In this document: positions 1-51,335 of the stretch, piece after piece
How the letters are laid out: every line of letters starts with the position of its first letter
How positions within the stretch are numbered: the stretch's first letter is position 1
Origin: an uncultured bacterium
Lineage (GTDB): Bacteria; Planctomycetota; Phycisphaerae; Phycisphaerales; SM1A02
Length of the DNA stretch: 51,335 bases
Reading direction: 5' to 3'
NCBI GenBank assembly: GCA_903831295.1
Contig: CAIKXA010000005.1
Location: 1-51,335, forward strand
Notes under the pieces: generated by a model
Told to the model about the DNA's origin: nothing
The model's input: the letters and a program-made list of their open reading frames with translations, nothing else
Database searches by the model: none
Made by a program: the position numbers and the translations under genes

Positions 1-1
1 T

Positions 2-136
2 CTTTGGTGTCACGGTCTTCACTTGAAGGCACACGCCACGTCGCTGTGGGCAACGAGCAAGATCTTTCACCTTGCTTTTGGCTGGCGGATTGCGTCGGGG
101 ATTTTTGATGAGTTGATTAATCGTTGGCATAATTGA
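2..136 (+). CDS. possible C-terminal end of an unidentified protein (partial)
   Basis: An open frame enters from the left edge and ends at a TGA at 134-136, giving about 44 residues rich in Trp, His, Leu and Ile. I recognise no family. In its favour, it stops just before a small hairpin (CACTT at 139-143 with AAGTG at 167-171, enclosing GGTC-GAAA-GACC) and converges on rnhA, which would suit a gene end. Against it, the frame is short and no start is visible. It could be chance. Confidence 0.3.
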
Positions 137-181
137 GTCACTTGTTGGTCGAAAGACCGGGTCGAGAAGTGTAACGCAAGT

Positions 182-628
182 TCACCGATTTCGCAGGGTC
201 GCAATGGCCGCAACCGCCATTTCGTCGCATTTTGTGTTCTCAGGGTGCTCCGCATGGCCACGAATCCACACCGGATTCACCGTGTGAATAGCTCGGATTT
301 GGTCCAATTGCTGCCATAAATCAATATTTTTGACAGGTTTTTTGGCGGCCGTCTTCCACCCACGGACTTTCCACGCGCTCAACCACTCCTTTAAACCCTT
401 GACCACATATTCGCTGTCTGAAATCACCCGCACCTGAGACGGCTTTGAAATTGAGTCAAATCCACGAATAACCGCGGTTAATTCCATGCGATTGTTGGTG
501 GTGCCGTGCTCCGCGCCCGACTGAAGCAATTCACCAGAACCGCCAATTTCCCGCAAGATAAAGCCCCAACCACCAGGACCGGGATTGCCAGAACACGCGC
601 CATCTGTGAATAAATCAAAATTTTGCAC
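182..628 (-). CDS. rnhA: ribonuclease HI
   Basis: Cleaves the RNA strand of RNA-DNA hybrids in the cytoplasm (R-loops, replication primers). The N-terminal TDGACSGNPGPGGWG motif is diagnostic. With a GTG start at 628 the protein has 148 residues, and the four carboxylates fall at D9, E49 (NNRMEL), D71 (SDSEYV) and D135, almost the E. coli numbering (D10, E48, D70, D134). The mobile-loop His is H125 in IRGHAEHPEN. TTG codons at 652 and 667 lie further upstream in frame and would add 8 or 13 residues; none of the three has a convincing ribosome site, so the start is chosen by family length. The gene is divergent from rpmF-plsX. The enzyme family is certain. Confidence 0.96.
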   Translation of the reverse strand: MQNFDLFTDGACSGNPGPGGWGFILREIGGSGELLQSGAEHGTTNNRMELTAVIRGFDSISKPSQVRVISDSEYVVKGLKEWLSAWKVRGWKTAAKKPVKNIDLWQQLDQIRAIHTVNPVWIRGHAEHPENTKCDEMAVAAIATLRNR

Positions 629-685
629 CCATTCAATGTACGCTGAATTCAACCCCGCCTGCGTCAATTTGATATTTAATGATGC

Positions 686-713
686 TTGACAAAATGAGGG
701 TTTCGACTACCTT
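686..713 (+). promoter_or_regulatory. probable sigma-70 promoter for rpmF-plsX-fab genes
   Basis: A perfect TTGACA lies at 686-691. After a 16-base spacer there is a weaker TACCTT at 708-713. The site is in the divergent gap between rnhA and rpmF, 28 bases before the rpmF ATG. The -35 is convincing and the -10 is only half matched. Confidence 0.42.
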
Positions 714-741
714 TGCCGATCCACCGCACTGAGAAAAAGCA

Positions 742-927
742 ATGACACCAGCATTTAGACAATCCCCAGGCCGAACCCGTCGACGACGCTCCCACAACGC
801 GATCAAGGCAACTCACACTGTCTTATGCCCAAACTGCGGCGCCGCAAAGCGTCCGCACAGCGCATGCTCAAGCTGTGGCTATGTGCGACCAGGTCTGCAA
901 CTCAAGACCGGTCAGATAGGTCAATAA
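742..927 (+). CDS. rpmF: 50S ribosomal protein bL32
   Basis: A 61-residue ribosomal protein of the large subunit. After a short variable N-terminus it shows the family core: a basic RTRRRRSHNAIK helix, then CPNCG and CSSCGY, i.e. two CxxC pairs that bind zinc, about residues 30-46. Canonical bL32 begins with a PKRKTSKSRR-like stretch; here that part is diverged (PAFRQSPGRTRRRR), but the Arg-rich segment and spacing fit. It lies 3 bases before plsX, the usual bacterial rpmF-plsX-fab order, which supports the call and implies co-transcription of a ribosomal protein with phospholipid synthesis genes. Confidence 0.93.
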   Translation: MTPAFRQSPGRTRRRRSHNAIKATHTVLCPNCGAAKRPHSACSSCGYVRPGLQLKTGQIGQ

Positions 928-930
928 TTC

Positions 931-1956
931 ATGCGACTTGGCGTGGATGTCATGGGCGGCGACAATGCGCCCGACGAGATCCTGAAGGGCTGCATCGCCG
1001 CGCTTCCAAAGCTTGCGGCGGAAGATGAACTTGTCCTTTACGGCGATCGACGCGTCATTGAAGAAACATTCAGCGAGCGCGGCATTTCAGACAAGCGCTT
1101 GACGATTGTCGCAACCACCGAAGTGATTGGCATGGATGAGTCCCCTGTTGAGGCGATTCGTTCCAAGCGCGACGCGAGCATGGTTGTGATGGCCAAGGAC
1201 GCCAGCCCAAAAAATGAAAATAGACTGCACGCCATTGTGAGCGCGGGCAACACCGGCGCCATGGTGAGCGCGGCGCAAATGCACATGCGTCGCATTCCAA
1301 ATGTGGTGCGACCAGGCATTGCCGTTACGGTTCCAACCTTCGCGGGCGCCGTGGTGTTGATCGATGTTGGAGCCAATATCGAGCCAAAACCAGTGCATTT
1401 GGCGCAGTACGGAGTGATGGGCGCCATCTACGCCAAGATCGCTTGCAACATTGCAAATCCGCGCGTGGCCATTATGAATGTGGGCGGCGAAGAAGCCAAA
1501 GGCACCGACGACATTCGACTTGCGCGCGACTTGCTGCGCGCCGCCACGGGTTTAAATTTCACCGGCTTTGTTGAAGGCCGCGGCGTGTTTGACGGCGAAG
1601 CCGATGTGGTGATCACCGACGGCGTGGTTGGAAATGTCATGATTAAACTTGCGGAAGGATTGTCCAGCGGCATCTTCAAAGCGCTTGCGCGAGAAGTGTT
1701 GGCGATTGATCCCGAACTGGCCACGCGTCTTGAACCAGTGGTCAAGAGTTTGTACGCCAAACATGACTATCACGAATTTGGTGGCGCTCCACTTTTGGGT
1801 GTGAACGGCATCGCGTTGATTTGCCACGGATCAAGCCACTCGCGCACAATTATGAACGCCATCACGCGCATGAAAATGTTCGCAGCCTCTGATATCAACG
1901 CGCAAATGAGCGAGCAACTTGGACACATGCGTATTTCCGACGAGGTCTCTGCGTGA
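931..1956 (+). CDS. plsX: phosphate acyltransferase PlsX
   Basis: Converts acyl-ACP to acyl-phosphate, the donor used by PlsY for the first acylation of glycerol-3-phosphate; peripheral on the inner membrane. The 341-residue protein has the family start MRLGVDVMGGDNAPDE and the conserved stretches SAGNTGA, DVGAN, MNVGGEEAKG and FVEGRGVFDGEADV-type sequence, with the usual length. The ATG is 3 bases after the rpmF stop and lacks a strong ribosome site, so translation is probably coupled to rpmF. Its TGA overlaps the GTG start of fabH (GTGA). Confidence 0.97.
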   Translation: MRLGVDVMGGDNAPDEILKGCIAALPKLAAEDELVLYGDRRVIEETFSERGISDKRLTIVATTEVIGMDESPVEAIRSKRDASMVVMAKDASPKNENRLHAIVSAGNTGAMVSAAQMHMRRIPNVVRPGIAVTVPTFAGAVVLIDVGANIEPKPVHLAQYGVMGAIYAKIACNIANPRVAIMNVGGEEAKGTDDIRLARDLLRAATGLNFTGFVEGRGVFDGEADVVITDGVVGNVMIKLAEGLSSGIFKALAREVLAIDPELATRLEPVVKSLYAKHDYHEFGGAPLLGVNGIALICHGSSHSRTIMNAITRMKMFAASDINAQMSEQLGHMRISDEVSA

Positions 1957-2957
1957 TACAGCCCTCCGGCGCGTGCGGCGTCCGGATGGCGGGCACTGGG
2001 TCCGCTGTTCCGGAAAAAATTCTCACCAACGACGATCTGTCGCGCATTCTTGACACCACCGATGAGTGGATCACGCAGCGCACTGGCATTCGCTGCCGTC
2101 GAGTGAGCGATCAATCAAAAGAAGGCACATTTACGCTGGCGCGCGATGCTTTGCGACGCGCGCTTGATGCTGCTTCCATGAAGGCATCGGATCTGGATTT
2201 GCTGATCATTGGAACGTGCACCGCGGAAATGCGCTGCCCAAGTTTGGCCTGCCGCGTGGCTGGCGACGTTGGCGCGATCAACGCCGGCGCGTTCGATGTT
2301 ACGGCGGCCTGCAGTGGATTTGTCTACGCGCTGAATGTTGCGGAAACAATGGTGCGCTCGGGCCGGTACAAAAATGTTGGCGTGATTGGAGCCGACGCCA
2401 TGAGCACCATGGTGGACTACCAAGATCGCTCCGTCAGTATTTTATTCGGTGACGCGGCGGGCGCCGCGATTCTTGTGCCCGACCCAGACCTGAACCGTGG
2501 ATGCATTTATCAAACGCTTGGCTCCGATGGCCGCGACTGGACCGGTTTGTACATTCCAAATCGCGCGCAAGAAGTTCCAGAGGCCGACAAGGACAATCCA
2601 ATTCGTCTTGGCTATTTGCGCATGGATGGCCGCGAGATTTTTAAATTTGCCGTATCCAAGTTCCGCGAAGTGATCGCCGACGCGTTGGAGAAAACCGGGC
2701 TGACCGCCGACGATATCAGTCAGATTGTTTGCCACCAAAGCAACGCGCGCATTATTGAGAACGCGATTGAAAAATTAAAATTACCGCGCGACAAGGTGCT
2801 GATCAACATCGATCAATATGGAAATTCCAGCTCTGGAAGCGTTGGCTTGTGTCTGGATCAAGTGTGGCGCGCCGGCAAAATTCCAGCAGGAAAGCCCATG
2901 ATTTTGGTGGCTTTTGGTGGCGGCGTTACTTGGGCCAGCAATGTGTGGAATGTTTAA
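1953..2957 (+). CDS. fabH: 3-oxoacyl-ACP synthase III (KAS III)
   Basis: Starts fatty acid synthesis by condensing acetyl-CoA (or another acyl-CoA) with malonyl-ACP. In the 334-residue protein the Cys-His-Asn triad is visible: C120 in TAACSGF, H261 in CHQSNARI and N291 in QYGNSSSGS. The C-terminal LVAFGGGVTWA is also typical. The GTG start at 1953 overlaps the plsX stop by four bases. The first possible ATG (1986) would cut into the first beta strand, so GTG is preferred. It is part of the plsX-fabH-fabD run. Confidence 0.97.
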   Translation: MIQPSGACGVRMAGTGSAVPEKILTNDDLSRILDTTDEWITQRTGIRCRRVSDQSKEGTFTLARDALRRALDAASMKASDLDLLIIGTCTAEMRCPSLACRVAGDVGAINAGAFDVTAACSGFVYALNVAETMVRSGRYKNVGVIGADAMSTMVDYQDRSVSILFGDAAGAAILVPDPDLNRGCIYQTLGSDGRDWTGLYIPNRAQEVPEADKDNPIRLGYLRMDGREIFKFAVSKFREVIADALEKTGLTADDISQIVCHQSNARIIENAIEKLKLPRDKVLINIDQYGNSSSGSVGLCLDQVWRAGKIPAGKPMILVAFGGGVTWASNVWNV

Positions 2958-3033
2958 TTTTGTACGATTCATTTGTTCGCGTCGCTAATTTTTTTCATGT
3001 TCGCTTGGTGGATTTCCACTTGGGAGTATTCAA

Positions 3034-4002
3034 ATGAGTCTCAATGCAATTTTTCTAGCGCCTGGCCAAGGCGCGCAAAGCGTGGGTATGGGCAAGTCAT
3101 GGCGCGACGCAAGTCCGGCCGCTGGCGAAATTTTTGCGCAGGCCGATCACATCGCCCACTTTGAAGGCGGCCGCACGCTAAGCCAACTTTGCTTTGAAGG
3201 GCCCGCCGAGCGTCTGAATCAAACTGATGTCAGCCAACCCGCGCTGTTGGTGTGCGCCATCGCGTGCCACGGCGCGCTTGTTGAGCAACATGGAGCGATC
3301 AATATTTCTGGAACGCTTGGACTTTCTCTTGGCGAGTACACGGCGCTTGCTTTGGCGGGCGCGTTCACTTGGCAAGATGCGCTGCGGCTTGTTCTTATTC
3401 GCGGTCGACTGATGCAGCAAGCGGCCGTCGCCAGCCACGGCGGCATGGTGGCGCTGATTGGTGCCGACGAGGAAAAAGCCAATGCGGTGTGCGCGGCCGC
3501 GGCGCAAAGCGATGTGCTTGTGCCCGCCAACTTCAACGCGCCGGGACAAATTGTTTTAAGCGGCCACGCTGTGGCATGCGATCGCGCCTGTGTTGAAGCC
3601 AGCAAAATTGGCCTGCGCGCCAGCAAACTTACGGTTGCGGGCGCGTTTCATAGCCCGCTTATGGCGCCGGCGGCCCAAGGCATGGCCAAGGCATTGGCCG
3701 ATGTTGAAATCGCCCCGCTTCGCTGCCCTGTTTGGAGCAATGTCACTGGAAAACCGCATCAAATGAACGACGCGGCAAGCGTGCGACAATTGCTGGTGGA
3801 TCAACTTGTGCAACCCGTTCGTTGGGACGCCTGTTGCGCCGATATGATCGCATGGCGCGCGGCGCAAGGCTTGAGCGAGTCATGCAAAATTCATGAGCTT
3901 GCGCCTGGCACCGTGCTGCGCGGTTTGATGCGACGGATTGACAAAGCCACCGAGGTCACCACCCATGATTCAGTTGCGGAAACTCAAAATGCTAAAAGTT
4001 AA
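3034..4002 (+). CDS. fabD: malonyl-CoA:ACP transacylase
   Basis: Transfers malonyl from CoA to acyl carrier protein. The 322-residue protein begins with the family signature FLAPGQGAQSVGMGKSW. The nucleophile is S98 in GLSLGEYTAL and the catalytic His is H206 in AGAFHSPLM. The residue before the Ser-Leu-Gly is Leu rather than the common His (GHSLGE), a variant also known in cyanobacterial and plant enzymes. A GGGAG ribosome site lies just before the ATG. It follows fabH after 76 bases, and its last 38 bases overlap the start of the next gene. Confidence 0.96.
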   Translation: MSLNAIFLAPGQGAQSVGMGKSWRDASPAAGEIFAQADHIAHFEGGRTLSQLCFEGPAERLNQTDVSQPALLVCAIACHGALVEQHGAINISGTLGLSLGEYTALALAGAFTWQDALRLVLIRGRLMQQAAVASHGGMVALIGADEEKANAVCAAAAQSDVLVPANFNAPGQIVLSGHAVACDRACVEASKIGLRASKLTVAGAFHSPLMAPAAQGMAKALADVEIAPLRCPVWSNVTGKPHQMNDAASVRQLLVDQLVQPVRWDACCADMIAWRAAQGLSESCKIHELAPGTVLRGLMRRIDKATEVTTHDSVAETQNAKS

Positions 4003-4792
4003 TTTCAATTCAACACGTCGCGTCGCCCTTTCGTTGGGCGCCCTTATATTTCTTGCGCCAGCATGCGGCAAGACCGAGGTGAAGCAAGCTGAAGTTGTTG
4101 AGGTGAAGGAAGTCGCGGTTGAGGAGGCTCCCAAAGAATCCCTCAACGACATGATGAAGCGCCTTGGAATTGACAAACGCGTGCGAGTTGAGGACGCCGA
4201 CAAGGCTCCCGCCGACGAGAAGCAGGCCGAGGCCGTGCTTGTGTTCTTTGACGCAATGGTTCGCGGCAACGCCGAAAAATTATCCCCACTGATGTCCAAT
4301 TTGGATCAAGCGGTATTGGCTGACATGAACAAATCTGGTCAATGGAAATCCGCCACGCAAAATATTTCGCGCGTGAACGTTGGCTGGACCCCTGGCTCCG
4401 AATCTGGATCGCTCACAGTTCTTGGTTTCTATACCGTGGGTGACGGATTCGCCGCGCAACTTTGGTCACTTTCGCCCGCGGAATCTGACAAACCATCGAT
4501 CATGACCGCGTTGCCATCGCCGTCAAAAATAGATGAAAAGTTGCAAGGCAACAAAACCGACGCCCGCATCAAGCAGTGGCTCGCGATGAATAAAGATGAA
4601 ATCGCCTCAGCCAAAGCGGCCGACGAAATCATTGAAATTCCTCAGCAAGATCGCTCTGTCAAAGGCGAATCAGATAGTTCGAGCGGTTCCGATGAGGGCG
4701 CCACTCCTGGCAATCCCGCTGGACCCGGTAGACGAAAACCAACTGGCAAGCCGGTGGATGCGCCGGGTGGTCCGCCATTAAAGCCCCGTTGA
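3965..4792 (+). CDS. unknown lipoprotein inside the fatty acid gene cluster
   Basis: I do not recognise a family. The chosen ATG at 3965 has GAGGT at 3952-3956 (8 bases spacing) and lies within the 3' end of fabD; a second ATG at 3989 is possible. It gives 275 residues. The N-terminus has basic residues, a hydrophobic segment (VALSLGALIFLA) and a cysteine (PAC-GK), suggesting an exported lipoprotein, although the lipobox is imperfect. An acidic, Val/Glu-rich stretch follows, then a globular middle of about 150 residues, then a Ser/Gly/Pro-rich low-complexity tail. It overlaps fabD by 38 bases, so it is translated with the fab genes. A link to lipid supply at the envelope is only a guess from position. 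Confidence 0.7.
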   Translation: MIQLRKLKMLKVNFNSTRRVALSLGALIFLAPACGKTEVKQAEVVEVKEVAVEEAPKESLNDMMKRLGIDKRVRVEDADKAPADEKQAEAVLVFFDAMVRGNAEKLSPLMSNLDQAVLADMNKSGQWKSATQNISRVNVGWTPGSESGSLTVLGFYTVGDGFAAQLWSLSPAESDKPSIMTALPSPSKIDEKLQGNKTDARIKQWLAMNKDEIASAKAADEIIEIPQQDRSVKGESDSSSGSDEGATPGNPAGPGRRKPTGKPVDAPGGPPLKPR

Positions 4793-4903
4793 TTTACACA
4801 TTTGTTGTTTGTGTGAATTTGATCTGCCGAGTGTGATTCAAATTATTTTTCTTGGATACACTCGCACCCTTACGTGAAGCTGTTTGTGTCATGCGCATTC
4901 AAC

Positions 4904-4919
4904 AGGAGATTGCATCATC
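4904..4919 (+). promoter_or_regulatory. ribosome binding site pointing to a rare ATC start of fabG
   Basis: AGGAGA at 4904-4909 is the strongest ribosome site near fabG. Seven bases downstream is ATC at 4917, exactly where FabG proteins normally begin (x-EKRVAIVTGASRGIG). The only standard in-frame start is a TTG at 4884, which lies upstream of this ribosome site and would add 11 residues with no family counterpart. Confidence 0.5.
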
Positions 4920-5651
4920 GAAAAGCGAGTCGCCATTGTCACAGGAGCCAGCCGCGGAATTGGTAGAGCGATTGCGGAACGCTTGGCAAAAGACGGACGC
5001 CATGTTGTTGGCGTGGCTCGCACCCCGGAAAATCTTGCAGATGTGATCAACGCCGTGCAGGCAGCGGGCGGATCCATGGAAGGCATGGCGTGCAATGTTG
5101 GCGACGGAGTGGCGCTTGCCGCTTTGGTTGAAGCTGTCGCAGAAAAGCACGGGCGCCTGGATATTCTGGTGAACAACGCCGGCATTACCCGCGACGGTTT
5201 GCTGCTGCGCATGAGCGATCAAGATTTTGACGAAGTGATTCAAGTGAATTTACGCAGCGCGTTCGTCACCTGCCGCGCCGCCGCGCGACCAATGATGCGC
5301 GGCCGATGGGGACGAATTGTGAATGTTGGCAGCGTGAGTGGCTTGATGGGAAATGCTGGACAAGTGAACTATTCCGCCGCCAAAGCCGCGCTGGTTGGCA
5401 TGACCAAATCAATCGCCCGCGAACTTGGTTCCAAGGGCTTAACCGCCAATTTGATCGCGCCTGGATTTATTGAAACCGATATGACCGCTCGTTTGCCGCC
5501 ACAAGTGAAGGAGGCGGCTCTACCAAGCATTCCCCTGCGTCGCTTTGGCCTTCCAGCGGACATCGCCGCGGCGGTTGCGTTTATCACCAGTGAAGAAGCG
5601 AGCTACATCACGGGGCAAGTGCTTGCCGTTGATGGCGGCATGTCCATGTGA
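4917..5651 (+). CDS. fabG: 3-oxoacyl-ACP reductase
   Basis: NADPH-dependent reduction of 3-oxoacyl-ACP in each elongation cycle. It is a short-chain dehydrogenase: TGASRGIG nucleotide loop at residues 9-16, NNAG at 86-89, and catalytic S139, Y152 and K156 (YSAAK), with the SDR C-terminus ITGQVLAVDGGMSM. Counting from ATC 4917 gives 244 residues, the family length. The alternative TTG at 4884 gives 255. The start is odd because no ATG, GTG or TTG sits at the expected place while a good AGGAGA does. A sequencing change of ATG to ATC would explain this equally well. It sits between the unknown lipoprotein and acpP. Confidence 0.95.
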   Translation: MEKRVAIVTGASRGIGRAIAERLAKDGRHVVGVARTPENLADVINAVQAAGGSMEGMACNVGDGVALAALVEAVAEKHGRLDILVNNAGITRDGLLLRMSDQDFDEVIQVNLRSAFVTCRAAARPMMRGRWGRIVNVGSVSGLMGNAGQVNYSAAKAALVGMTKSIARELGSKGLTANLIAPGFIETDMTARLPPQVKEAALPSIPLRRFGLPADIAAAVAFITSEEASYITGQVLAVDGGMSM

Positions 5652-5738
5652 TTGATAAATATTGTCCGTGCATGAATTGCAAATTTCCGTTAGCATCCCG
5701 ACCTTCAGACCTGTCCATTTTTGATTTAGGAGAAGCCC

Positions 5739-5996
5739 GTGACTGAGCAAGAGATCGAAACAAAAGTAATTGGAATCGTCGCCGAACAAATGGGTGTTGA
5801 TAAAGATCAAATCACCCGCGAAACCAGTTTCACCAATGACCTCAACGCTGACAGCCTTGATACGGTCGAACTTGTGATGGAACTTGAGGAGGAGTTTGAC
5901 ACCCAAATTCCAGACGAACAGGCGGAGAAGATCCACACTGTCGGTCAAGCCGTTGATTTCATCAACAAGAACTTATCCAGTAGCAAGGACAAGTGA
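5739..5996 (+). CDS. acpP: acyl carrier protein
   Basis: Carries growing acyl chains on a 4'-phosphopantetheine arm. The 85-residue acidic protein has the attachment motif [10 protein letters not shown], with the modified serine at S39. GTG start at 5739 with AGGAGA at 5728-5733 (5-base spacing). It lies between fabG and fabF as in most bacteria. Strong ribosome site and acidic helix II ([11 protein letters not shown]) are as expected for the abundant housekeeping ACP. Confidence 0.98.
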
Positions 5997-6037
5997 CGCG
6001 CGAGACTTCTTCAGTCTCGTTCGCCTAAAATATTCCC

Positions 6038-7300
6038 ATGCGAACCATCACGCTTCGCCGCGTCGTGGTCACTGGACTCGGTGCCATCACCGATGTCGGT
6101 TTGGATGTCAACTCTTTCTGGGACGCCCTTTTGGCTGGCAAGTCTGGAATTGGTCCAATCACCAATTTCCCGCAAAATGAAGAGTGGACAACCCGCTTTG
6201 GCGGTGAAATCCGCGCATTTGATTTGGAAAAACATGCGGGCATTGATGTTCGCGAATCCAGGCGCATGGACAACTTCGCAATCTATGGACTTGGCGCCGC
6301 CACTCAGGCCGCGACCGATTGTGGAATTGATTTCACAACCGGTGATCCTGATCGCCGCGGCGTGGCTGTTGGCAGCGGCGTTGGAGGCATCAACACAATT
6401 GAAACTGGTTTGTACAAACTGCTGGAAAGTGGTCCGCGCAAAGTGAGTCCCTTCATTGTTCCGCGGCTCATGGTCAACGCGTGCGCTGGTCAAATCAGTA
6501 TTCGCTACAACCTGCGTGGCTTCAACATTGCCACGGCAACGGCTTGCGCCTCTGGCTCGCATTCAATCGGCGCCGCGTACCAAGCGATTCAACGCAATGA
6601 CGTTGATGTGATGTTCGCAGGCGGAGCTGAAAGTGGAATTGGTCCCGTGTGCGTGGCGGCTTTCAGCGCCATGAAAGCGCTCAGCACTCGCAATGATGCT
6701 CCAACAAAAGCCAGCCGTCCATTTGACAAGGACCGCGATGGATTTGTGCTGGCCGACGGCGCGGCGATTCTTGTGTTGGAGGAATTGGAGCACGCAAAAA
6801 AACGCGGCGCAAAGATTTACGCCGAAGTGATTGGCTACGGTTCCAGTGGCGACGCATTTCACATTGCGGCGCCAGATGAGCAAGGTTCTGGCGCGAAACG
6901 CTCCATGTCATGGGCGCTGCGTGATGGCCAAATCAACGCGGATCAAATTGGATACATCAATGCGCACGGAACCAGCACGCCATTAGGCGATCGCGCCGAA
7001 GTAAACGCGGTTAAGCAACTCTTTGGCGCGCACGCTTACAAACTTGCAATGAGCAGCACAAAGGGCGTCACGGGTCACGCGCTTGGCGCGGCGGGCGGCA
7101 TTGAAAGCGTCGCCACAATCTTGGCCATTCACAGAGGAGTCCTGCCCCCCACTATTAACTTGGACAACCCCGACGAGGGAATGGATTTGAATTTTGTCGC
7201 CCATACTCCGCAAGAACGCAAATTGGATTTTGCAATCAACAATTCATTTGGATTTGGCGGCCACAACACCAGCTTGATCTTTAGCCGCTTCAACGGCTGA
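6038..7300 (+). CDS. fabF: 3-oxoacyl-ACP synthase II (KAS II)
   Basis: Elongating condensing enzyme that joins acyl-ACP with malonyl-ACP. The 420-residue protein carries the Cys-His-His triad: C170 in ATACASGSHS, H310 in NAHGTSTPLGD and H347 in GVTGHALGAAG. Length and C-terminus (NNSFGFGGHN) are normal. It ends the fab block, 41 bases after acpP. The next gene (GH15) begins 27 bases downstream on the same strand, so read-through is likely. Confidence 0.97.
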   Translation: MRTITLRRVVVTGLGAITDVGLDVNSFWDALLAGKSGIGPITNFPQNEEWTTRFGGEIRAFDLEKHAGIDVRESRRMDNFAIYGLGAATQAATDCGIDFTTGDPDRRGVAVGSGVGGINTIETGLYKLLESGPRKVSPFIVPRLMVNACAGQISIRYNLRGFNIATATACASGSHSIGAAYQAIQRNDVDVMFAGGAESGIGPVCVAAFSAMKALSTRNDAPTKASRPFDKDRDGFVLADGAAILVLEELEHAKKRGAKIYAEVIGYGSSGDAFHIAAPDEQGSGAKRSMSWALRDGQINADQIGYINAHGTSTPLGDRAEVNAVKQLFGAHAYKLAMSSTKGVTGHALGAAGGIESVATILAIHRGVLPPTINLDNPDEGMDLNFVAHTPQERKLDFAINNSFGFGGHNTSLIFSRFNG

Positions 7301-7327
7301 TCGTGTCGCTCTTACAATCGACCATAT

Positions 7328-9343
7328 ATGCCCCGCAATATTCCAGTTGGTAACGGTGACATGTTGGTCGCCTTTGACGACCTCTATCGCATTCGCGATT
7401 TGTATTGGCCGCATGTTGGCCAACCAAACCACACCTGCGGACACTTGCAACGCTTTGGTGTTTGGGCCGACGGACAATTTGCGTGGATGGACAGTCCAGG
7501 CTGGTCGCGCAATTTTTCCTACAAGCACAACACGTTGCTGACCGAGGTGCGCTTGCGCAACGATCGCCTTGGCCTGGAGTTGGTGTGCCACGACGCGGTG
7601 GACTATTGGAGCCCGGTGTATTTCCGCCAAGTGATTGTTAAGGATCTGTGGAATCGCCCGCGCGATGTGCGCGTGTTTTTTCATGCGGATTTAAGCGTGA
7701 ATGAAAGCCCCGTGGGCGACACCGTTGCCTTTGATCCGCAAACTGGCGGCTTGATTCACTACAAAAACGATTTCTACTTTTTGTTCAACGGCAGCCATCC
7801 TGCGGGCGTTGGCGTGACCACCTATGCCACGGGCGCTAAAAGAATTGGCGAGGCCGAAGGCACGTGGCGCGACGCGGAGGACGGCATGTTGAGCCGCAAC
7901 AGCATTGCGCAAGGCAGCGTGGACAGCGCGGTTGGTTTCCAACTCACGCTTGCTCCAAATGGCAGCGAGACCTGCGTGTACTGGATCGCGGCCGGAAAAA
8001 GTTACGATGAAGTACACGCGCTGAACAAGAAGGTTTGCGAAAAAACTCCACAGCGCATGCTGGATCGCACCGAGGCCTATTGGCGCCTGTGGTCGCAACA
8101 GGAATTTTCTGGTGCGGATCCGCTTCCAAAACATTTGCAACAATTGCAGACGCGCAGTTTGCTGATCGCTCGCACGCAAATTGACAATGGCGGAGCAATC
8201 ATCGCGGCCAACGATTACGACATCACGCATTTCGCTGGCGACACGTATTCCTATATGTGGCCGCGCGACGGCGCGTTGGTGGCGCAGTCGCTTGTTCTTT
8301 CGGGGCAAAGCGAACTTAGTCGAAAATTTTTCCGCTTCTGCGAGCGCGTGCGCCACCCCGACGGATATTTCCACCACAAATACAACCCAAATGGAACGGT
8401 GGCTTCAAGTTGGCATCCGTGGCTCACGGAAAAGCCCTCGCTGCTGCCCATTCAACAGGACGAAACCGCGCTTATTCCATGGGCTTTACGCCAACATTTT
8501 GTGAAGTTTCGCGATGTGGAATTCATCAAGTCGCTCTACAACCCGCTCATTGTTGACACCGCGAACTGGATGATTTCATATCGCGACCATCACGGTTTGC
8601 CGCTGCCAAGTTGGGACCTGTGGGAGGAGCGCCGCGGAGTGCATTTGTTTACCGTGTGCGCAACCATTGGCGGCTTGCTTGCCGCCAGTCAATTTGCGCA
8701 GGATATGGGCGCGCATGATCGCGCCACCGATTTCAGCGAAGCCGCGGACCGCATGCGCTTGGCCATGTTGAAACACATGTGGGATCCGGAGCGCCGCTTG
8801 TTCGCGCGCACCGCCATCGCCGCCGAAGATGGTTCGTATCGACTTGACTTCACTTTGGACGCGTCGGCATACGCATTGTTCGCATTTGATGTATTGCCCG
8901 CCAATGACTCGCGTGTGTGCGACCACATGCGCGCTATCCGCGATCGCCTTTGGGTGCGCACGGAAATTGGCGGCATCGCGCGTTACGAACGCGACCCGTA
9001 TCAGCAAGTTGAGCACAGGGAACTTGAAAATGTTCCGGGCAATCCGTGGGTGATTTGCACGCTATGGTTCGCGCAGTGGCTTATTGCCAAGGCCAACAAC
9101 ATCGCCGAACTCGATGAGGCTATTCCCTATCTTGAATGGACCAATTGGCGCGCCTCATCCAGCGGTGTCTTGGCGGAGCAATATCATCCTTACACTGGCG
9201 CGCAAATTTCCGTGAGCCCTTTGACTTGGAGCCACGCCACGTTGATCACCACATCCATGCAATATCGACTGCGGCATGCGGAATTATCCGGCGCGCAAAC
9301 CCCCGTTGCGCAACGCGCCACAAGTGATGGCGCGTCCGCATAA
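7328..9343 (+). CDS. glycoside hydrolase family 15 protein (glucoamylase/glucodextranase-like)
   Basis: A 671-residue two-part protein: an N-terminal beta-sandwich-like half (1-250) and a C-terminal (alpha/alpha)6 barrel typical of GH15. Barrel motifs are YSYMWPRDGALVAQ (308-320), PSWDLWEERRG with the likely general acid E433 or E434, and LAEQYHPYTG with the likely general base E617. No signal peptide is visible, so it is probably cytoplasmic and acts on stored glucan, maltodextrin or trehalose-like substrates; the exact substrate cannot be read from sequence. It follows fabF by 27 bases with no clear ribosome site and is probably part of the same transcript. Confidence 0.9.
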   Translation: MPRNIPVGNGDMLVAFDDLYRIRDLYWPHVGQPNHTCGHLQRFGVWADGQFAWMDSPGWSRNFSYKHNTLLTEVRLRNDRLGLELVCHDAVDYWSPVYFRQVIVKDLWNRPRDVRVFFHADLSVNESPVGDTVAFDPQTGGLIHYKNDFYFLFNGSHPAGVGVTTYATGAKRIGEAEGTWRDAEDGMLSRNSIAQGSVDSAVGFQLTLAPNGSETCVYWIAAGKSYDEVHALNKKVCEKTPQRMLDRTEAYWRLWSQQEFSGADPLPKHLQQLQTRSLLIARTQIDNGGAIIAANDYDITHFAGDTYSYMWPRDGALVAQSLVLSGQSELSRKFFRFCERVRHPDGYFHHKYNPNGTVASSWHPWLTEKPSLLPIQQDETALIPWALRQHFVKFRDVEFIKSLYNPLIVDTANWMISYRDHHGLPLPSWDLWEERRGVHLFTVCATIGGLLAASQFAQDMGAHDRATDFSEAADRMRLAMLKHMWDPERRLFARTAIAAEDGSYRLDFTLDASAYALFAFDVLPANDSRVCDHMRAIRDRLWVRTEIGGIARYERDPYQQVEHRELENVPGNPWVICTLWFAQWLIAKANNIAELDEAIPYLEWTNWRASSSGVLAEQYHPYTGAQISVSPLTWSHATLITTSMQYRLRHAELSGAQTPVAQRATSDGASA

Positions 9344-9354
9344 ACAAGCGATAT

Positions 9355-9381
9355 TTGCCTTAAAAACAATCAAAACATAAT
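9355..9381 (+). promoter_or_regulatory. candidate promoter for the cobalamin-binding protein gene
   Basis: TTGCCT at 9355-9360, then a 15-base spacer, then CATAAT (5 of 6 matches) at 9376-9381 in an A-rich stretch. A transcript would begin near 9388, 18 bases before the TTG codon at 9406. The -10 is good and the spacing is slightly short. Confidence 0.4.
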
Positions 9382-9405
9382 TTCAATCGACCCTTTGCGT
9401 GGCGA

Positions 9406-10521
9406 TTGAATCTGCAATTGAGAATTGGCGAACAAACTCAAGTGAAATCTTCCCGACTCGAAGTTGCCCAGATCATTGAGTCATCTAGTCGTGCCATTGC
9501 CACTTGGACTGTTGATCAGCATTACCGAGAAGATGACACTATGGAAATGCGTTACGGCGCGAATGGCCGGCGCATGTGGAACCAAGAAGTACTTTCGCGA
9601 ATTGCCCATCTTGTCGAAGCCGTCGCACTAGGCCGTGAGCAAATTTTTATCAGCAACGCGCAGTGGTCTAGAACCGCGTTCATTGCACGTGAACTCAACT
9701 CCAAAGATCTGGCGCACAATTTAAATTGCATGCGAAGCGTATTGCTCGAACAATTTCCAAAAGTGATTTCGGATTTGACCACGCCAATAATCACCAATGC
9801 CGTTGAACATCTAGCAAAACATGACGAGTGCCTGGATACTCCCTTGACGTATGCCGGACCGTCACGGGATCTTGCCCGCATGTATCTCCTGCACCTGTTG
9901 CGCCGAGATCGCAACGAAGCGGATCGCTTCATTTCGGAACTCTCAGGCAACGGAATTGGCTTCGCCCAAATTTGCGAAGGAATTCTGGTGCCAGCCATGG
10001 CTGAGATTGGCCATATGTGGCACGTGCAAGAAGCCAGCATTGCCGATGAACATTATTGCACCAACGCGACGCTGGGAATTTTGGAGGTGCTTCGCTCCAA
10101 GACCCCCCACAAAGCGCCCAATGGATTTCTCGTGGTATCCGCTTGTGTTGGAGGTGATTTGCATGATCTTGGAATTAAAGTTTTGTCCGCCATTTATGAA
10201 ACTGAAGGCTGGACCGTGGAATGCCTTGGCGCGAACACTCCGGCGCAAGAAATTGCGGACTCCGTGGGGCCGCAGGTTTATCGAGGCGCGGCCGATCTGT
10301 TAGCGCTTAGCGCCACAACAAGTTTGCGCCTCCGTTCCATTCAGAATGCCATCAAGGAAGTGCGCGCCACTCCAACAGGAAGAAATATTCCTATTTTAGT
10401 GGGCGGTCAACCATTTCAACAAATGGATGATCTCTGGCAAGTCGTGGGAGCCAACGCCCAATCTTCAAACGCTTCCGAATCGCTTGAAATAGCCTATCAA
10501 CTTGTGATTCAATCTCGATAA
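9406..10521 (+). CDS. stand-alone cobalamin-binding protein with CarH-type photoreceptor residues
   Basis: Counting from TTG 9406 the protein has 371 residues. Residues 150-235 form a helical cap and 240-371 a B12-binding Rossmann domain: DLHDLG (H253 as expected lower cobalt ligand), ALSATTS near 300 and LVGGQPF near 333. The cap contains W205-H206 followed by E215-H216, i.e. the W-x9-EH signature of adenosylcobalamin photoreceptors. From memory, Thermus CarH uses W131, H132, E141, H142 and H177; all five have counterparts here with near-identical spacing. There is no MerR DNA-binding domain. The first 140 residues are a helical domain of unknown role. GTG 9442 or ATG 9541 are alternative starts. 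It is monocistronic, tail to tail with phoH (4 bases apart). Function as a light or B12 sensor is inference. Confidence 0.88.
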   Translation: MNLQLRIGEQTQVKSSRLEVAQIIESSSRAIATWTVDQHYREDDTMEMRYGANGRRMWNQEVLSRIAHLVEAVALGREQIFISNAQWSRTAFIARELNSKDLAHNLNCMRSVLLEQFPKVISDLTTPIITNAVEHLAKHDECLDTPLTYAGPSRDLARMYLLHLLRRDRNEADRFISELSGNGIGFAQICEGILVPAMAEIGHMWHVQEASIADEHYCTNATLGILEVLRSKTPHKAPNGFLVVSACVGGDLHDLGIKVLSAIYETEGWTVECLGANTPAQEIADSVGPQVYRGAADLLALSATTSLRLRSIQNAIKEVRATPTGRNIPILVGGQPFQQMDDLWQVVGANAQSSNASESLEIAYQLVIQSR

Positions 10522-10525
10522 AGAA

Positions 10526-12025
10526 TCACAACATGTCCGCGGCCAAGCTTGCCAATTCACTGCGCTCCGTGCGGCTGAGCGTGACATGACCCGCGATGCG
10601 TTGTCCCTTCATACGCTCAATCAAGTGCGAAAGACCGTTGCTTGCTGCGTCGAGATATGGATTGTCAATTTGTCCAATATCTCCAGCGAGCACAATCTTG
10701 GTGCCCTCGCCCACTCGACTGACAATGGTCTTCACCTCGTGCGGCGAAAGATTTTGCGCCTCGTCAACGATAATGAACTGATGCGGAATACTGCGACCGC
10801 GGATGTAGGTCAGCGGCTCCATGACTAATTTTCCGCCAGCCACAAGTTGATCCATGCGCTGCTCGGCGGTTTTGCTGTCGGCTTCATTGCCGCTACCGCC
10901 GCGGGTTGAGAGCAAATACGCCACATTGTCGAACACGGGCTGCATCCACAGCGCCAGCTTTTCATCTTTATCGCCGGGCAAAAAACCAATATCGCGGCCC
11001 ATGGGCATGATGGGTCGCGCCACAAGCAGTTTGTCAAAGCGTTCTTCACGCAGCACTTTGTGCATGCCCGCGGCTATAGCCAGCAGAGTTTTTCCGGTGC
11101 CCGCCGCGCCGATCAGCGAGACCAGGCGAACTTCATCATCCAACAACAAATCCATGGCCATAGTTTGTTGCACATTGCGCGCGAGAATTCCATAAATTGG
11201 TTTTCGCGGACCCGTGACTGGAATCAAATGGCCAGTGTCGGAAAGCACTCGGCCCAAGCCCGTGTGGCTTTCGTCGGCGTCATCTTGCAGTACAACAAAT
11301 TGATTGGCCACCAAGTCGTGGGCTTTCAGTTCGCCGCCTTCAATGGTTCGAAAGATCAAGCCTTCCAATTGCTCAATGCTGAGTTGGCGCTCTTGATAAA
11401 GCTCGTCAATGGTTGCGCTGGGACAACTCAACATGGCGTATCCGCCGTAAAGCCAATCGGCGTCCACGCGGTCGGCCTCAAAGTCCTCGCTTGGAATATC
11501 CAACGCGTCGCACTTCACGCGAGCGTTGATGTCCTTGGAGATAAAAATTGTCCGCAGACCACTGGCATGCAACCGATGCGCCACGCCAAGAATTTTGTTG
11601 TCGGCCACATCAAGGTCAAGCGCGAAAGGTGTTTTTAAATCGCAACGTTCAATGCGGATGGAACCGCCTTGCTCGTTCCACACCACGCCCTCAAAGAGCC
11701 TTCCAATTGAGCGCATCTTGTCCAAACGGCGAATCACGCTGCGGGCATTTCGCCCAGTTTCATCGTTGTTTTTCTTGAAATGATCAAGTTCCTCAATCAC
11801 TTGAAGGGGAATCACTACCTCGTGTTCCTCAAACTTGAACAATGCGTTGGGATTGTGCAACAACACATTCGTGTCAACCACAAAGTGTTTGCGCAGGTCC
11901 GCGGCGGAACCCGACCCCACTTGAATTTTTGTTGTAGGCGCACCCACGGAATCCGCGGATGGCTTGGATTTGTCGGACTTGGTTTCAGACGGCGTCCGCG
12001 ATGCGGAAGACGAAGAATTCTTCAA
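10526..12025 (-). CDS. PIN domain-PhoH family ATPase
   Basis: A two-domain protein: N-terminal PIN nuclease-like domain (about 45-190; acidic D51 in VVDTNVLL, E79 in VIEELD) and C-terminal PhoH ATPase (about 270-499) with Walker A GAAGTGKT at 306-313 and Walker B FIIVDEAQN at 417-425. Family members are thought to act on RNA as nuclease-helicases. The first 40 residues are Ser/Lys-rich. The start chosen is TTG 12025, with GAAGGGA 9 bases upstream, giving 499 residues; an upstream TTG at 12079 would add 18. Its stop faces the B12 gene stop at 4 bases. It is divergent from the BI-1 gene across a 230-base gap containing an AT-rich palindrome near 12139-12160. Confidence 0.92.
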   Translation of the reverse strand: MKNSSSSASRTPSETKSDKSKPSADSVGAPTTKIQVGSGSAADLRKHFVVDTNVLLHNPNALFKFEEHEVVIPLQVIEELDHFKKNNDETGRNARSVIRRLDKMRSIGRLFEGVVWNEQGGSIRIERCDLKTPFALDLDVADNKILGVAHRLHASGLRTIFISKDINARVKCDALDIPSEDFEADRVDADWLYGGYAMLSCPSATIDELYQERQLSIEQLEGLIFRTIEGGELKAHDLVANQFVVLQDDADESHTGLGRVLSDTGHLIPVTGPRKPIYGILARNVQQTMAMDLLLDDEVRLVSLIGAAGTGKTLLAIAAGMHKVLREERFDKLLVARPIMPMGRDIGFLPGDKDEKLALWMQPVFDNVAYLLSTRGGSGNEADSKTAEQRMDQLVAGGKLVMEPLTYIRGRSIPHQFIIVDEAQNLSPHEVKTIVSRVGEGTKIVLAGDIGQIDNPYLDAASNGLSHLIERMKGQRIAGHVTLSRTERSELASLAADML

Positions 12026-12257
12026 GAGGCAAAGTCCCTTCGAAAAAGTGCGCAGCAGAGTGGAAGCACCACAAGTCAATCAACCACCCGACATACTAGA
12101 GTGGATTCGAATTGCCCCTGAGTCAAGTTCGTGTGAACTTTATATTTTAAAAATATAAATTTTCTTGCGCCCCGCAAACCGCCGCGTTTTGAAAGGGTCG
12201 CCCCAAGAACGTTCATGCATTGCATTTGGTGGCTAGAATGCCTGACAAGGAGAACTC

Positions 12258-13076
12258 ATGTCCATTTTAAGATCATCCAATCCGATTCTTGCCGAAGGCC
12301 GACTTGAAGAAGCTTTGCGAAGCTCTCCAAATTCACAAGCCACCGTCACAGTTGCTGGAGTTGTAAATAAGACCACGCTTTGCCTCGCAGTGGCCGTTGT
12401 GTTTGGCGCGTTGGGCAACGCATTTGTGACGGCCAATCCAAGCTCCGTATTTATGGTGAGCATGGCGTCGTTTGTAGTTTCCTTAGGAGTTGGATTCGCC
12501 TTGTTTGGCCGCCCAAGTTGGGCGATATTTCTGGCGCCAATTTATGCGGCGGTGCAAGGATTTTTCATGGGCGCGGTCGGAGTTGTGCTTGACACCATCC
12601 TAAAATCAAAGGGCATCGCACTCACGGGTGGCATCGCGCTGCAAGCATTCATCATGACCGCGGGCGTGGCGTTGACTTGCCTCATTCTGTACCGTAGCGG
12701 CGCCGTGCGCATCACTCAACGCGGCGCGTTTATTTTGTGGGCGTGCGTGCTTGGAATTGGCGTGACCTATTTGATTTCATTTGTACTCAGCCTGTTTGGT
12801 GTGGCCACTCCGTTCATCTCGTTGCCAAATCAAACTGGTGGTTCAACGGGCGCTTACATTGGCCTTGCCATTAACGGACTCATTCTGGTGGTGGCGGCGT
12901 TTACTTTTATCGCCGACATTCAACAAGTTGATCAGGCTGCCAAAGAAGGTGCGCCAGCGAGTAGTGAGTGGTATTTGGCGTACGGCCTGACCGTCAGTTT
13001 GGTGTGGATTTATTTTGAGTCAATGAAAATTATTTTCCGCCTAGCCATGATCTTTGGCGGCGGAAAGCGGGATTGA
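12258..13076 (+). CDS. Bax inhibitor-1/YccA family membrane protein
   Basis: A 272-residue multi-spanning protein with about seven hydrophobic segments: after a 45-residue soluble N-terminus they run from AVAVVFGALGNAF to the final IYFESMKIIFRLAMIFGG. Loop sequence FTFIADIQQVDQAAKEG and the terminal SLVWIYFE..KI match the BI-1/YccA (TMBIM) family, whose members include pH-sensitive calcium leak channels; the role in this organism is unknown. AAGGAGA sits 6 bases before the ATG, and TAGAAT at 12234-12239 could be its -10. It is divergent from phoH and 33 bases ahead of the NIF3 gene. Confidence 0.9.
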   Translation: MSILRSSNPILAEGRLEEALRSSPNSQATVTVAGVVNKTTLCLAVAVVFGALGNAFVTANPSSVFMVSMASFVVSLGVGFALFGRPSWAIFLAPIYAAVQGFFMGAVGVVLDTILKSKGIALTGGIALQAFIMTAGVALTCLILYRSGAVRITQRGAFILWACVLGIGVTYLISFVLSLFGVATPFISLPNQTGGSTGAYIGLAINGLILVVAAFTFIADIQQVDQAAKEGAPASSEWYLAYGLTVSLVWIYFESMKIIFRLAMIFGGGKRD

Positions 13077-13109
13077 TTCTAAGCGCGCATACATCATGAA
13101 AGTTGATCC

Positions 13110-13991
13110 ATGATTGGTGAACTTGTGCTAGCCATGGACGCCGTAGCGCCACGGCATCTTGCGGCAACGTGGGACAACACTGGCTTGCTTCTTGGCGATC
13201 CATCGCGTTTGCTTCGGCGCGCCTTGCTCACGATTGATCTAACCAACGACGTGCTTGATGAAGCGATTGCGGCCAAATGCGAGGCGATTATTGCGTATCA
13301 CCCGCCTATTTTTGAGCCGCTGAAACAACTCACAGCCATGCACGCGCATGAGCAAATCCTGCTGCGTTGCGCGGAAAACAAGATCGCTATTTTGTCGCCG
13401 CATACGGCGCTCGATGCCGTGCGTGGCGGAATGACAGATTGGTTGGCTGACAAGATTGATGCGGGTGCGCGCGTGGCGTTGGAACCAGCCGCACACTTAA
13501 ATTCTCCAGGGACGCAAGTGAATTTTGCGCACACGTCGGCGCGAGAACAACATCAAACGCTAAAAAAAGATCAAGGTCAAGATCGAGTTCAGGGCCAAGG
13601 CCAAGGTCGGGCGCTCACGCTCATCAAGCCGCGGACAACCAACGCTATCGCAAAACAACTTCGAACCTCGCTGCGACTTTCCGCTGGCGATGTTGCGTAT
13701 TGCGAATTGCAAAAGTCACGCCGGCATAAATGCGTCGCGGTTGTTCCTGGCTCAGGAGCCAGCTTGCTGGCACTGGCAATCGAAGCCGGCTGCACGCTTA
13801 TGGTCACCGGCGAGGCCAAGCACCACGATGTGATCCACGCGCGTGAAATGAATTGCGACATGATTTTGCTTGGCCACACAAATTCCGAGCGTGGGTTTAT
13901 GCCGCACTTTGCCAAACAATTGCAACCACATGTGCCGCAGGTGCGTTTGTTGGTGAGCAAGCGTGATCGACATCCGCTTCACAGCGCATAG
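13110..13991 (+). CDS. NIF3-like dinuclear metal protein
   Basis: NIF3/YbgI/YqfO family, often annotated GTP cyclohydrolase 1 type 2; the physiological reaction is not settled. The metal-binding sequences are present: AYHPPIF (about 66-72), HTALDAVRGGM (about 97-107) and, at the C-terminal end, TGEAKHHDVI plus LGHTNSERG, giving the His/Asp/Glu ligands of the two-metal site. Start motif WDNTGLLLGD is typical. At 293 residues it is near the short form, but the region linking the two halves has a Gln/Gly/Lys-rich insert (about residues 150-170), which at DNA level is a run of GGTCAAG/GGCCAAG repeats. Confidence 0.9.
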   Translation: MIGELVLAMDAVAPRHLAATWDNTGLLLGDPSRLLRRALLTIDLTNDVLDEAIAAKCEAIIAYHPPIFEPLKQLTAMHAHEQILLRCAENKIAILSPHTALDAVRGGMTDWLADKIDAGARVALEPAAHLNSPGTQVNFAHTSAREQHQTLKKDQGQDRVQGQGQGRALTLIKPRTTNAIAKQLRTSLRLSAGDVAYCELQKSRRHKCVAVVPGSGASLLALAIEAGCTLMVTGEAKHHDVIHAREMNCDMILLGHTNSERGFMPHFAKQLQPHVPQVRLLVSKRDRHPLHSA

Positions 13992-14115
13992 AAAGAACTA
14001 GAACGCAAACTCGCCGTGCGGATGTTGCGCTTCTGAGCCGCGGCGGAATTTGTTTGAGTTGCCCACTATTGAACGCCAACAAAATGCCGCGCGGTTCTGG
14101 CGCGCATGCGTAAAC

Positions 14116-15123
14116 TTATTTTGCTTCACTCAATGTTTCACGAGCCAGCAAAGCCGCGCCCAACATTCCGGCGTCGTCGCCCAATTGGCTTGGAACAATC
14201 TCGCAGCGCTGCAATGTTTGTGGAAAAACCACGCGCTCAAAACTCTCGCGCACTCGATAAAGATAAGGTTTTCCAAGCGCCTCAGAAACGCCGCCGCCCA
14301 ACACCACGGTTTGCAAACTCATCACGGTGATCAGATTGGCGATAGTCAAACCCAGCAATTCGGCCGAGGCATCCACAACCTTTCGAACAAGCGGATCGCC
14401 CTTGGAATAGCACTCCGCCAGCACGCCGCTTCCAATCGCGGATGGATCGGGCTTTCCTTCGTCGTCTTTTTCCCGGTTCAAAAACTCACGCAACATGCTG
14501 TCGGGATAATGCCCAAGCAACATCATCATGCTGCGCACCAAAGCGGTGCGGCTGCAGTGATCTTCAAGAGTTCGATGGCCTGGACCAGCGCCCGGGAAAA
14601 GCACAACGTGTCCAACTTCACCCGCGGTGTGAAATGGACCGCGCCACAATTTTCCATTGAGAATCATTCCGCCACCAATGCCGGTGCCAATCCACATGGC
14701 CAACAAATCGCCGCGATTTTTACCCGCGCCCAAACGGCTTTCGCCAAACGCCGCGACATTCACATCGTTGTCCACCACCACCGGCATGTTCAACTTTTTA
14801 GACATGATGTCGCGCAGCGGAACTTTTTTCCATCCAAGATTGCCCGCGTGAATCACGCTGCCCTTGTCCCAATCCACGGCGCTTGGCGCTCCAATGCCGG
14901 CGGCCTCAATATCTTTCATGGAAAGCTTTGCGTCTTCGCACGCGCGCTCAATACCTTCAACCATGCGAGTGAGGACTTTCTCGCGGCCCTCGGCGGCCTT
15001 GGTCTTGCGGCGCGAGCGCCCAACAATTTTTCCTTTTTCGTCAATCACGCCAATGCTCATGTTGGTGCCGCCTAAATCCACGCCAACAATTGGACCAGCG
15101 AAACGTTGTTTGCGATCTGCCAT
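14116..15123 (-). CDS. ROK family sugar kinase (glucokinase-like)
   Basis: A 335-residue ROK protein: phosphate loop GVDLGGTNMSIGVID at the N-terminus, AGIGAPSAVDWDKG, VDNDVNVAAFGE with the catalytic Asp, WIGTGIGGGMILNG and GEVGHVVL. Usual ROK proteins follow GH with a CxCGxxGC zinc site; here that place reads GAGPGHRTLEDHCSR, with a single Cys, so the zinc site is absent or rebuilt. The likely role is ATP-dependent phosphorylation of glucose or a related sugar; regulator function is unlikely because there is no HTH. The gene is divergent from gatC, 48 bases apart. Confidence 0.9.
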   Translation of the reverse strand: MADRKQRFAGPIVGVDLGGTNMSIGVIDEKGKIVGRSRRKTKAAEGREKVLTRMVEGIERACEDAKLSMKDIEAAGIGAPSAVDWDKGSVIHAGNLGWKKVPLRDIMSKKLNMPVVVDNDVNVAAFGESRLGAGKNRGDLLAMWIGTGIGGGMILNGKLWRGPFHTAGEVGHVVLFPGAGPGHRTLEDHCSRTALVRSMMMLLGHYPDSMLREFLNREKDDEGKPDPSAIGSGVLAECYSKGDPLVRKVVDASAELLGLTIANLITVMSLQTVVLGGGVSEALGKPYLYRVRESFERVVFPQTLQRCEIVPSQLGDDAGMLGAALLARETLSEAK

Positions 15124-15171
15124 GTAAAGAATCTAACCGACCTTGCGCCACGCTTGGTTACACTCAAACGC

Positions 15172-15483
15172 GTGACAGAGAAACACACACTTTCGATCGA
15201 GGAAACAGCGCATGTGGCCAAATTGGCGCGGCTCGAAATTGCGCCCGCGAAACTGGAACAGTACCGCGGCGAGCTGGCCAATGTCCTAGGCCATGTGGCC
15301 AAGTTGAAGTCCATCAACGTGGATGGCATTGAGCCGCTCACAAGCCCTGTGGATTCAACCAACCGACTTGCCGCCGACCAACCTGGTGCCACGCTTTCAT
15401 TGGAAGAATTATTTATGAACGCCCCCGCAGTTGAAGGACGCTTCATCGCGGTTCCAAAAGTTTTGGCGGAGGAAAATTCATGA
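15172..15483 (+). CDS. gatC: Asp-tRNA(Asn)/Glu-tRNA(Gln) amidotransferase subunit C
   Basis: Small stabilising subunit of the GatCAB amidotransferase that makes Gln-tRNA(Gln) and/or Asn-tRNA(Asn) from mischarged tRNA. From GTG 15172 it is 103 residues. Family sequence IEETAHVAKLARLEI is followed by GVEPL-type IDGIEPLTSP with VDSTNRLAADQP, which wraps GatA. In-frame sequence continues upstream to 15106 but would overlap the divergent kinase gene and has no family match. The last four bases overlap the gatA start (ATGA). Confidence 0.92.
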   Translation: MTEKHTLSIEETAHVAKLARLEIAPAKLEQYRGELANVLGHVAKLKSINVDGIEPLTSPVDSTNRLAADQPGATLSLEELFMNAPAVEGRFIAVPKVLAEENS

Positions 15484-16955
15484 GCGCGCCATTCACGGAC
15501 GCCGTTTCTATTGGCGAAGCGGTTCGTTCCGGCGCCACCACCGCTGAGCAAGTGACCAAGGAATTTTTAAGCCGGGCGCAAAAGGCAAACGCATCATTGA
15601 ATGCGTTCCACGAAATTTTTGAGAGCGAAGCCATGGAGGCCGCGCGCGCCGTGGACGCGAAAGTGAAAGCTGGAAAAAATCCTGGACCGCTCGCTGGCGT
15701 GCCCATGGCCGTGAAGGATAATTTGGCGACCAAGGTTGGACGAACAACTTGTTCAAGCAAAATGCTAGAGCACTATCGCTCGCCATTTACGGCGACTTGC
15801 GTTGAGCGTTTGCAAGCCGCGGGCGCGGTGGTGATTGGGAAAACAAACATGGATGAATTCGCCATGGGTTCAAGCACGGAACATTGCGCATGGGGACCCG
15901 TGAAAAATCCGTGGGACACCACGCGTGTTCCAGGCGGTTCCAGCGGTGGCAGCGCCGTGGCCGCGGCCGCTGGTTTATGCGGTTTTTCCCTAGGAAGCGA
16001 CACCGGAGGCAGCATCCGTCAACCCGCTTCTTTGTGTGGTTGCGTTGGATTCAAACCAACCTACGGCCGCGTTAGCCGCTATGGCTTGGTGGCATTTGGA
16101 AGCAGTCTTGACCAAGTTGGACCGCTCACCCGCAGCGTGCGCGACGCCGCGCTTACCTATCAAGTGATGGCCGGCCTTGATGATCGCGATAGCACCACCG
16201 CGGATCTCTCCGTGGAAGATCCAATGAAGGATCTTGACACTCCAATCGCAGGGCTTCGCGTTGGCGTGCCCAAACAATATTTATGCGACGCCAATGACGC
16301 CGAGGTGAACTCATGCATAAACGACGCGCTGCAACGCCTGCAAAAATTGGGCGCGACTCTTGTTGAAGTGGATCTTCCGTTGACGGACATTGGCATCAGC
16401 ACGTACTACGTGATTGCGCCGGCGGAGGCTAGTGGAAACCTAGCGCGCTTTGACGGTATTCGCTATGGACACCGCGCCGCCTTGAAGACAGGTGAAAGTT
16501 TGGACACGCTCTACTCGCGCAGCCGAGCCGAAGGATTTGGTCCCGAAGTGCAGCGGCGCATCATGCTTGGAACTTATGTGTTGAGTTCGGGTTATTACGA
16601 CGCGTACTACGGCCGCGCGCTACGTGTGCGCCGCCTCATCAAGGCGGAGTTTGACAACGCCTTCACCAAGTGCGATGTGATCGCGGGACCTGCGAGCCCG
16701 TCACCCGCATTCGCGTTTGGCGGCATGAACGATCCGCTGAAAATGTATCTGTGCGATGTCTACACGGTGAACACAAATATCGCTGGTTTACCCGCTATTT
16801 CACTGCCAATTGGCTTTGCCAAAGATGGCCCCCATTCGCTGCCAATTGGCCTTCACCTGCAAGCTCCGGCCTTCGCCGACGCAAAATTATTGCGCGCCGC
16901 GCGAATGGTCGAGAAACTCTTTCCAGACATCCTCCGCCAAGCTCCTCATTCTTAA
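15480..16955 (+). CDS. gatA: Asp-tRNA(Asn)/Glu-tRNA(Gln) amidotransferase subunit A
   Basis: Glutaminase subunit of GatCAB that releases ammonia for transamidation. It is an amidase-signature enzyme: catalytic K79 (AVKDN), cis-Ser S154 and nucleophile S178 (GGSSGGSA then DTGGSIRQP), identical numbering to the Staphylococcus enzyme as I recall it. 491 residues, normal length, with the tRNA amidotransferase C-terminus LPAISLPIG. Translation is coupled to gatC by ATGA. gatB is not within this window; the next gene is convergent, so gatB must lie elsewhere. Confidence 0.97.
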   Translation: MSAPFTDAVSIGEAVRSGATTAEQVTKEFLSRAQKANASLNAFHEIFESEAMEAARAVDAKVKAGKNPGPLAGVPMAVKDNLATKVGRTTCSSKMLEHYRSPFTATCVERLQAAGAVVIGKTNMDEFAMGSSTEHCAWGPVKNPWDTTRVPGGSSGGSAVAAAAGLCGFSLGSDTGGSIRQPASLCGCVGFKPTYGRVSRYGLVAFGSSLDQVGPLTRSVRDAALTYQVMAGLDDRDSTTADLSVEDPMKDLDTPIAGLRVGVPKQYLCDANDAEVNSCINDALQRLQKLGATLVEVDLPLTDIGISTYYVIAPAEASGNLARFDGIRYGHRAALKTGESLDTLYSRSRAEGFGPEVQRRIMLGTYVLSSGYYDAYYGRALRVRRLIKAEFDNAFTKCDVIAGPASPSPAFAFGGMNDPLKMYLCDVYTVNTNIAGLPAISLPIGFAKDGPHSLPIGLHLQAPAFADAKLLRAARMVEKLFPDILRQAPHS

Positions 16956-16973
16956 AACCACGCAAGCACCACA

Positions 16974-17540
16974 TCACTGCTTTGTTGCGGAAGTGACGGG
17001 AACTGTTTCGATTGGCCTTGGTATTGATCCCAGCATCCGCAGTTGCGAATAAAAAGCGTCTACCAAAGCGTCCGCCTCCTTCACGCGCTCACCAAACAAA
17101 CCCACGGTGGCTTTCGCGCTCTGTACGCCATGCGTGGCATCGCCTTTGACAACAAGTTCACCTTGATCGTTGTTCAGCGTGATGACGGCTATGCGCAATC
17201 CATCGAGCTCATCGACTTTAGAGATGACAGCCATTTCGATTGCCCTGGCTCCTAAAATTGCGGCTTGATACGCCTCCGACCACCGCCCCTGCGGACATTT
17301 CTCAAACGGCCTGGCGCCGTCAATGTCTTTCTGTTCGCGCGTTGAAGCCATGGTGTTGATCACTCGCTGGGATTCCGCCGGCGTGAGTTCTCGATTCACG
17401 CTGGCAAGATCCTTAGGAAACACCTCGTTGGAAACAACGATTGGTTTTGGCGTGGAGCAAGCGGCGCAAAAAATAAACGCCAACAACATGCCGCACGCCA
17501 AATGTGTTTCAATTTTATTCACGACCGACACTTTACCCAC
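16974..17540 (-). CDS. unknown lipoprotein-like protein downstream of mutY
   Basis: No family recognised. 188 residues counted from GTG 17540; GTG 17531 and 17522 are alternatives. The N-terminus has a hydrophobic segment (LACGMLLAFIFCAAC) ending in Cys-Ser, compatible with a lipoprotein signal though the -3 residue is Cys. The rest is a soluble alpha/beta-looking domain with SEAYQAAILGARAIEMAVIS and GELVVKGDATHGV. It begins 3 bases after the mutY stop, so it is probably co-transcribed with mutY, and is convergent with gatA (18 bases). Confidence 0.65.
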   Translation of the reverse strand: MGKVSVVNKIETHLACGMLLAFIFCAACSTPKPIVVSNEVFPKDLASVNRELTPAESQRVINTMASTREQKDIDGARPFEKCPQGRWSEAYQAAILGARAIEMAVISKVDELDGLRIAVITLNNDQGELVVKGDATHGVQSAKATVGLFGERVKEADALVDAFYSQLRMLGSIPRPIETVPVTSATKQ

Positions 17541-17543
17541 TTC

Positions 17544-18611
17544 TCATGCTTGCATGTTTTGCAAAGCCGCCTTGACCATGCGCAAAACCGCGTTACTTAC
17601 GGCAAATTTATTGAGTTTTGCCACATCAACCCATCGCAATTTCGCGCCTGAATGAAAAACAACTTGATACACACGAATGCGAACCGTTCGATGGGTCGTG
17701 AGAAATTCAAATTCCCGATGGAATTTTTTTATCTTCTTGATGTCGGGCCGCTCGCGCAGCAACTTTGCGGTGGAATACACGCTGGACGATTCAACAACAG
17801 GTGGCGACAACATTCCCGCCCACAGACCCTTGGCTGGTCGCGTCTCAACGCCAATCTTGGAGCCACGAATTTCCACGCACGCGTGATGCACCACGGTTTT
17901 TCGTGGCGCAGCGGAATTGCTCAGCGGAACAAATTCCTGCGAGTTGGCTTTGAAGGAACCACAGCAACGCTTCAGGGGACACTCGCCGCAGCGCGGAGCG
18001 CGAGGCGTGCAAATAGTCGCGCCCAATTCCATTATCGCTTCATTCAATACCGCAGGTGAATTTGCGGCGTGCACCAACTTTTGCGCGGTGCTCCACAACC
18101 ACTCATCAGCGATCGTGCCTTTGGTGGTTTCACGTCGATCCGCAATTCGAGATAACACGCGCGCCACGTTGCCATCCACAATTGGCGCCGCTTGGCCAAA
18201 TGCAATGCTGGCAATCGCGCCAGCCGAGTAGCGGCCAATTCCCGGAAGCGTTTGCAACTCCTGTACGGAACGCGGAACGCGCCCACCGTATTGCGCCACG
18301 ATCATTTGCGCGGCGGCTCGTAGATTTTTGGCGCGCCTGTAATAACCCAAACCCTGCCACAAAGAAAGCACGGACAACTCGGTGGATTCGGCCAGGCGTT
18401 TTGGGTTGGGAAACCGCCTCAAAAATGCTGGAAATTTTTCCGCAACCCTGCTCGCCTGCGTCTGTTGCAACATGACTTCGCTCACGAAAACCCGCCACGG
18501 ATTGCGCCTTTTTCGCCATGGAAGATCACGAAAAACACTTGGAAACCACGCTTCCAAGCGCGCCCCAATAGCTTGCACATTCGGCACTTGTTTGGCAACC
18601 TTTCTATTCAC
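17544..18611 (-). CDS. mutY: A/G-specific adenine DNA glycosylase
   Basis: Removes adenine mispaired with 8-oxoguanine. 355 residues. Seen directly: E45 in SEVMLQQTQ, helix-hairpin-helix TLPGIGRYSAGAI (121-133), catalytic D146 in VDGNVARV, and the iron-sulfur cysteines C201, C208, C211 and C217 (C-x6-C-x2-C-x5-C). The C-terminal third is the NUDIX-like domain that recognises 8-oxoG, ending in VLRMVKAALQNM. GTG start at 18611; GTG codons a few residues later are possible. It is divergent from the HTH-membrane gene. Confidence 0.95.
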   Translation of the reverse strand: MNRKVAKQVPNVQAIGARLEAWFPSVFRDLPWRKRRNPWRVFVSEVMLQQTQASRVAEKFPAFLRRFPNPKRLAESTELSVLSLWQGLGYYRRAKNLRAAAQMIVAQYGGRVPRSVQELQTLPGIGRYSAGAIASIAFGQAAPIVDGNVARVLSRIADRRETTKGTIADEWLWSTAQKLVHAANSPAVLNEAIMELGATICTPRAPRCGECPLKRCCGSFKANSQEFVPLSNSAAPRKTVVHHACVEIRGSKIGVETRPAKGLWAGMLSPPVVESSSVYSTAKLLRERPDIKKIKKFHREFEFLTTHRTVRIRVYQVVFHSGAKLRWVDVAKLNKFAVSNAVLRMVKAALQNMQA

Positions 18612-18694
18612 TTTGGCGAATACTCCCTTGCGACACTGGCGCTACCCATTTACCCTACCCGACCTCTCAAAGGTTCACAGACCCCCACATTGTT

Positions 18695-19963
18695 ATGGCA
18701 AAAATTTTCTACACAATCGATGAAGCCTGCGGCAAGCTTGGTAAGAACAACGGCCAAGTTATGGATTTGATCAAATCCGGCAAGCTGCGAGAGTTTCGCG
18801 ATCGAGGTCAGTTGATGCTGAAGGTTGAAGATGTCAACAGCATCGCCACTGATATTGAATCTGATGATGGCCTTGATTTAAAAATGGGATCGGACATGGT
18901 CAATCTTGGTGGCGAAAGCGATAGTTTCGAACTTGACCTCACCGACTCCGCTTCTCCAGCCACGATCGCGGATCCAAAGGGTGATAGCCCTGTTGGTTTA
19001 ACGGCTCCTCAAGGTATTGAAGATGATTTGTCACTTGAACTTGACTCAATGGCTGGCGCGGAAATTCCAGCGCCCGCATCACAATCAAGCGCAGGCTCAG
19101 ATGTGTTCTCATTGGAACTTGATGATTTAGATTCACCAAACACAAGCGCCGCAGCTGTGCCCGCCGCAAAATCTCCCGCTGCAATTCCTGCAATGTTGGA
19201 TGATGAGTTGCCCACGCTCGAACTTGATTTATCCGACTCGTTGCCCGCGCCGGTAGTGGCGGCACCTAAAATTACCCCACCTGCAAAGACAAACAATACG
19301 GATCTGGACACCATGTCGCTTGAAGACAGTTTGGCAAGCGGCATTGTGCAAAGCCCAGCCAAAAGCTCAACAACAAATGCGGCCAATGATTTCGATCAAA
19401 CAGTTGAAGATAGCCGCGAAGCCAGCGCAATGGGATTTGATAGCCGAGTCGACAGCGCTGTTGGTGCTTCCGTTGGTTTGGAAGCTGACCAAATCAATTT
19501 GGATCAACCTGGTTCAGGCAGCGGACTTCTTGATCTCACGCAGGAAAGTGAAGACAGCCAAATGGGCGCCGCGCTTATGGACGAGGCTTTCCAAGGCGAT
19601 GACGAAGAGGCTCCAAAAAATGCCAGCGGAATATTTGGCGGCGCCTCGGGTGAAAGCGGAATTCATGACGCTCCTATTGTCAATACAGGATCCATCGCCG
19701 CGGCTTCACCTGTCTTTGCAGCAGCAATGTCTGGCAGTGAAATGTACAGCGGTTCCTGGAGCGGCATGACGATTGGACTTCTTGTGCCAGCTCTCGTTGG
19801 CCTGACCGCCACCGCGTCCATGTTGGTTATGAAAACAATTGGCGCCACTCCGGAACTTGCAATGTACTTCGCCAAAGATTGGGTGATGTGGACCGGTGGA
19901 TACGCCGCTTCAATCGCAATTTGCGGAGCCATTGGCTTCTTTGTTGGCAAAGCCACAGAGTAA
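18695..19963 (+). CDS. HTH domain protein with acidic LELD repeats and C-terminal membrane helices
   Basis: A 422-residue mosaic. Residues 1-50 (IFYTIDEACGKLGKNNGQV, then REFRDRGQLMLKVEDV) are a MerR/excisionase-type winged-helix fold. Residues 55-340 are acidic, Ser/Ala/Pro-rich and probably disordered, with a recurring short motif: SFELDL (77-82), LSLELD (112-117), FSLELDDLDS (138-147), PTLELDLSDS (173-182) and TMSLEDSL (206-213). Two membrane helices follow (about 358-380 and 397-418). Similar proteins occur in planctomycetes, to my knowledge without assigned function. It could be a membrane-anchored DNA- or protein-binding factor. It lies 15 bases before psd. Confidence 0.85.
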   Translation: MAKIFYTIDEACGKLGKNNGQVMDLIKSGKLREFRDRGQLMLKVEDVNSIATDIESDDGLDLKMGSDMVNLGGESDSFELDLTDSASPATIADPKGDSPVGLTAPQGIEDDLSLELDSMAGAEIPAPASQSSAGSDVFSLELDDLDSPNTSAAAVPAAKSPAAIPAMLDDELPTLELDLSDSLPAPVVAAPKITPPAKTNNTDLDTMSLEDSLASGIVQSPAKSSTTNAANDFDQTVEDSREASAMGFDSRVDSAVGASVGLEADQINLDQPGSGSGLLDLTQESEDSQMGAALMDEAFQGDDEEAPKNASGIFGGASGESGIHDAPIVNTGSIAAASPVFAAAMSGSEMYSGSWSGMTIGLLVPALVGLTATASMLVMKTIGATPELAMYFAKDWVMWTGGYAASIAICGAIGFFVGKATE

Positions 19964-19978
19964 GCGGACCGTATCGCA

Positions 19979-20662
19979 ATGTTGACAAAATATGGAATGA
20001 ACCAGTGGCTTCCAACAGCGGTCATTTTGTGGCCAGTGGCCGCCGCATGCGCATGGTTGGCGCAAGGCGGTCAACCAATCTGGTGGATTCCCTGCGCGTT
20101 GCTTTTGTTGATTTGGCTGGCATTTGCGGCATTTTTTCGTGATCCGCCGCGGCGACCAAGCGCCAATAATCCGACTGATTTTTTAAGTCCCGCGGATGGA
20201 ACGATCAGCGCCGTGATTCGCGTCGCGCACCATGATGCGACCAATGGCCCCGCGCTTGTAATCCGAATTTTTCTCAGCGTGTTGGATGTGCATATCAATC
20301 GCGCGGCGTATGACGGCACGGTGGTTGGTCTGCGGCATCAACCAGGTCGATACCTTGACGCGCGAATGTCGGCGGGCGCGCGCGTGAATGAAAATCTTTT
20401 ACTCACGTTGCGTTTGGATGACGGCCGCATGTATGGCATCCGACAAATTTCTGGCGCCATCGCGCGTCGCATCATTTGCCGGGTGAAAATTGGCCAGCGT
20501 TTAAATCGTGGTCAACGCTATGGAATGATCCAGTTTGGATCCACCACCGAGCTGATACTTCCCCAGCCCGAGTGCGCCACGAGTTTGGTGCAAGAGGGCT
20601 CGCGCGTGTACGCCGGTCGTACCGCCATCGCCCGCCTGAGCGCGCCTGGCTCAACCAAATAA
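19979..20662 (+). CDS. psd: phosphatidylserine decarboxylase
   Basis: Makes phosphatidylethanolamine from phosphatidylserine. 227 residues, the short archaeal/asd-type length. Two N-terminal hydrophobic segments (about 11-30 and 34-53) anchor it; FFRDPPR and LSPADGTIS are family motifs; HINRAAYDGTV follows. Self-cleavage to give the pyruvoyl group is expected at G187-S188 in IQFGSTTEL. ATG 19997 is an alternative start. Probably co-transcribed with the HTH-membrane gene 15 bases upstream. Its last 12 bases overlap the end of the convergent gene. Confidence 0.93.
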   Translation: MLTKYGMNQWLPTAVILWPVAAACAWLAQGGQPIWWIPCALLLLIWLAFAAFFRDPPRRPSANNPTDFLSPADGTISAVIRVAHHDATNGPALVIRIFLSVLDVHINRAAYDGTVVGLRHQPGRYLDARMSAGARVNENLLLTLRLDDGRMYGIRQISGAIARRIICRVKIGQRLNRGQRYGMIQFGSTTELILPQPECATSLVQEGSRVYAGRTAIARLSAPGSTK

Positions 20663-21745
20663 ATCTGAATCGTCTTCGCACGAATCATTTGGCCACGCGC
20701 CGAAAATTCGTCGATGGATACGCGCGTCAAACGCCAACTGAGTGGCAAGCGCTTGACAGACATCGCCAAGTCCAGCTTCCGCTTGCGTGGGCCTGCTGCC
20801 CGCGGGACCCACAATCAGAATCGCCGCAAAACATTCTCCATTGGCGCGACACGGCGCAAGCATTGCCCAGCGTTGAGCGAATGGATTGAAATCGTTTCCC
20901 CCAACAAACTGCCTCACATCGTCCACCACACACGCTCGATCCGAGCGCAAAACCCTTGGAAGTTGAAGTGTTTCCACATCGCTTAAAAGCCGCGCCGAAA
21001 GAATCGCGTTGGAGCCACCGTTGCCCGCGCATGCCGCAAGACCAGTGCGTGAATCCGATCCAACCAACCAAGACACAATCATTGCGCCAGGCAAACATCG
21101 CTCCACAAAATCCACGGCCGCCCTGGACGCGGTCAATGGATCCAACGACCGCGCCAAGACTTCGGTCAGAGTGGAAATCTCGGGCAACTTTAATTTTGGA
21201 AACGGCGTCCGTGGAGCGTGCTCTTGCAATACGCTCAAAAGTTTTTCAAGATCGCCCGTCACATGATTTTCGTCATGCACTTCCGTCGCGAGCGATTTCA
21301 AAGTGTCAATCCGATCGGTTCGTTCACGATTGATCTGGGCCACACGCACCGCCGTCCGAATAATTCTTACAAAATCATTCGGCGACATATCCGACACAAC
21401 GCGTTGCACATTTTCAAACGCCGCAAGCGTGGGCGACACGTCTTGGGAAGATTCACAGAGCACCACAATTTTTGTGTGTCTTGAAACACGCTGCAAAAGC
21501 TGGGCGGTGTTTGAAACTTCAACCACGTCCTCGGTTAAATCCAGCAGCACCGCGTCGACCACTTGTTCCACGCAGCGAATTCCCGCCCGCGTTGCGCTTG
21601 GAACCATTTCAATCTGAAATCCATCATCCACGAGTGGTCCAACCAAGTCTGACCAATTTGAACATGCGCCAGCCAAAAGAAGCCGTCCACACTGTTCATG
21701 CCGCGAAGAATTAAAGTTTGATTCCATGCCATGAAATCGACGCAT
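20651..21745 (-). CDS. pseudo-receiver protein with possible GAF-like C-terminus
   Basis: 364 residues; function unknown. Residues 20-130 look like a response-regulator receiver fold (VVDAVLLDLTEDV, TKIVVLCESSQD, SDMSPNDFVRIIRTAV). D69 could be the phospho-acceptor and S99 the switch residue, but the N-terminal acidic pair and the conserved Lys (position near D119) are missing, so it may not be phosphorylated. Residues 195-345 resemble a GAF domain (SWLVGSDSRTGL, WAMLAPCRANGECFAAILIVG). No DNA-binding, kinase or cyclase output is visible. ATG 21727 is an alternative start. Confidence 0.75.
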   Translation of the reverse strand: MRRFHGMESNFNSSRHEQCGRLLLAGACSNWSDLVGPLVDDGFQIEMVPSATRAGIRCVEQVVDAVLLDLTEDVVEVSNTAQLLQRVSRHTKIVVLCESSQDVSPTLAAFENVQRVVSDMSPNDFVRIIRTAVRVAQINRERTDRIDTLKSLATEVHDENHVTGDLEKLLSVLQEHAPRTPFPKLKLPEISTLTEVLARSLDPLTASRAAVDFVERCLPGAMIVSWLVGSDSRTGLAACAGNGGSNAILSARLLSDVETLQLPRVLRSDRACVVDDVRQFVGGNDFNPFAQRWAMLAPCRANGECFAAILIVGPAGSRPTQAEAGLGDVCQALATQLAFDARIHRRIFGAWPNDSCEDDSDLFG

Positions 21746-21809
21746 GCGGGCGACGACTTATGCGCTTGCATAAATAGAAACACGCAGGTGTTCCGTCTGT
21801 GCGGTCTAG

Positions 21810-22532
21810 TTAGGGTGTTCCATGGCGTTCACGCCACAAGCGCACCGCTTCCGCCTCGCGTGGATACACAGGCAGCGCATTTTTGGGCGCCAAGGATCGA
21901 TTGCTAGCCAACATGCGACGCGCCACATGCAGCACCGCCTCGGCGGTGGGTTCAAGCGGCACAATCTGAATGTCCAGCGCTTCGGCGCGCGCTTTCCATG
22001 GGGCTGGAAGATGTTCATCGGCGATCAGAATTTCCCCAAACTCAACGGGCCACTGCTCGAGCGTTCGCACGCCCACTTGCTCTGGATCATCGTTGCCTTG
22101 TGAGGATTGACTCACTTTCGCCATCCAACATCCATCATTTTTTGCGGCCAAGGCAACCCACGCAATCTGATCGAGCGCGATGCTTCCCGCAATGACCGCG
22201 GATTCGCGCGCCACCACCGCGGCGGAAATCTGAACGATTGGAATGGAGAGAGATTCGGCGATCACTTGCGCCGAGGCGTGCGCAATTCGTAGACCGGTGA
22301 ATCCACCTGGCCCGGCGTTCAAAGCCACCGCGCCAATTTGATCACGTGAGATATTGGCGCGCGCGCACAACCGCTGCACGGCCGGCAACACATCCTCCAC
22401 TAGACGGTTTTGCGTGTCGATCGATTCACATGAGATCGCGTCGCAATGACTCTCAAGCGAAATTGGACCGAGCGCGACCGAGGACTTTCGTTGCGATGTC
22501 TCCAAAGCCAAGATCATGCCGAGAGGATTCAC
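21810..22532 (-). CDS. tsaB: tRNA t6A synthesis protein TsaB
   Basis: Partner of TsaD in N6-threonylcarbamoyl-adenosine synthesis at A37 of ANN-decoding tRNAs. 240 residues: N-terminal ILALETSQRKSSVAL, and the diagnostic NAGPGGFTGLRIAHA near residue 72. It belongs to the ASKHA fold but lacks TsaD's metal His residues, as expected. GTG start at 22532 has AAGGA 7 bases upstream; an in-frame ATG follows at 22517. tsaD and tsaE are not in this window. Confidence 0.92.
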   Translation of the reverse strand: MNPLGMILALETSQRKSSVALGPISLESHCDAISCESIDTQNRLVEDVLPAVQRLCARANISRDQIGAVALNAGPGGFTGLRIAHASAQVIAESLSIPIVQISAAVVARESAVIAGSIALDQIAWVALAAKNDGCWMAKVSQSSQGNDDPEQVGVRTLEQWPVEFGEILIADEHLPAPWKARAEALDIQIVPLEPTAEAVLHVARRMLASNRSLAPKNALPVYPREAEAVRLWRERHGTP

Positions 22533-22574
22533 CGCGGGGTCCTTGAAGCAAAAATCCGCAAAAACATAATGAAA

Positions 22575-23465
22575 TTACTCGCCAAGAGATCCCTCAATGG
22601 AGCCAATGGGAATTGCCCCTCGGGCCAATTCCTGCGCGTTGGAAACCTCGTTACTCAACATCAATGGAAGCACCGCGCCATGCTCATGATCTGAATTCAA
22701 CAACAAGAATTGCGGTCCCGCGGCGAGCACACCTTCGGGAACGGCCGCGTGACCCGCGATGAATACTTTCACGCCCCATGCCGCCGCCAATGCCGCCAAT
22801 TGCTCGGGCTTTTGATTTCGCCCCCACGTCATTTGCCACGCGCTTCCCAGCCGTACCTCGTAGTCGTCCTCCACAAGATCGCGCTCTAAAATTCCCGAAT
22901 CGAATGTCTTCATGTCATACAAACTTGGAAGCGAATGCGAGCACAAAATTCCATTTTTGGTTTTCACCGCCAGTGGCAACGCCCTTACAAAAACTCCAAT
23001 CGCCGCATCGACAATTTCTGCCTCGTCGCCAAATGAGCACAACAGTCCCTCGCGGAACAACTCCGTATTTTCGCCGGCTCCCTTGCTCACTGGTTGATTG
23101 AATGCCTGTGCCAATTCATGATTGGCCAACATCACATGCACTTGCCCTGGATATTTTTCAACCAGCCTGGCAACTTTGGCCAACATGCGCCAGCTCATAT
23201 CCGCGCCATGCGTCAACCGCTCTCCGTGAATCAACTCATGCAGGATCACATTATTTTCCGGCTGTTCAAGCCGCGCGAAGTTGACCACTTTCACAAAATG
23301 AGTCGGATTATCGTGCAAATCGCCAGTGACAAGAAGCCGGCCAACGTCACCAAGATGCACGCATGAACCACGCCGCTTTGGATCGCGCCGAAATATTTCC
23401 GCCGCGCGCTCTAAAAGTTGCGCAACGCCAAGCGCGCCCAAATGATCCACGTCCGCCAACTTCAA
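22575..23465 (-). CDS. calcineurin-like metallophosphoesterase
   Basis: 296 residues. Metal-binding blocks are recognisable: VTGDLHDN (about 46-53), ILHELIHGE, LANHELAQ (replacing the usual GNHE), CSHSLPS and IAGHAAVPEG, i.e. the PPP/Ser-Thr phosphatase-type site. Substrate unknown. No signal peptide. It starts at TTG 23465, whose last bases form the TGA of the upstream DUF1573 gene (TTGA overlap), so the two are co-translated. A Thr/Tyr protein phosphatase or a small-molecule phosphodiesterase are both possible. Confidence 0.87.
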   Translation of the reverse strand: MKLADVDHLGALGVAQLLERAAEIFRRDPKRRGSCVHLGDVGRLLVTGDLHDNPTHFVKVVNFARLEQPENNVILHELIHGERLTHGADMSWRMLAKVARLVEKYPGQVHVMLANHELAQAFNQPVSKGAGENTELFREGLLCSFGDEAEIVDAAIGVFVRALPLAVKTKNGILCSHSLPSLYDMKTFDSGILERDLVEDDYEVRLGSAWQMTWGRNQKPEQLAALAAAWGVKVFIAGHAAVPEGVLAAGPQFLLLNSDHEHGAVLPLMLSNEVSNAQELARGAIPIGSIEGSLGE

Positions 23466-24541
23466 GGAGCCACCGTGGCGGCTACAAAAAAACGCGCGCT
23501 TCCTGTGTCGGTTGAGATCTCAAGCGGCGCGTACACAAATCCCCCGCTGGACTTGACCACGGTGAATCGAAACACAACATGCACACGGTCGCCAACACGC
23601 TTGCTAGAAATCATTTGCGCCGTGAACGCCGGATTGATGGATGCAACCGCTCGCACGGCGTCCCATCCAGCCGGTTGCGGCTTGCCTCTGCCAATTGTGC
23701 TTTCAATTTCCACCTCAAGATCAACGGGCTTGTCCAAGGTCAGTCGATCCGGCAGCACGATCGATTCAGTGATGAACCAACGCCGCTCATCCATCTTTGG
23801 ATCAAAACGCACACCGGTGCTTTCATGGCGAATACGAAACGGAAGAATCGGACAATCCTTCACGTCAGTTTCCACGCACCACCATTGTTGAAGTTTGCCT
23901 TCAGGCACCATTGAAAAATCCCATCGAACGAGATATCGGGCGCGCGCGGGATCCTTGGCGGGATCAAAGTCCACAAATTGAGGCGCCGCGCCATCGCAAG
24001 AAAGAATGTGAAATGGAGCTTTGTTTGGGCTAGAAATCTCAACCACGCCGCGCGTCTTGCCTTTCAACGCGTCGATGAACGCGGGGTCCACCAACAACGG
24101 AAATTGCACGAGTCCTTTCATCCTGGCGATCAATGGTTGGTCATTACCCGCGAATGTCACGAACACCTTGGCATCTTTTTCGCCTGGTGTTCCCGGCGCG
24201 TCGAGCGACGCGAGAAGTTCAATGTCGCCGCCCGCGGGAATTTCCTTGTTGGCTAAATCAGAAAGCGTGGTGCACTTGCAACTTGGAAATGCGGATTCAA
24301 TGCGAACGGTTTTGGTGGAGCCATTGTGAATTATAAATTTGCCTTGTTGTTGCGATCTAGGCTTGACCACGCCAAAGTCAATCAGTGGCGGCGTAATTGT
24401 GAACTGAGAATTTTGGATTGGAGATGTGTTTTGAGTGGCGCTGGATTGCGTGGCGGATTGCGCATTCAACATGCTTGCCGCCGCAACCCACATGGCGAAG
24501 CAGGCCAAACCACGTGACGTGTTGAATGAGATCCAAGTCAT
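23462..24541 (-). CDS. DUF1573 domain protein, exported
   Basis: 359 residues with a clear signal peptide (about 1-27, ending ASMLNA). Residues 48-150 form an immunoglobulin-like DUF1573 domain: PPLIDFGVVKPRSQQQGKF, a variant of the SCGCT motif (SCKCT), and IPAGGDIELLASLD. The remaining 200 residues are beta-rich, probably further Ig-like modules, with no enzyme motif. Proteins of this kind are common in Planctomycetes and Bacteroidetes and their role is unknown. It overlaps the metallophosphatase start by 4 bases. Confidence 0.85.
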   Translation of the reverse strand: MTWISFNTSRGLACFAMWVAAASMLNAQSATQSSATQNTSPIQNSQFTITPPLIDFGVVKPRSQQQGKFIIHNGSTKTVRIESAFPSCKCTTLSDLANKEIPAGGDIELLASLDAPGTPGEKDAKVFVTFAGNDQPLIARMKGLVQFPLLVDPAFIDALKGKTRGVVEISSPNKAPFHILSCDGAAPQFVDFDPAKDPARARYLVRWDFSMVPEGKLQQWWCVETDVKDCPILPFRIRHESTGVRFDPKMDERRWFITESIVLPDRLTLDKPVDLEVEIESTIGRGKPQPAGWDAVRAVASINPAFTAQMISSKRVGDRVHVVFRFTVVKSSGGFVYAPLEISTDTGSARFFVAATVAP

Positions 24542-24583
24542 GCCATCAGTTTACGTGAATTCACGCGATTCTTGAAAGCAAAA

Positions 24584-26833
24584 TCACTGCCCCTGAAAGT
24601 TGCTTGTGCGCAACCCTTGAAGCATCAATTCCGCAGCGGTGGAGGCCCTTTGAATCGCGGCAGCGGTTCGCGCCACGCCAGCGTCAATCCCGGCAGAGTC
24701 ATGCGCCTGCAAGGCTTGTTGAATCGCCGGAAATACGCTTGGCGAATAGCTGTTGGATGGATCCGTTGCCACCCAAAGATTGCGATACCAAGGGCGATCG
24801 GCCAAGCCACTGTCATCTTTGAATGCCTTGGTGAATTTGCGAATTCCCATGAGCAGACGCTGCTCGGATTGCATGTCGCGCGGATGATTTTCCAAAATCG
24901 CCACGTCGACCAACTCCCCCTGCGTCTGCAAGGAGATCAACATTGGACGGAGAATTTCAAGCGTGGATTTTTCTTGATCCGTCTTGGCGAGTTGCATCAA
25001 CCCATCAAGCGCCTTCAAGCCAAGTCGCCCAATTTCTCCGTACTGATACGGCGGCAACTTTTGATTGGACATAAGCGCCGTGAAAGACAACGTGGCGCGC
25101 GTGACCATGAGCGCTGGTTCGTAGTTCTCGCCAACCGTGGCGCGATACCAAGCCGTGGTGTCGTAATTGCTGTGATAGCTGGAGCCCTGTGAACCGCCCG
25201 CTGAAATAGCGATCGCCGGAACCACCATGCGGCAGACAAATCCAACATGATCGCTTCCACCACCTAAAGTTCCAAAGAGCGTGTCGGATTTATTATTGCT
25301 CAACATCACCGACAAGGCGTTGTTGCTTGGATCGCCCGCAGCTGGAATCATCGCGGCGCAATCCTTGGCGACCTGGGTTAATTCCGGAGTGAGCGCCAAG
25401 GACAAGTTGGGCCCCATCGCCGCCATGTCAAGATTGACATAAGACACGATTTTGCCCCCCATTTCATTGTCATGCCCCTCCACCCACTCGGTGCTTCCAA
25501 TGATTCCAAACTCTTCCGCGCCCCAAGCCGCGAAGATGATTGAACGCTCCGGCCAAATTCCTTGCTTGGCCAATTGCGCCACACAATTCGCCGCCTCCAA
25601 AAGACAAATCGTTCCCGCGCAAGGATCAGCCGCGCCGTAGCCCCATGCGTCGTGATGGCATCCAACAACAATCACCTCATTAGGACGGCGCCAACCTTGA
25701 ACCATGGCCAACACATTGGCGGACCCACCAAGAAATCTTTCTTGCTCAATCGCAAGGTGAACTTTCAAATTATTTCCACCCGTCAATCGATACGGAAAAT
25801 TCAAACCGCCTTGCCACGACGGGTCTGGAATATCCACGCCCTTCATGCGCGCCATGATGGCGCCCGCCGCTGCGTATCCAACTGGCTGCACTGGAATGCG
25901 CGGCAGATCTAAATTTTGCGGCAGTTCGCGACTGACATTGTCCGCGGCGTACACACCCGGAGTTCCTGGATCGCCTGGATAAGGCAGCGTGTTCAATGTT
26001 CCTCGTTGAATGCAAGCATCGTTGGCCCAACCACCGCCACTTGGCCAAGTGGCGCCCTTAGTGAATCCAGAATCACCGGGATCCGTGAAGATGATCAACC
26101 CAGCCGCGCCCGCATTTTCCGCGAAGCGCGCCTTGAATCCGCGAAAGTTTTTTCCATATCGGGCCAAAACAATCTTGCCTTTCACATCCACCCCTAGCGC
26201 CTTCAATTTGTCAAAATCTTCTTGTGTTCCATAGTTGGCGTAGACAACCTCGGCGGTGACATCGCCATTTCCGCTGTACGCATTCCAGCCGTAGGTTAAA
26301 TCTGGATGCGCCGTGGCCGGATCTTCAAGCAAGTTTTTTTCATTCAGGGCCAACGACAGAACGCCCTTGCGCGTTGTCGGCGCGGCAGTAGCCGTTTGAT
26401 TTGTATTTTGCACTGGCGCTGATTCTTGCGATGCTGCGTCGTCGATAATTTCCAGCGTGGCGCTGATCGGCCTCGACAGATACGCACGGAATCCCTCCAC
26501 GCGGGCTTTCAATCCCATGGACTCAAACGCTTGCTTCAGGCGCTCAACTTGGCGCATATCGCCGGGCGTTCCCGCGACATGCGGCTCTTGTGTCAACACA
26601 TCGTGCCATCTACTCAACTCGCTTGCTCGCGGCAAGGCAATCAATTTTTCAGCGTACTGTTTGGCGGAAAGTGGCACAGGAATTTTTGACTGCGCTTTTT
26701 CAACAGCGGCGCTTGGATTGTCCAACGCGTCTGCGCTTGGCTTTTGCTGTTGATTGCCAGCCACGGCAAGCGCCGCCGCGATCGCAATGGCGAGGGCTGT
26801 GGAAATACCCAGGCCAATTTTTCCATCGATCAC
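24584..26833 (-). CDS. M28 family metallopeptidase (glutamate carboxypeptidase II-like)
   Basis: Zinc exopeptidase with the architecture of PSMA: membrane anchor/signal (about 6-25), protease-associated domain (about 160-330), M28 catalytic domain (about 365-590) and a TFR-dimer-like helical tail. Expected ligands by alignment to PSMA: H393 and D403 (HHDAWGYGAADP), base E440 and ligand E441 (WGAEEFG), D469 (VNLDMAA) and H529 (GSDHVGF). The GTG start at 26833 shares GTGA with the msrBA stop, giving 749 residues. It probably trims peptides in the periplasm or on the outer face of the inner membrane. Confidence 0.93.
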   Translation of the reverse strand: MIDGKIGLGISTALAIAIAAALAVAGNQQQKPSADALDNPSAAVEKAQSKIPVPLSAKQYAEKLIALPRASELSRWHDVLTQEPHVAGTPGDMRQVERLKQAFESMGLKARVEGFRAYLSRPISATLEIIDDAASQESAPVQNTNQTATAAPTTRKGVLSLALNEKNLLEDPATAHPDLTYGWNAYSGNGDVTAEVVYANYGTQEDFDKLKALGVDVKGKIVLARYGKNFRGFKARFAENAGAAGLIIFTDPGDSGFTKGATWPSGGGWANDACIQRGTLNTLPYPGDPGTPGVYAADNVSRELPQNLDLPRIPVQPVGYAAAGAIMARMKGVDIPDPSWQGGLNFPYRLTGGNNLKVHLAIEQERFLGGSANVLAMVQGWRRPNEVIVVGCHHDAWGYGAADPCAGTICLLEAANCVAQLAKQGIWPERSIIFAAWGAEEFGIIGSTEWVEGHDNEMGGKIVSYVNLDMAAMGPNLSLALTPELTQVAKDCAAMIPAAGDPSNNALSVMLSNNKSDTLFGTLGGGSDHVGFVCRMVVPAIAISAGGSQGSSYHSNYDTTAWYRATVGENYEPALMVTRATLSFTALMSNQKLPPYQYGEIGRLGLKALDGLMQLAKTDQEKSTLEILRPMLISLQTQGELVDVAILENHPRDMQSEQRLLMGIRKFTKAFKDDSGLADRPWYRNLWVATDPSNSYSPSVFPAIQQALQAHDSAGIDAGVARTAAAIQRASTAAELMLQGLRTSNFQGQ

Positions 26834-27948
26834 GGGGCGCTCTTCACGGCGGTTGTTTCTTTTTTCTCGGCGAACACCGCCGGCCACGGATTCACTCCAT
26901 GACAAGCGCGGCCCGTTCGCTCAACGTAATCCTGATGATATTCCTCGGCGGGGAAAAACTTTTTAGCGGGCTCGATCACAGTCACAATTTTTTTCCCACT
27001 AAACTGTGGCGATATTTGCAACGCGGCGGTGAACGCCTTGGCTTGCGCCAACTGCTCTTGATCCGTGGTGAACACAGCCGAGCGATATTGATCGCCCACA
27101 TCCGGTCCTTGTCGATCCAATTGAGTTGGATCATGCATGCGAAAAAATCCGTCAAGCAGTTGTTGAAAGGACACTTTCGACGGGTCGTAGGTCACACGAA
27201 CTGCTTCCGCATGTCCGCTTTTATGCGCGCACACTTCCTCGTAAGTTGGATTCTCGGTGGATCCGTTCATGTACCCACTCGAAACATCGGCCACACCTGG
27301 ACATTCTTGAAACCAATGTTCCACGCCCCAAAAACACCCGCCCGCAAAATAGGCTGTCTTGAGTTGCATCGGCAAACATTCTGGCGGAAGCGTTGATCCC
27401 TTTTCATGGAACACCAATGCCGCCGAATTTAAACAATACCGAAGACCCGTGGGCTTGGGTCCGTCTTCAAACACGTGTCCAAGATGCGCTCCGCAACGCG
27501 CGCAATCAATCTCCACGCGCTCCATGCCGAACTCATTATCTTTTTTATAGCCGACATGGTCGGGATCGAATGGAGAGAAAAAACTTGGCCAACCAGTTCC
27601 GGAATTAAATTTATTCTCGCTGGAAAACAGCGGCAATCCGCAGACCACGCAACAGTACATGCCCTCTTTTTTATTGTCGAGCAAGTTGCCACAAAATGCT
27701 GGCTCAGTGCCCGCCTTCTGCGTCACTTTGAATTGTTCTGGAGTTAATTTTGTGGCCAACGCCGCAACCTGATCTTTGGTCAAAGGCGCTGTGTTGTAAC
27801 CACTTCGGGAAAGTGCGCGGGGTTTGCTCTTCATGGAAATCTCTTGAGTTGAAGTTTGATCATCGAATGACATCGCCAAAGTTGCCACCATAAACGCGAT
27901 AGTGCATGCCGCAAGAATATAAATTTTGCCGTGGCGAAGAAGATGCAT
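26830..27948 (-). CDS. msrBA: methionine sulfoxide reductase MsrB-MsrA fusion, exported
   Basis: Repairs both stereoisomers of methionine sulfoxide. From ATG 27948: signal or anchor (about 9-27), MsrB domain (55-185) with zinc pairs C100/C103 and C149/C152, GTGWPSFF, and catalytic C172 in GLRYCLNSAAL; then MsrA domain (195-350) with catalytic C205 in AGGCFWGVEHWF and EYHQDY. The order MsrB then MsrA in one chain with an export signal implies an envelope repair enzyme. A TTG at 27969 could add 7 residues. Translation is coupled to the M28 peptidase by a GTGA overlap. Confidence 0.93.
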   Translation of the reverse strand: MHLLRHGKIYILAACTIAFMVATLAMSFDDQTSTQEISMKSKPRALSRSGYNTAPLTKDQVAALATKLTPEQFKVTQKAGTEPAFCGNLLDNKKEGMYCCVVCGLPLFSSENKFNSGTGWPSFFSPFDPDHVGYKKDNEFGMERVEIDCARCGAHLGHVFEDGPKPTGLRYCLNSAALVFHEKGSTLPPECLPMQLKTAYFAGGCFWGVEHWFQECPGVADVSSGYMNGSTENPTYEEVCAHKSGHAEAVRVTYDPSKVSFQQLLDGFFRMHDPTQLDRQGPDVGDQYRSAVFTTDQEQLAQAKAFTAALQISPQFSGKKIVTVIEPAKKFFPAEEYHQDYVERTGRACHGVNPWPAVFAEKKETTAVKSAP

Positions 27949-28128
27949 GACAGAAGGATAGTAGGTCAATCATCCATCCCGCTCAAAACAATTTCACGTC
28001 GAATGGAGCGGACGATATGGGACGATTTGCGTTGCCGCGCGACAACGCCAACCAGACCCCCACGGCTTGGGGTAAAATCGCGCCCGACACTGCATTTCTA
28101 ACTTCTTCGCTATAGTGTTCCTTCCACT

Positions 28129-28215
28129 GGACAGGTGTCCGAGCGGTTGAAGGAGCAGCATTGGAAATGCTGTATACGGGTAACCGTATCGTGGGTTCGA
28201 ATCCCACCTTGTCCG
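28129..28215 (+). tRNA. tRNA-Ser(GGA)
   Basis: 87-nt class II tRNA. Acceptor GGACAGG pairs with CTTGTCC (one G-U); anticodon stem CAGCA/TGCTG with loop TTGGAAA gives anticodon GGA, reading UCC/UCU. Long variable arm (TATACGGG..CCGTATC) as in serine tRNA, and GTGGG-TTCGAAT-CCCAC T arm. Discriminator G; CCA is not encoded. TATAGT at 28111-28116 may be the -10 of its promoter. Confidence 0.98.
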
Positions 28216-28257
28216 CTTTCATTTCATGCATCTTGACCGATGCCTGATGTTGTCGAA

Positions 28258-28278
28258 TTCGGCGACCCCCTCGCCGAA
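28258..28278 (+). other. hairpin between the two tRNA genes
   Basis: Perfect 8-bp stem TTCGGCGA/TCGCCGAA with a CCCCC loop in the 70-base spacer between tRNA-Ser and tRNA-Pro. No T run follows on the plus strand, so it is more likely a processing or spacer element than a terminator. Confidence 0.4.
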
Positions 28279-28285
28279 AAAATCT

Positions 28286-28359
28286 CGGGTTGTAGCGCAG
28301 CTTGGTAGCGCGTTTGACTGGGGGTCAAAAGGTCGTGGGTTCAAATCCCGCCAGCCCGA
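28286..28359 (+). tRNA. tRNA-Pro(GGG)
   Basis: 74 nt. Acceptor CGGGTTG pairs with CAGCCCG (one U-G); anticodon stem TTTGA/TCAAA with loop CTGGGGG gives anticodon GGG (CCC/CCU codons). D-arm AGCGCAGCTTGGTAGCGC and T-arm GTGGG-TTCAAAT-CCCGC are standard. Discriminator A; CCA is not encoded. Followed 5 bases later by a strong terminator. Confidence 0.98.
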
Positions 28360-28364
28360 CTACC

Positions 28365-28404
28365 AACAACAAAACGGAAGTTGAACTTCCGTTTTGTTGT
28401 TTTT
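28365..28404 (+). terminator. strong intrinsic terminator after tRNA-Pro
   Basis: Perfect 16-bp inverted repeat, AACAACAAAACGGAAG at 28365-28380 and its complement at 28386-28401, with loop TTGAA and a T-rich 3' side running into TTTT. It closes the tRNA transcript. Because the left arm is A-rich, it can also serve the small convergent gene on the minus strand. Confidence 0.9.
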
Positions 28405-28442
28405 ACTTGGCTCTGAATCGCGCGGAAATTTCAACGCGGGCT

Positions 28443-28703
28443 TCAGGAATTTTTTACTTTGGTGATGCGCCCAATAAATCCCAACAAGATCATCCACGCC
28501 ACAACAAGGGCGATGACCACCAACACGATCGTGCCGCTGCTTTCAGCTTCGCGGATCAAGTCCGACGCTTGTTCGCGCGGCGTTTCAACAACCGGCGCGG
28601 TCTGGCATGCCACTAATGCTTGCATGAAAACAAACATCGCCACACAAAAAAGATTGGTGCTTTGGGTGCGAATGAAGTCAAGAATGTAGGTTGGTTTGCG
28701 CAT
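28443..28703 (-). CDS. small lipoprotein-like membrane protein
   Basis: 86 residues from ATG 28703. The N-terminal part has a hydrophobic stretch ending at a lipobox-like ALVAC-Q, then a short soluble linker (TPREQASDLIREAESSG), then a single membrane helix (TIVLVVIALVVAWMILLGFIG) and a basic tail. The layout, lipid anchor plus C-terminal membrane helix, is unusual but seen in small envelope proteins. No family recognised. It ends toward the tRNA terminator. An in-frame extension to 28748 exists but is less likely. Confidence 0.58.
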   Translation of the reverse strand: MRKPTYILDFIRTQSTNLFCVAMFVFMQALVACQTAPVVETPREQASDLIREAESSGTIVLVVIALVVAWMILLGFIGRITKVKNS

Positions 28704-28814
28704 AAAGATGAAGGCTAAATGAATTGTGTGCAACAATAGCACGGACATTCACAAGAGTACAATTTTACCAACTTGAATGCCGCGCGCCCCGTAAACTGCT
28801 ACCAAGAAGCACCG

Positions 28815-29525
28815 ATGTCCGACCCAAAAAACACATCTTCCAGCGGCATTTTAATCATTGACAAGCCGTTGGGAATTTCCAGCATGCGCGCTGTTGAAAT
28901 TGTGCGCCGAGGCATGGGCGGCTTGCGAACAGGGCATGCGGGAACGCTTGATCCACTTGCCACTGGAGTTCTCATTATCGCCGTGGGTTCGGCAACACGC
29001 AGCATCAACATGTTGATGGATCTTGAAAAACAATACGAGACAACTATTGATCTGTCCGCAACAACACCAACGCTGGATAGCGAAAGCGATCGAGTTGAAA
29101 TTACGCGATCAACACCCCCACCTAGCGCGGACATGGTCGCCGAGGCGTTGAAACAATTCATTGGCGACTACCCGCAAATTCCGCCGGCTTTTAGCGCCAA
29201 ACAAATCAATGGCCGAAGAGCCTACGACATGGCTCGCAGCGGCGAGGAAGTTGTGTTGGCGCCGCGAATGGTGCGCGTTCACGAAATGTCGATGCTTTCT
29301 TTCACGTGGCCCGTGGTGCGGCTTGCGATCCGTTGCGACAAGGGATTTTATGTTCGCAGTCTGGCGCACGATCTTGGAGCGGTTCTTGGTGGCGGTGGAT
29401 ATTGCACATCCATTCGGCGCACCGCGATTGGTCCATACAAGGTGCAGGACGCTATCGAGTTGAAGCAGGAGGCGCTTCCGAATCCTTCGCAACTTTTGGC
29501 GTTGCATCCTGTCGTTGCGCGTTAA
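28815..29525 (+). CDS. truB: tRNA pseudouridine(55) synthase
   Basis: Makes pseudouridine 55 in the T loop of tRNAs. From ATG 28815 (236 residues) it begins GILIIDKPLGISS; the catalytic Asp is in GHAGTLDPLATGVL (about residue 44). IPPAFSAKQINGRRAYDMAR and the RCDKGFYVRSLAHDLG block confirm the family. An upstream in-frame extension to 28773 has no match. The last 74 bases overlap the 3' end of the convergent lspA gene. Confidence 0.95.
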   Translation: MSDPKNTSSSGILIIDKPLGISSMRAVEIVRRGMGGLRTGHAGTLDPLATGVLIIAVGSATRSINMLMDLEKQYETTIDLSATTPTLDSESDRVEITRSTPPPSADMVAEALKQFIGDYPQIPPAFSAKQINGRRAYDMARSGEEVVLAPRMVRVHEMSMLSFTWPVVRLAIRCDKGFYVRSLAHDLGAVLGGGGYCTSIRRTAIGPYKVQDAIELKQEALPNPSQLLALHPVVAR

Positions 29526-30120
29526 GCAACAGAATCGCCATGCCGGCGAGCAACATCATGTCGGCGACATTGAAGATCCAAGGAAACAATTCGGTGCTTC
29601 CGCCGGGCCAATGCAGCGCGAATGGTAAATGCCAACGCGGCGTCATGAACAAAAAATCCCGCACCGCGCCAAACACAAGCCTGTCGTACAAATTGCCAAT
29701 ACCGCCCGCAAGCACCAGGCCAATACCGACATGCGCCACACGATTTTTCGCGTCGGTCCACCAACCAAAAATCCACAGAGCGGCCGCCACGGCGATGATG
29801 GTGAACGCGATAAAGACCAATCGTTTTTGTTGGCCTAATCCAAAGACCGCGCCGTGATTGAGCACCAACCTCAAGTCGAGCAAGTCCCAAGGAAGCACTT
29901 GAAGACCGGTGTGAAATGGAAGTCGATACGACGGGTTGCCCGCGATGTCGTCATATGAAAGTTCAACTGGCTCCGACGCGACATGTGCAAAGGCCCAACT
30001 TTTTGCGCCAAGATCAAGAACAAGGCCAAGAGCGAAAACACACAAAAGCGTCAGCCAGGCAGACGTGGCTTTACACGCGGGCACAAATGAAGTTGGCGCA
30101 ACCGAAAAACTGGAACTCAA
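29452..30120 (-). CDS. lspA: lipoprotein signal peptidase (signal peptidase II)
   Basis: Inner-membrane aspartyl protease that cuts lipoprotein signal peptides, consistent with several lipoproteins in this window. Motifs: NHGAVFGL, GGIGNLYDRLVFGAVRDFLF (first catalytic Asp) and FNVADMMLL (second catalytic Asp), with four hydrophobic helices. The TTG start at 30120 shares TTGA with the stop of the upstream DksA-like gene, giving 222 residues. A polar insert between the first and second helices (SYDDIAGNPSYRLPFHTGLQ) makes it longer than the usual 160-170. Its last 74 bases are antisense to the end of truB. Confidence 0.93.
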   Translation of the reverse strand: MSSSFSVAPTSFVPACKATSAWLTLLCVFALGLVLDLGAKSWAFAHVASEPVELSYDDIAGNPSYRLPFHTGLQVLPWDLLDLRLVLNHGAVFGLGQQKRLVFIAFTIIAVAAALWIFGWWTDAKNRVAHVGIGLVLAGGIGNLYDRLVFGAVRDFLFMTPRWHLPFALHWPGGSTELFPWIFNVADMMLLAGMAILLLNAQRQDATPKVAKDSEAPPASTR

Positions 30121-30953
30121 CGAGTCCCGCCCCGCTCGATCATGCGCGCCGCCTCGACGGTGTATTTCGCTAATGGATTCGCCTCTAAACGTGTCTTCGG
30201 AATCGGCTTGCCAGTCAGTTGACACACGCCGTAAGTCTTGGCATCGATGCGCGAGATGGCCTCGTCAATTTCTGCCAACTTCACGCGATCCGATGCGGCC
30301 AAATTCAGCGCGAATTCCTGATCAAATGTGTCCGTGCCCACATCGGCCATATGCAGCGGCATATTGCTGAGATTGCCACCATTTGATCGAAGCGCCTCGT
30401 CTTCAAGACCCTCCACTCGACCAATGAGTTCATTGCGGCGCACGATCAAAATCGCGCGATGCTCGGACAGTTCCTTGCTGGTCAAGCGCGTCTTGATGCT
30501 GAAAATATCTATTTCCTGCTCAGCTTTCACTTTGTCATTTGCAACCGCCGACTTGGATTTTTTCTTTTTGCCTTTGTCCATGCCCTTGCTGCTGATCATG
30601 CGCACGCGGCGGCCATTGATCACCACATAGCCAGCCTGATCGGCCTTCTGAGTGATCGCTGTCGCGGCAACGGAACGTGCGGTGGACATGTCAATCTTGG
30701 GTGTGCGCTTACCCTTCTCCTCGGGTGCTGCTTGCTTGGGCATGGGCCGTGGGGCGTTCTTGCCAATCGGCGGCGGCGGTACGCGGTTGGGGTGCTTCTT
30801 GGTTGGCGGCGGCGATGGAAACGCGGGCTTGGCGACAACCTTGGAACTTTTCACAACCGTGACTTTTGATTTTGGCGCGGACTTCTTCGAGCTTTTATTT
30901 TTACTCTCGGACTTCTTGGCGGATGAATTATTTTTGGACTTTTTGCTTGGCAC
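30117..30953 (-). CDS. DksA/TraR-like protein with Lys/Pro-rich N-terminus and degenerate zinc finger
   Basis: 278 residues from GTG 30953 (AGAGGA 6 bases upstream). Residues 1-150 are low complexity: runs of Lys/Ser, then Pro-rich PPPP stretches, then GKKKKSK. The C-terminal 125 residues match DksA/TraR: a coiled-coil-like helix pair (SKELSEHRAILIVRRNELIG, DRVKLAEIDEAISRID) and YGVCQLTGKPIPKTRLEANP. The four zinc ligands by spacing are C244, T247, T265 and A268, so only one Cys remains. Canonical DksA binds RNA polymerase through its secondary channel; that role here is inferred. Translation continues into lspA (TTGA). Confidence 0.85.
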   Translation of the reverse strand: MPSKKSKNNSSAKKSESKNKSSKKSAPKSKVTVVKSSKVVAKPAFPSPPPTKKHPNRVPPPPIGKNAPRPMPKQAAPEEKGKRTPKIDMSTARSVAATAITQKADQAGYVVINGRRVRMISSKGMDKGKKKKSKSAVANDKVKAEQEIDIFSIKTRLTSKELSEHRAILIVRRNELIGRVEGLEDEALRSNGGNLSNMPLHMADVGTDTFDQEFALNLAASDRVKLAEIDEAISRIDAKTYGVCQLTGKPIPKTRLEANPLAKYTVEAARMIERGGTR

Positions 30954-31071
30954 TCTGCATCCTCTGGTCAATTGATTGGGCCGACTTTGCAGCGATCATG
31001 GCTGCCATGCTCTTCACTTTGAAGGGCGGGTCATTGTCGTTGCATACGCGACTCAAGTCAACCCACTGGAA

Positions 31072-32049
31072 TTACGTCGCTGAATTACTTTTATGTGATC
31101 CAATATTGCGAATTTTATCGAAGCGCAAGCGCACCAAGGTGTCAGGCGAAAGCCGTTGCAATTCACGGATGGAATCCACCACCCAACCTTGCAGCCTCTC
31201 CGCGGTGGCTTGCGGATCCCTATGCGCGCCGCCGTTTGGCTCGGGAATAATGGCGTCGATCAATCCGTTTTTAAGATTGCACTCCGCGGTCAATGCCAGC
31301 GCTTGCGCCGCGGAATTATTTGTTTGCTCGTTGGCTTTCTTCCACAAGATCGCCGCGCAGCCTTCTGGACTGATCACGGAATACCAACTGTGTTGCAACA
31401 TGGCGATGCGATCTCCCACGCCAATTCCCAGCGCGCCACCGGAACCGCCTTCGCCAATCACAATGCAAACAATCGGCGTGCGCAACCGGCTCATCTCGCG
31501 CAAGTTCACCGCGATGGCCTCGGCTTGTCCGCGCTGCTCGCTGTCAAGACCTGGATACGCGCCGGGCGTGTCAATGAGAGTGACGATTGGCACGTGGAAC
31601 TTTTCAGCGAGTTTCATTTTCAAAAGAGCTTTGCGATAGCCCTCGGGATTGGCGCAACCAAAGCGGCACTTGATGCGCTCTTCGGTGGAGCGTCCCTTGT
31701 GATGTCCCACCACCAGGCACTTTAAACTTCCAATGCGCGCGAAGCCCGTGATCAGCGCGGCGTCGTCGCCAAAGCGCCTATCGCCATGCAGCTCCGACCA
31801 ATCGCGGCAAATCATGCGCACATAATCCAATGTTTGTGGCCGTTGCGGATGGCGCGCCACCCGCACGGTTTGCCATGGCGTGAGATTGGCGTAGGTCTTG
31901 GTCAGCAAACTTTCGCGCGCTTGGCGCAATGTGCGCAATTCATCCGCGAAGATGTCGGCGTCGATTTTAGCCTCCATCAAGCCAATTTGGATATCGATTT
32001 GCGCCACCGCTTCCTCAAAATCCAGCGTCACAAGTGCTGCTTTAGACAT
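31072..32049 (-). CDS. accA: acetyl-CoA carboxylase carboxyltransferase subunit alpha
   Basis: Transfers the carboxyl group from biotin to acetyl-CoA, giving malonyl-CoA for the fab genes at the left of the window. From ATG 32049 it has 325 residues: N-terminal coiled coil (FEEAVAQIDIQIGLMEAKI), then GDRRFGDDAALITG, GHHKGR, NPEGYRKALLKMKLAEKF, DTPGAYPGLDSEQRGQ, IGEGGSGGALG and a normal C-terminus. A second Met at 32058 is less favoured. It lies 19 bases downstream of the GT9 gene on the same strand. Confidence 0.97.
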   Translation of the reverse strand: MSKAALVTLDFEEAVAQIDIQIGLMEAKIDADIFADELRTLRQARESLLTKTYANLTPWQTVRVARHPQRPQTLDYVRMICRDWSELHGDRRFGDDAALITGFARIGSLKCLVVGHHKGRSTEERIKCRFGCANPEGYRKALLKMKLAEKFHVPIVTLIDTPGAYPGLDSEQRGQAEAIAVNLREMSRLRTPIVCIVIGEGGSGGALGIGVGDRIAMLQHSWYSVISPEGCAAILWKKANEQTNNSAAQALALTAECNLKNGLIDAIIPEPNGGAHRDPQATAERLQGWVVDSIRELQRLSPDTLVRLRFDKIRNIGSHKSNSAT

Positions 32050-32068
32050 CAGGGTCATTCTAGCAAAT

Positions 32069-33091
32069 TCACTGTTTCAAAGCGCGCCAATAATCAACGC
32101 GATCAAGAACATTTTGCACGGTGATTTTTTGCATGCGCCCTTGCCGATGCGTGAATGTCATTTGCGGCGCCTCGCTAGGTTCGTGATAGGCGTCGACCAA
32201 TAATTTGGGATCGTTGCGAAATGGTCCAACGCGAGTTGGACTGTTGTATCCGTAAAGACCAATCACGGGTTTGCCAAGCGCCACAGCCAAGTGCAGCGGA
32301 CCCGTGTCCGGCGAAATCACCAAGTCGCAACCATCAAGAATGCAGACCAGTTTGCGAAGGCCAGAACCAAGCGCGTTCTTAGGCGCGTGCGTGCAACGCT
32401 GCGCCAACATTTCGCCAAGCGCAATTTCGCGCGCGGAATTTCCGCCAACTAAAATAGTTCGCAGACCTTGCGCCTCAAGCGCGTCGATGAGTTCGCGCAT
32501 GCGATCGGGCAACCAATCTTTCAATGGATTGCTGGTGCCAGCCACCAACGCCACCCGAGGAGAAGACATGTCGGAGAAAAATTCCGCCTGCCATGCGCGC
32601 TCCTCCGGCCATGGACCAATATTCCATTGCAGCGAATCACTTGGAACTTCTATCGCGTCAAGAAATTCCAAAAAGTGCGCTTGGACATGATTGAGCGGCT
32701 TGGCGGGAATTTTTGCGTTGGTGAAAAGCCAATTCAATTCCTTGGCGCGGGCGCGGTCCAATCCAAGCTTGATTGGGCTGCGGCACATCGCGGTGATAAT
32801 GCTGGCCTTGAGATAACACTGCAGATCTAGGACCACATCAAAGGGACGGGATTTGAGTTGCTTGCGCAAATTCCAAAATCCGCGCCAGCCGGCCTTGCGA
32901 TCAAAGATTAAAATTTCATCGACATCTTTGTGGCCCTTCACAAGCGCGGCGCCAGGCGCCTGCAAAATCCAAGTGATGCGCGCGCGCGGCCGATGGCGCT
33001 TGATCGCGGTGATCACTGGAAGCGCGTGCACCACGTCGCCGATCGCGCTCATCATCACCATGCAAATTCTTGGTTGTTCTGGCAACTTCAT
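32069..33091 (-). CDS. glycosyltransferase family 9 (heptosyltransferase-like)
   Basis: 340 residues, cytoplasmic GT-B fold used in LPS core assembly. Motifs: VMMSAIGDVVHALPVITAIKR near the N-terminus, VLDLQCYLKASIITAM, VALVAGTSNPLKDWLPD and SPDTGPLHLAVALGKPVIGLYG near the C-terminus, which binds the nucleotide-sugar. Closest in style to heptosyltransferase I/II, but the donor and acceptor cannot be read from sequence. Its start overlaps the stop of the Kdo-kinase-like gene (ATGA), supporting a shared LPS-core role. Confidence 0.92.
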   Translation of the reverse strand: MKLPEQPRICMVMMSAIGDVVHALPVITAIKRHRPRARITWILQAPGAALVKGHKDVDEILIFDRKAGWRGFWNLRKQLKSRPFDVVLDLQCYLKASIITAMCRSPIKLGLDRARAKELNWLFTNAKIPAKPLNHVQAHFLEFLDAIEVPSDSLQWNIGPWPEERAWQAEFFSDMSSPRVALVAGTSNPLKDWLPDRMRELIDALEAQGLRTILVGGNSAREIALGEMLAQRCTHAPKNALGSGLRKLVCILDGCDLVISPDTGPLHLAVALGKPVIGLYGYNSPTRVGPFRNDPKLLVDAYHEPSEAPQMTFTHRQGRMQKITVQNVLDRVDYWRALKQ

Positions 33092-33876
33092 GCGTGGAAC
33101 TCTAACTCAGAAATCAACGCCAGCAATTGTTGTGGCGCCATCGCAAGGTCGCCCTTGCGGACACGCTTGCGCAAAGAACGCGCCAGGCGCGCGTGATTTG
33201 CTGCACGCACCTGCTCCGCTTTTTCAGGCGCCCATACGACATCCTCAACATCAAGCAAATAGGCGCGCGCGGAATTGTTCGTGTGGACCAACAAGATATT
33301 GCGCGCGTTCAAATCTTTGTGCAGCAAGCCATGCAAAGCGCACTGCGCCAAGAGGTCGCGCACCGCCTGAATCACGGCCGTACGTTGTTGCGCCGTTGGT
33401 TGCGACGCCAAAAATGCAACAAAGTCCACGCTGTTTGGCACTTGCACCGTGAGGAAATCCATGCGCGCAAACAAGCCCCGCTTGTACAACACAACGCCAA
33501 CAATTTCGGGCGTGGCAATGCCAAGTTTTTGCATGCGCTGCGAATGTTCTATTTCAATCCGCGCGCGGCGGTCCCCTAGATATCGATCGCCCGCGAAGTG
33601 GCGCCAGAATCCGCCATGACTGCAGCGACGAACAACAAGCGGCGCGCTGAATGCCGCGTTGTTCCATGTGGCCACAGCGGCGCGTCCCCGGAAACTTTGA
33701 CTCCCCTTGGAGGCAAGGGCTAGTGCGATCACTGGCGAATTGAATTCACCAACAGCGCTGATGATTTGGTTCGCCCATTGCGGGCGCAACCAACTCGCGC
33801 CGCAAGGCAGTGGGTGCAAGGCGAAACCGGTTGGCGCAGGTGCGTGTTTCAAGCGTGGGGGCGAGTATGCGACCAA
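33088..33876 (-). CDS. Kdo/WaaP-like lipopolysaccharide kinase
   Basis: 262 residues with a protein-kinase-like fold: a Gly-poor N-lobe with RRCSHGGFWRHFAGDRYLG, then the catalytic loop GLLHKDLNARNILL (H-x-D-L-N) and a metal-binding LLDVEDVVW replacing DFG. This pattern is typical of 3-deoxy-manno-octulosonate kinase (KdkA) and WaaP/RfaP. Likely ATP-dependent phosphorylation of inner-core sugar at the inner membrane. The start codon is TTG 33876 with no clear ribosome site. Coupled to the GT9 gene by ATGA. Confidence 0.85.
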   Translation of the reverse strand: MVAYSPPRLKHAPAPTGFALHPLPCGASWLRPQWANQIISAVGEFNSPVIALALASKGSQSFRGRAAVATWNNAAFSAPLVVRRCSHGGFWRHFAGDRYLGDRRARIEIEHSQRMQKLGIATPEIVGVVLYKRGLFARMDFLTVQVPNSVDFVAFLASQPTAQQRTAVIQAVRDLLAQCALHGLLHKDLNARNILLVHTNNSARAYLLDVEDVVWAPEKAEQVRAANHARLARSLRKRVRKGDLAMAPQQLLALISELEFHA

Positions 33877-33958
33877 TTGAAAAATATTTCCACCAAGGGT
33901 CTATCCAAATGTTGTTTGATGAACTGCACAAAGTGGCATTCAACGGCACAATACACAT

Positions 33959-34804
33959 ATGTCAAACTCTCACGCGCACAAGCAATCCCCTTCCAATGAC
34001 GCCACTCAATACAAATTGGCGGTGCTTGGATTTGGCAAACTTGCATCAGCCATTGTGCGCGGCTGCATTTCAACTGGATTTCTAAAATCCAGCGACATTG
34101 TGGTGTGGGCGCGTAGCGACGCGCGCATGGCGCAAGCGCATGCGCTTGGATTAAAAATTGTGGATATGAACACCTGCGCGCGAAGTGGCGGCGCGTTGCT
34201 GCTTTCGATCAAGCCACAGTATTTCAGCGAACTGGCGCCACAACTTTCCGTGGCTCCAGGCACAAACGTGATCAGCGTCATGGCGGGTTGGACATGCGAA
34301 CAAATTGGCGCGCGTCTAAAAGCGAATCATGTCATTCGCGCCATGCCCAATGTGGCAGCCGAAGTGGGAGCCGCTGTGACCGCGCTTTCGATTTCAAAAG
34401 ATTGTCCGATTGGCGCGCGAGAATTTGCCGTGAAACTTTTTGCTTCAGTGGGTCGCGTGGAACTGCTACATGAATCACACTTGGACGCGGCCACGGCAAT
34501 TTCAAGCTCGGGCATTGCCTATCTGTGCTTGTTTATTGAGGCGCTTGAGCGCGCGGCAATTCAACTTGGCCTGCCCAAAGATATTGCAAAAAACCTTTCA
34601 CTTGATGTATTGCACGGCGTGGCAAAAAGCGCCTCGACTGGCAAAGTTGATGTGTCGGCGTTGCGCGCCAGTGTGACCAGTCCAAACGGAACAACCGCTG
34701 CGGCTCTCGCTGTTTTAGATGCGGGCGAATTTTCTCAACTGATCACCCGCGCGGCTCAAGCCGCGAAAGACCGCGCCGCGCAATTAGGTCAAGCCAACAC
34801 ATGA
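33959..34804 (+). CDS. proC: pyrroline-5-carboxylate reductase
   Basis: Last step of proline synthesis, NAD(P)H-dependent. 281 residues: Rossmann start LAVLGFGKLASAIVRG (about 19-34), LLSIKPQ, IRAMPNVAAEVGAAVTAL, SSSGIAYLCLFIEAL (usual GSGPAY) and SPNGTTAAAL (usual SPGGTT). The small changes are compatible with activity. There is no ribosome site before ATG 33959, and a CACAAT at 33947-33952 would place transcription start at about the ATG, so it may be leaderless. Divergent from the LPS kinase gene. Confidence 0.95.
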   Translation: MSNSHAHKQSPSNDATQYKLAVLGFGKLASAIVRGCISTGFLKSSDIVVWARSDARMAQAHALGLKIVDMNTCARSGGALLLSIKPQYFSELAPQLSVAPGTNVISVMAGWTCEQIGARLKANHVIRAMPNVAAEVGAAVTALSISKDCPIGAREFAVKLFASVGRVELLHESHLDAATAISSSGIAYLCLFIEALERAAIQLGLPKDIAKNLSLDVLHGVAKSASTGKVDVSALRASVTSPNGTTAAALAVLDAGEFSQLITRAAQAAKDRAAQLGQANT

Positions 34805-34852
34805 TTTTCTTTGGCGGCTTTGTTTGACGCGGCGTGACCGCAGCACGCTCAA

Positions 34853-35953
34853 TTAAAAGTCACGTCTGGAAAAAAGCCAACAACCCAACCCAAGCGTGAC
34901 AATTTCAAATGCAACCGATGTGCCCAAGATCCAACCAACCCCGCGCGATCTTTGATCGGCTTCAAGGGCCAGATTCACTTCGCGGGTTTTCGCGCGGCTA
35001 TTTCCAAAACCAGGTCCACCACGGCGACGCTGTTTCTGCGCCGTCGCGGCAACTTCCTCCGCGTCATCGCCACCTTCATCCTTCATGTTGGAGGCCTCCA
35101 AAGTCCAGCGCTGCAAAAGCGAAGTGGTCTCATCTGTTTTTGGAAACACGGTCTTCACCGCAAACACAACACGGTGCCACAACTCCAAGTTGCTCAGCGT
35201 GGACTGATTGCGTTCAAGTTCGGACTCCAAATCAGAAACATCCACGTCCGGATTCTCCTTCTTACGCTTTTCCATCAACGCTTGGATGGCCTCGCATTCT
35301 TTGATGCTGCCAATGCGGAATCCATTCACAAGAAATTCCGTGGAATTCACCGTGAACAAGAATCCCCAAAATAAAATCGTGAGCAGTAGCGCTGCGATGG
35401 CCGAGCGCGTGACGGTTCCCAGCAACGCGCTCATGGCGAACAAATATGAATACAGCAGGGTGACCAATGGAATGGCAAGAAATAGTCCCGGCTCCCAAGC
35501 ACCACCGCGCAGTCCAATGACCAAAAAACTAGCCAGGCAAAACACGGCCATTTGCAGCGATGTGAACAATAACCCCGCGGTGAATTTATAAATATATAAA
35601 CGCCAACGCGGTATAGGGCGCGACAACATGTTCTCCACCACTCCGCTTGAAACCATTTCTGGAAACATTCCGGCGCTACTGACCAAAGCAAGCAAGCACG
35701 CCAGCCATCCCAACCAAAATTTCACGCCCACGGAATTAAACATCAGCTTGTAAAAATCCGCGGGAGTGAACATATTTGAATTCACAAAGGGAACTTCAAT
35801 CGTGAATCCAAAGATGGTCACGCCTTGCTCGTTCAAACCACCCACGCCTATGACCGCCACCACCAACAGCGACAAGATCATCGACAGCGTGAACAATTTC
35901 TTGGCGACAAGCTCGCGGTAGCCGTCCACTAAAATCGCGGTGAATGCGGTCAT
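34853..35953 (-). CDS. ABC-2 type transporter permease
   Basis: 366-residue membrane subunit with about six helices: MILSLLVVAVIGVGGL near the N-terminus, then a cluster between residues 75 and 200, and a final one at the C-terminus (GWILGTSVAFEIVTLGLGCWLF). Between residues 215 and 330 there is a long charged soluble region (ESELERNQ, EEVAATAQKQRRRGG) of unknown purpose. ATGA overlap with the ATPase gene upstream. Transported substrate unknown. Confidence 0.88.
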   Translation of the reverse strand: MTAFTAILVDGYRELVAKKLFTLSMILSLLVVAVIGVGGLNEQGVTIFGFTIEVPFVNSNMFTPADFYKLMFNSVGVKFWLGWLACLLALVSSAGMFPEMVSSGVVENMLSRPIPRWRLYIYKFTAGLLFTSLQMAVFCLASFLVIGLRGGAWEPGLFLAIPLVTLLYSYLFAMSALLGTVTRSAIAALLLTILFWGFLFTVNSTEFLVNGFRIGSIKECEAIQALMEKRKKENPDVDVSDLESELERNQSTLSNLELWHRVVFAVKTVFPKTDETTSLLQRWTLEASNMKDEGGDDAEEVAATAQKQRRRGGPGFGNSRAKTREVNLALEADQRSRGVGWILGTSVAFEIVTLGLGCWLFSRRDF

Positions 35954-36918
35954 GAACCTGCTCCTGGCGGCGGCGCTTTACCAGTGGTTGGGTCCACGAC
36001 AATTTTCATAAACAACTCTTCCAATCCTTGGCGCATTGGAATGAGTGAAATAATTTCTCCACCAACCGCGCGCGCCGCGTCAAGCGCGGGTTGCGCGGCG
36101 GCGGTTTCCAAATCACTAAATACATATTGATGCGAACCGTCGGCGTTGACCGTTGGCGCGATATTCATGCCGCGAAATGGCAATGGCTTGGCACTTGCGG
36201 CACCCCAACGAACCGTCAACTCTTGGCGCGAACCTTCTTTTTGCAAATCAGCCATGCTCCCCTGCTTCACCACGCGCCCTTGCACCAAAATCGCAACGCG
36301 GTCACATACTTGCTCGGCCTCGCCCAGCAGATGGCTGTTTAAAAACACGGTGCGGCCTTCGCGGCGCATCTGAATCAGCAGGTCGCGAATCTCAACGCGC
36401 CCAACTGGGTCAACGCCATCGGTTGGCTCATCCAAAAAAATAATTTGCGGGTCATTCACAAGCGCCGCCGCCAAGCCCGCACGCTGGCGCATGCCTTTTG
36501 AAAATACGTTCACGCGCCGATCCATCCACTTTGAAAGCCCAACACGGTCGAGCAGTTCCGCGGCGCGCTTTTTACGAGTGGCGCGGTCAACGCCGGAAAG
36601 CGCCGCCACAAATTCCACAGCCTGACGCGCCGTGAGATAGGGCGCCAGCCGATGTTGCTCTGGCAAATATCCAACCCGCGCCAATGTTTTCTTGTCGCCA
36701 ATTGGACGCCCCAACATTTCGCCACGCGCCACGCTTGGCTTGACCACTGTCAGCAAAACTTTCACAAGCGTGCTTTTTCCAGCGCCATTGGGCCCAAGCA
36801 ATCCAAAGATTTCGCCCGCTCCAACTTTCAGCGAAACCTCGCGCAGCGCGTGCGTATTTCCACGATACATCTTGGAAACACACTCAAGCGAAATCACATT
36901 TTGATTCTGGCTGACCAC
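35950..36918 (-). CDS. ABC transporter ATP-binding protein
   Basis: 322 residues. Walker A GPNGAGKST (about 40-48), signature VFSKGMRQRAGLAAAL (FSKGM in place of LSGGQ, common in ABC-2 exporters), Walker B IIFLDEPTDGVDP and switch His in FLNSHLLGEAEQV. The C-terminal 80 residues form an ABC-2-type accessory domain. It drives the permease encoded immediately downstream (4-base overlap). About 70 bases separate it from the upstream lipoprotein gene, with a terminator in between. Confidence 0.95.
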   Translation of the reverse strand: MVSQNQNVISLECVSKMYRGNTHALREVSLKVGAGEIFGLLGPNGAGKSTLVKVLLTVVKPSVARGEMLGRPIGDKKTLARVGYLPEQHRLAPYLTARQAVEFVAALSGVDRATRKKRAAELLDRVGLSKWMDRRVNVFSKGMRQRAGLAAALVNDPQIIFLDEPTDGVDPVGRVEIRDLLIQMRREGRTVFLNSHLLGEAEQVCDRVAILVQGRVVKQGSMADLQKEGSRQELTVRWGAASAKPLPFRGMNIAPTVNADGSHQYVFSDLETAAAQPALDAARAVGGEIISLIPMRQGLEELFMKIVVDPTTGKAPPPGAGS

Positions 36919-36941
36919 TTATTCAAGACTACATGCAACAA

Positions 36942-36969
36942 CCCGGCGGAGACGTTCGTCCCCGCCGGG
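36942..36969 (-). terminator. intrinsic terminator of the lipoprotein gene at 36988
   Basis: CCCGGCGG at 36942-36949 pairs with CCGCCGGG at 36962-36969, extended by GACG/CGTC inside. On the minus-strand RNA the one mismatch becomes a G-U pair, giving a 13-bp stem, and the 3' side reads TTGTTGC. Orientation and pairing therefore favour termination of minus-strand transcription, separating the lipoprotein gene from the ABC genes. Confidence 0.75.
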
Positions 36970-36987
36970 CGACTCACTCCATTGCCC

Positions 36988-37662
36988 TTATCGACAATTT
37001 TCATTCACGCTATCCGAGTACACATAGCTTCCAAACCGCACGTTGATCCCACGAATATCCATGATTTCACCATTGAGCCTGGTGACAATCACTGGAATTG
37101 GAGCATCAACAACAATGCGCCACGAACCAAATTCATTCTCAAACTCCATCGCGCCCAATCCGCGCTTCATCGCCCCGATGGCGATGTCTTCCATATCACC
37201 ATCGATAATGGTCTGCCAATTGTCGGTACCGGCATTTTGGCTCTCCAAGACCGCGCTATCCGCAAAATAATCAGCGGAAATACGGTATTCGCTCGGCGCC
37301 ACATTCTCCTGAACTTCTTCATTCTTGTAATTTAAATTCACTGTCAGCCGCGGCGGCGTCCCCCGCGACTTCTTGAGTGGCACATAATAGACACCCTCAA
37401 CCTCGTGGATAGTTTCGCCGCCCTTCTTTGGAATCCATTCACGCAGACGCAGACCTTCTTGGGAAAGACCTTTCTCGCGCATTTCATAATTCAGCAAACT
37501 CGGGAAAAAGTTCGGTCTAAATTCAACATCTTGGCGCTCATGAATTGTTCCGTCGGGATAGGTCACCTTCTCATGGGTTGACTTGCACCCGCCCGTGACG
37601 CTTGTAAATCCCAACGCCACCAACATCGCACCCATGGCCCACAATGTATTTCGCTGTTTCAT
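36988..37662 (-). CDS. unknown lipoprotein
   Basis: 224 residues from ATG 37662, which has AAGGAGAGAAA directly upstream. Signal sequence with lipobox VTGG-C (Cys about 26). Then HEKVTYPDGTIHERQ, YYVPLKKSRGTPPRLTVNLNYKN and WRIVVDAPIPVIVTRLNGEIM, a beta-rich exported domain. No family recognised. It has its own terminator and a long upstream gap shared with nuoC, so it is likely a single-gene unit of the envelope. Confidence 0.75.
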   Translation of the reverse strand: MKQRNTLWAMGAMLVALGFTSVTGGCKSTHEKVTYPDGTIHERQDVEFRPNFFPSLLNYEMREKGLSQEGLRLREWIPKKGGETIHEVEGVYYVPLKKSRGTPPRLTVNLNYKNEEVQENVAPSEYRISADYFADSAVLESQNAGTDNWQTIIDGDMEDIAIGAMKRGLGAMEFENEFGSWRIVVDAPIPVIVTRLNGEIMDIRGINVRFGSYVYSDSVNENCR

Positions 37663-37922
37663 TTTCTCTCCTTGTATGTTGTTGATTCGCGGCAACGAAC
37701 GCCGTTGACTGCCAAGGCACTGTGACAAGATTCACTTGCGCATTTCAAATATCTGCCTTTTTTCCAACACATTTTGCAAATTGAAAAACACAATGTTGCC
37801 GCGCGCATTGCAATAATCATTTTGGCCGCGCGCAATTCCTGTGTATGGCGGGATCATCAAGCCGATTTGCCGCGCAAAATTCGCCGCCACTTTCCGCCGC
37901 ATCATGGCTAAACTATTTGTCT

Positions 37923-38480
37923 ATGCCAGCCGCCACCAAACTTGATCACCCCACGCTTCCTCTTGTCAAAGAACGCTTTGGACAAGTGAAATTCATGGCG
38001 ACGGAGTTTCGCGGGCAAACAACTCTCGTTGTGCCAGAAACTTCGCTGCATGAAGTGGCGCGCTTTCTTCGCGACGACCCAAATTGCAGTTACAACTTTC
38101 TCAGCGATTTGGCGGGCGTGGATTATTTGGATTATCCAGCCGAGCAACCAGCGCGCTTCGCAGTGGTTTACAACTTGTGCAGTTTCAAATTTGAGCGCCG
38201 CTTGCGCTTGAAGGTTTATTTGAATCCTTCCATTGACACCACCGGCATTGAATCGGATCCCACACTCTTTATCGATTCCGTCACGGACCTGTGGCCAGGC
38301 GCCGAGTGGATGGAGCGCGAGGTGTTCGACATGTTCGGCATTCGATTCCGCAACCATCCAGATCTGCGACGTATTTTATTGTGGAAAGATTTTCCGGCGC
38401 ATCCACTGCGCAAGGATTATCCGCTGCGCGGCCGCGGCGAACGCGAGCACTATCAAAAAATTTCCCGCGACGTTTCTTGA
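37923..38480 (+). CDS. nuoC: NADH-quinone oxidoreductase subunit C
   Basis: 185-residue peripheral-arm subunit of complex I (30-kDa family). The signature is complete: WMEREVFDMFGIRF, then HPDLRRILLWKDF, then HPLRKDYPLRG. ATG 37923 fits the family start; an in-frame extension to 37845 does not. No other nuo gene lies nearby: a lipoprotein is upstream on the other strand and tRNA-Arg downstream. A 442-base region between the lipoprotein start and ATG includes GCCGCGCGCA direct repeats (about 37798 and 37825) and no clear promoter. Confidence 0.95.
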   Translation: MPAATKLDHPTLPLVKERFGQVKFMATEFRGQTTLVVPETSLHEVARFLRDDPNCSYNFLSDLAGVDYLDYPAEQPARFAVVYNLCSFKFERRLRLKVYLNPSIDTTGIESDPTLFIDSVTDLWPGAEWMEREVFDMFGIRFRNHPDLRRILLWKDFPAHPLRKDYPLRGRGEREHYQKISRDVS

Positions 38481-38692
38481 TCCCGCGCGTGACGGCAACA
38501 GAAGTTGCGCCAGTCATCATTTAAATTCGCTATCTCGCCGCAATCTTCCAATACTTCCGCGCCTCTGGCGTGAAAGACAAGGTTTTACCATGCAAAATTC
38601 TTCAAATGCAATTTCATATCGCACTATTACAATCACCCAAAGAGAACTTGGCTACAAATTGCATTCCAAGCACACGTGCGAAGTCTTTGCGA

Positions 38693-38766
38693 GTCCCGAT
38701 AGCTCAGCTGGATAGAGCAGCAGCCTTCTAAGCTGCAGGTCGGTGGTTCGAATCCACCTCGGGACG
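38693..38766 (+). tRNA. tRNA-Arg(TCT)
   Basis: 74 nt. Acceptor GTCCCGA/TCGGGAC, anticodon stem GCAGC/GCTGC with loop CTTCTAA giving anticodon TCT (AGA/AGG codons), T arm GGTGG-TTCGAAT-CCACC, discriminator G, no encoded CCA. Upstream, 38481-38692 contains no gene that I can support. Confidence 0.98.
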
Positions 38767-38825
38767 CTTCACTTCTTGGCGCACGAATCCACCCCCGATC
38801 AGTTGCAAGCATTAAACTTATTTGC

Positions 38826-39560
38826 ATGCCCACCGATTTCGCCCTGGTGATTTTTATTGTGCTTGTTGGCATGGTCGCGGCGTTGTACTCCAGCGTTGGT
38901 CATGGTGGAGCCTCGGGCTATCTCGCCATCATGGCGCTCTTCGGCGTGAGCGCGTTGTTCATGCGTCCATCGGCGCTGATTCTAAATATCTTGGTTTCCA
39001 CGCTGGCAACCATCGCCTTCGCCAAAGCGGGTCAATTTCGTTGGCGCTTGCTTTGGCCATTCATTGTTACCTCCATTCCCTTCGCATTTTGGGGCGGCAC
39101 ATTCACCATTGATGAATTAGCTTTTAAAATTGCTGTCGCGTTCACTCTATTACTGGCGGCCGCAAGATTATTCATGCCGCAACACGCGCGCGCCAACAAG
39201 CCGATTGCGATTCTTGATGCGCTGGCTTGCGGAGCGGCGATTGGATTTCTTTCTGGCTTGGTGGGAGTGGGCGGCGGAATTTTTCTCACACCCCTGCTCA
39301 TTTTGTGCGCATGGGCGACACCGCGTGAAGCCGCCGCGGTTTCAGCGCCATTTATATTGTTGAATTCACTCGCCGCTCTTGGCGGCATTATGAGCCAAGG
39401 CGCGCAATTTCCATCGTGGTTGTGGTGGGCATGCGCGGCGGCGCTTGTGGGTGGTTGGTTTGGATCCAAATGGAGCGCAAGCAGTACGTCACAAACAAAA
39501 TTACGAATCTTGCTTGGAGTTGTTTTACTTATCGCGGCCGTAAAGTTTGTCGCCGTTTAG
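38826..39560 (+). CDS. TauE/SafE (TSUP) family permease
   Basis: 244 residues, eight predicted membrane helices in two halves. Family motifs: VGHGGASGYLAIMALFG after the first helix and GLVGVGGGIFLTPLLIL in the second half. TSUP proteins export or import organosulfur and related anions; the substrate here is not determinable. It is convergent with the cytochrome gene, with a 6-bp hairpin (TGAACG/CGTTCA at 39565-39582, no T run) between them. Confidence 0.93.
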   Translation: MPTDFALVIFIVLVGMVAALYSSVGHGGASGYLAIMALFGVSALFMRPSALILNILVSTLATIAFAKAGQFRWRLLWPFIVTSIPFAFWGGTFTIDELAFKIAVAFTLLLAAARLFMPQHARANKPIAILDALACGAAIGFLSGLVGVGGGIFLTPLLILCAWATPREAAAVSAPFILLNSLAALGGIMSQGAQFPSWLWWACAAALVGGWFGSKWSASSTSQTKLRILLGVVLLIAAVKFVAV

Positions 39561-39629
39561 CGTTTGAACGCTGGAACGTTCACATCGCTCAATTGAAATC
39601 ACCATGAATACGCGCGCAATGCGCCGCGA

Positions 39630-40802
39630 CTACGGATTTACAACTTTGGCGCCCTGTTGAATCCAGGCTTCAATCAAAGCAATTTGCTCCGCCGTAAGCC
39701 GCGCGCCTTTTGGGGGCATGTGGCCCTTTGAGGTGATTGGTTTCTGGATCGCTTTCATCATTGCGCTTGACGCTGGTTTGCCCACAAGAATAATTGGGAG
39801 TTGTTTGCTTTTTACAAGCGGCTCTTTCACAATCAATTCCGTCACATGATCAAAGGCCACGCCGCCCTTGGCAACTCCTTTGCCGTGGCAGTCCCAACAA
39901 CGCGCTTCAAGTATTGGAAGAATGTCTTTGTTGTATTCAAGATCTTTAGGAATCGGCGGCGGAGTTGTCGCAGGTGGCTTTGTCGCGGGTGGCGCTGTCT
40001 GGGTCGCAGACATTGCAAACGCAACACTCATTCGAAGCACATCATTTATGGACATAGCCGCATTCAACTTTGGGGCTTCTGTTGTGATTGGTGTTGCGGG
40101 AGTGGTTGGAGTTCCTGGCGCGGGTGCGGGCGAAACTGCCGGCGTTGTTGGCGTAGGTGTTGTTGGCGCGGATGTCGGCGCAACTACCGGCGTTGTTGGC
40201 GTTACGGGAGCGGTTGGCGTTATTGGCGCTTCTGTTGTGGCCGGCGCTGAGGGAGCGGCCGGCGTTGTTGGCGTGGTTGCAACTTCAGCATCTTTCTCAC
40301 GAATAGATGCCCAACTGACTGACAATGCTTGCGAGAGCGGCGTCGTAACCTGTCCCTCGCCCCACACCATGTCTCCACCAAAATGGGCGGTTATTCCAAT
40401 GCCCACCGCAACAAGAAGCGATGCGAATCTTGAAACTTTCAACAGGCCCGGCCAAGAATCGCCACGAACAAGTGAAGTCATGAACGCCAGCACGATCAAT
40501 CCAACTGAACTTCCTATTCCAAACCAGCGGTGCAAAAATAATTCGTCGCTTGCTCTGGATGTATCGGCAAAGAACCAACCACTTGCGGCCACGCTAACGC
40601 TGGCTAGCGCCGCAATCCAAGTGCAATGAAATGCGAAATCGCCAAAGCCCTCATGCCGACCAATCCAATGCAACAACATAGCCAGCGCCGCGACAATGGC
40701 TAGAGCGATTGGAAAATGCACAATGAGCGGATGAATGGCTCCAAGAACCTGAAGCCATGCGTCAAGCATCGAAGGAGAAACTGTTGCGGCTGAATCGCTC
40801 AT
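39630..40802 (-). CDS. membrane-anchored planctomycete-type cytochrome c with DUF2231-like region
   Basis: 390 residues. Residues 20-145 carry four helices of a DUF2231-like domain (HPLIVHFPIALAIVAALAML). Residues 176-245 are a Thr/Pro/Ala repeat linker, with a second Pro patch to 285. The C-terminal 100 residues are a planctomycete cytochrome domain: ILPILEARCWDCHG (heme CxxCH at 302-306), KGGVAFD and GHMPPKGARLT (axial Met about 362), ending EAWIQQGAKV. The heme domain should lie in the periplasm. ATG 40802 lacks a strong ribosome site and follows a long structured leader. Electron-transfer partner unknown. Confidence 0.92.
   Translation of the reverse strand: MSDSAATVSPSMLDAWLQVLGAIHPLIVHFPIALAIVAALAMLLHWIGRHEGFGDFAFHCTWIAALASVSVAASGWFFADTSRASDELFLHRWFGIGSSVGLIVLAFMTSLVRGDSWPGLLKVSRFASLLVAVGIGITAHFGGDMVWGEGQVTTPLSQALSVSWASIREKDAEVATTPTTPAAPSAPATTEAPITPTAPVTPTTPVVAPTSAPTTPTPTTPAVSPAPAPGTPTTPATPITTEAPKLNAAMSINDVLRMSVAFAMSATQTAPPATKPPATTPPPIPKDLEYNKDILPILEARCWDCHGKGVAKGGVAFDHVTELIVKEPLVKSKQLPIILVGKPASSAMMKAIQKPITSKGHMPPKGARLTAEQIALIEAWIQQGAKVVNP
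40068..40277 (-). repeat. low-complexity Thr/Pro repeat in the cytochrome gene
   Basis: The DNA is an imperfect GGCGTTGTTGGCGT-type repeat on the plus strand (GGNGTTGTTGG units, about 70 codons), encoding the Thr-Pro-Ala linker. Such tracts vary in length between strains and are prone to assembly collapse. Confidence 0.75.
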
Positions 40803-40894
40803 TCTTTGATGCTATGAAAAAATTGAAACTCAAAGATCAAACAATTTCAAGATGGGTAAACCTCCGAAAATTTTTACGCATTCCACAAAAATAG

Positions 40895-40941
40895 AAAAGG
40901 CGTGAGTCGCTTAAGTTTCCTTAAGCGCCCACGCCCTTTTT
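40895..40941 (-). terminator. bidirectional intrinsic terminator inside the leader region
   Basis: Stem CGCTTAAG/CTTAAGCG with a four-base loop, an AGT/CC internal loop, then GGCGTG/CACGCC, flanked by AAAA on the left and CTTTTTT on the right. It works as a terminator on both strands. On the minus strand it ends in TTTTCTATTTTTG, 93 bases before the cytochrome ATG. Confidence 0.75.
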
Positions 40942-40952
40942 TGCAAAATTAT

Positions 40953-40975
40953 CCCAAACAAGTTTGGGTCTTTTC
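40953..40975 (+). terminator. second hairpin with T-rich tail
   Basis: CCCAAAC/GTTTGGG (7 bp, or 6 bp with a CAAG loop) at 40953-40968 followed by TCTTTTCT on the plus strand. In plus direction it forms a tandem terminator with the preceding hairpin; in minus direction it is the upper stem-loop of the leader. Confidence 0.5.
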
Positions 40976-41068
40976 TCACCCATCTTGGCAAATCCACCCG
41001 TGCACAAATTTCAAGCAACTCGATTCATTTAGACTTGAAAGTCTGACAGAGAACACTCTTACATTCGC

Positions 41069-41096
41069 ATTGTTAGCGCAAATGATCCACAGTCAA
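41069..41096 (-). promoter_or_regulatory. candidate promoter of the cytochrome leader
   Basis: On the minus strand: TTGACT (41096-41091), 16-base spacer, AACAAT (41074-41069). Transcription would start near 41062 and give a leader of about 260 bases before ATG 40802, containing the hairpins described here. Confidence 0.45.
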
Positions 41097-41137
41097 CGAA
41101 TTAATAGTAATTATAAAAAATATATACTTTACATTGT

Positions 41138-42388
41138 ATGTCTAAGTCCGAGAATTGCAACCCTGTTTGGCAGAAGTGCGTCCTACACGCCGATATGGAC
41201 GCCTTTTTTGCCAGTATTGAGCAACTTGACGACCCAACGCTTAAAGGTGTGCCTGTTTTGGTGGGTGGCGAAGGCGGTCGCGGCGTGGTTGCCGCCGCCA
41301 GCTATGAAGCGCGCAAGTTTGGTTGCCATAGCGCCATGCCCATGGCCTTGGCTCTGACCAAATGCCCACATGCCGCCGTGCGCCCGCCGCGCTTTGATCG
41401 CTACAGCGAAATCAGTCAGCAATTTATGAATATTTTGCGGGACCAATCGCCACTCGTTGAACCCATCAGCGTGGACGAGGCCTTTGTTGATGTCACTGGT
41501 TCGCAATTGCTGCTGGGCAGTGGACCAACCATCGCGCGAGCAATTCGCGCGCGCGTGTATGAGGAATTAAAATTAACCGTGAGCGTTGGCGTGGCTACTT
41601 CCAAATTTGTGGCAAAGATTGCCAGTGATTTGCTCAAGCCAAACGGATTGACCGTCATTTCATCCGAGCAAACGCGTGACATGTTGGCGCCGCTTGCAAT
41701 TTCTAAAATGTGGGGCGTGGGTCCAAAGACGCTTCCAAAGTTTATCAACGCGGGCATTCACACATTTGGTGATTTACAAAATCTAAGCGAAGAACAAGCG
41801 CGCACGCGGCTGGGTGAATCTGGCGCGCAGTGGCGGCAGTTTGCGCTGGGCATTGATGAGCGCGAAGTGATCACGGAACACGACGCAAAAAGCGTTGGCC
41901 AAGAGGAGACATTCGAAAGCAATATTGGCGACATGACTGTATTGCGATCGGTTCTGCAAGAGCAATGCGATCGCGTTTCGCTACGACTGCGCGCATCTGT
42001 AGGATTGGCCAAATGCGTCACGCTGAAAGTGCGCTTGGCCAATTTTGACACATTTTCACGGCAAAAAACGCTCAATTCATTCACGGATTCCACCAAGACA
42101 ATTTGGCAAGCGGCCGATGCCCTGCTTACGGCATGGCGCCGTGAAAGCGCGCTACCACTTCGTTTGATCGGCTTAAGCGTGGAGCGCGTAGATCGCGTGG
42201 GCGTGGAAGTTCAACCGGAACTTTTTCCAGACCCCGCCGCGGAAGTTCAGCGCAAACTTGATTCCATCACCGACGCGGTGGCGCGCAAGTATGGACCCGA
42301 AGCCCTTCACCGCGGCGCGGCGCGCGCGGGAAGTCGCCGCAATAAGCGCGATGCCAGCAATGATGGGCCACGCCCCGAAGCGGGTTGA
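41138..42388 (+). CDS. dinB: DNA polymerase IV (Y family)
   Basis: Error-prone translesion polymerase. 416 residues: HADMDAFFASIEQLDDP (first catalytic Asp pair near 19-21), YEARKFGCHSAMPM, VEPISVDEAFVDVTGS (catalytic DE), then helix-hairpin-helix (MWGVGPKTLPKFINAGI) and little-finger domain. A possible clamp-binding QPELF occurs near residue 360. The gene has no ribosome site; TATACT at 41123-41128 or TATAAA at 41112-41117 in a very AT-rich upstream region would give a leaderless or very short-leader mRNA. No SOS operator is recognisable. The C-terminal tail is basic and unstructured. Confidence 0.96.
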   Translation: MSKSENCNPVWQKCVLHADMDAFFASIEQLDDPTLKGVPVLVGGEGGRGVVAAASYEARKFGCHSAMPMALALTKCPHAAVRPPRFDRYSEISQQFMNILRDQSPLVEPISVDEAFVDVTGSQLLLGSGPTIARAIRARVYEELKLTVSVGVATSKFVAKIASDLLKPNGLTVISSEQTRDMLAPLAISKMWGVGPKTLPKFINAGIHTFGDLQNLSEEQARTRLGESGAQWRQFALGIDEREVITEHDAKSVGQEETFESNIGDMTVLRSVLQEQCDRVSLRLRASVGLAKCVTLKVRLANFDTFSRQKTLNSFTDSTKTIWQAADALLTAWRRESALPLRLIGLSVERVDRVGVEVQPELFPDPAAEVQRKLDSITDAVARKYGPEALHRGAARAGSRRNKRDASNDGPRPEAG

Positions 42389-42395
42389 ATTTTTT
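42374..42395 (+). terminator. possible terminator of dinB
   Basis: CCCG-AAG-CGGG at 42374-42384, overlapping the dinB stop, followed by TTGAATTTTTT. The stem is only 4 bp, so it is weak. Confidence 0.35.
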
Positions 42396-42416
42396 GCATG
42401 ACCTGAAGAAGCGCTA

Positions 42417-42531
42417 CGAAAAGTTTCACGGGCGAAGCAAACGAATCAGTCTTGAACGAAGATGGAAAAACTTTTCGCTTCACAAAGAATAGAAAGATTT
42501 CGTTCTGAACTGGCTACGGGTGAATATTCAC
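42417..42531. repeat. cluster of inverted repeats between convergent genes
   Basis: In the 165-base gap after dinB: CGAAAAGTTT (42417-42426) with its complement at 42468-42477; GAACGAA (about 42454-42460) with TTCGTTC (about 42499-42505); and a perfect 12-bp palindrome GTGAATATTCAC at 42520-42531. No gene is visible in the gap. The palindrome could be a dyad operator or a bidirectional transcript end. Confidence 0.4.
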
Positions 42532-42553
42532 GCTCCGAAACAAGTTCAATATT

Positions 42554-43300
42554 TCAATCCGCAAGTGGCGAGTAGCACAGATCGCCCCAGTCATCGGTGT
42601 AGCCATGCTCCATAAGAATTTGCATGAAGCATGCGACCAAATGTTCCAGCAACGAACTGGCGCGGCGCACAGCGACGCGGTTTAAACGGCTGTTGTAGGT
42701 GCTTCCGCCGTGCACAAGCTGATTGCGCACAAACAGAACGCGTTCAAGAACAGCCTCAAGCCAGGGCTGAAATTGCGCTTGTTCCAAAATATCCTCCATG
42801 GTGGACTTGGTGGAAAATTGCTTGGCACTTCCATCACGTTGCTTGGAATTTCTAGATTGCTCGCGTGATTTGAAATGCTTGGCCAGATACGCGTCTTCAA
42901 ACAACGCGCGCGCGGCGCGATCATTGGTTTCCAACACCATTTGCATGAGACCATCTTGATCATGATCAAGAATTTGTTGTATGAACAAGCGAGTCGCCGC
43001 CGCATCGGGTTCTGGAGCGTTTGTTTTTTTGTTCCACTGACTTATGAGAGCGGTGAACGCAATCCACTGGGCTATCAATTTGGCGTCAAGGTCTTCACGA
43101 AGTTCGCAGCGCTCGGAAAATTCCAGCCATGTCAAGGCGCGATGAATTCGCACGCGCACCTCTTCATACAAATGTGCCTTGGAGTACGCATCGCGTCGCG
43201 GCTTCCACAATTTGCGCAATGTGGTCATGTTCAGCGGCGCGCCACCCCAGGCGTCAACGGGCTTTGGTCGAGCTGACTTGTTGCTTGTTGCCATAGACAA
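42554..43300 (-). CDS. HEPN-like helical protein, unknown function
   Basis: 248 residues, almost wholly helical. Residues 40-90 (YEEVRVRIHRALTWLEFSE, AQWIAFTALISQWN) and the region around R192-N-Q-L-V-H197 (LFVRNQLVHGGSTYNSRLNR) look like the HEPN superfamily; R-x4-H is its RNase-type motif. Many HEPN proteins are toxins or defence RNases, others are inactive. No nucleotidyltransferase antitoxin (MNT) or other partner gene is next to it: dinB is convergent and crcB lies upstream on the same strand with 11 bases between. Met 3 is an alternative start. Confidence 0.7.
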   Translation of the reverse strand: MSMATSNKSARPKPVDAWGGAPLNMTTLRKLWKPRRDAYSKAHLYEEVRVRIHRALTWLEFSERCELREDLDAKLIAQWIAFTALISQWNKKTNAPEPDAAATRLFIQQILDHDQDGLMQMVLETNDRAARALFEDAYLAKHFKSREQSRNSKQRDGSAKQFSTKSTMEDILEQAQFQPWLEAVLERVLFVRNQLVHGGSTYNSRLNRVAVRRASSLLEHLVACFMQILMEHGYTDDWGDLCYSPLAD

Positions 43301-43311
43301 AGCCTATCGGA

Positions 43312-43758
43312 TCACCTTGAGGCTTGACCCAGCCGTAAACCGAGCGCTCCCACAATGATTCCAAGAATGAGCGAAAGCCCAAGGTTGAGAGCGAATTGAA
43401 GAAAGTCCCCGCGCGTGAACTGCTCGCACAATTCTTGAGACAACGAACTGAATGTGCTCAAGCCACCCATGCACCCAGTGACAAAAAATAAATTGAACAA
43501 TGGGTTTTTTTTAAGAAATGGATCAACCACATCCACAAAGCGTTCACTGGAAAGGACTAAATATTTGCGGCCAATCCACGCGGCGAAAAATGTGGCGATC
43601 AGGTTCACGACAAGAACGGCGACCCAAGGATCGGTCTGAATAATTGGACACACTTGCCCTGCGCCATAGCGAAGCATTGTGCCCATGGTGCCGCCGCCAA
43701 AAACCACCGCAAGCATGAGCCAGATCGAAGGCAGAGCGGGTGGTGATTTGGACTTCAT
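43312..43758 (-). CDS. crcB: fluoride exporter CrcB/Fluc, second copy
   Basis: 148 residues from ATG 43758, which shares ATGA with the upstream crcB stop. Four helices; conserved GGGTMGTMLRYG, VNLIATFFAAW and GCMGGLSTFSSLSQE (the central Na+/Phe-box region). Two adjacent crcB genes usually encode dual-topology or opposite-topology subunits that together form the double-barrelled fluoride channel. No fluoride riboswitch is visible upstream. Confidence 0.92.
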   Translation of the reverse strand: MKSKSPPALPSIWLMLAVVFGGGTMGTMLRYGAGQVCPIIQTDPWVAVLVVNLIATFFAAWIGRKYLVLSSERFVDVVDPFLKKNPLFNLFFVTGCMGGLSTFSSLSQELCEQFTRGDFLQFALNLGLSLILGIIVGALGLRLGQASR

Positions 43759-44138
43759 AAGCTCAACCTTTGACCAATCCATGCCAAAGCCATGCCTCCA
43801 ACAATGCTGACACCCACAAAGAATGCCACGCCGCGCGCGCGCTTATTGAGCAAGCCTTCCGTTGATTCAATCATGAACGCGCTGAAGGTGGTGAAGCCAC
43901 CAAGAAATCCGGTCAATATCACTTCGGCGATGAGTTGGGAATAATTCCCTTGCATTTTCAGCATAAAGCCGCCGAGATAACCAATTGCAAGCGAGCCGAG
44001 CAAATTAATGCACAACAATATTTTCCACTGGGGCCAGACACGCCCGCGGTCAAGGGAAAAATAAATTAAGAAGCGTGTCGCGGCGCCTAGACCCCCACCA
44101 AATCCAATTATCAGGGTCGTGACAAACGGAGTTAGCAT
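43755..44138 (-). CDS. crcB: fluoride exporter CrcB/Fluc, first copy
   Basis: 127 residues from ATG 44138 (an in-frame TTG at 44159 would add 7). Motifs: GGLGAATRFLIYF, CINLLGSLAIGYLGG and TGFLGGFTTFSAFMIE. It precedes and overlaps the second crcB by four bases. The 5' end lies only 25 bases from the divergent chrA start, leaving little room for a full promoter pair. Confidence 0.94.
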   Translation of the reverse strand: MLTPFVTTLIIGFGGGLGAATRFLIYFSLDRGRVWPQWKILLCINLLGSLAIGYLGGFMLKMQGNYSQLIAEVILTGFLGGFTTFSAFMIESTEGLLNKRARGVAFFVGVSIVGGMALAWIGQRLSL

Positions 44139-44163
44139 TTGAGGCGGAGAGTCTACCAATCAT

Positions 44164-45348
44164 ATGAATTTAAAATGCATTGGCGAAATATTTTCGGTGT
44201 TCCTGCGTCTTGGATGTTTTTCATTTGGCGGACCAATAGCGCACCTTGGATATTTCCAGGAGGCGTTTGTGACGCGTCGAAAGTGGATCACCCAAGAGCG
44301 ATTCGCTGATCTTGTTGCGATGTCGCATTTTCTTCCGGGGCCATCAAGCAGCCAAGTTGGATATGCGATTGGCGTGGAGCGCGCGGGAATTATTGGCGGA
44401 CTTGCTGCGTGGATTGGATTCACCCTGCCCAGCGCATTGATGATGTACGCGGTGGCCATGACCGTGTTGTATCCCGGTGAACTTTCAAACACGGGCTGGT
44501 TGCAAGGACTGAAAGCAGCCGCGGTTTCGGTGGTGGCTTTGGCGGCGATACAAATGTTTGTCATGCTTGCGCCAGATTTACGGCGCAAAACAATTGTGGT
44601 GGCCGCGGGGTTGCTGGCATTTTTATTGCGCGACACAATTTCACAAGCTTGGGTGTTGTTGCTTGGCGCGGCGGTTGGCGTGTTCGCATTGCCCCGCGAT
44701 GAACCTATCGAAGCCACGACTACGCATTCCACAAGTCCAATTTCAAAACGCGTTGGATTGATCGCCTGCGTATTGTTTGCCGCCAGTTTGTTTGTGACAT
44801 GGACTCCATGGTCTTTGTTCGCGCAAACTGGCTCACTCGTATTTGGCGGCGGGCATGTGGTGTTGCCATTTTTAGAAACTCGATTTGTTTCCAGCGGACT
44901 TGTCAACCAAAATACTTTTCTTGCCGGCTATGGAGTGGCGCAAGCCATTCCTGGACCGCTGTTCACCTTCGCCACGTTTCTTGGGGCCACAAGTGATCTG
45001 CCTCTGCCTCCACCACTGAGCGCATTTGTGGCAACTGCCGCAGTTTTTATTCCAGGTTTGCTGCTCATGACGGCGGCGATTCCATTTTGGGACACGATCA
45101 GACGCCGGGCGTGGGCGCGCGGCATGCTTTCGGGCGTGAACGCCGCGGTAGTTGGCTTGTTGTTCGCGGTGCTGATTGGCACCATAGCGCCCGCGTTGGT
45201 GATCCGTCCGTTGGGTGCCATTTTAATCGGACCAACAACAGTAATGATCTTCATATATCTAGCGGCGTTCGCCACACTGCGGCGCAAACAAATTCCCGTT
45301 GCGTTAACGGTGGTTTTGTGCGCGTTGACTGGCTGGATATTGCTTTAA
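44164..45348 (+). CDS. chrA: chromate transporter ChrA
   Basis: 394 residues, two homologous CHR domains, about ten helices. Hallmarks: FLRLGCFSFGGPIAHLGYF at the N-terminus, LPGPSSSQVGYAIG, and the mirrored GSLVFGGGHVVLPFLE and IPGPLFTFATFLG in the second half. Exports chromate using the membrane potential; in many bacteria the gene is only weakly linked to resistance and the natural substrate may be another oxyanion such as sulfate-like ions. Convergent with the CDF gene (22 bases apart). Confidence 0.94.
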   Translation: MNLKCIGEIFSVFLRLGCFSFGGPIAHLGYFQEAFVTRRKWITQERFADLVAMSHFLPGPSSSQVGYAIGVERAGIIGGLAAWIGFTLPSALMMYAVAMTVLYPGELSNTGWLQGLKAAAVSVVALAAIQMFVMLAPDLRRKTIVVAAGLLAFLLRDTISQAWVLLLGAAVGVFALPRDEPIEATTTHSTSPISKRVGLIACVLFAASLFVTWTPWSLFAQTGSLVFGGGHVVLPFLETRFVSSGLVNQNTFLAGYGVAQAIPGPLFTFATFLGATSDLPLPPPLSAFVATAAVFIPGLLLMTAAIPFWDTIRRRAWARGMLSGVNAAVVGLLFAVLIGTIAPALVIRPLGAILIGPTTVMIFIYLAAFATLRRKQIPVALTVVLCALTGWILL

Positions 45349-45370
45349 AACGGCTTCAAACAGGCTGTAT

Positions 45371-46252
45371 TTAGCAGTTGGGTTCAATGTGCGCCGTGGC
45401 GGTTCCGCCGAGCGCTGCCTCGATTTTATTTTCAATTTCACTGGCCACATCGTGAGCGGTTTTTAAATCCATCTCGCCGCGAAGTTGCAAATGAAAATCC
45501 ACCCAGTGGTCGCGTCCGCTGTGACGCGTGCGAACTTTGTGAAAAGAAATAATGCGCGGCAACGGTCCATCCGCACGCGCGTGGTCGTTTAAAATTGTTT
45601 CAACCTTGGCCAAATCCTCGAGGTCCTGCTCATCAAGCAAATCACCAAGCGCGCGGCGAATGAGTCGATAGCCGACAAAACCCACCCAGATCGCCATGAT
45701 CAAGGCGATGATTGGATCGATAAAGTCATATCCCGTCCAGCGCACAAGCAACAGTGATGCGACAGCGGCGCCACTGGTCCACGCGTCGGAGATCAAGTGA
45801 ATACCGTCCGCATGCAACGCGCTGCTTTTTGTTTTTCGGCCAACTTGAATCAGCCACATTCCCACACCGCCATTGGCCATGATGGTGAACGCAAGAAGCA
45901 GCAATCCAAAATCAATTTTTTCAACAGCCGCGCTGCGATCAAAGAGTTCCAACGCGCCCCGAACCATCACCACAAGCATGGCAACGCTAATCATGCCGCC
46001 TTCAATCGCGGAACTTAAAAATTCAGCCTTGCCGTGCCCATACGGGTGCGTTTCATCGGCTGGGCGATTGGCCATCCACACGCTCCAAATCACCAGCGCG
46101 CTGGCCGCCACATTCACGACACTTTCCATCGCGTCGCCAAAGACCGCGGTGCTTCCGGTCAAGCGCCATGCCGTAAGCTTGGTAAGCAAAAGCACCACGG
46201 AGGTGACCAGCGCGATACGTGCGGCGCGGTGCTCTAACTTTGCGGTGCTCAT
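45371..46252 (-). CDS. cation diffusion facilitator family transporter
   Basis: 293 residues: six helices (about 10-200) and a cytoplasmic ferredoxin-like domain (about 210-293). Transport site residues are in FGDAMESVVN (D and E/N in place of the usual SLVDS) and HADGIHLISDAWTS (H and two D). The changed first motif suggests a metal other than zinc, e.g. Mn/Fe/Co, but the specificity is open. C-terminal domain ends TAHIEPNC. Divergent from the Usp gene. Confidence 0.92.
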   Translation of the reverse strand: MSTAKLEHRAARIALVTSVVLLLTKLTAWRLTGSTAVFGDAMESVVNVAASALVIWSVWMANRPADETHPYGHGKAEFLSSAIEGGMISVAMLVVMVRGALELFDRSAAVEKIDFGLLLLAFTIMANGGVGMWLIQVGRKTKSSALHADGIHLISDAWTSGAAVASLLLVRWTGYDFIDPIIALIMAIWVGFVGYRLIRRALGDLLDEQDLEDLAKVETILNDHARADGPLPRIISFHKVRTRHSGRDHWVDFHLQLRGEMDLKTAHDVASEIENKIEAALGGTATAHIEPNC

Positions 46253-46317
46253 GTGTGAAATGCTACTCCTACAAGACGCAAATTGGGCGTACTATCTTTA
46301 CGGAGATCGAATCAATC

Positions 46318-47163
46318 ATGAATCCACTTCGCCTTATCACTGTTGGAACAGACTTCTCGCCACCCGCCGCGACAGCGTTGGGTTGGGCGGCGGAGTTGGC
46401 TCTTGCGCATAAAGCATCGCTTTTGTTGGTGCACGCGTACACCAAAGACGACCACGGCTTAAGTGAGGAAGAAGTTCGAGTGTGCTTGGCTGGCTTGGCC
46501 GCTTGCGAAATGGAGCGTGGAATTCCCACCCAAGTTCAATTGCTCAAAGGCGCCACGGCGGAAGTTGTGGCGAAGATCGCGCGCGATTCTGGATCTGATT
46601 TGTTGGTGATTGGAAGCCGCGGGAAAAATATGCTCAGCCGAATCTTCATGGGTTCGGTTGCTGATTCAACATTGAAACTGGCCACCACACCAACACTGGT
46701 CGTGCATCCGTCGGACGCGGTGCGCCCCGTGTCTTTCAAAAACTTGCTGGTTGGCGCGGATTTTTCCGCTGAAGCCGACCGCGCCGCGGAATTCGCCGTG
46801 CGTGTCGCTGCGCCGTTTGAGAACGCCGAAGTGAGCTTGATGCATTCCACGCAAGTGGCCGGACCATTTGTGGGCGTGGAAGTTCCAGCCGTTCCAATTG
46901 TGGAAGCTGGCGAAAGCGATGCTGTTGCTCGCGCGGGCTTATCCGAGCGCACCAAAAAACTTTCTGGCGACGGCGTGCGCGTGCAGGGACTGACATGTCC
47001 AGGCTCCGCGGTTGAGGTGCTGCTTGATGTCGCCGAAGATCGCAACTCGGATGTGATTGTGGTTGGAACAACTGCCGCGAGTGGCATGAGCAAACTATTG
47101 CTCGGAAGTATTGCGACTGACTTGGTTCATCGCAGCACGCGGCCAGTTCTCATTGTGCGCTAA
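46318..47163 (+). CDS. universal stress protein with two UspA domains
   Basis: 281 residues from ATG 46318 (cGGAGa about 12 bases upstream); in-frame sequence reaches further upstream but lacks family match. Two tandem Usp domains. The ATP-binding G-x2-G-x9-G(S/T) motif is clear in domain 1 (GSRGKNMLSRIFMGSVADS) and modified in domain 2 (GTTAASGMSKLLLGSIATD). Starts: LITVGTDFSPPA and LLVGADFSAEAD. Cytoplasmic ATP-binding stress protein, partner unknown. Confidence 0.93.
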   Translation: MNPLRLITVGTDFSPPAATALGWAAELALAHKASLLLVHAYTKDDHGLSEEEVRVCLAGLAACEMERGIPTQVQLLKGATAEVVAKIARDSGSDLLVIGSRGKNMLSRIFMGSVADSTLKLATTPTLVVHPSDAVRPVSFKNLLVGADFSAEADRAAEFAVRVAAPFENAEVSLMHSTQVAGPFVGVEVPAVPIVEAGESDAVARAGLSERTKKLSGDGVRVQGLTCPGSAVEVLLDVAEDRNSDVIVVGTTAASGMSKLLLGSIATDLVHRSTRPVLIVR

Positions 47164-47192
47164 CGTTCGCGGCGGCGATTGGCTTTGTGGCT

Positions 47193-48305
47193 TCAACCGA
47201 CTTTTGCTGGCTCAACTTTTTGAGCTGGCGCGACGAGTGTGTCGGGCGTGATCGTGCCGCTGTCAATGTAAACATCCAATAATTGACCGGGTAAAACTTT
47301 TGGATTGTCTTGTGTAAAGCGATAAATAATTTCCATCACGCGCGTGTCAATACGCTCGGAATTTTCCCCTGTGAGCGTGCGCTTGGGAATAACCACTGGA
47401 ACAGTTCGCACATATTCAATTGGAAATTCCACTATTTTCCCGCCGCGCAACATGGCCACTGCTTTGCCCTTGGGGTCGAAGCGCCACGCATCAAGCTCAT
47501 CCACATCCACGCGAATATGCAATGGCGTGAGTTGGCCCATCACCACCAAGCCTACGCGCAAAGCGCCGGCTGACGCAAATTCACCAGCACGGGCGTTCAC
47601 ACGAAGCACGGTTCCATCGATCGGCGCCTTCACTTCGCTTTGCGCAAGGTCGGTTTGCAACATGGCCACATCCGCATCTGCAACCTTTGCTTCCGCCGTA
47701 GCCACGGCCAAATCTTCGGGATACGTGCCCTTCATCATGCGCGCCAATTCCGACTTCGCCTCATCAAGACGCGACTTGGTCAAACTCATTTCAAACATGC
47801 GCGTCGGCCTTTCATTGGCGCTGATGGCCGACTGATCCTCCACGGCATTTAATCTCTCAAGTCGGAGAGTTGCGTCGTTCACCGCCGATTGCCGCTGCGC
47901 CACGATAGCGGTCGCGCGATCCACATCCTCCGCGCGCGGCATGGATTTCAACTGCTCCACTTTGCGAGTAGCCACCTCCAGTTTTGCCTTGGCGGCCACC
48001 AATTGCGCGACCGTATCGCGCTGATCAATAGTGAATAAAATGTCGCCCTTTTTCACCAATTGTCCCTCTTTCACGGACACGCTTTGCACGGTGCCGGCAA
48101 TGGATGTTCCAATATTCATGATTTCCGTGGCGGGTTCAACCAAGCCACTGCCCGCAACGCGGTTTGAAAACGGACTCTTGGTGGGCTGACCGCTTGGCGG
48201 CGCGTTGGGCGCTGGACGACTTTGTTTGTAGACGGTGTAAATAGCAAGGCCAATGCCAATCAAGGCGATGATGGGAAGAATGATAAATCGAACTTTCATT
48301 TTCAT
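47193..48305 (-). CDS. HlyD-family membrane-fusion protein (DevB-like)
   Basis: 370 residues: membrane anchor at 5-25, a biotinyl-lipoyl half (AGTVQSVSVKEGQLVKKGDILF) near 70-92, a coiled-coil hairpin (about 100-225), the second half (KAPIDGTVLRVNARAGE) and a C-terminal barrel domain. Periplasmic adaptor joining the inner-membrane ABC exporter to an outer-membrane channel, which is not encoded here. Its ATG overlaps the ABC ATPase stop by 4 bases. Confidence 0.93.
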   Translation of the reverse strand: MKMKVRFIILPIIALIGIGLAIYTVYKQSRPAPNAPPSGQPTKSPFSNRVAGSGLVEPATEIMNIGTSIAGTVQSVSVKEGQLVKKGDILFTIDQRDTVAQLVAAKAKLEVATRKVEQLKSMPRAEDVDRATAIVAQRQSAVNDATLRLERLNAVEDQSAISANERPTRMFEMSLTKSRLDEAKSELARMMKGTYPEDLAVATAEAKVADADVAMLQTDLAQSEVKAPIDGTVLRVNARAGEFASAGALRVGLVVMGQLTPLHIRVDVDELDAWRFDPKGKAVAMLRGGKIVEFPIEYVRTVPVVIPKRTLTGENSERIDTRVMEIIYRFTQDNPKVLPGQLLDVYIDSGTITPDTLVAPAQKVEPAKVG

Positions 48306-49048
48306 TGTGCTTTTCCTTTTTCAAATGCGACCGCTTGAAGCGCGGCAAGTTCCACATCGCTCGTCACAATCCGCGTGATCAATCCATCGTCCACGTGCGC
48401 AATGCGATCGGCAAAATGGTAAATGCGCTCGTCGTGTGTCACAAGAACAACAAGCCTATCGGGTCGACGGCCCTGCTCGCGGATAAGTTCCATGACGCGC
48501 TGACCCGTGGCGCCGTCAAGCGCGCTGGTGGGTTCGTCGCACACCAAAATACTTGGCTCGTGAATTAAACTGCGCGCGATGGCCACGCGTTGCTGTTGAC
48601 CGCCTGAAAGTTTGGACGGCCGGCTTTGCGCGCGATTATGAAGGCCGACTTCGGTCAATAATTTCTCCGCTCGATCCAAGGACTCGCTTCTGTTTTCACC
48701 ACGCAAAAGCAGCGGAATAGCCACATTTTCAACCACGCTGATTTGCGGCACCAAATTGAACTGTTGAAAAATAAACCCAACTTTTTCCCGGCGAAACAGG
48801 GTTCGCTCTTGATTGGTCATGGCGTCCGGATCCACGCCAGCAAGTCGAAGTGTCCCACTACTGCGCGACAAGATTGCCGCGAAGATAGAAATAAGCGTGG
48901 TCTTTCCACAACCACTGGGTCCAACCAGCGCAATAATCTCCCCAAAGTCGGCTGTTAAATCTATCCCGCGCAACGCCTTCACAGCGGCTTCGCCTTCGCC
49001 GTAAGTCTTGGTAATGCCCTCGCAAAAAATTGCTTGCTCGACACTCAT
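48302..49048 (-). CDS. ABC transporter ATP-binding protein (MacB/DevA-like)
   Basis: 248 residues. Walker A GPSGCGKTT (about 42-50), signature KLSGGQQQRVAIARSL, Walker B ILVCDEPTSALDG and switch His in VLVTHDERI. Belongs to the LolD/MacB/DevA family, which work with FtsX-type permeases. It drives the permease gene upstream (ATGA) and is joined to the adaptor downstream. It may export a glycolipid, lipoprotein or similar envelope component. Confidence 0.95.
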   Translation of the reverse strand: MSVEQAIFCEGITKTYGEGEAAVKALRGIDLTADFGEIIALVGPSGCGKTTLISIFAAILSRSSGTLRLAGVDPDAMTNQERTLFRREKVGFIFQQFNLVPQISVVENVAIPLLLRGENRSESLDRAEKLLTEVGLHNRAQSRPSKLSGGQQQRVAIARSLIHEPSILVCDEPTSALDGATGQRVMELIREQGRRPDRLVVLVTHDERIYHFADRIAHVDDGLITRIVTSDVELAALQAVAFEKGKAQ

Positions 49049-50208
49049 CCGCTGAACACTTCCTTGGGATCAAGGCGAATCACTTTCCAAATGGAAAGGC
49101 TGCTGGCGCCAAGCACAATAATAACCACGGCGATTGTTGAAATAATTGGAAGGTGCCAAGTCAATTTAAACGCCAGGCGATCACCGGGAATCATTAAACC
49201 AAAGAGCGCGGTCGCGCCTAGGCCTAGACCCAAACCAAGAACGCCCGCGGCCAAACCTTGCACGGCGACCATTTGCAAAAGTTGGCGGCTTGTTGCGCCC
49301 ATGGCTTTCATGGCGCCGAAGTAACGCAAGTTGTCCAAAGTAAAGTTGTAAAACATTTGTCCCGCAATTGCCACGCCCACTAAAAATCCAAGCGCGATGG
49401 CCATTCCAAAATTGATTGGAATGCCAGTCTGCGTCATCCAATAATCAAGGGTTTTCCAGCTGAATTCAGCTGGCGTGTATGCGGATAGGCCAGTCTGCGC
49501 TTGGATGCGCTGCTGCAATTCAAGCAAGTCCTGCCCTGGTAGAGCCTTCACAAGAATAAGACTGAGCGTGCGGCGATTGGCTGGCGCAAATCCCACCGCG
49601 CGCAAATAGGTTGTGTAAATGGTTGGAACATTTTGAAACGACGGACGCGTCTCGGCGATGCCGGCGATAATTGCGCGGCGCTCGTTCAACTCCAACTCAT
49701 CACCCACTTGCATTGGACGCTTTGGTCCATTCTTGTCCGCGGTGAGCGGTTGCAAGAGTTGCTTTCCTGCGCCGCGACTCTCAATAAAAATCGCGTCGGT
49801 CTTGCGTAGATCTTCAACCTTGCCTTGCAACAAGATGGCGGGTGCGCCAATCAGTGTTGCGTCGTCCACGCCAATGACATCGCAAATTTGCCGACCACCG
49901 TTTGGCAACTTGGCCACCAGCAATCCCTTGAACAGCGGACTTGCCCACTCAATTCCACTCACGCTGCGAACACGGTCAAGCGCCGTCACCTGCATGGGTT
50001 TGGTGTCATCCACAAATTGCATCGTTGGATCGGTCACCCACAAATCGGCTTGCGGAGTTTCCTCAATCAACGCGTAGGTGCGGCTCATTAAGCCCACAAA
50101 AATGGCTGCTTGCTGCGTAATCAGCAGGGTGGCGAACGTAAGCCCCAGCAAAATGCCGTAGAACTTTGCGCTGTCACCAAACAACATTTTCAAGGCGATT
50201 CGAAGCAC
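49045..50208 (-). CDS. FtsX-type ABC permease (DevC-like)
   Basis: 387 residues from GTG 50208 (GGAG 9 bases upstream, within the end of kup). One N-terminal helix (FYGILLGLTFATLLITQQAAIFVG), a large periplasmic MacB-type domain (about 40-255), and three C-terminal helices with YFGAMKAMGATSRQLLQMV, the FtsX signature. It forms one operon with the ATPase and adaptor. Start lies 3 bases after the kup stop, so kup may be in the same transcript. Confidence 0.93.
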   Translation of the reverse strand: MLRIALKMLFGDSAKFYGILLGLTFATLLITQQAAIFVGLMSRTYALIEETPQADLWVTDPTMQFVDDTKPMQVTALDRVRSVSGIEWASPLFKGLLVAKLPNGGRQICDVIGVDDATLIGAPAILLQGKVEDLRKTDAIFIESRGAGKQLLQPLTADKNGPKRPMQVGDELELNERRAIIAGIAETRPSFQNVPTIYTTYLRAVGFAPANRRTLSLILVKALPGQDLLELQQRIQAQTGLSAYTPAEFSWKTLDYWMTQTGIPINFGMAIALGFLVGVAIAGQMFYNFTLDNLRYFGAMKAMGATSRQLLQMVAVQGLAAGVLGLGLGLGATALFGLMIPGDRLAFKLTWHLPIISTIAVVIIVLGASSLSIWKVIRLDPKEVFSG

Positions 50209-50211
50209 GGT

Positions 50212-51335
50212 TTACAACTCCATTTGAACGCCGAACTCAACCACGCGACTAGGCGGCAAATTAAAAGTTCGAACGCTGTCGGTAGCGACGGTGGACAATG
50301 ATGCGAACAATCGCTTACGCCAAAGCGCCATGGGTGAATTGCCCGTGGTCAACACCACCACGCGCCGCGCGAAGTAGGTGGTGCTTTCAGGATCCCATGC
50401 AAGGCCGTGCTCACGCGCCTTCTCCAATAATTTTGGAATGTCGGGACTCTCCATGAATCCGCACTGCGCTGAAACTTTATAGAAGCCATCAGGCATCCAC
50501 GTCAACCGAATTTGCCGCTGTGGTGGCGCCACTGGCAAATTGATTGGCGTCACGCTGACCAACAAGACTTGCTGATGCAAGACATGGCTGTGCTCCACGA
50601 ATGAAGACAGAGAGAATGGCGTGGCGTTATTGGTGGTGAGAAACACGGCGGTGCCGGGCACGCGGGGCACTTCTTTTACCCATAAAGCCGCGAGAAACTC
50701 ATGAATATTGCTCGATGTTTCGGCGAATTTTTTGCCCAACAAATAGGATCCCTGTTGCCAGGTGAGCATGACCAATGTTGCGCCCAGCGCGATGGTGAGG
50801 GTGAACCAACCTCCGGTGAGTGCTTTGAGCAAATTGGCTCCAAAGAAAAGGCCATCGATCACCAAGAAGAATGAGCCCACCACTACAACTTGCCAACGGT
50901 GCCAACGCCAACGACGCCGCGCCATGACGCTGAACAAGAGCGTGGTGATGATCATGTCGCCCGTGACCGCGATGCCGTATGCGCTACCTAGTTTTTCGCT
51001 GCTTGGAAAAAGAATCACCGTCATCACGCAACCAATCAGCATGATTAAATTGATCGCGGGCAAATAAATTTGACCTTCGGTGTCGCTACTCGTGTGCACC
51101 ACGCGCAAGCGCGGCAAATATCCCAACCGCACCGCCTGCCGCGCAATGCTGAACACGCCGCTAATCATGGCTTGACTGGCAATAATGGCGGCAACAGTTG
51201 CGATGATGACCAACGGAACAATGCCCCAGTCAGGCGCCATGCCAAAGAATGGTCGAAGCGCGTGCACCGATTCCTCATCCAGCGCGCCTTGGCGAATAAA
51301 TTCCAATACATACGCGCCTTGGCCGAAGTAATTCA
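50212..51335 (-). CDS. kup: potassium uptake protein Kup (C-terminal part, truncated by window edge)
   Basis: The frame runs off the right edge; the visible 374 residues begin NYFGQGAYVLEF, the Kup signature, followed by PFFGMAPDW, IIASQAMISGVFSIARQAV and SEKLGSAYGIAVTGDMIITT. These are the later membrane helices. A soluble C-terminal domain follows (VPRVPGTAVFLTTN..TPFSLSSFVEH, and GFMESPDIPKLL). H+/K+ symporter of the inner membrane. About 250 N-terminal residues lie outside the window. Confidence 0.95.
   Translation of the reverse strand, partial: NYFGQGAYVLEFIRQGALDEESVHALRPFFGMAPDWGIVPLVIIATVAAIIASQAMISGVFSIARQAVRLGYLPRLRVVHTSSDTEGQIYLPAINLIMLIGCVMTVILFPSSEKLGSAYGIAVTGDMIITTLLFSVMARRRWRWHRWQVVVVGSFFLVIDGLFFGANLLKALTGGWFTLTIALGATLVMLTWQQGSYLLGKKFAETSSNIHEFLAALWVKEVPRVPGTAVFLTTNNATPFSLSSFVEHSHVLHQQVLLVSVTPINLPVAPPQRQIRLTWMPDGFYKVSAQCGFMESPDIPKLLEKAREHGLAWDPESTTYFARRVVVLTTGNSPMALWRKRLFASLSTVATDSVRTFNLPPSRVVEFGVQMEL

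Follow-up and report, generated by a model that had tools for sequence, protein, structure and literature searches.

The gene at 9442..10521 on the forward strand of the window, as we call the whole 51,335-nt stretch of DNA analysed here, probably encodes a stand-alone photocobilin, in which a globin domain of the photoglobin/phycobiliprotein type is followed by a CarH-type B12-binding domain; its cofactors and light response are predicted. The analysis established the domain make-up, conservation and kinship of this protein directly. It belongs to a family with many conserved stand-alone members, in which the domain order is the reverse of that in the characterised photocobilins. The first-pass annotation had described a B12 protein that has the CarH light-sensing residues but no DNA-binding domain, and the complete residue signature in the sequence supports this description. 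The stretch is contig C5 of a genome assembled in 120 contigs (2.48 Mb, 83.7% complete).

Gene structure and translation start

The open reading frame at 9406-10521 (+), with 371 aa from a TTG codon, is present as first annotated. The whole gene is under purifying selection (dN/dS of 0.14-0.23 against five orthologues), with values of 0.09-0.19 for the globin domain and 0.15-0.40 for the B12 part, and the gene is real by this measure. However, the TTG start proposed at first was not borne out by comparison with orthologues: the GTG at 9442 is kept in 7/7 aligned sequences, and an in-frame TAA lies between the two codons in 6/6 orthologues. GTG 9442 is a likelier start of translation than TTG 9406, which gives a likely coding sequence of 359 aa, its stop being included in the coordinates above, and leaves a 12-codon N-terminal extension (9406..9441, +) that is probably untranslated. 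Residue numbers therefore fall by 12 relative to the TTG numbering. Below, residues of the B12 domains are numbered from TTG and those of the globin domain from GTG, with the other numbering in brackets.

The gene had also been thought to stand alone with its own promoter. It lies instead at the end of a same-strand run of fatty-acid-synthesis and GH15 genes, 98 nt past the GH15 stop codon. No sigma-70-like site was detected at 9250-9560 (0.4 in shuffled sequences); planctomycete promoters may differ from this pattern. A -10-like hexamer, CATAAT, is found at 9376-9381, and similar hexamers were seen by eye in some orthologues.

B12-binding domain and light-sensing residues

Pfam places a B12-binding_2 (four-helix cap) domain at 9877..10092 (+; residues 158-229) and a B12-binding (Rossmann) domain at 10132..10449 (+; residues 243-348). 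Alignments locate W205-H206 (W193-H194) at 10018..10023, E215-H216 (E203-H204) at 10048..10053, and H253 (H241), the expected lower cobalt ligand, at 10162..10164, all on the forward strand and all at the residue positions given in the first-pass annotation. W205, E215, H216 and H253 are identical in 24/24 rows of an alignment comprising the window protein, 21 relatives found by whole-protein rather than motif search, and two plasmid homologues. The contig-end fragment L017 was excluded from the alignments, and L028-L034 were weaker matches representing other B12 proteins. The same four residues are identical in 81/81 rows of a larger set, which is biased for W and EH, but not for H253, because it was partly fetched with W-[HQ]/EH peptide patterns. 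H206 is variable, with H in 18 of the 24 rows and H 63, Q 17 and S 1 among the 81. This is the position of the second His of the CarH light state (His132), and Arg, Gln or Tyr are described there in other light-responsive proteins (PMC11796333).

The signature of light-sensing B12 domains has been given as GxxW / EH / GxxH / GxxxP (PMC11796333), and it is complete in the window protein (G202..W205, E215-H216, G250..H253, G275...P279). The W-x9-EH cap and E/DxH ligand motif of the photocobilin type are also present. The same genome encodes a cobalamin adenosyltransferase, MetH and a B12 protein of the mutase type, which makes adenosylcobalamin (AdoCbl) plausible as the cofactor. The B12 part of the photocobilin reading is likely, with the cofactor predicted.

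Other B12-domain proteins were found alongside the family. A second one in the same genome, L004 (G000:C28:5697-6002, -), lacks the cobalt-ligand His (no DxHxxG), and similar degenerate proteins of relatives (L029, L031, L032) form one clade with it (support 100/100). Two proteins with a MerR-type HTH and a B12 domain (L033 in G039 and L034 in G043) keep W-x9-EH, and Tyr replaces the lower-ligand His in them (GDIY).

Relationship to photocobilins and other B12 proteins

Photocobilins were the top-scoring PDB sequences in a search by profile (158.7, 158.4 and 150.1 bits), followed by CtMerR (116.3 bits), corrinoid proteins (94.4, 89 and 75.7 bits), CarH (71.9 bits) and AerR 7TE2 (36.2 bits, E=3.2e-8). 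CarH is not the nearest relative, as judged by the higher scores of photocobilins. A tree of 41 sequences placed the family in one clade (98/94), joined to two photocobilins by a weak node (88/73). Corrinoid methyl carriers formed a separate clade (100/100), and the B12 domains of MtaC, MttC, MtmC and MetH were set apart from the family; the grouping with methyltransferase shuttles that the first-pass annotation had raised as the competing placement was thus not seen. At the base of the tree, the branching order among CarH, the methyl carriers and the family had a support of 40/12, with long TtCarH and MetH branches, and five tree rows, including that of SasPcob, were of odd composition.

Two characterised photocobilins, SasPcob (8J2W/8J2X) and AbDPcob (8J2Y), both have the B12 domain first; their AdoCbl is cleaved by green light, and biliverdin adds a response to red light (PMC10979010). 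The window protein shares with them the two domain families, the B12 signature residues and, by hand alignment, a candidate counterpart of the Trp beside bilin ring D, and it is a stand-alone protein like SasPcob. However, its globin comes first. Since the photocobilins predicted in PMC10979010 have the B12 domain at either end, the window protein would still belong to the known photocobilin kind. CarH/LitR and CtMerR (5C8A, 3WHP, 8JBS) have the W, the EH pair and the lower-ligand His in common with it, and H206 corresponds to CarH His132; however, they carry a MerR HTH where the window protein has a globin, and H206 varies across the family. CarH proper was rejected as an identity on the absence of an HTH.

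Photoglobins have been grouped with bilin globins related to phycobiliproteins (PMC10151467). In the photoglobin and BBAG systems described there, a globin of this kind is joined to B12 domains or encoded beside them, as here. BBAGs are separate globins clustered with bilin reductases, whereas the globin and B12 domains of the window are in one protein. In the open-licence literature we found no planctomycete sensors of the CarH type, and for planctomycete globin, B12 or bilin proteins nothing closer than PMC10151467.

AerR/PpaA (7TE2) is another B12 protein that works through a partner regulator, and its kinship to the window protein is weak. AerR is not known to have a globin domain. No CrtJ/PpsR or photosynthesis genes were assigned among the window ORFs scanned.

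N-terminal globin domain

The N-terminal part had been regarded as a different helical domain without an HTH. The absence of an HTH stood, as no Pfam family matched the N-terminal 128 aa of the window protein, but the region is not merely another helical domain: profiles identify it as a relative of bilin globins (9448..9831, +). The globin profile was built from 47 sequences, namely the window protein and 46 of 80 family relatives (themselves a subset of 412), and eight of the 47 singly match PF00502 (Phycobilisome) at E<=1, the best at 4.5e-10. When the N-terminal profile was searched against PDB sequences, the globins of photocobilins came first (8j2w, E=2e-10; 8j2y, 7.4e-6) and were followed by allophycocyanin, the best phycobiliprotein (E=0.0027); the 28 PDB sequences at E<=10 comprised three photocobilin chains, 20 phycobiliproteins, three smURFP and two designed proteins. 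The whole-protein profile matched SasPcob and AbDPcob twice each, at the B12 domain and at the C-terminal globin (E=1.2e-4 and 0.012 for the globin stretch), showing the swapped order.

An AF2 model from a 22-row alignment was confident (pLDDT of 93.1, pTM of 0.89) and had an all-helical N-terminal domain, but the N-terminal stretch folded by itself reached a pLDDT of only 58.1 and gave no usable model. It should be noted that the globin assignment comes from profiles rather than from a structural match, because the best 50 of 113 fold-search matches at E<=0.001 were all B12 proteins, with no globin among them. Very long ORFs enclose the family gene in L067 (1011 aa) and L066 (516 aa); they show only the B12 domains in Pfam and are most likely open frames that run on too far rather than fusions.

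Bilin site and biliverdin supply

Glu49 (E61; 9586..9588, +) was aligned by hand with Asp270 of SasPcob, which contacts biliverdin, and Trp75 (W87; 9664..9666, +) likewise with Trp296 of SasPcob beside bilin ring D. SasPcob numbering follows the paper, in which residues are numbered six higher than in the chain, as checked on W61, E71-H72 and H108. That the biliverdin-binding Asp appears as Glu in the window protein is a counterpoint to the photocobilin reading; the residue is Asp in SasPcob and His in AbDPcob. Among 78 rows, the Glu49 site is acidic in 64 (E 48 and D 16), and Trp75 is invariant (78/78). Where phycobiliproteins have their bilin-attaching Cys, the window protein has, by eye, Trp46, so any bilin would be bound non-covalently, as in photocobilins. 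The globins of five distant members (L096, L097, L101, L035 and L036) have Cys-x-x-Asp (CIQD, CLQD, CRQD, CVED), whose counterpart in phycobiliproteins is CxRD with the bilin-attaching Cys. Other members of their branch have Ser or Thr at the Cys position, and a photocobilin with a covalent bilin is conceivable among the Cys-x-x-Asp members.

Biliverdin requires heme oxygenase, and, as a further counterpoint, neither PF01126 nor PF14518 was found in the genome of the window (G000, 84% complete), nor was a PHY domain. The bilin may therefore be absent, scavenged or made in another way, and what the globin holds becomes a question. PF01126 was found in none of the 13 same-genus genomes that carry the gene, that of the window included; the only genome of the genus with PF01126 (G001) has no photocobilin-like gene. 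Across 61 relatives, PF01126 occurs in 4/23 gene-bearing genomes versus 15/38 others. However, a class-wide sample showed the opposite trend, with heme oxygenase in 4/8 gene-bearing genomes versus 23/142 others (Fisher p=0.035). Of the genomes reached through family loci (50 of 80 loci used), 7/50 contain PF01126. Residue 49 showed no clear link with heme oxygenase, being E1 D4 C1 Q1 in seven loci from positive genomes and E24 D11 H6 N1 A1 in 43 loci from negative ones. A rhodopsin search was uninformative, as it gave no match in any control genome.

Proposed mechanism and alternative explanations

By analogy with its homologues, from which the cofactor, photochemistry, dimer and partner are inferred, the protein may work as follows. 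The dark state would be a B12 domain loaded with AdoCbl, in which His253 is the lower ligand and the adenosyl group lies, at a dimer interface, under a cap formed by Trp205 and the Glu215-His216 pair. On illumination with green light, the Co-C bond would be cleaved and the adenosyl group released, with movement of the cap and the globin. Since the window protein has no output domain, it would hand its signal to a protein that it binds, much as a cyclase is altered in vitro through contact with stand-alone photocobilins (PMC10979010). The same work calls the role of stand-alone photocobilins unclear. The globin may extend the colour range with a bound biliverdin-like bilin, or may serve mainly as a moving or partner-binding part.

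The latter case, in which the globin is without bilin, has a structural or partner-binding role and leaves only the B12 spectrum to be sensed, is a possible variant of the photocobilin reading that we hold tentatively and do not favour. The rarity of PF01126 in the genus, the relatives and the family-locus genomes speaks for it, and so does AbDPcob, whose residue at the Asp270 site is His and which is light-active despite its low biliverdin content (PMC10979010). However, heme oxygenase goes with the gene in the class sample, the acidic site and Trp75 are kept, many of the genomes have gaps, and cells could import biliverdin or synthesise it with other enzymes. A bolder version, in which a large clade of globin-first photocobilins of Phycisphaerales has lost both bilin and heme oxygenase, retains a green-light AdoCbl switch with the phycobiliprotein-like globin as output and, encoded behind the fatty-acid-synthesis genes and beside a GH15 gene, links light through direct contacts between proteins to the metabolism of membrane lipids or storage glucans, seems unlikely to us.

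The photocobilin reading also has to be weighed against functions that make no use of light or of bilin. A protein that binds B12 as a sensor of cobalamin level, redox state or a metabolite is improbable: the light response is deduced from residues, and a degenerate B12-domain protein exists in the same genome, but the light-sensing signature is retained in full, and the proteins that PMC11796333 selected with it did respond to light. A globin that binds heme and is coupled to the B12 domain would fit the globin kinship of the N-terminal domain; it is nevertheless very improbable, as the profile matches are bilin globins and no N-terminal His reaches at least 80% in the 78 rows, the commonest being at position 56 (H 40, Y 22). 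The corrinoid methyl carrier of a methyltransferase system was rejected and has hardly any probability left. Its one point of support, that the best NCBIfam match is MtgC (60.9 bits), falls far below the cut-off of 370 bits; photocobilins score far higher, the carriers form their own clade, and no methyltransferase occurs among the neighbours scanned.

Distribution of the family

Matches at E<=4.5e-30 were found in 23 of 61 relatives. The genus, with 16 genomes, accounts for 13 of these, one of which is a contig-end fragment. Among named records, those nearest to the window protein come from planctomycete MAGs, and lakes such as Baikal appear in some of their names: the closest, a Planctomycetaceae MAG, shows 89% identity, and Phycisphaerales bacterium Baikal-deep-G174 shows 75%. 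Relatives also occur in the isolates Adhaeribacter soli and Paenibacillus abyssi and in MAGs titled Gemmatimonadaceae, Sulfuritalea and Acidobacteriota. Twelve plasmid records, eight from Azospirillum and two from Skermanella among them, carry homologues, ten of which cover at least 80% of the query. A viral relative was rejected, as the best BFVD match had E=0.012 and none reached 0.001.

Genomic neighbourhood

Upstream of the gene lie a fatty-acid-synthesis run (931..7300, +) with plsX, fabH, fabD, fabG and fabF assigned by Pfam families, acpP (5739-5996, +) recognised by eye and an ORF without assignment (3938-4792, +), and then a GH15 glycoside hydrolase gene (7328..9343, +), a conserved upstream neighbour. 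The latter matched the TIGR01577 oligosaccharide amylase at E=2e-90 and 304 bits, below the cut-off of 820.7. Neighbours were counted by BLAST over 80 loci. These raw counts include self-matches, since some of the 80 loci supplied queries along with the window, and many contigs end near the gene. A same-strand GH15 gene precedes the family gene in 27 loci (its distance being distorted by an over-long ORF in five), and in 36 loci fabF precedes it on the same strand at no more than 3 kb. The gene order is conserved, and this adjacency may simply be inherited.

By the same raw counts, an ECF sigma factor and/or RskA-type anti-sigma gene is nearby in 7/80 loci (L075, L090, L093, L094, L107, L111, L113). 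A Pfam scan of thirty hand-picked neighbour proteins confirmed the sigma gene in L090, L093 and L113 and RskA_C in L075 and L111; the second gene of L093 has no Pfam family and groups with these genes by BLAST. Pfam identifies a histidine kinase directly adjoining the family gene in L085, L096 and L101, and L097 may have one too (by BLAST only, with no Pfam family); LuxR-type regulators are near the family gene in L110 (Pfam), L112 and L114 (BLAST). These neighbours of some distant homologues fit the signalling by protein contact that had been suggested from the window alone and that the sequence supports as probable, and their adjacency to some members, as candidate output partners, makes the question of the partner testable.

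The homologue on an Azospirillum thermophilum plasmid (L036:8992-10193) is followed by two annotated genes that overlap, one for a hypothetical protein and one for a histidine kinase with HAMP, and these may be a disrupted kinase gene; the joined frame has stops. Elsewhere in the window, 26830-27969 (-) encodes a fused methionine sulfoxide reductase B/A that scores above the NCBIfam cut-off (PRK05550, 361.5 bits).
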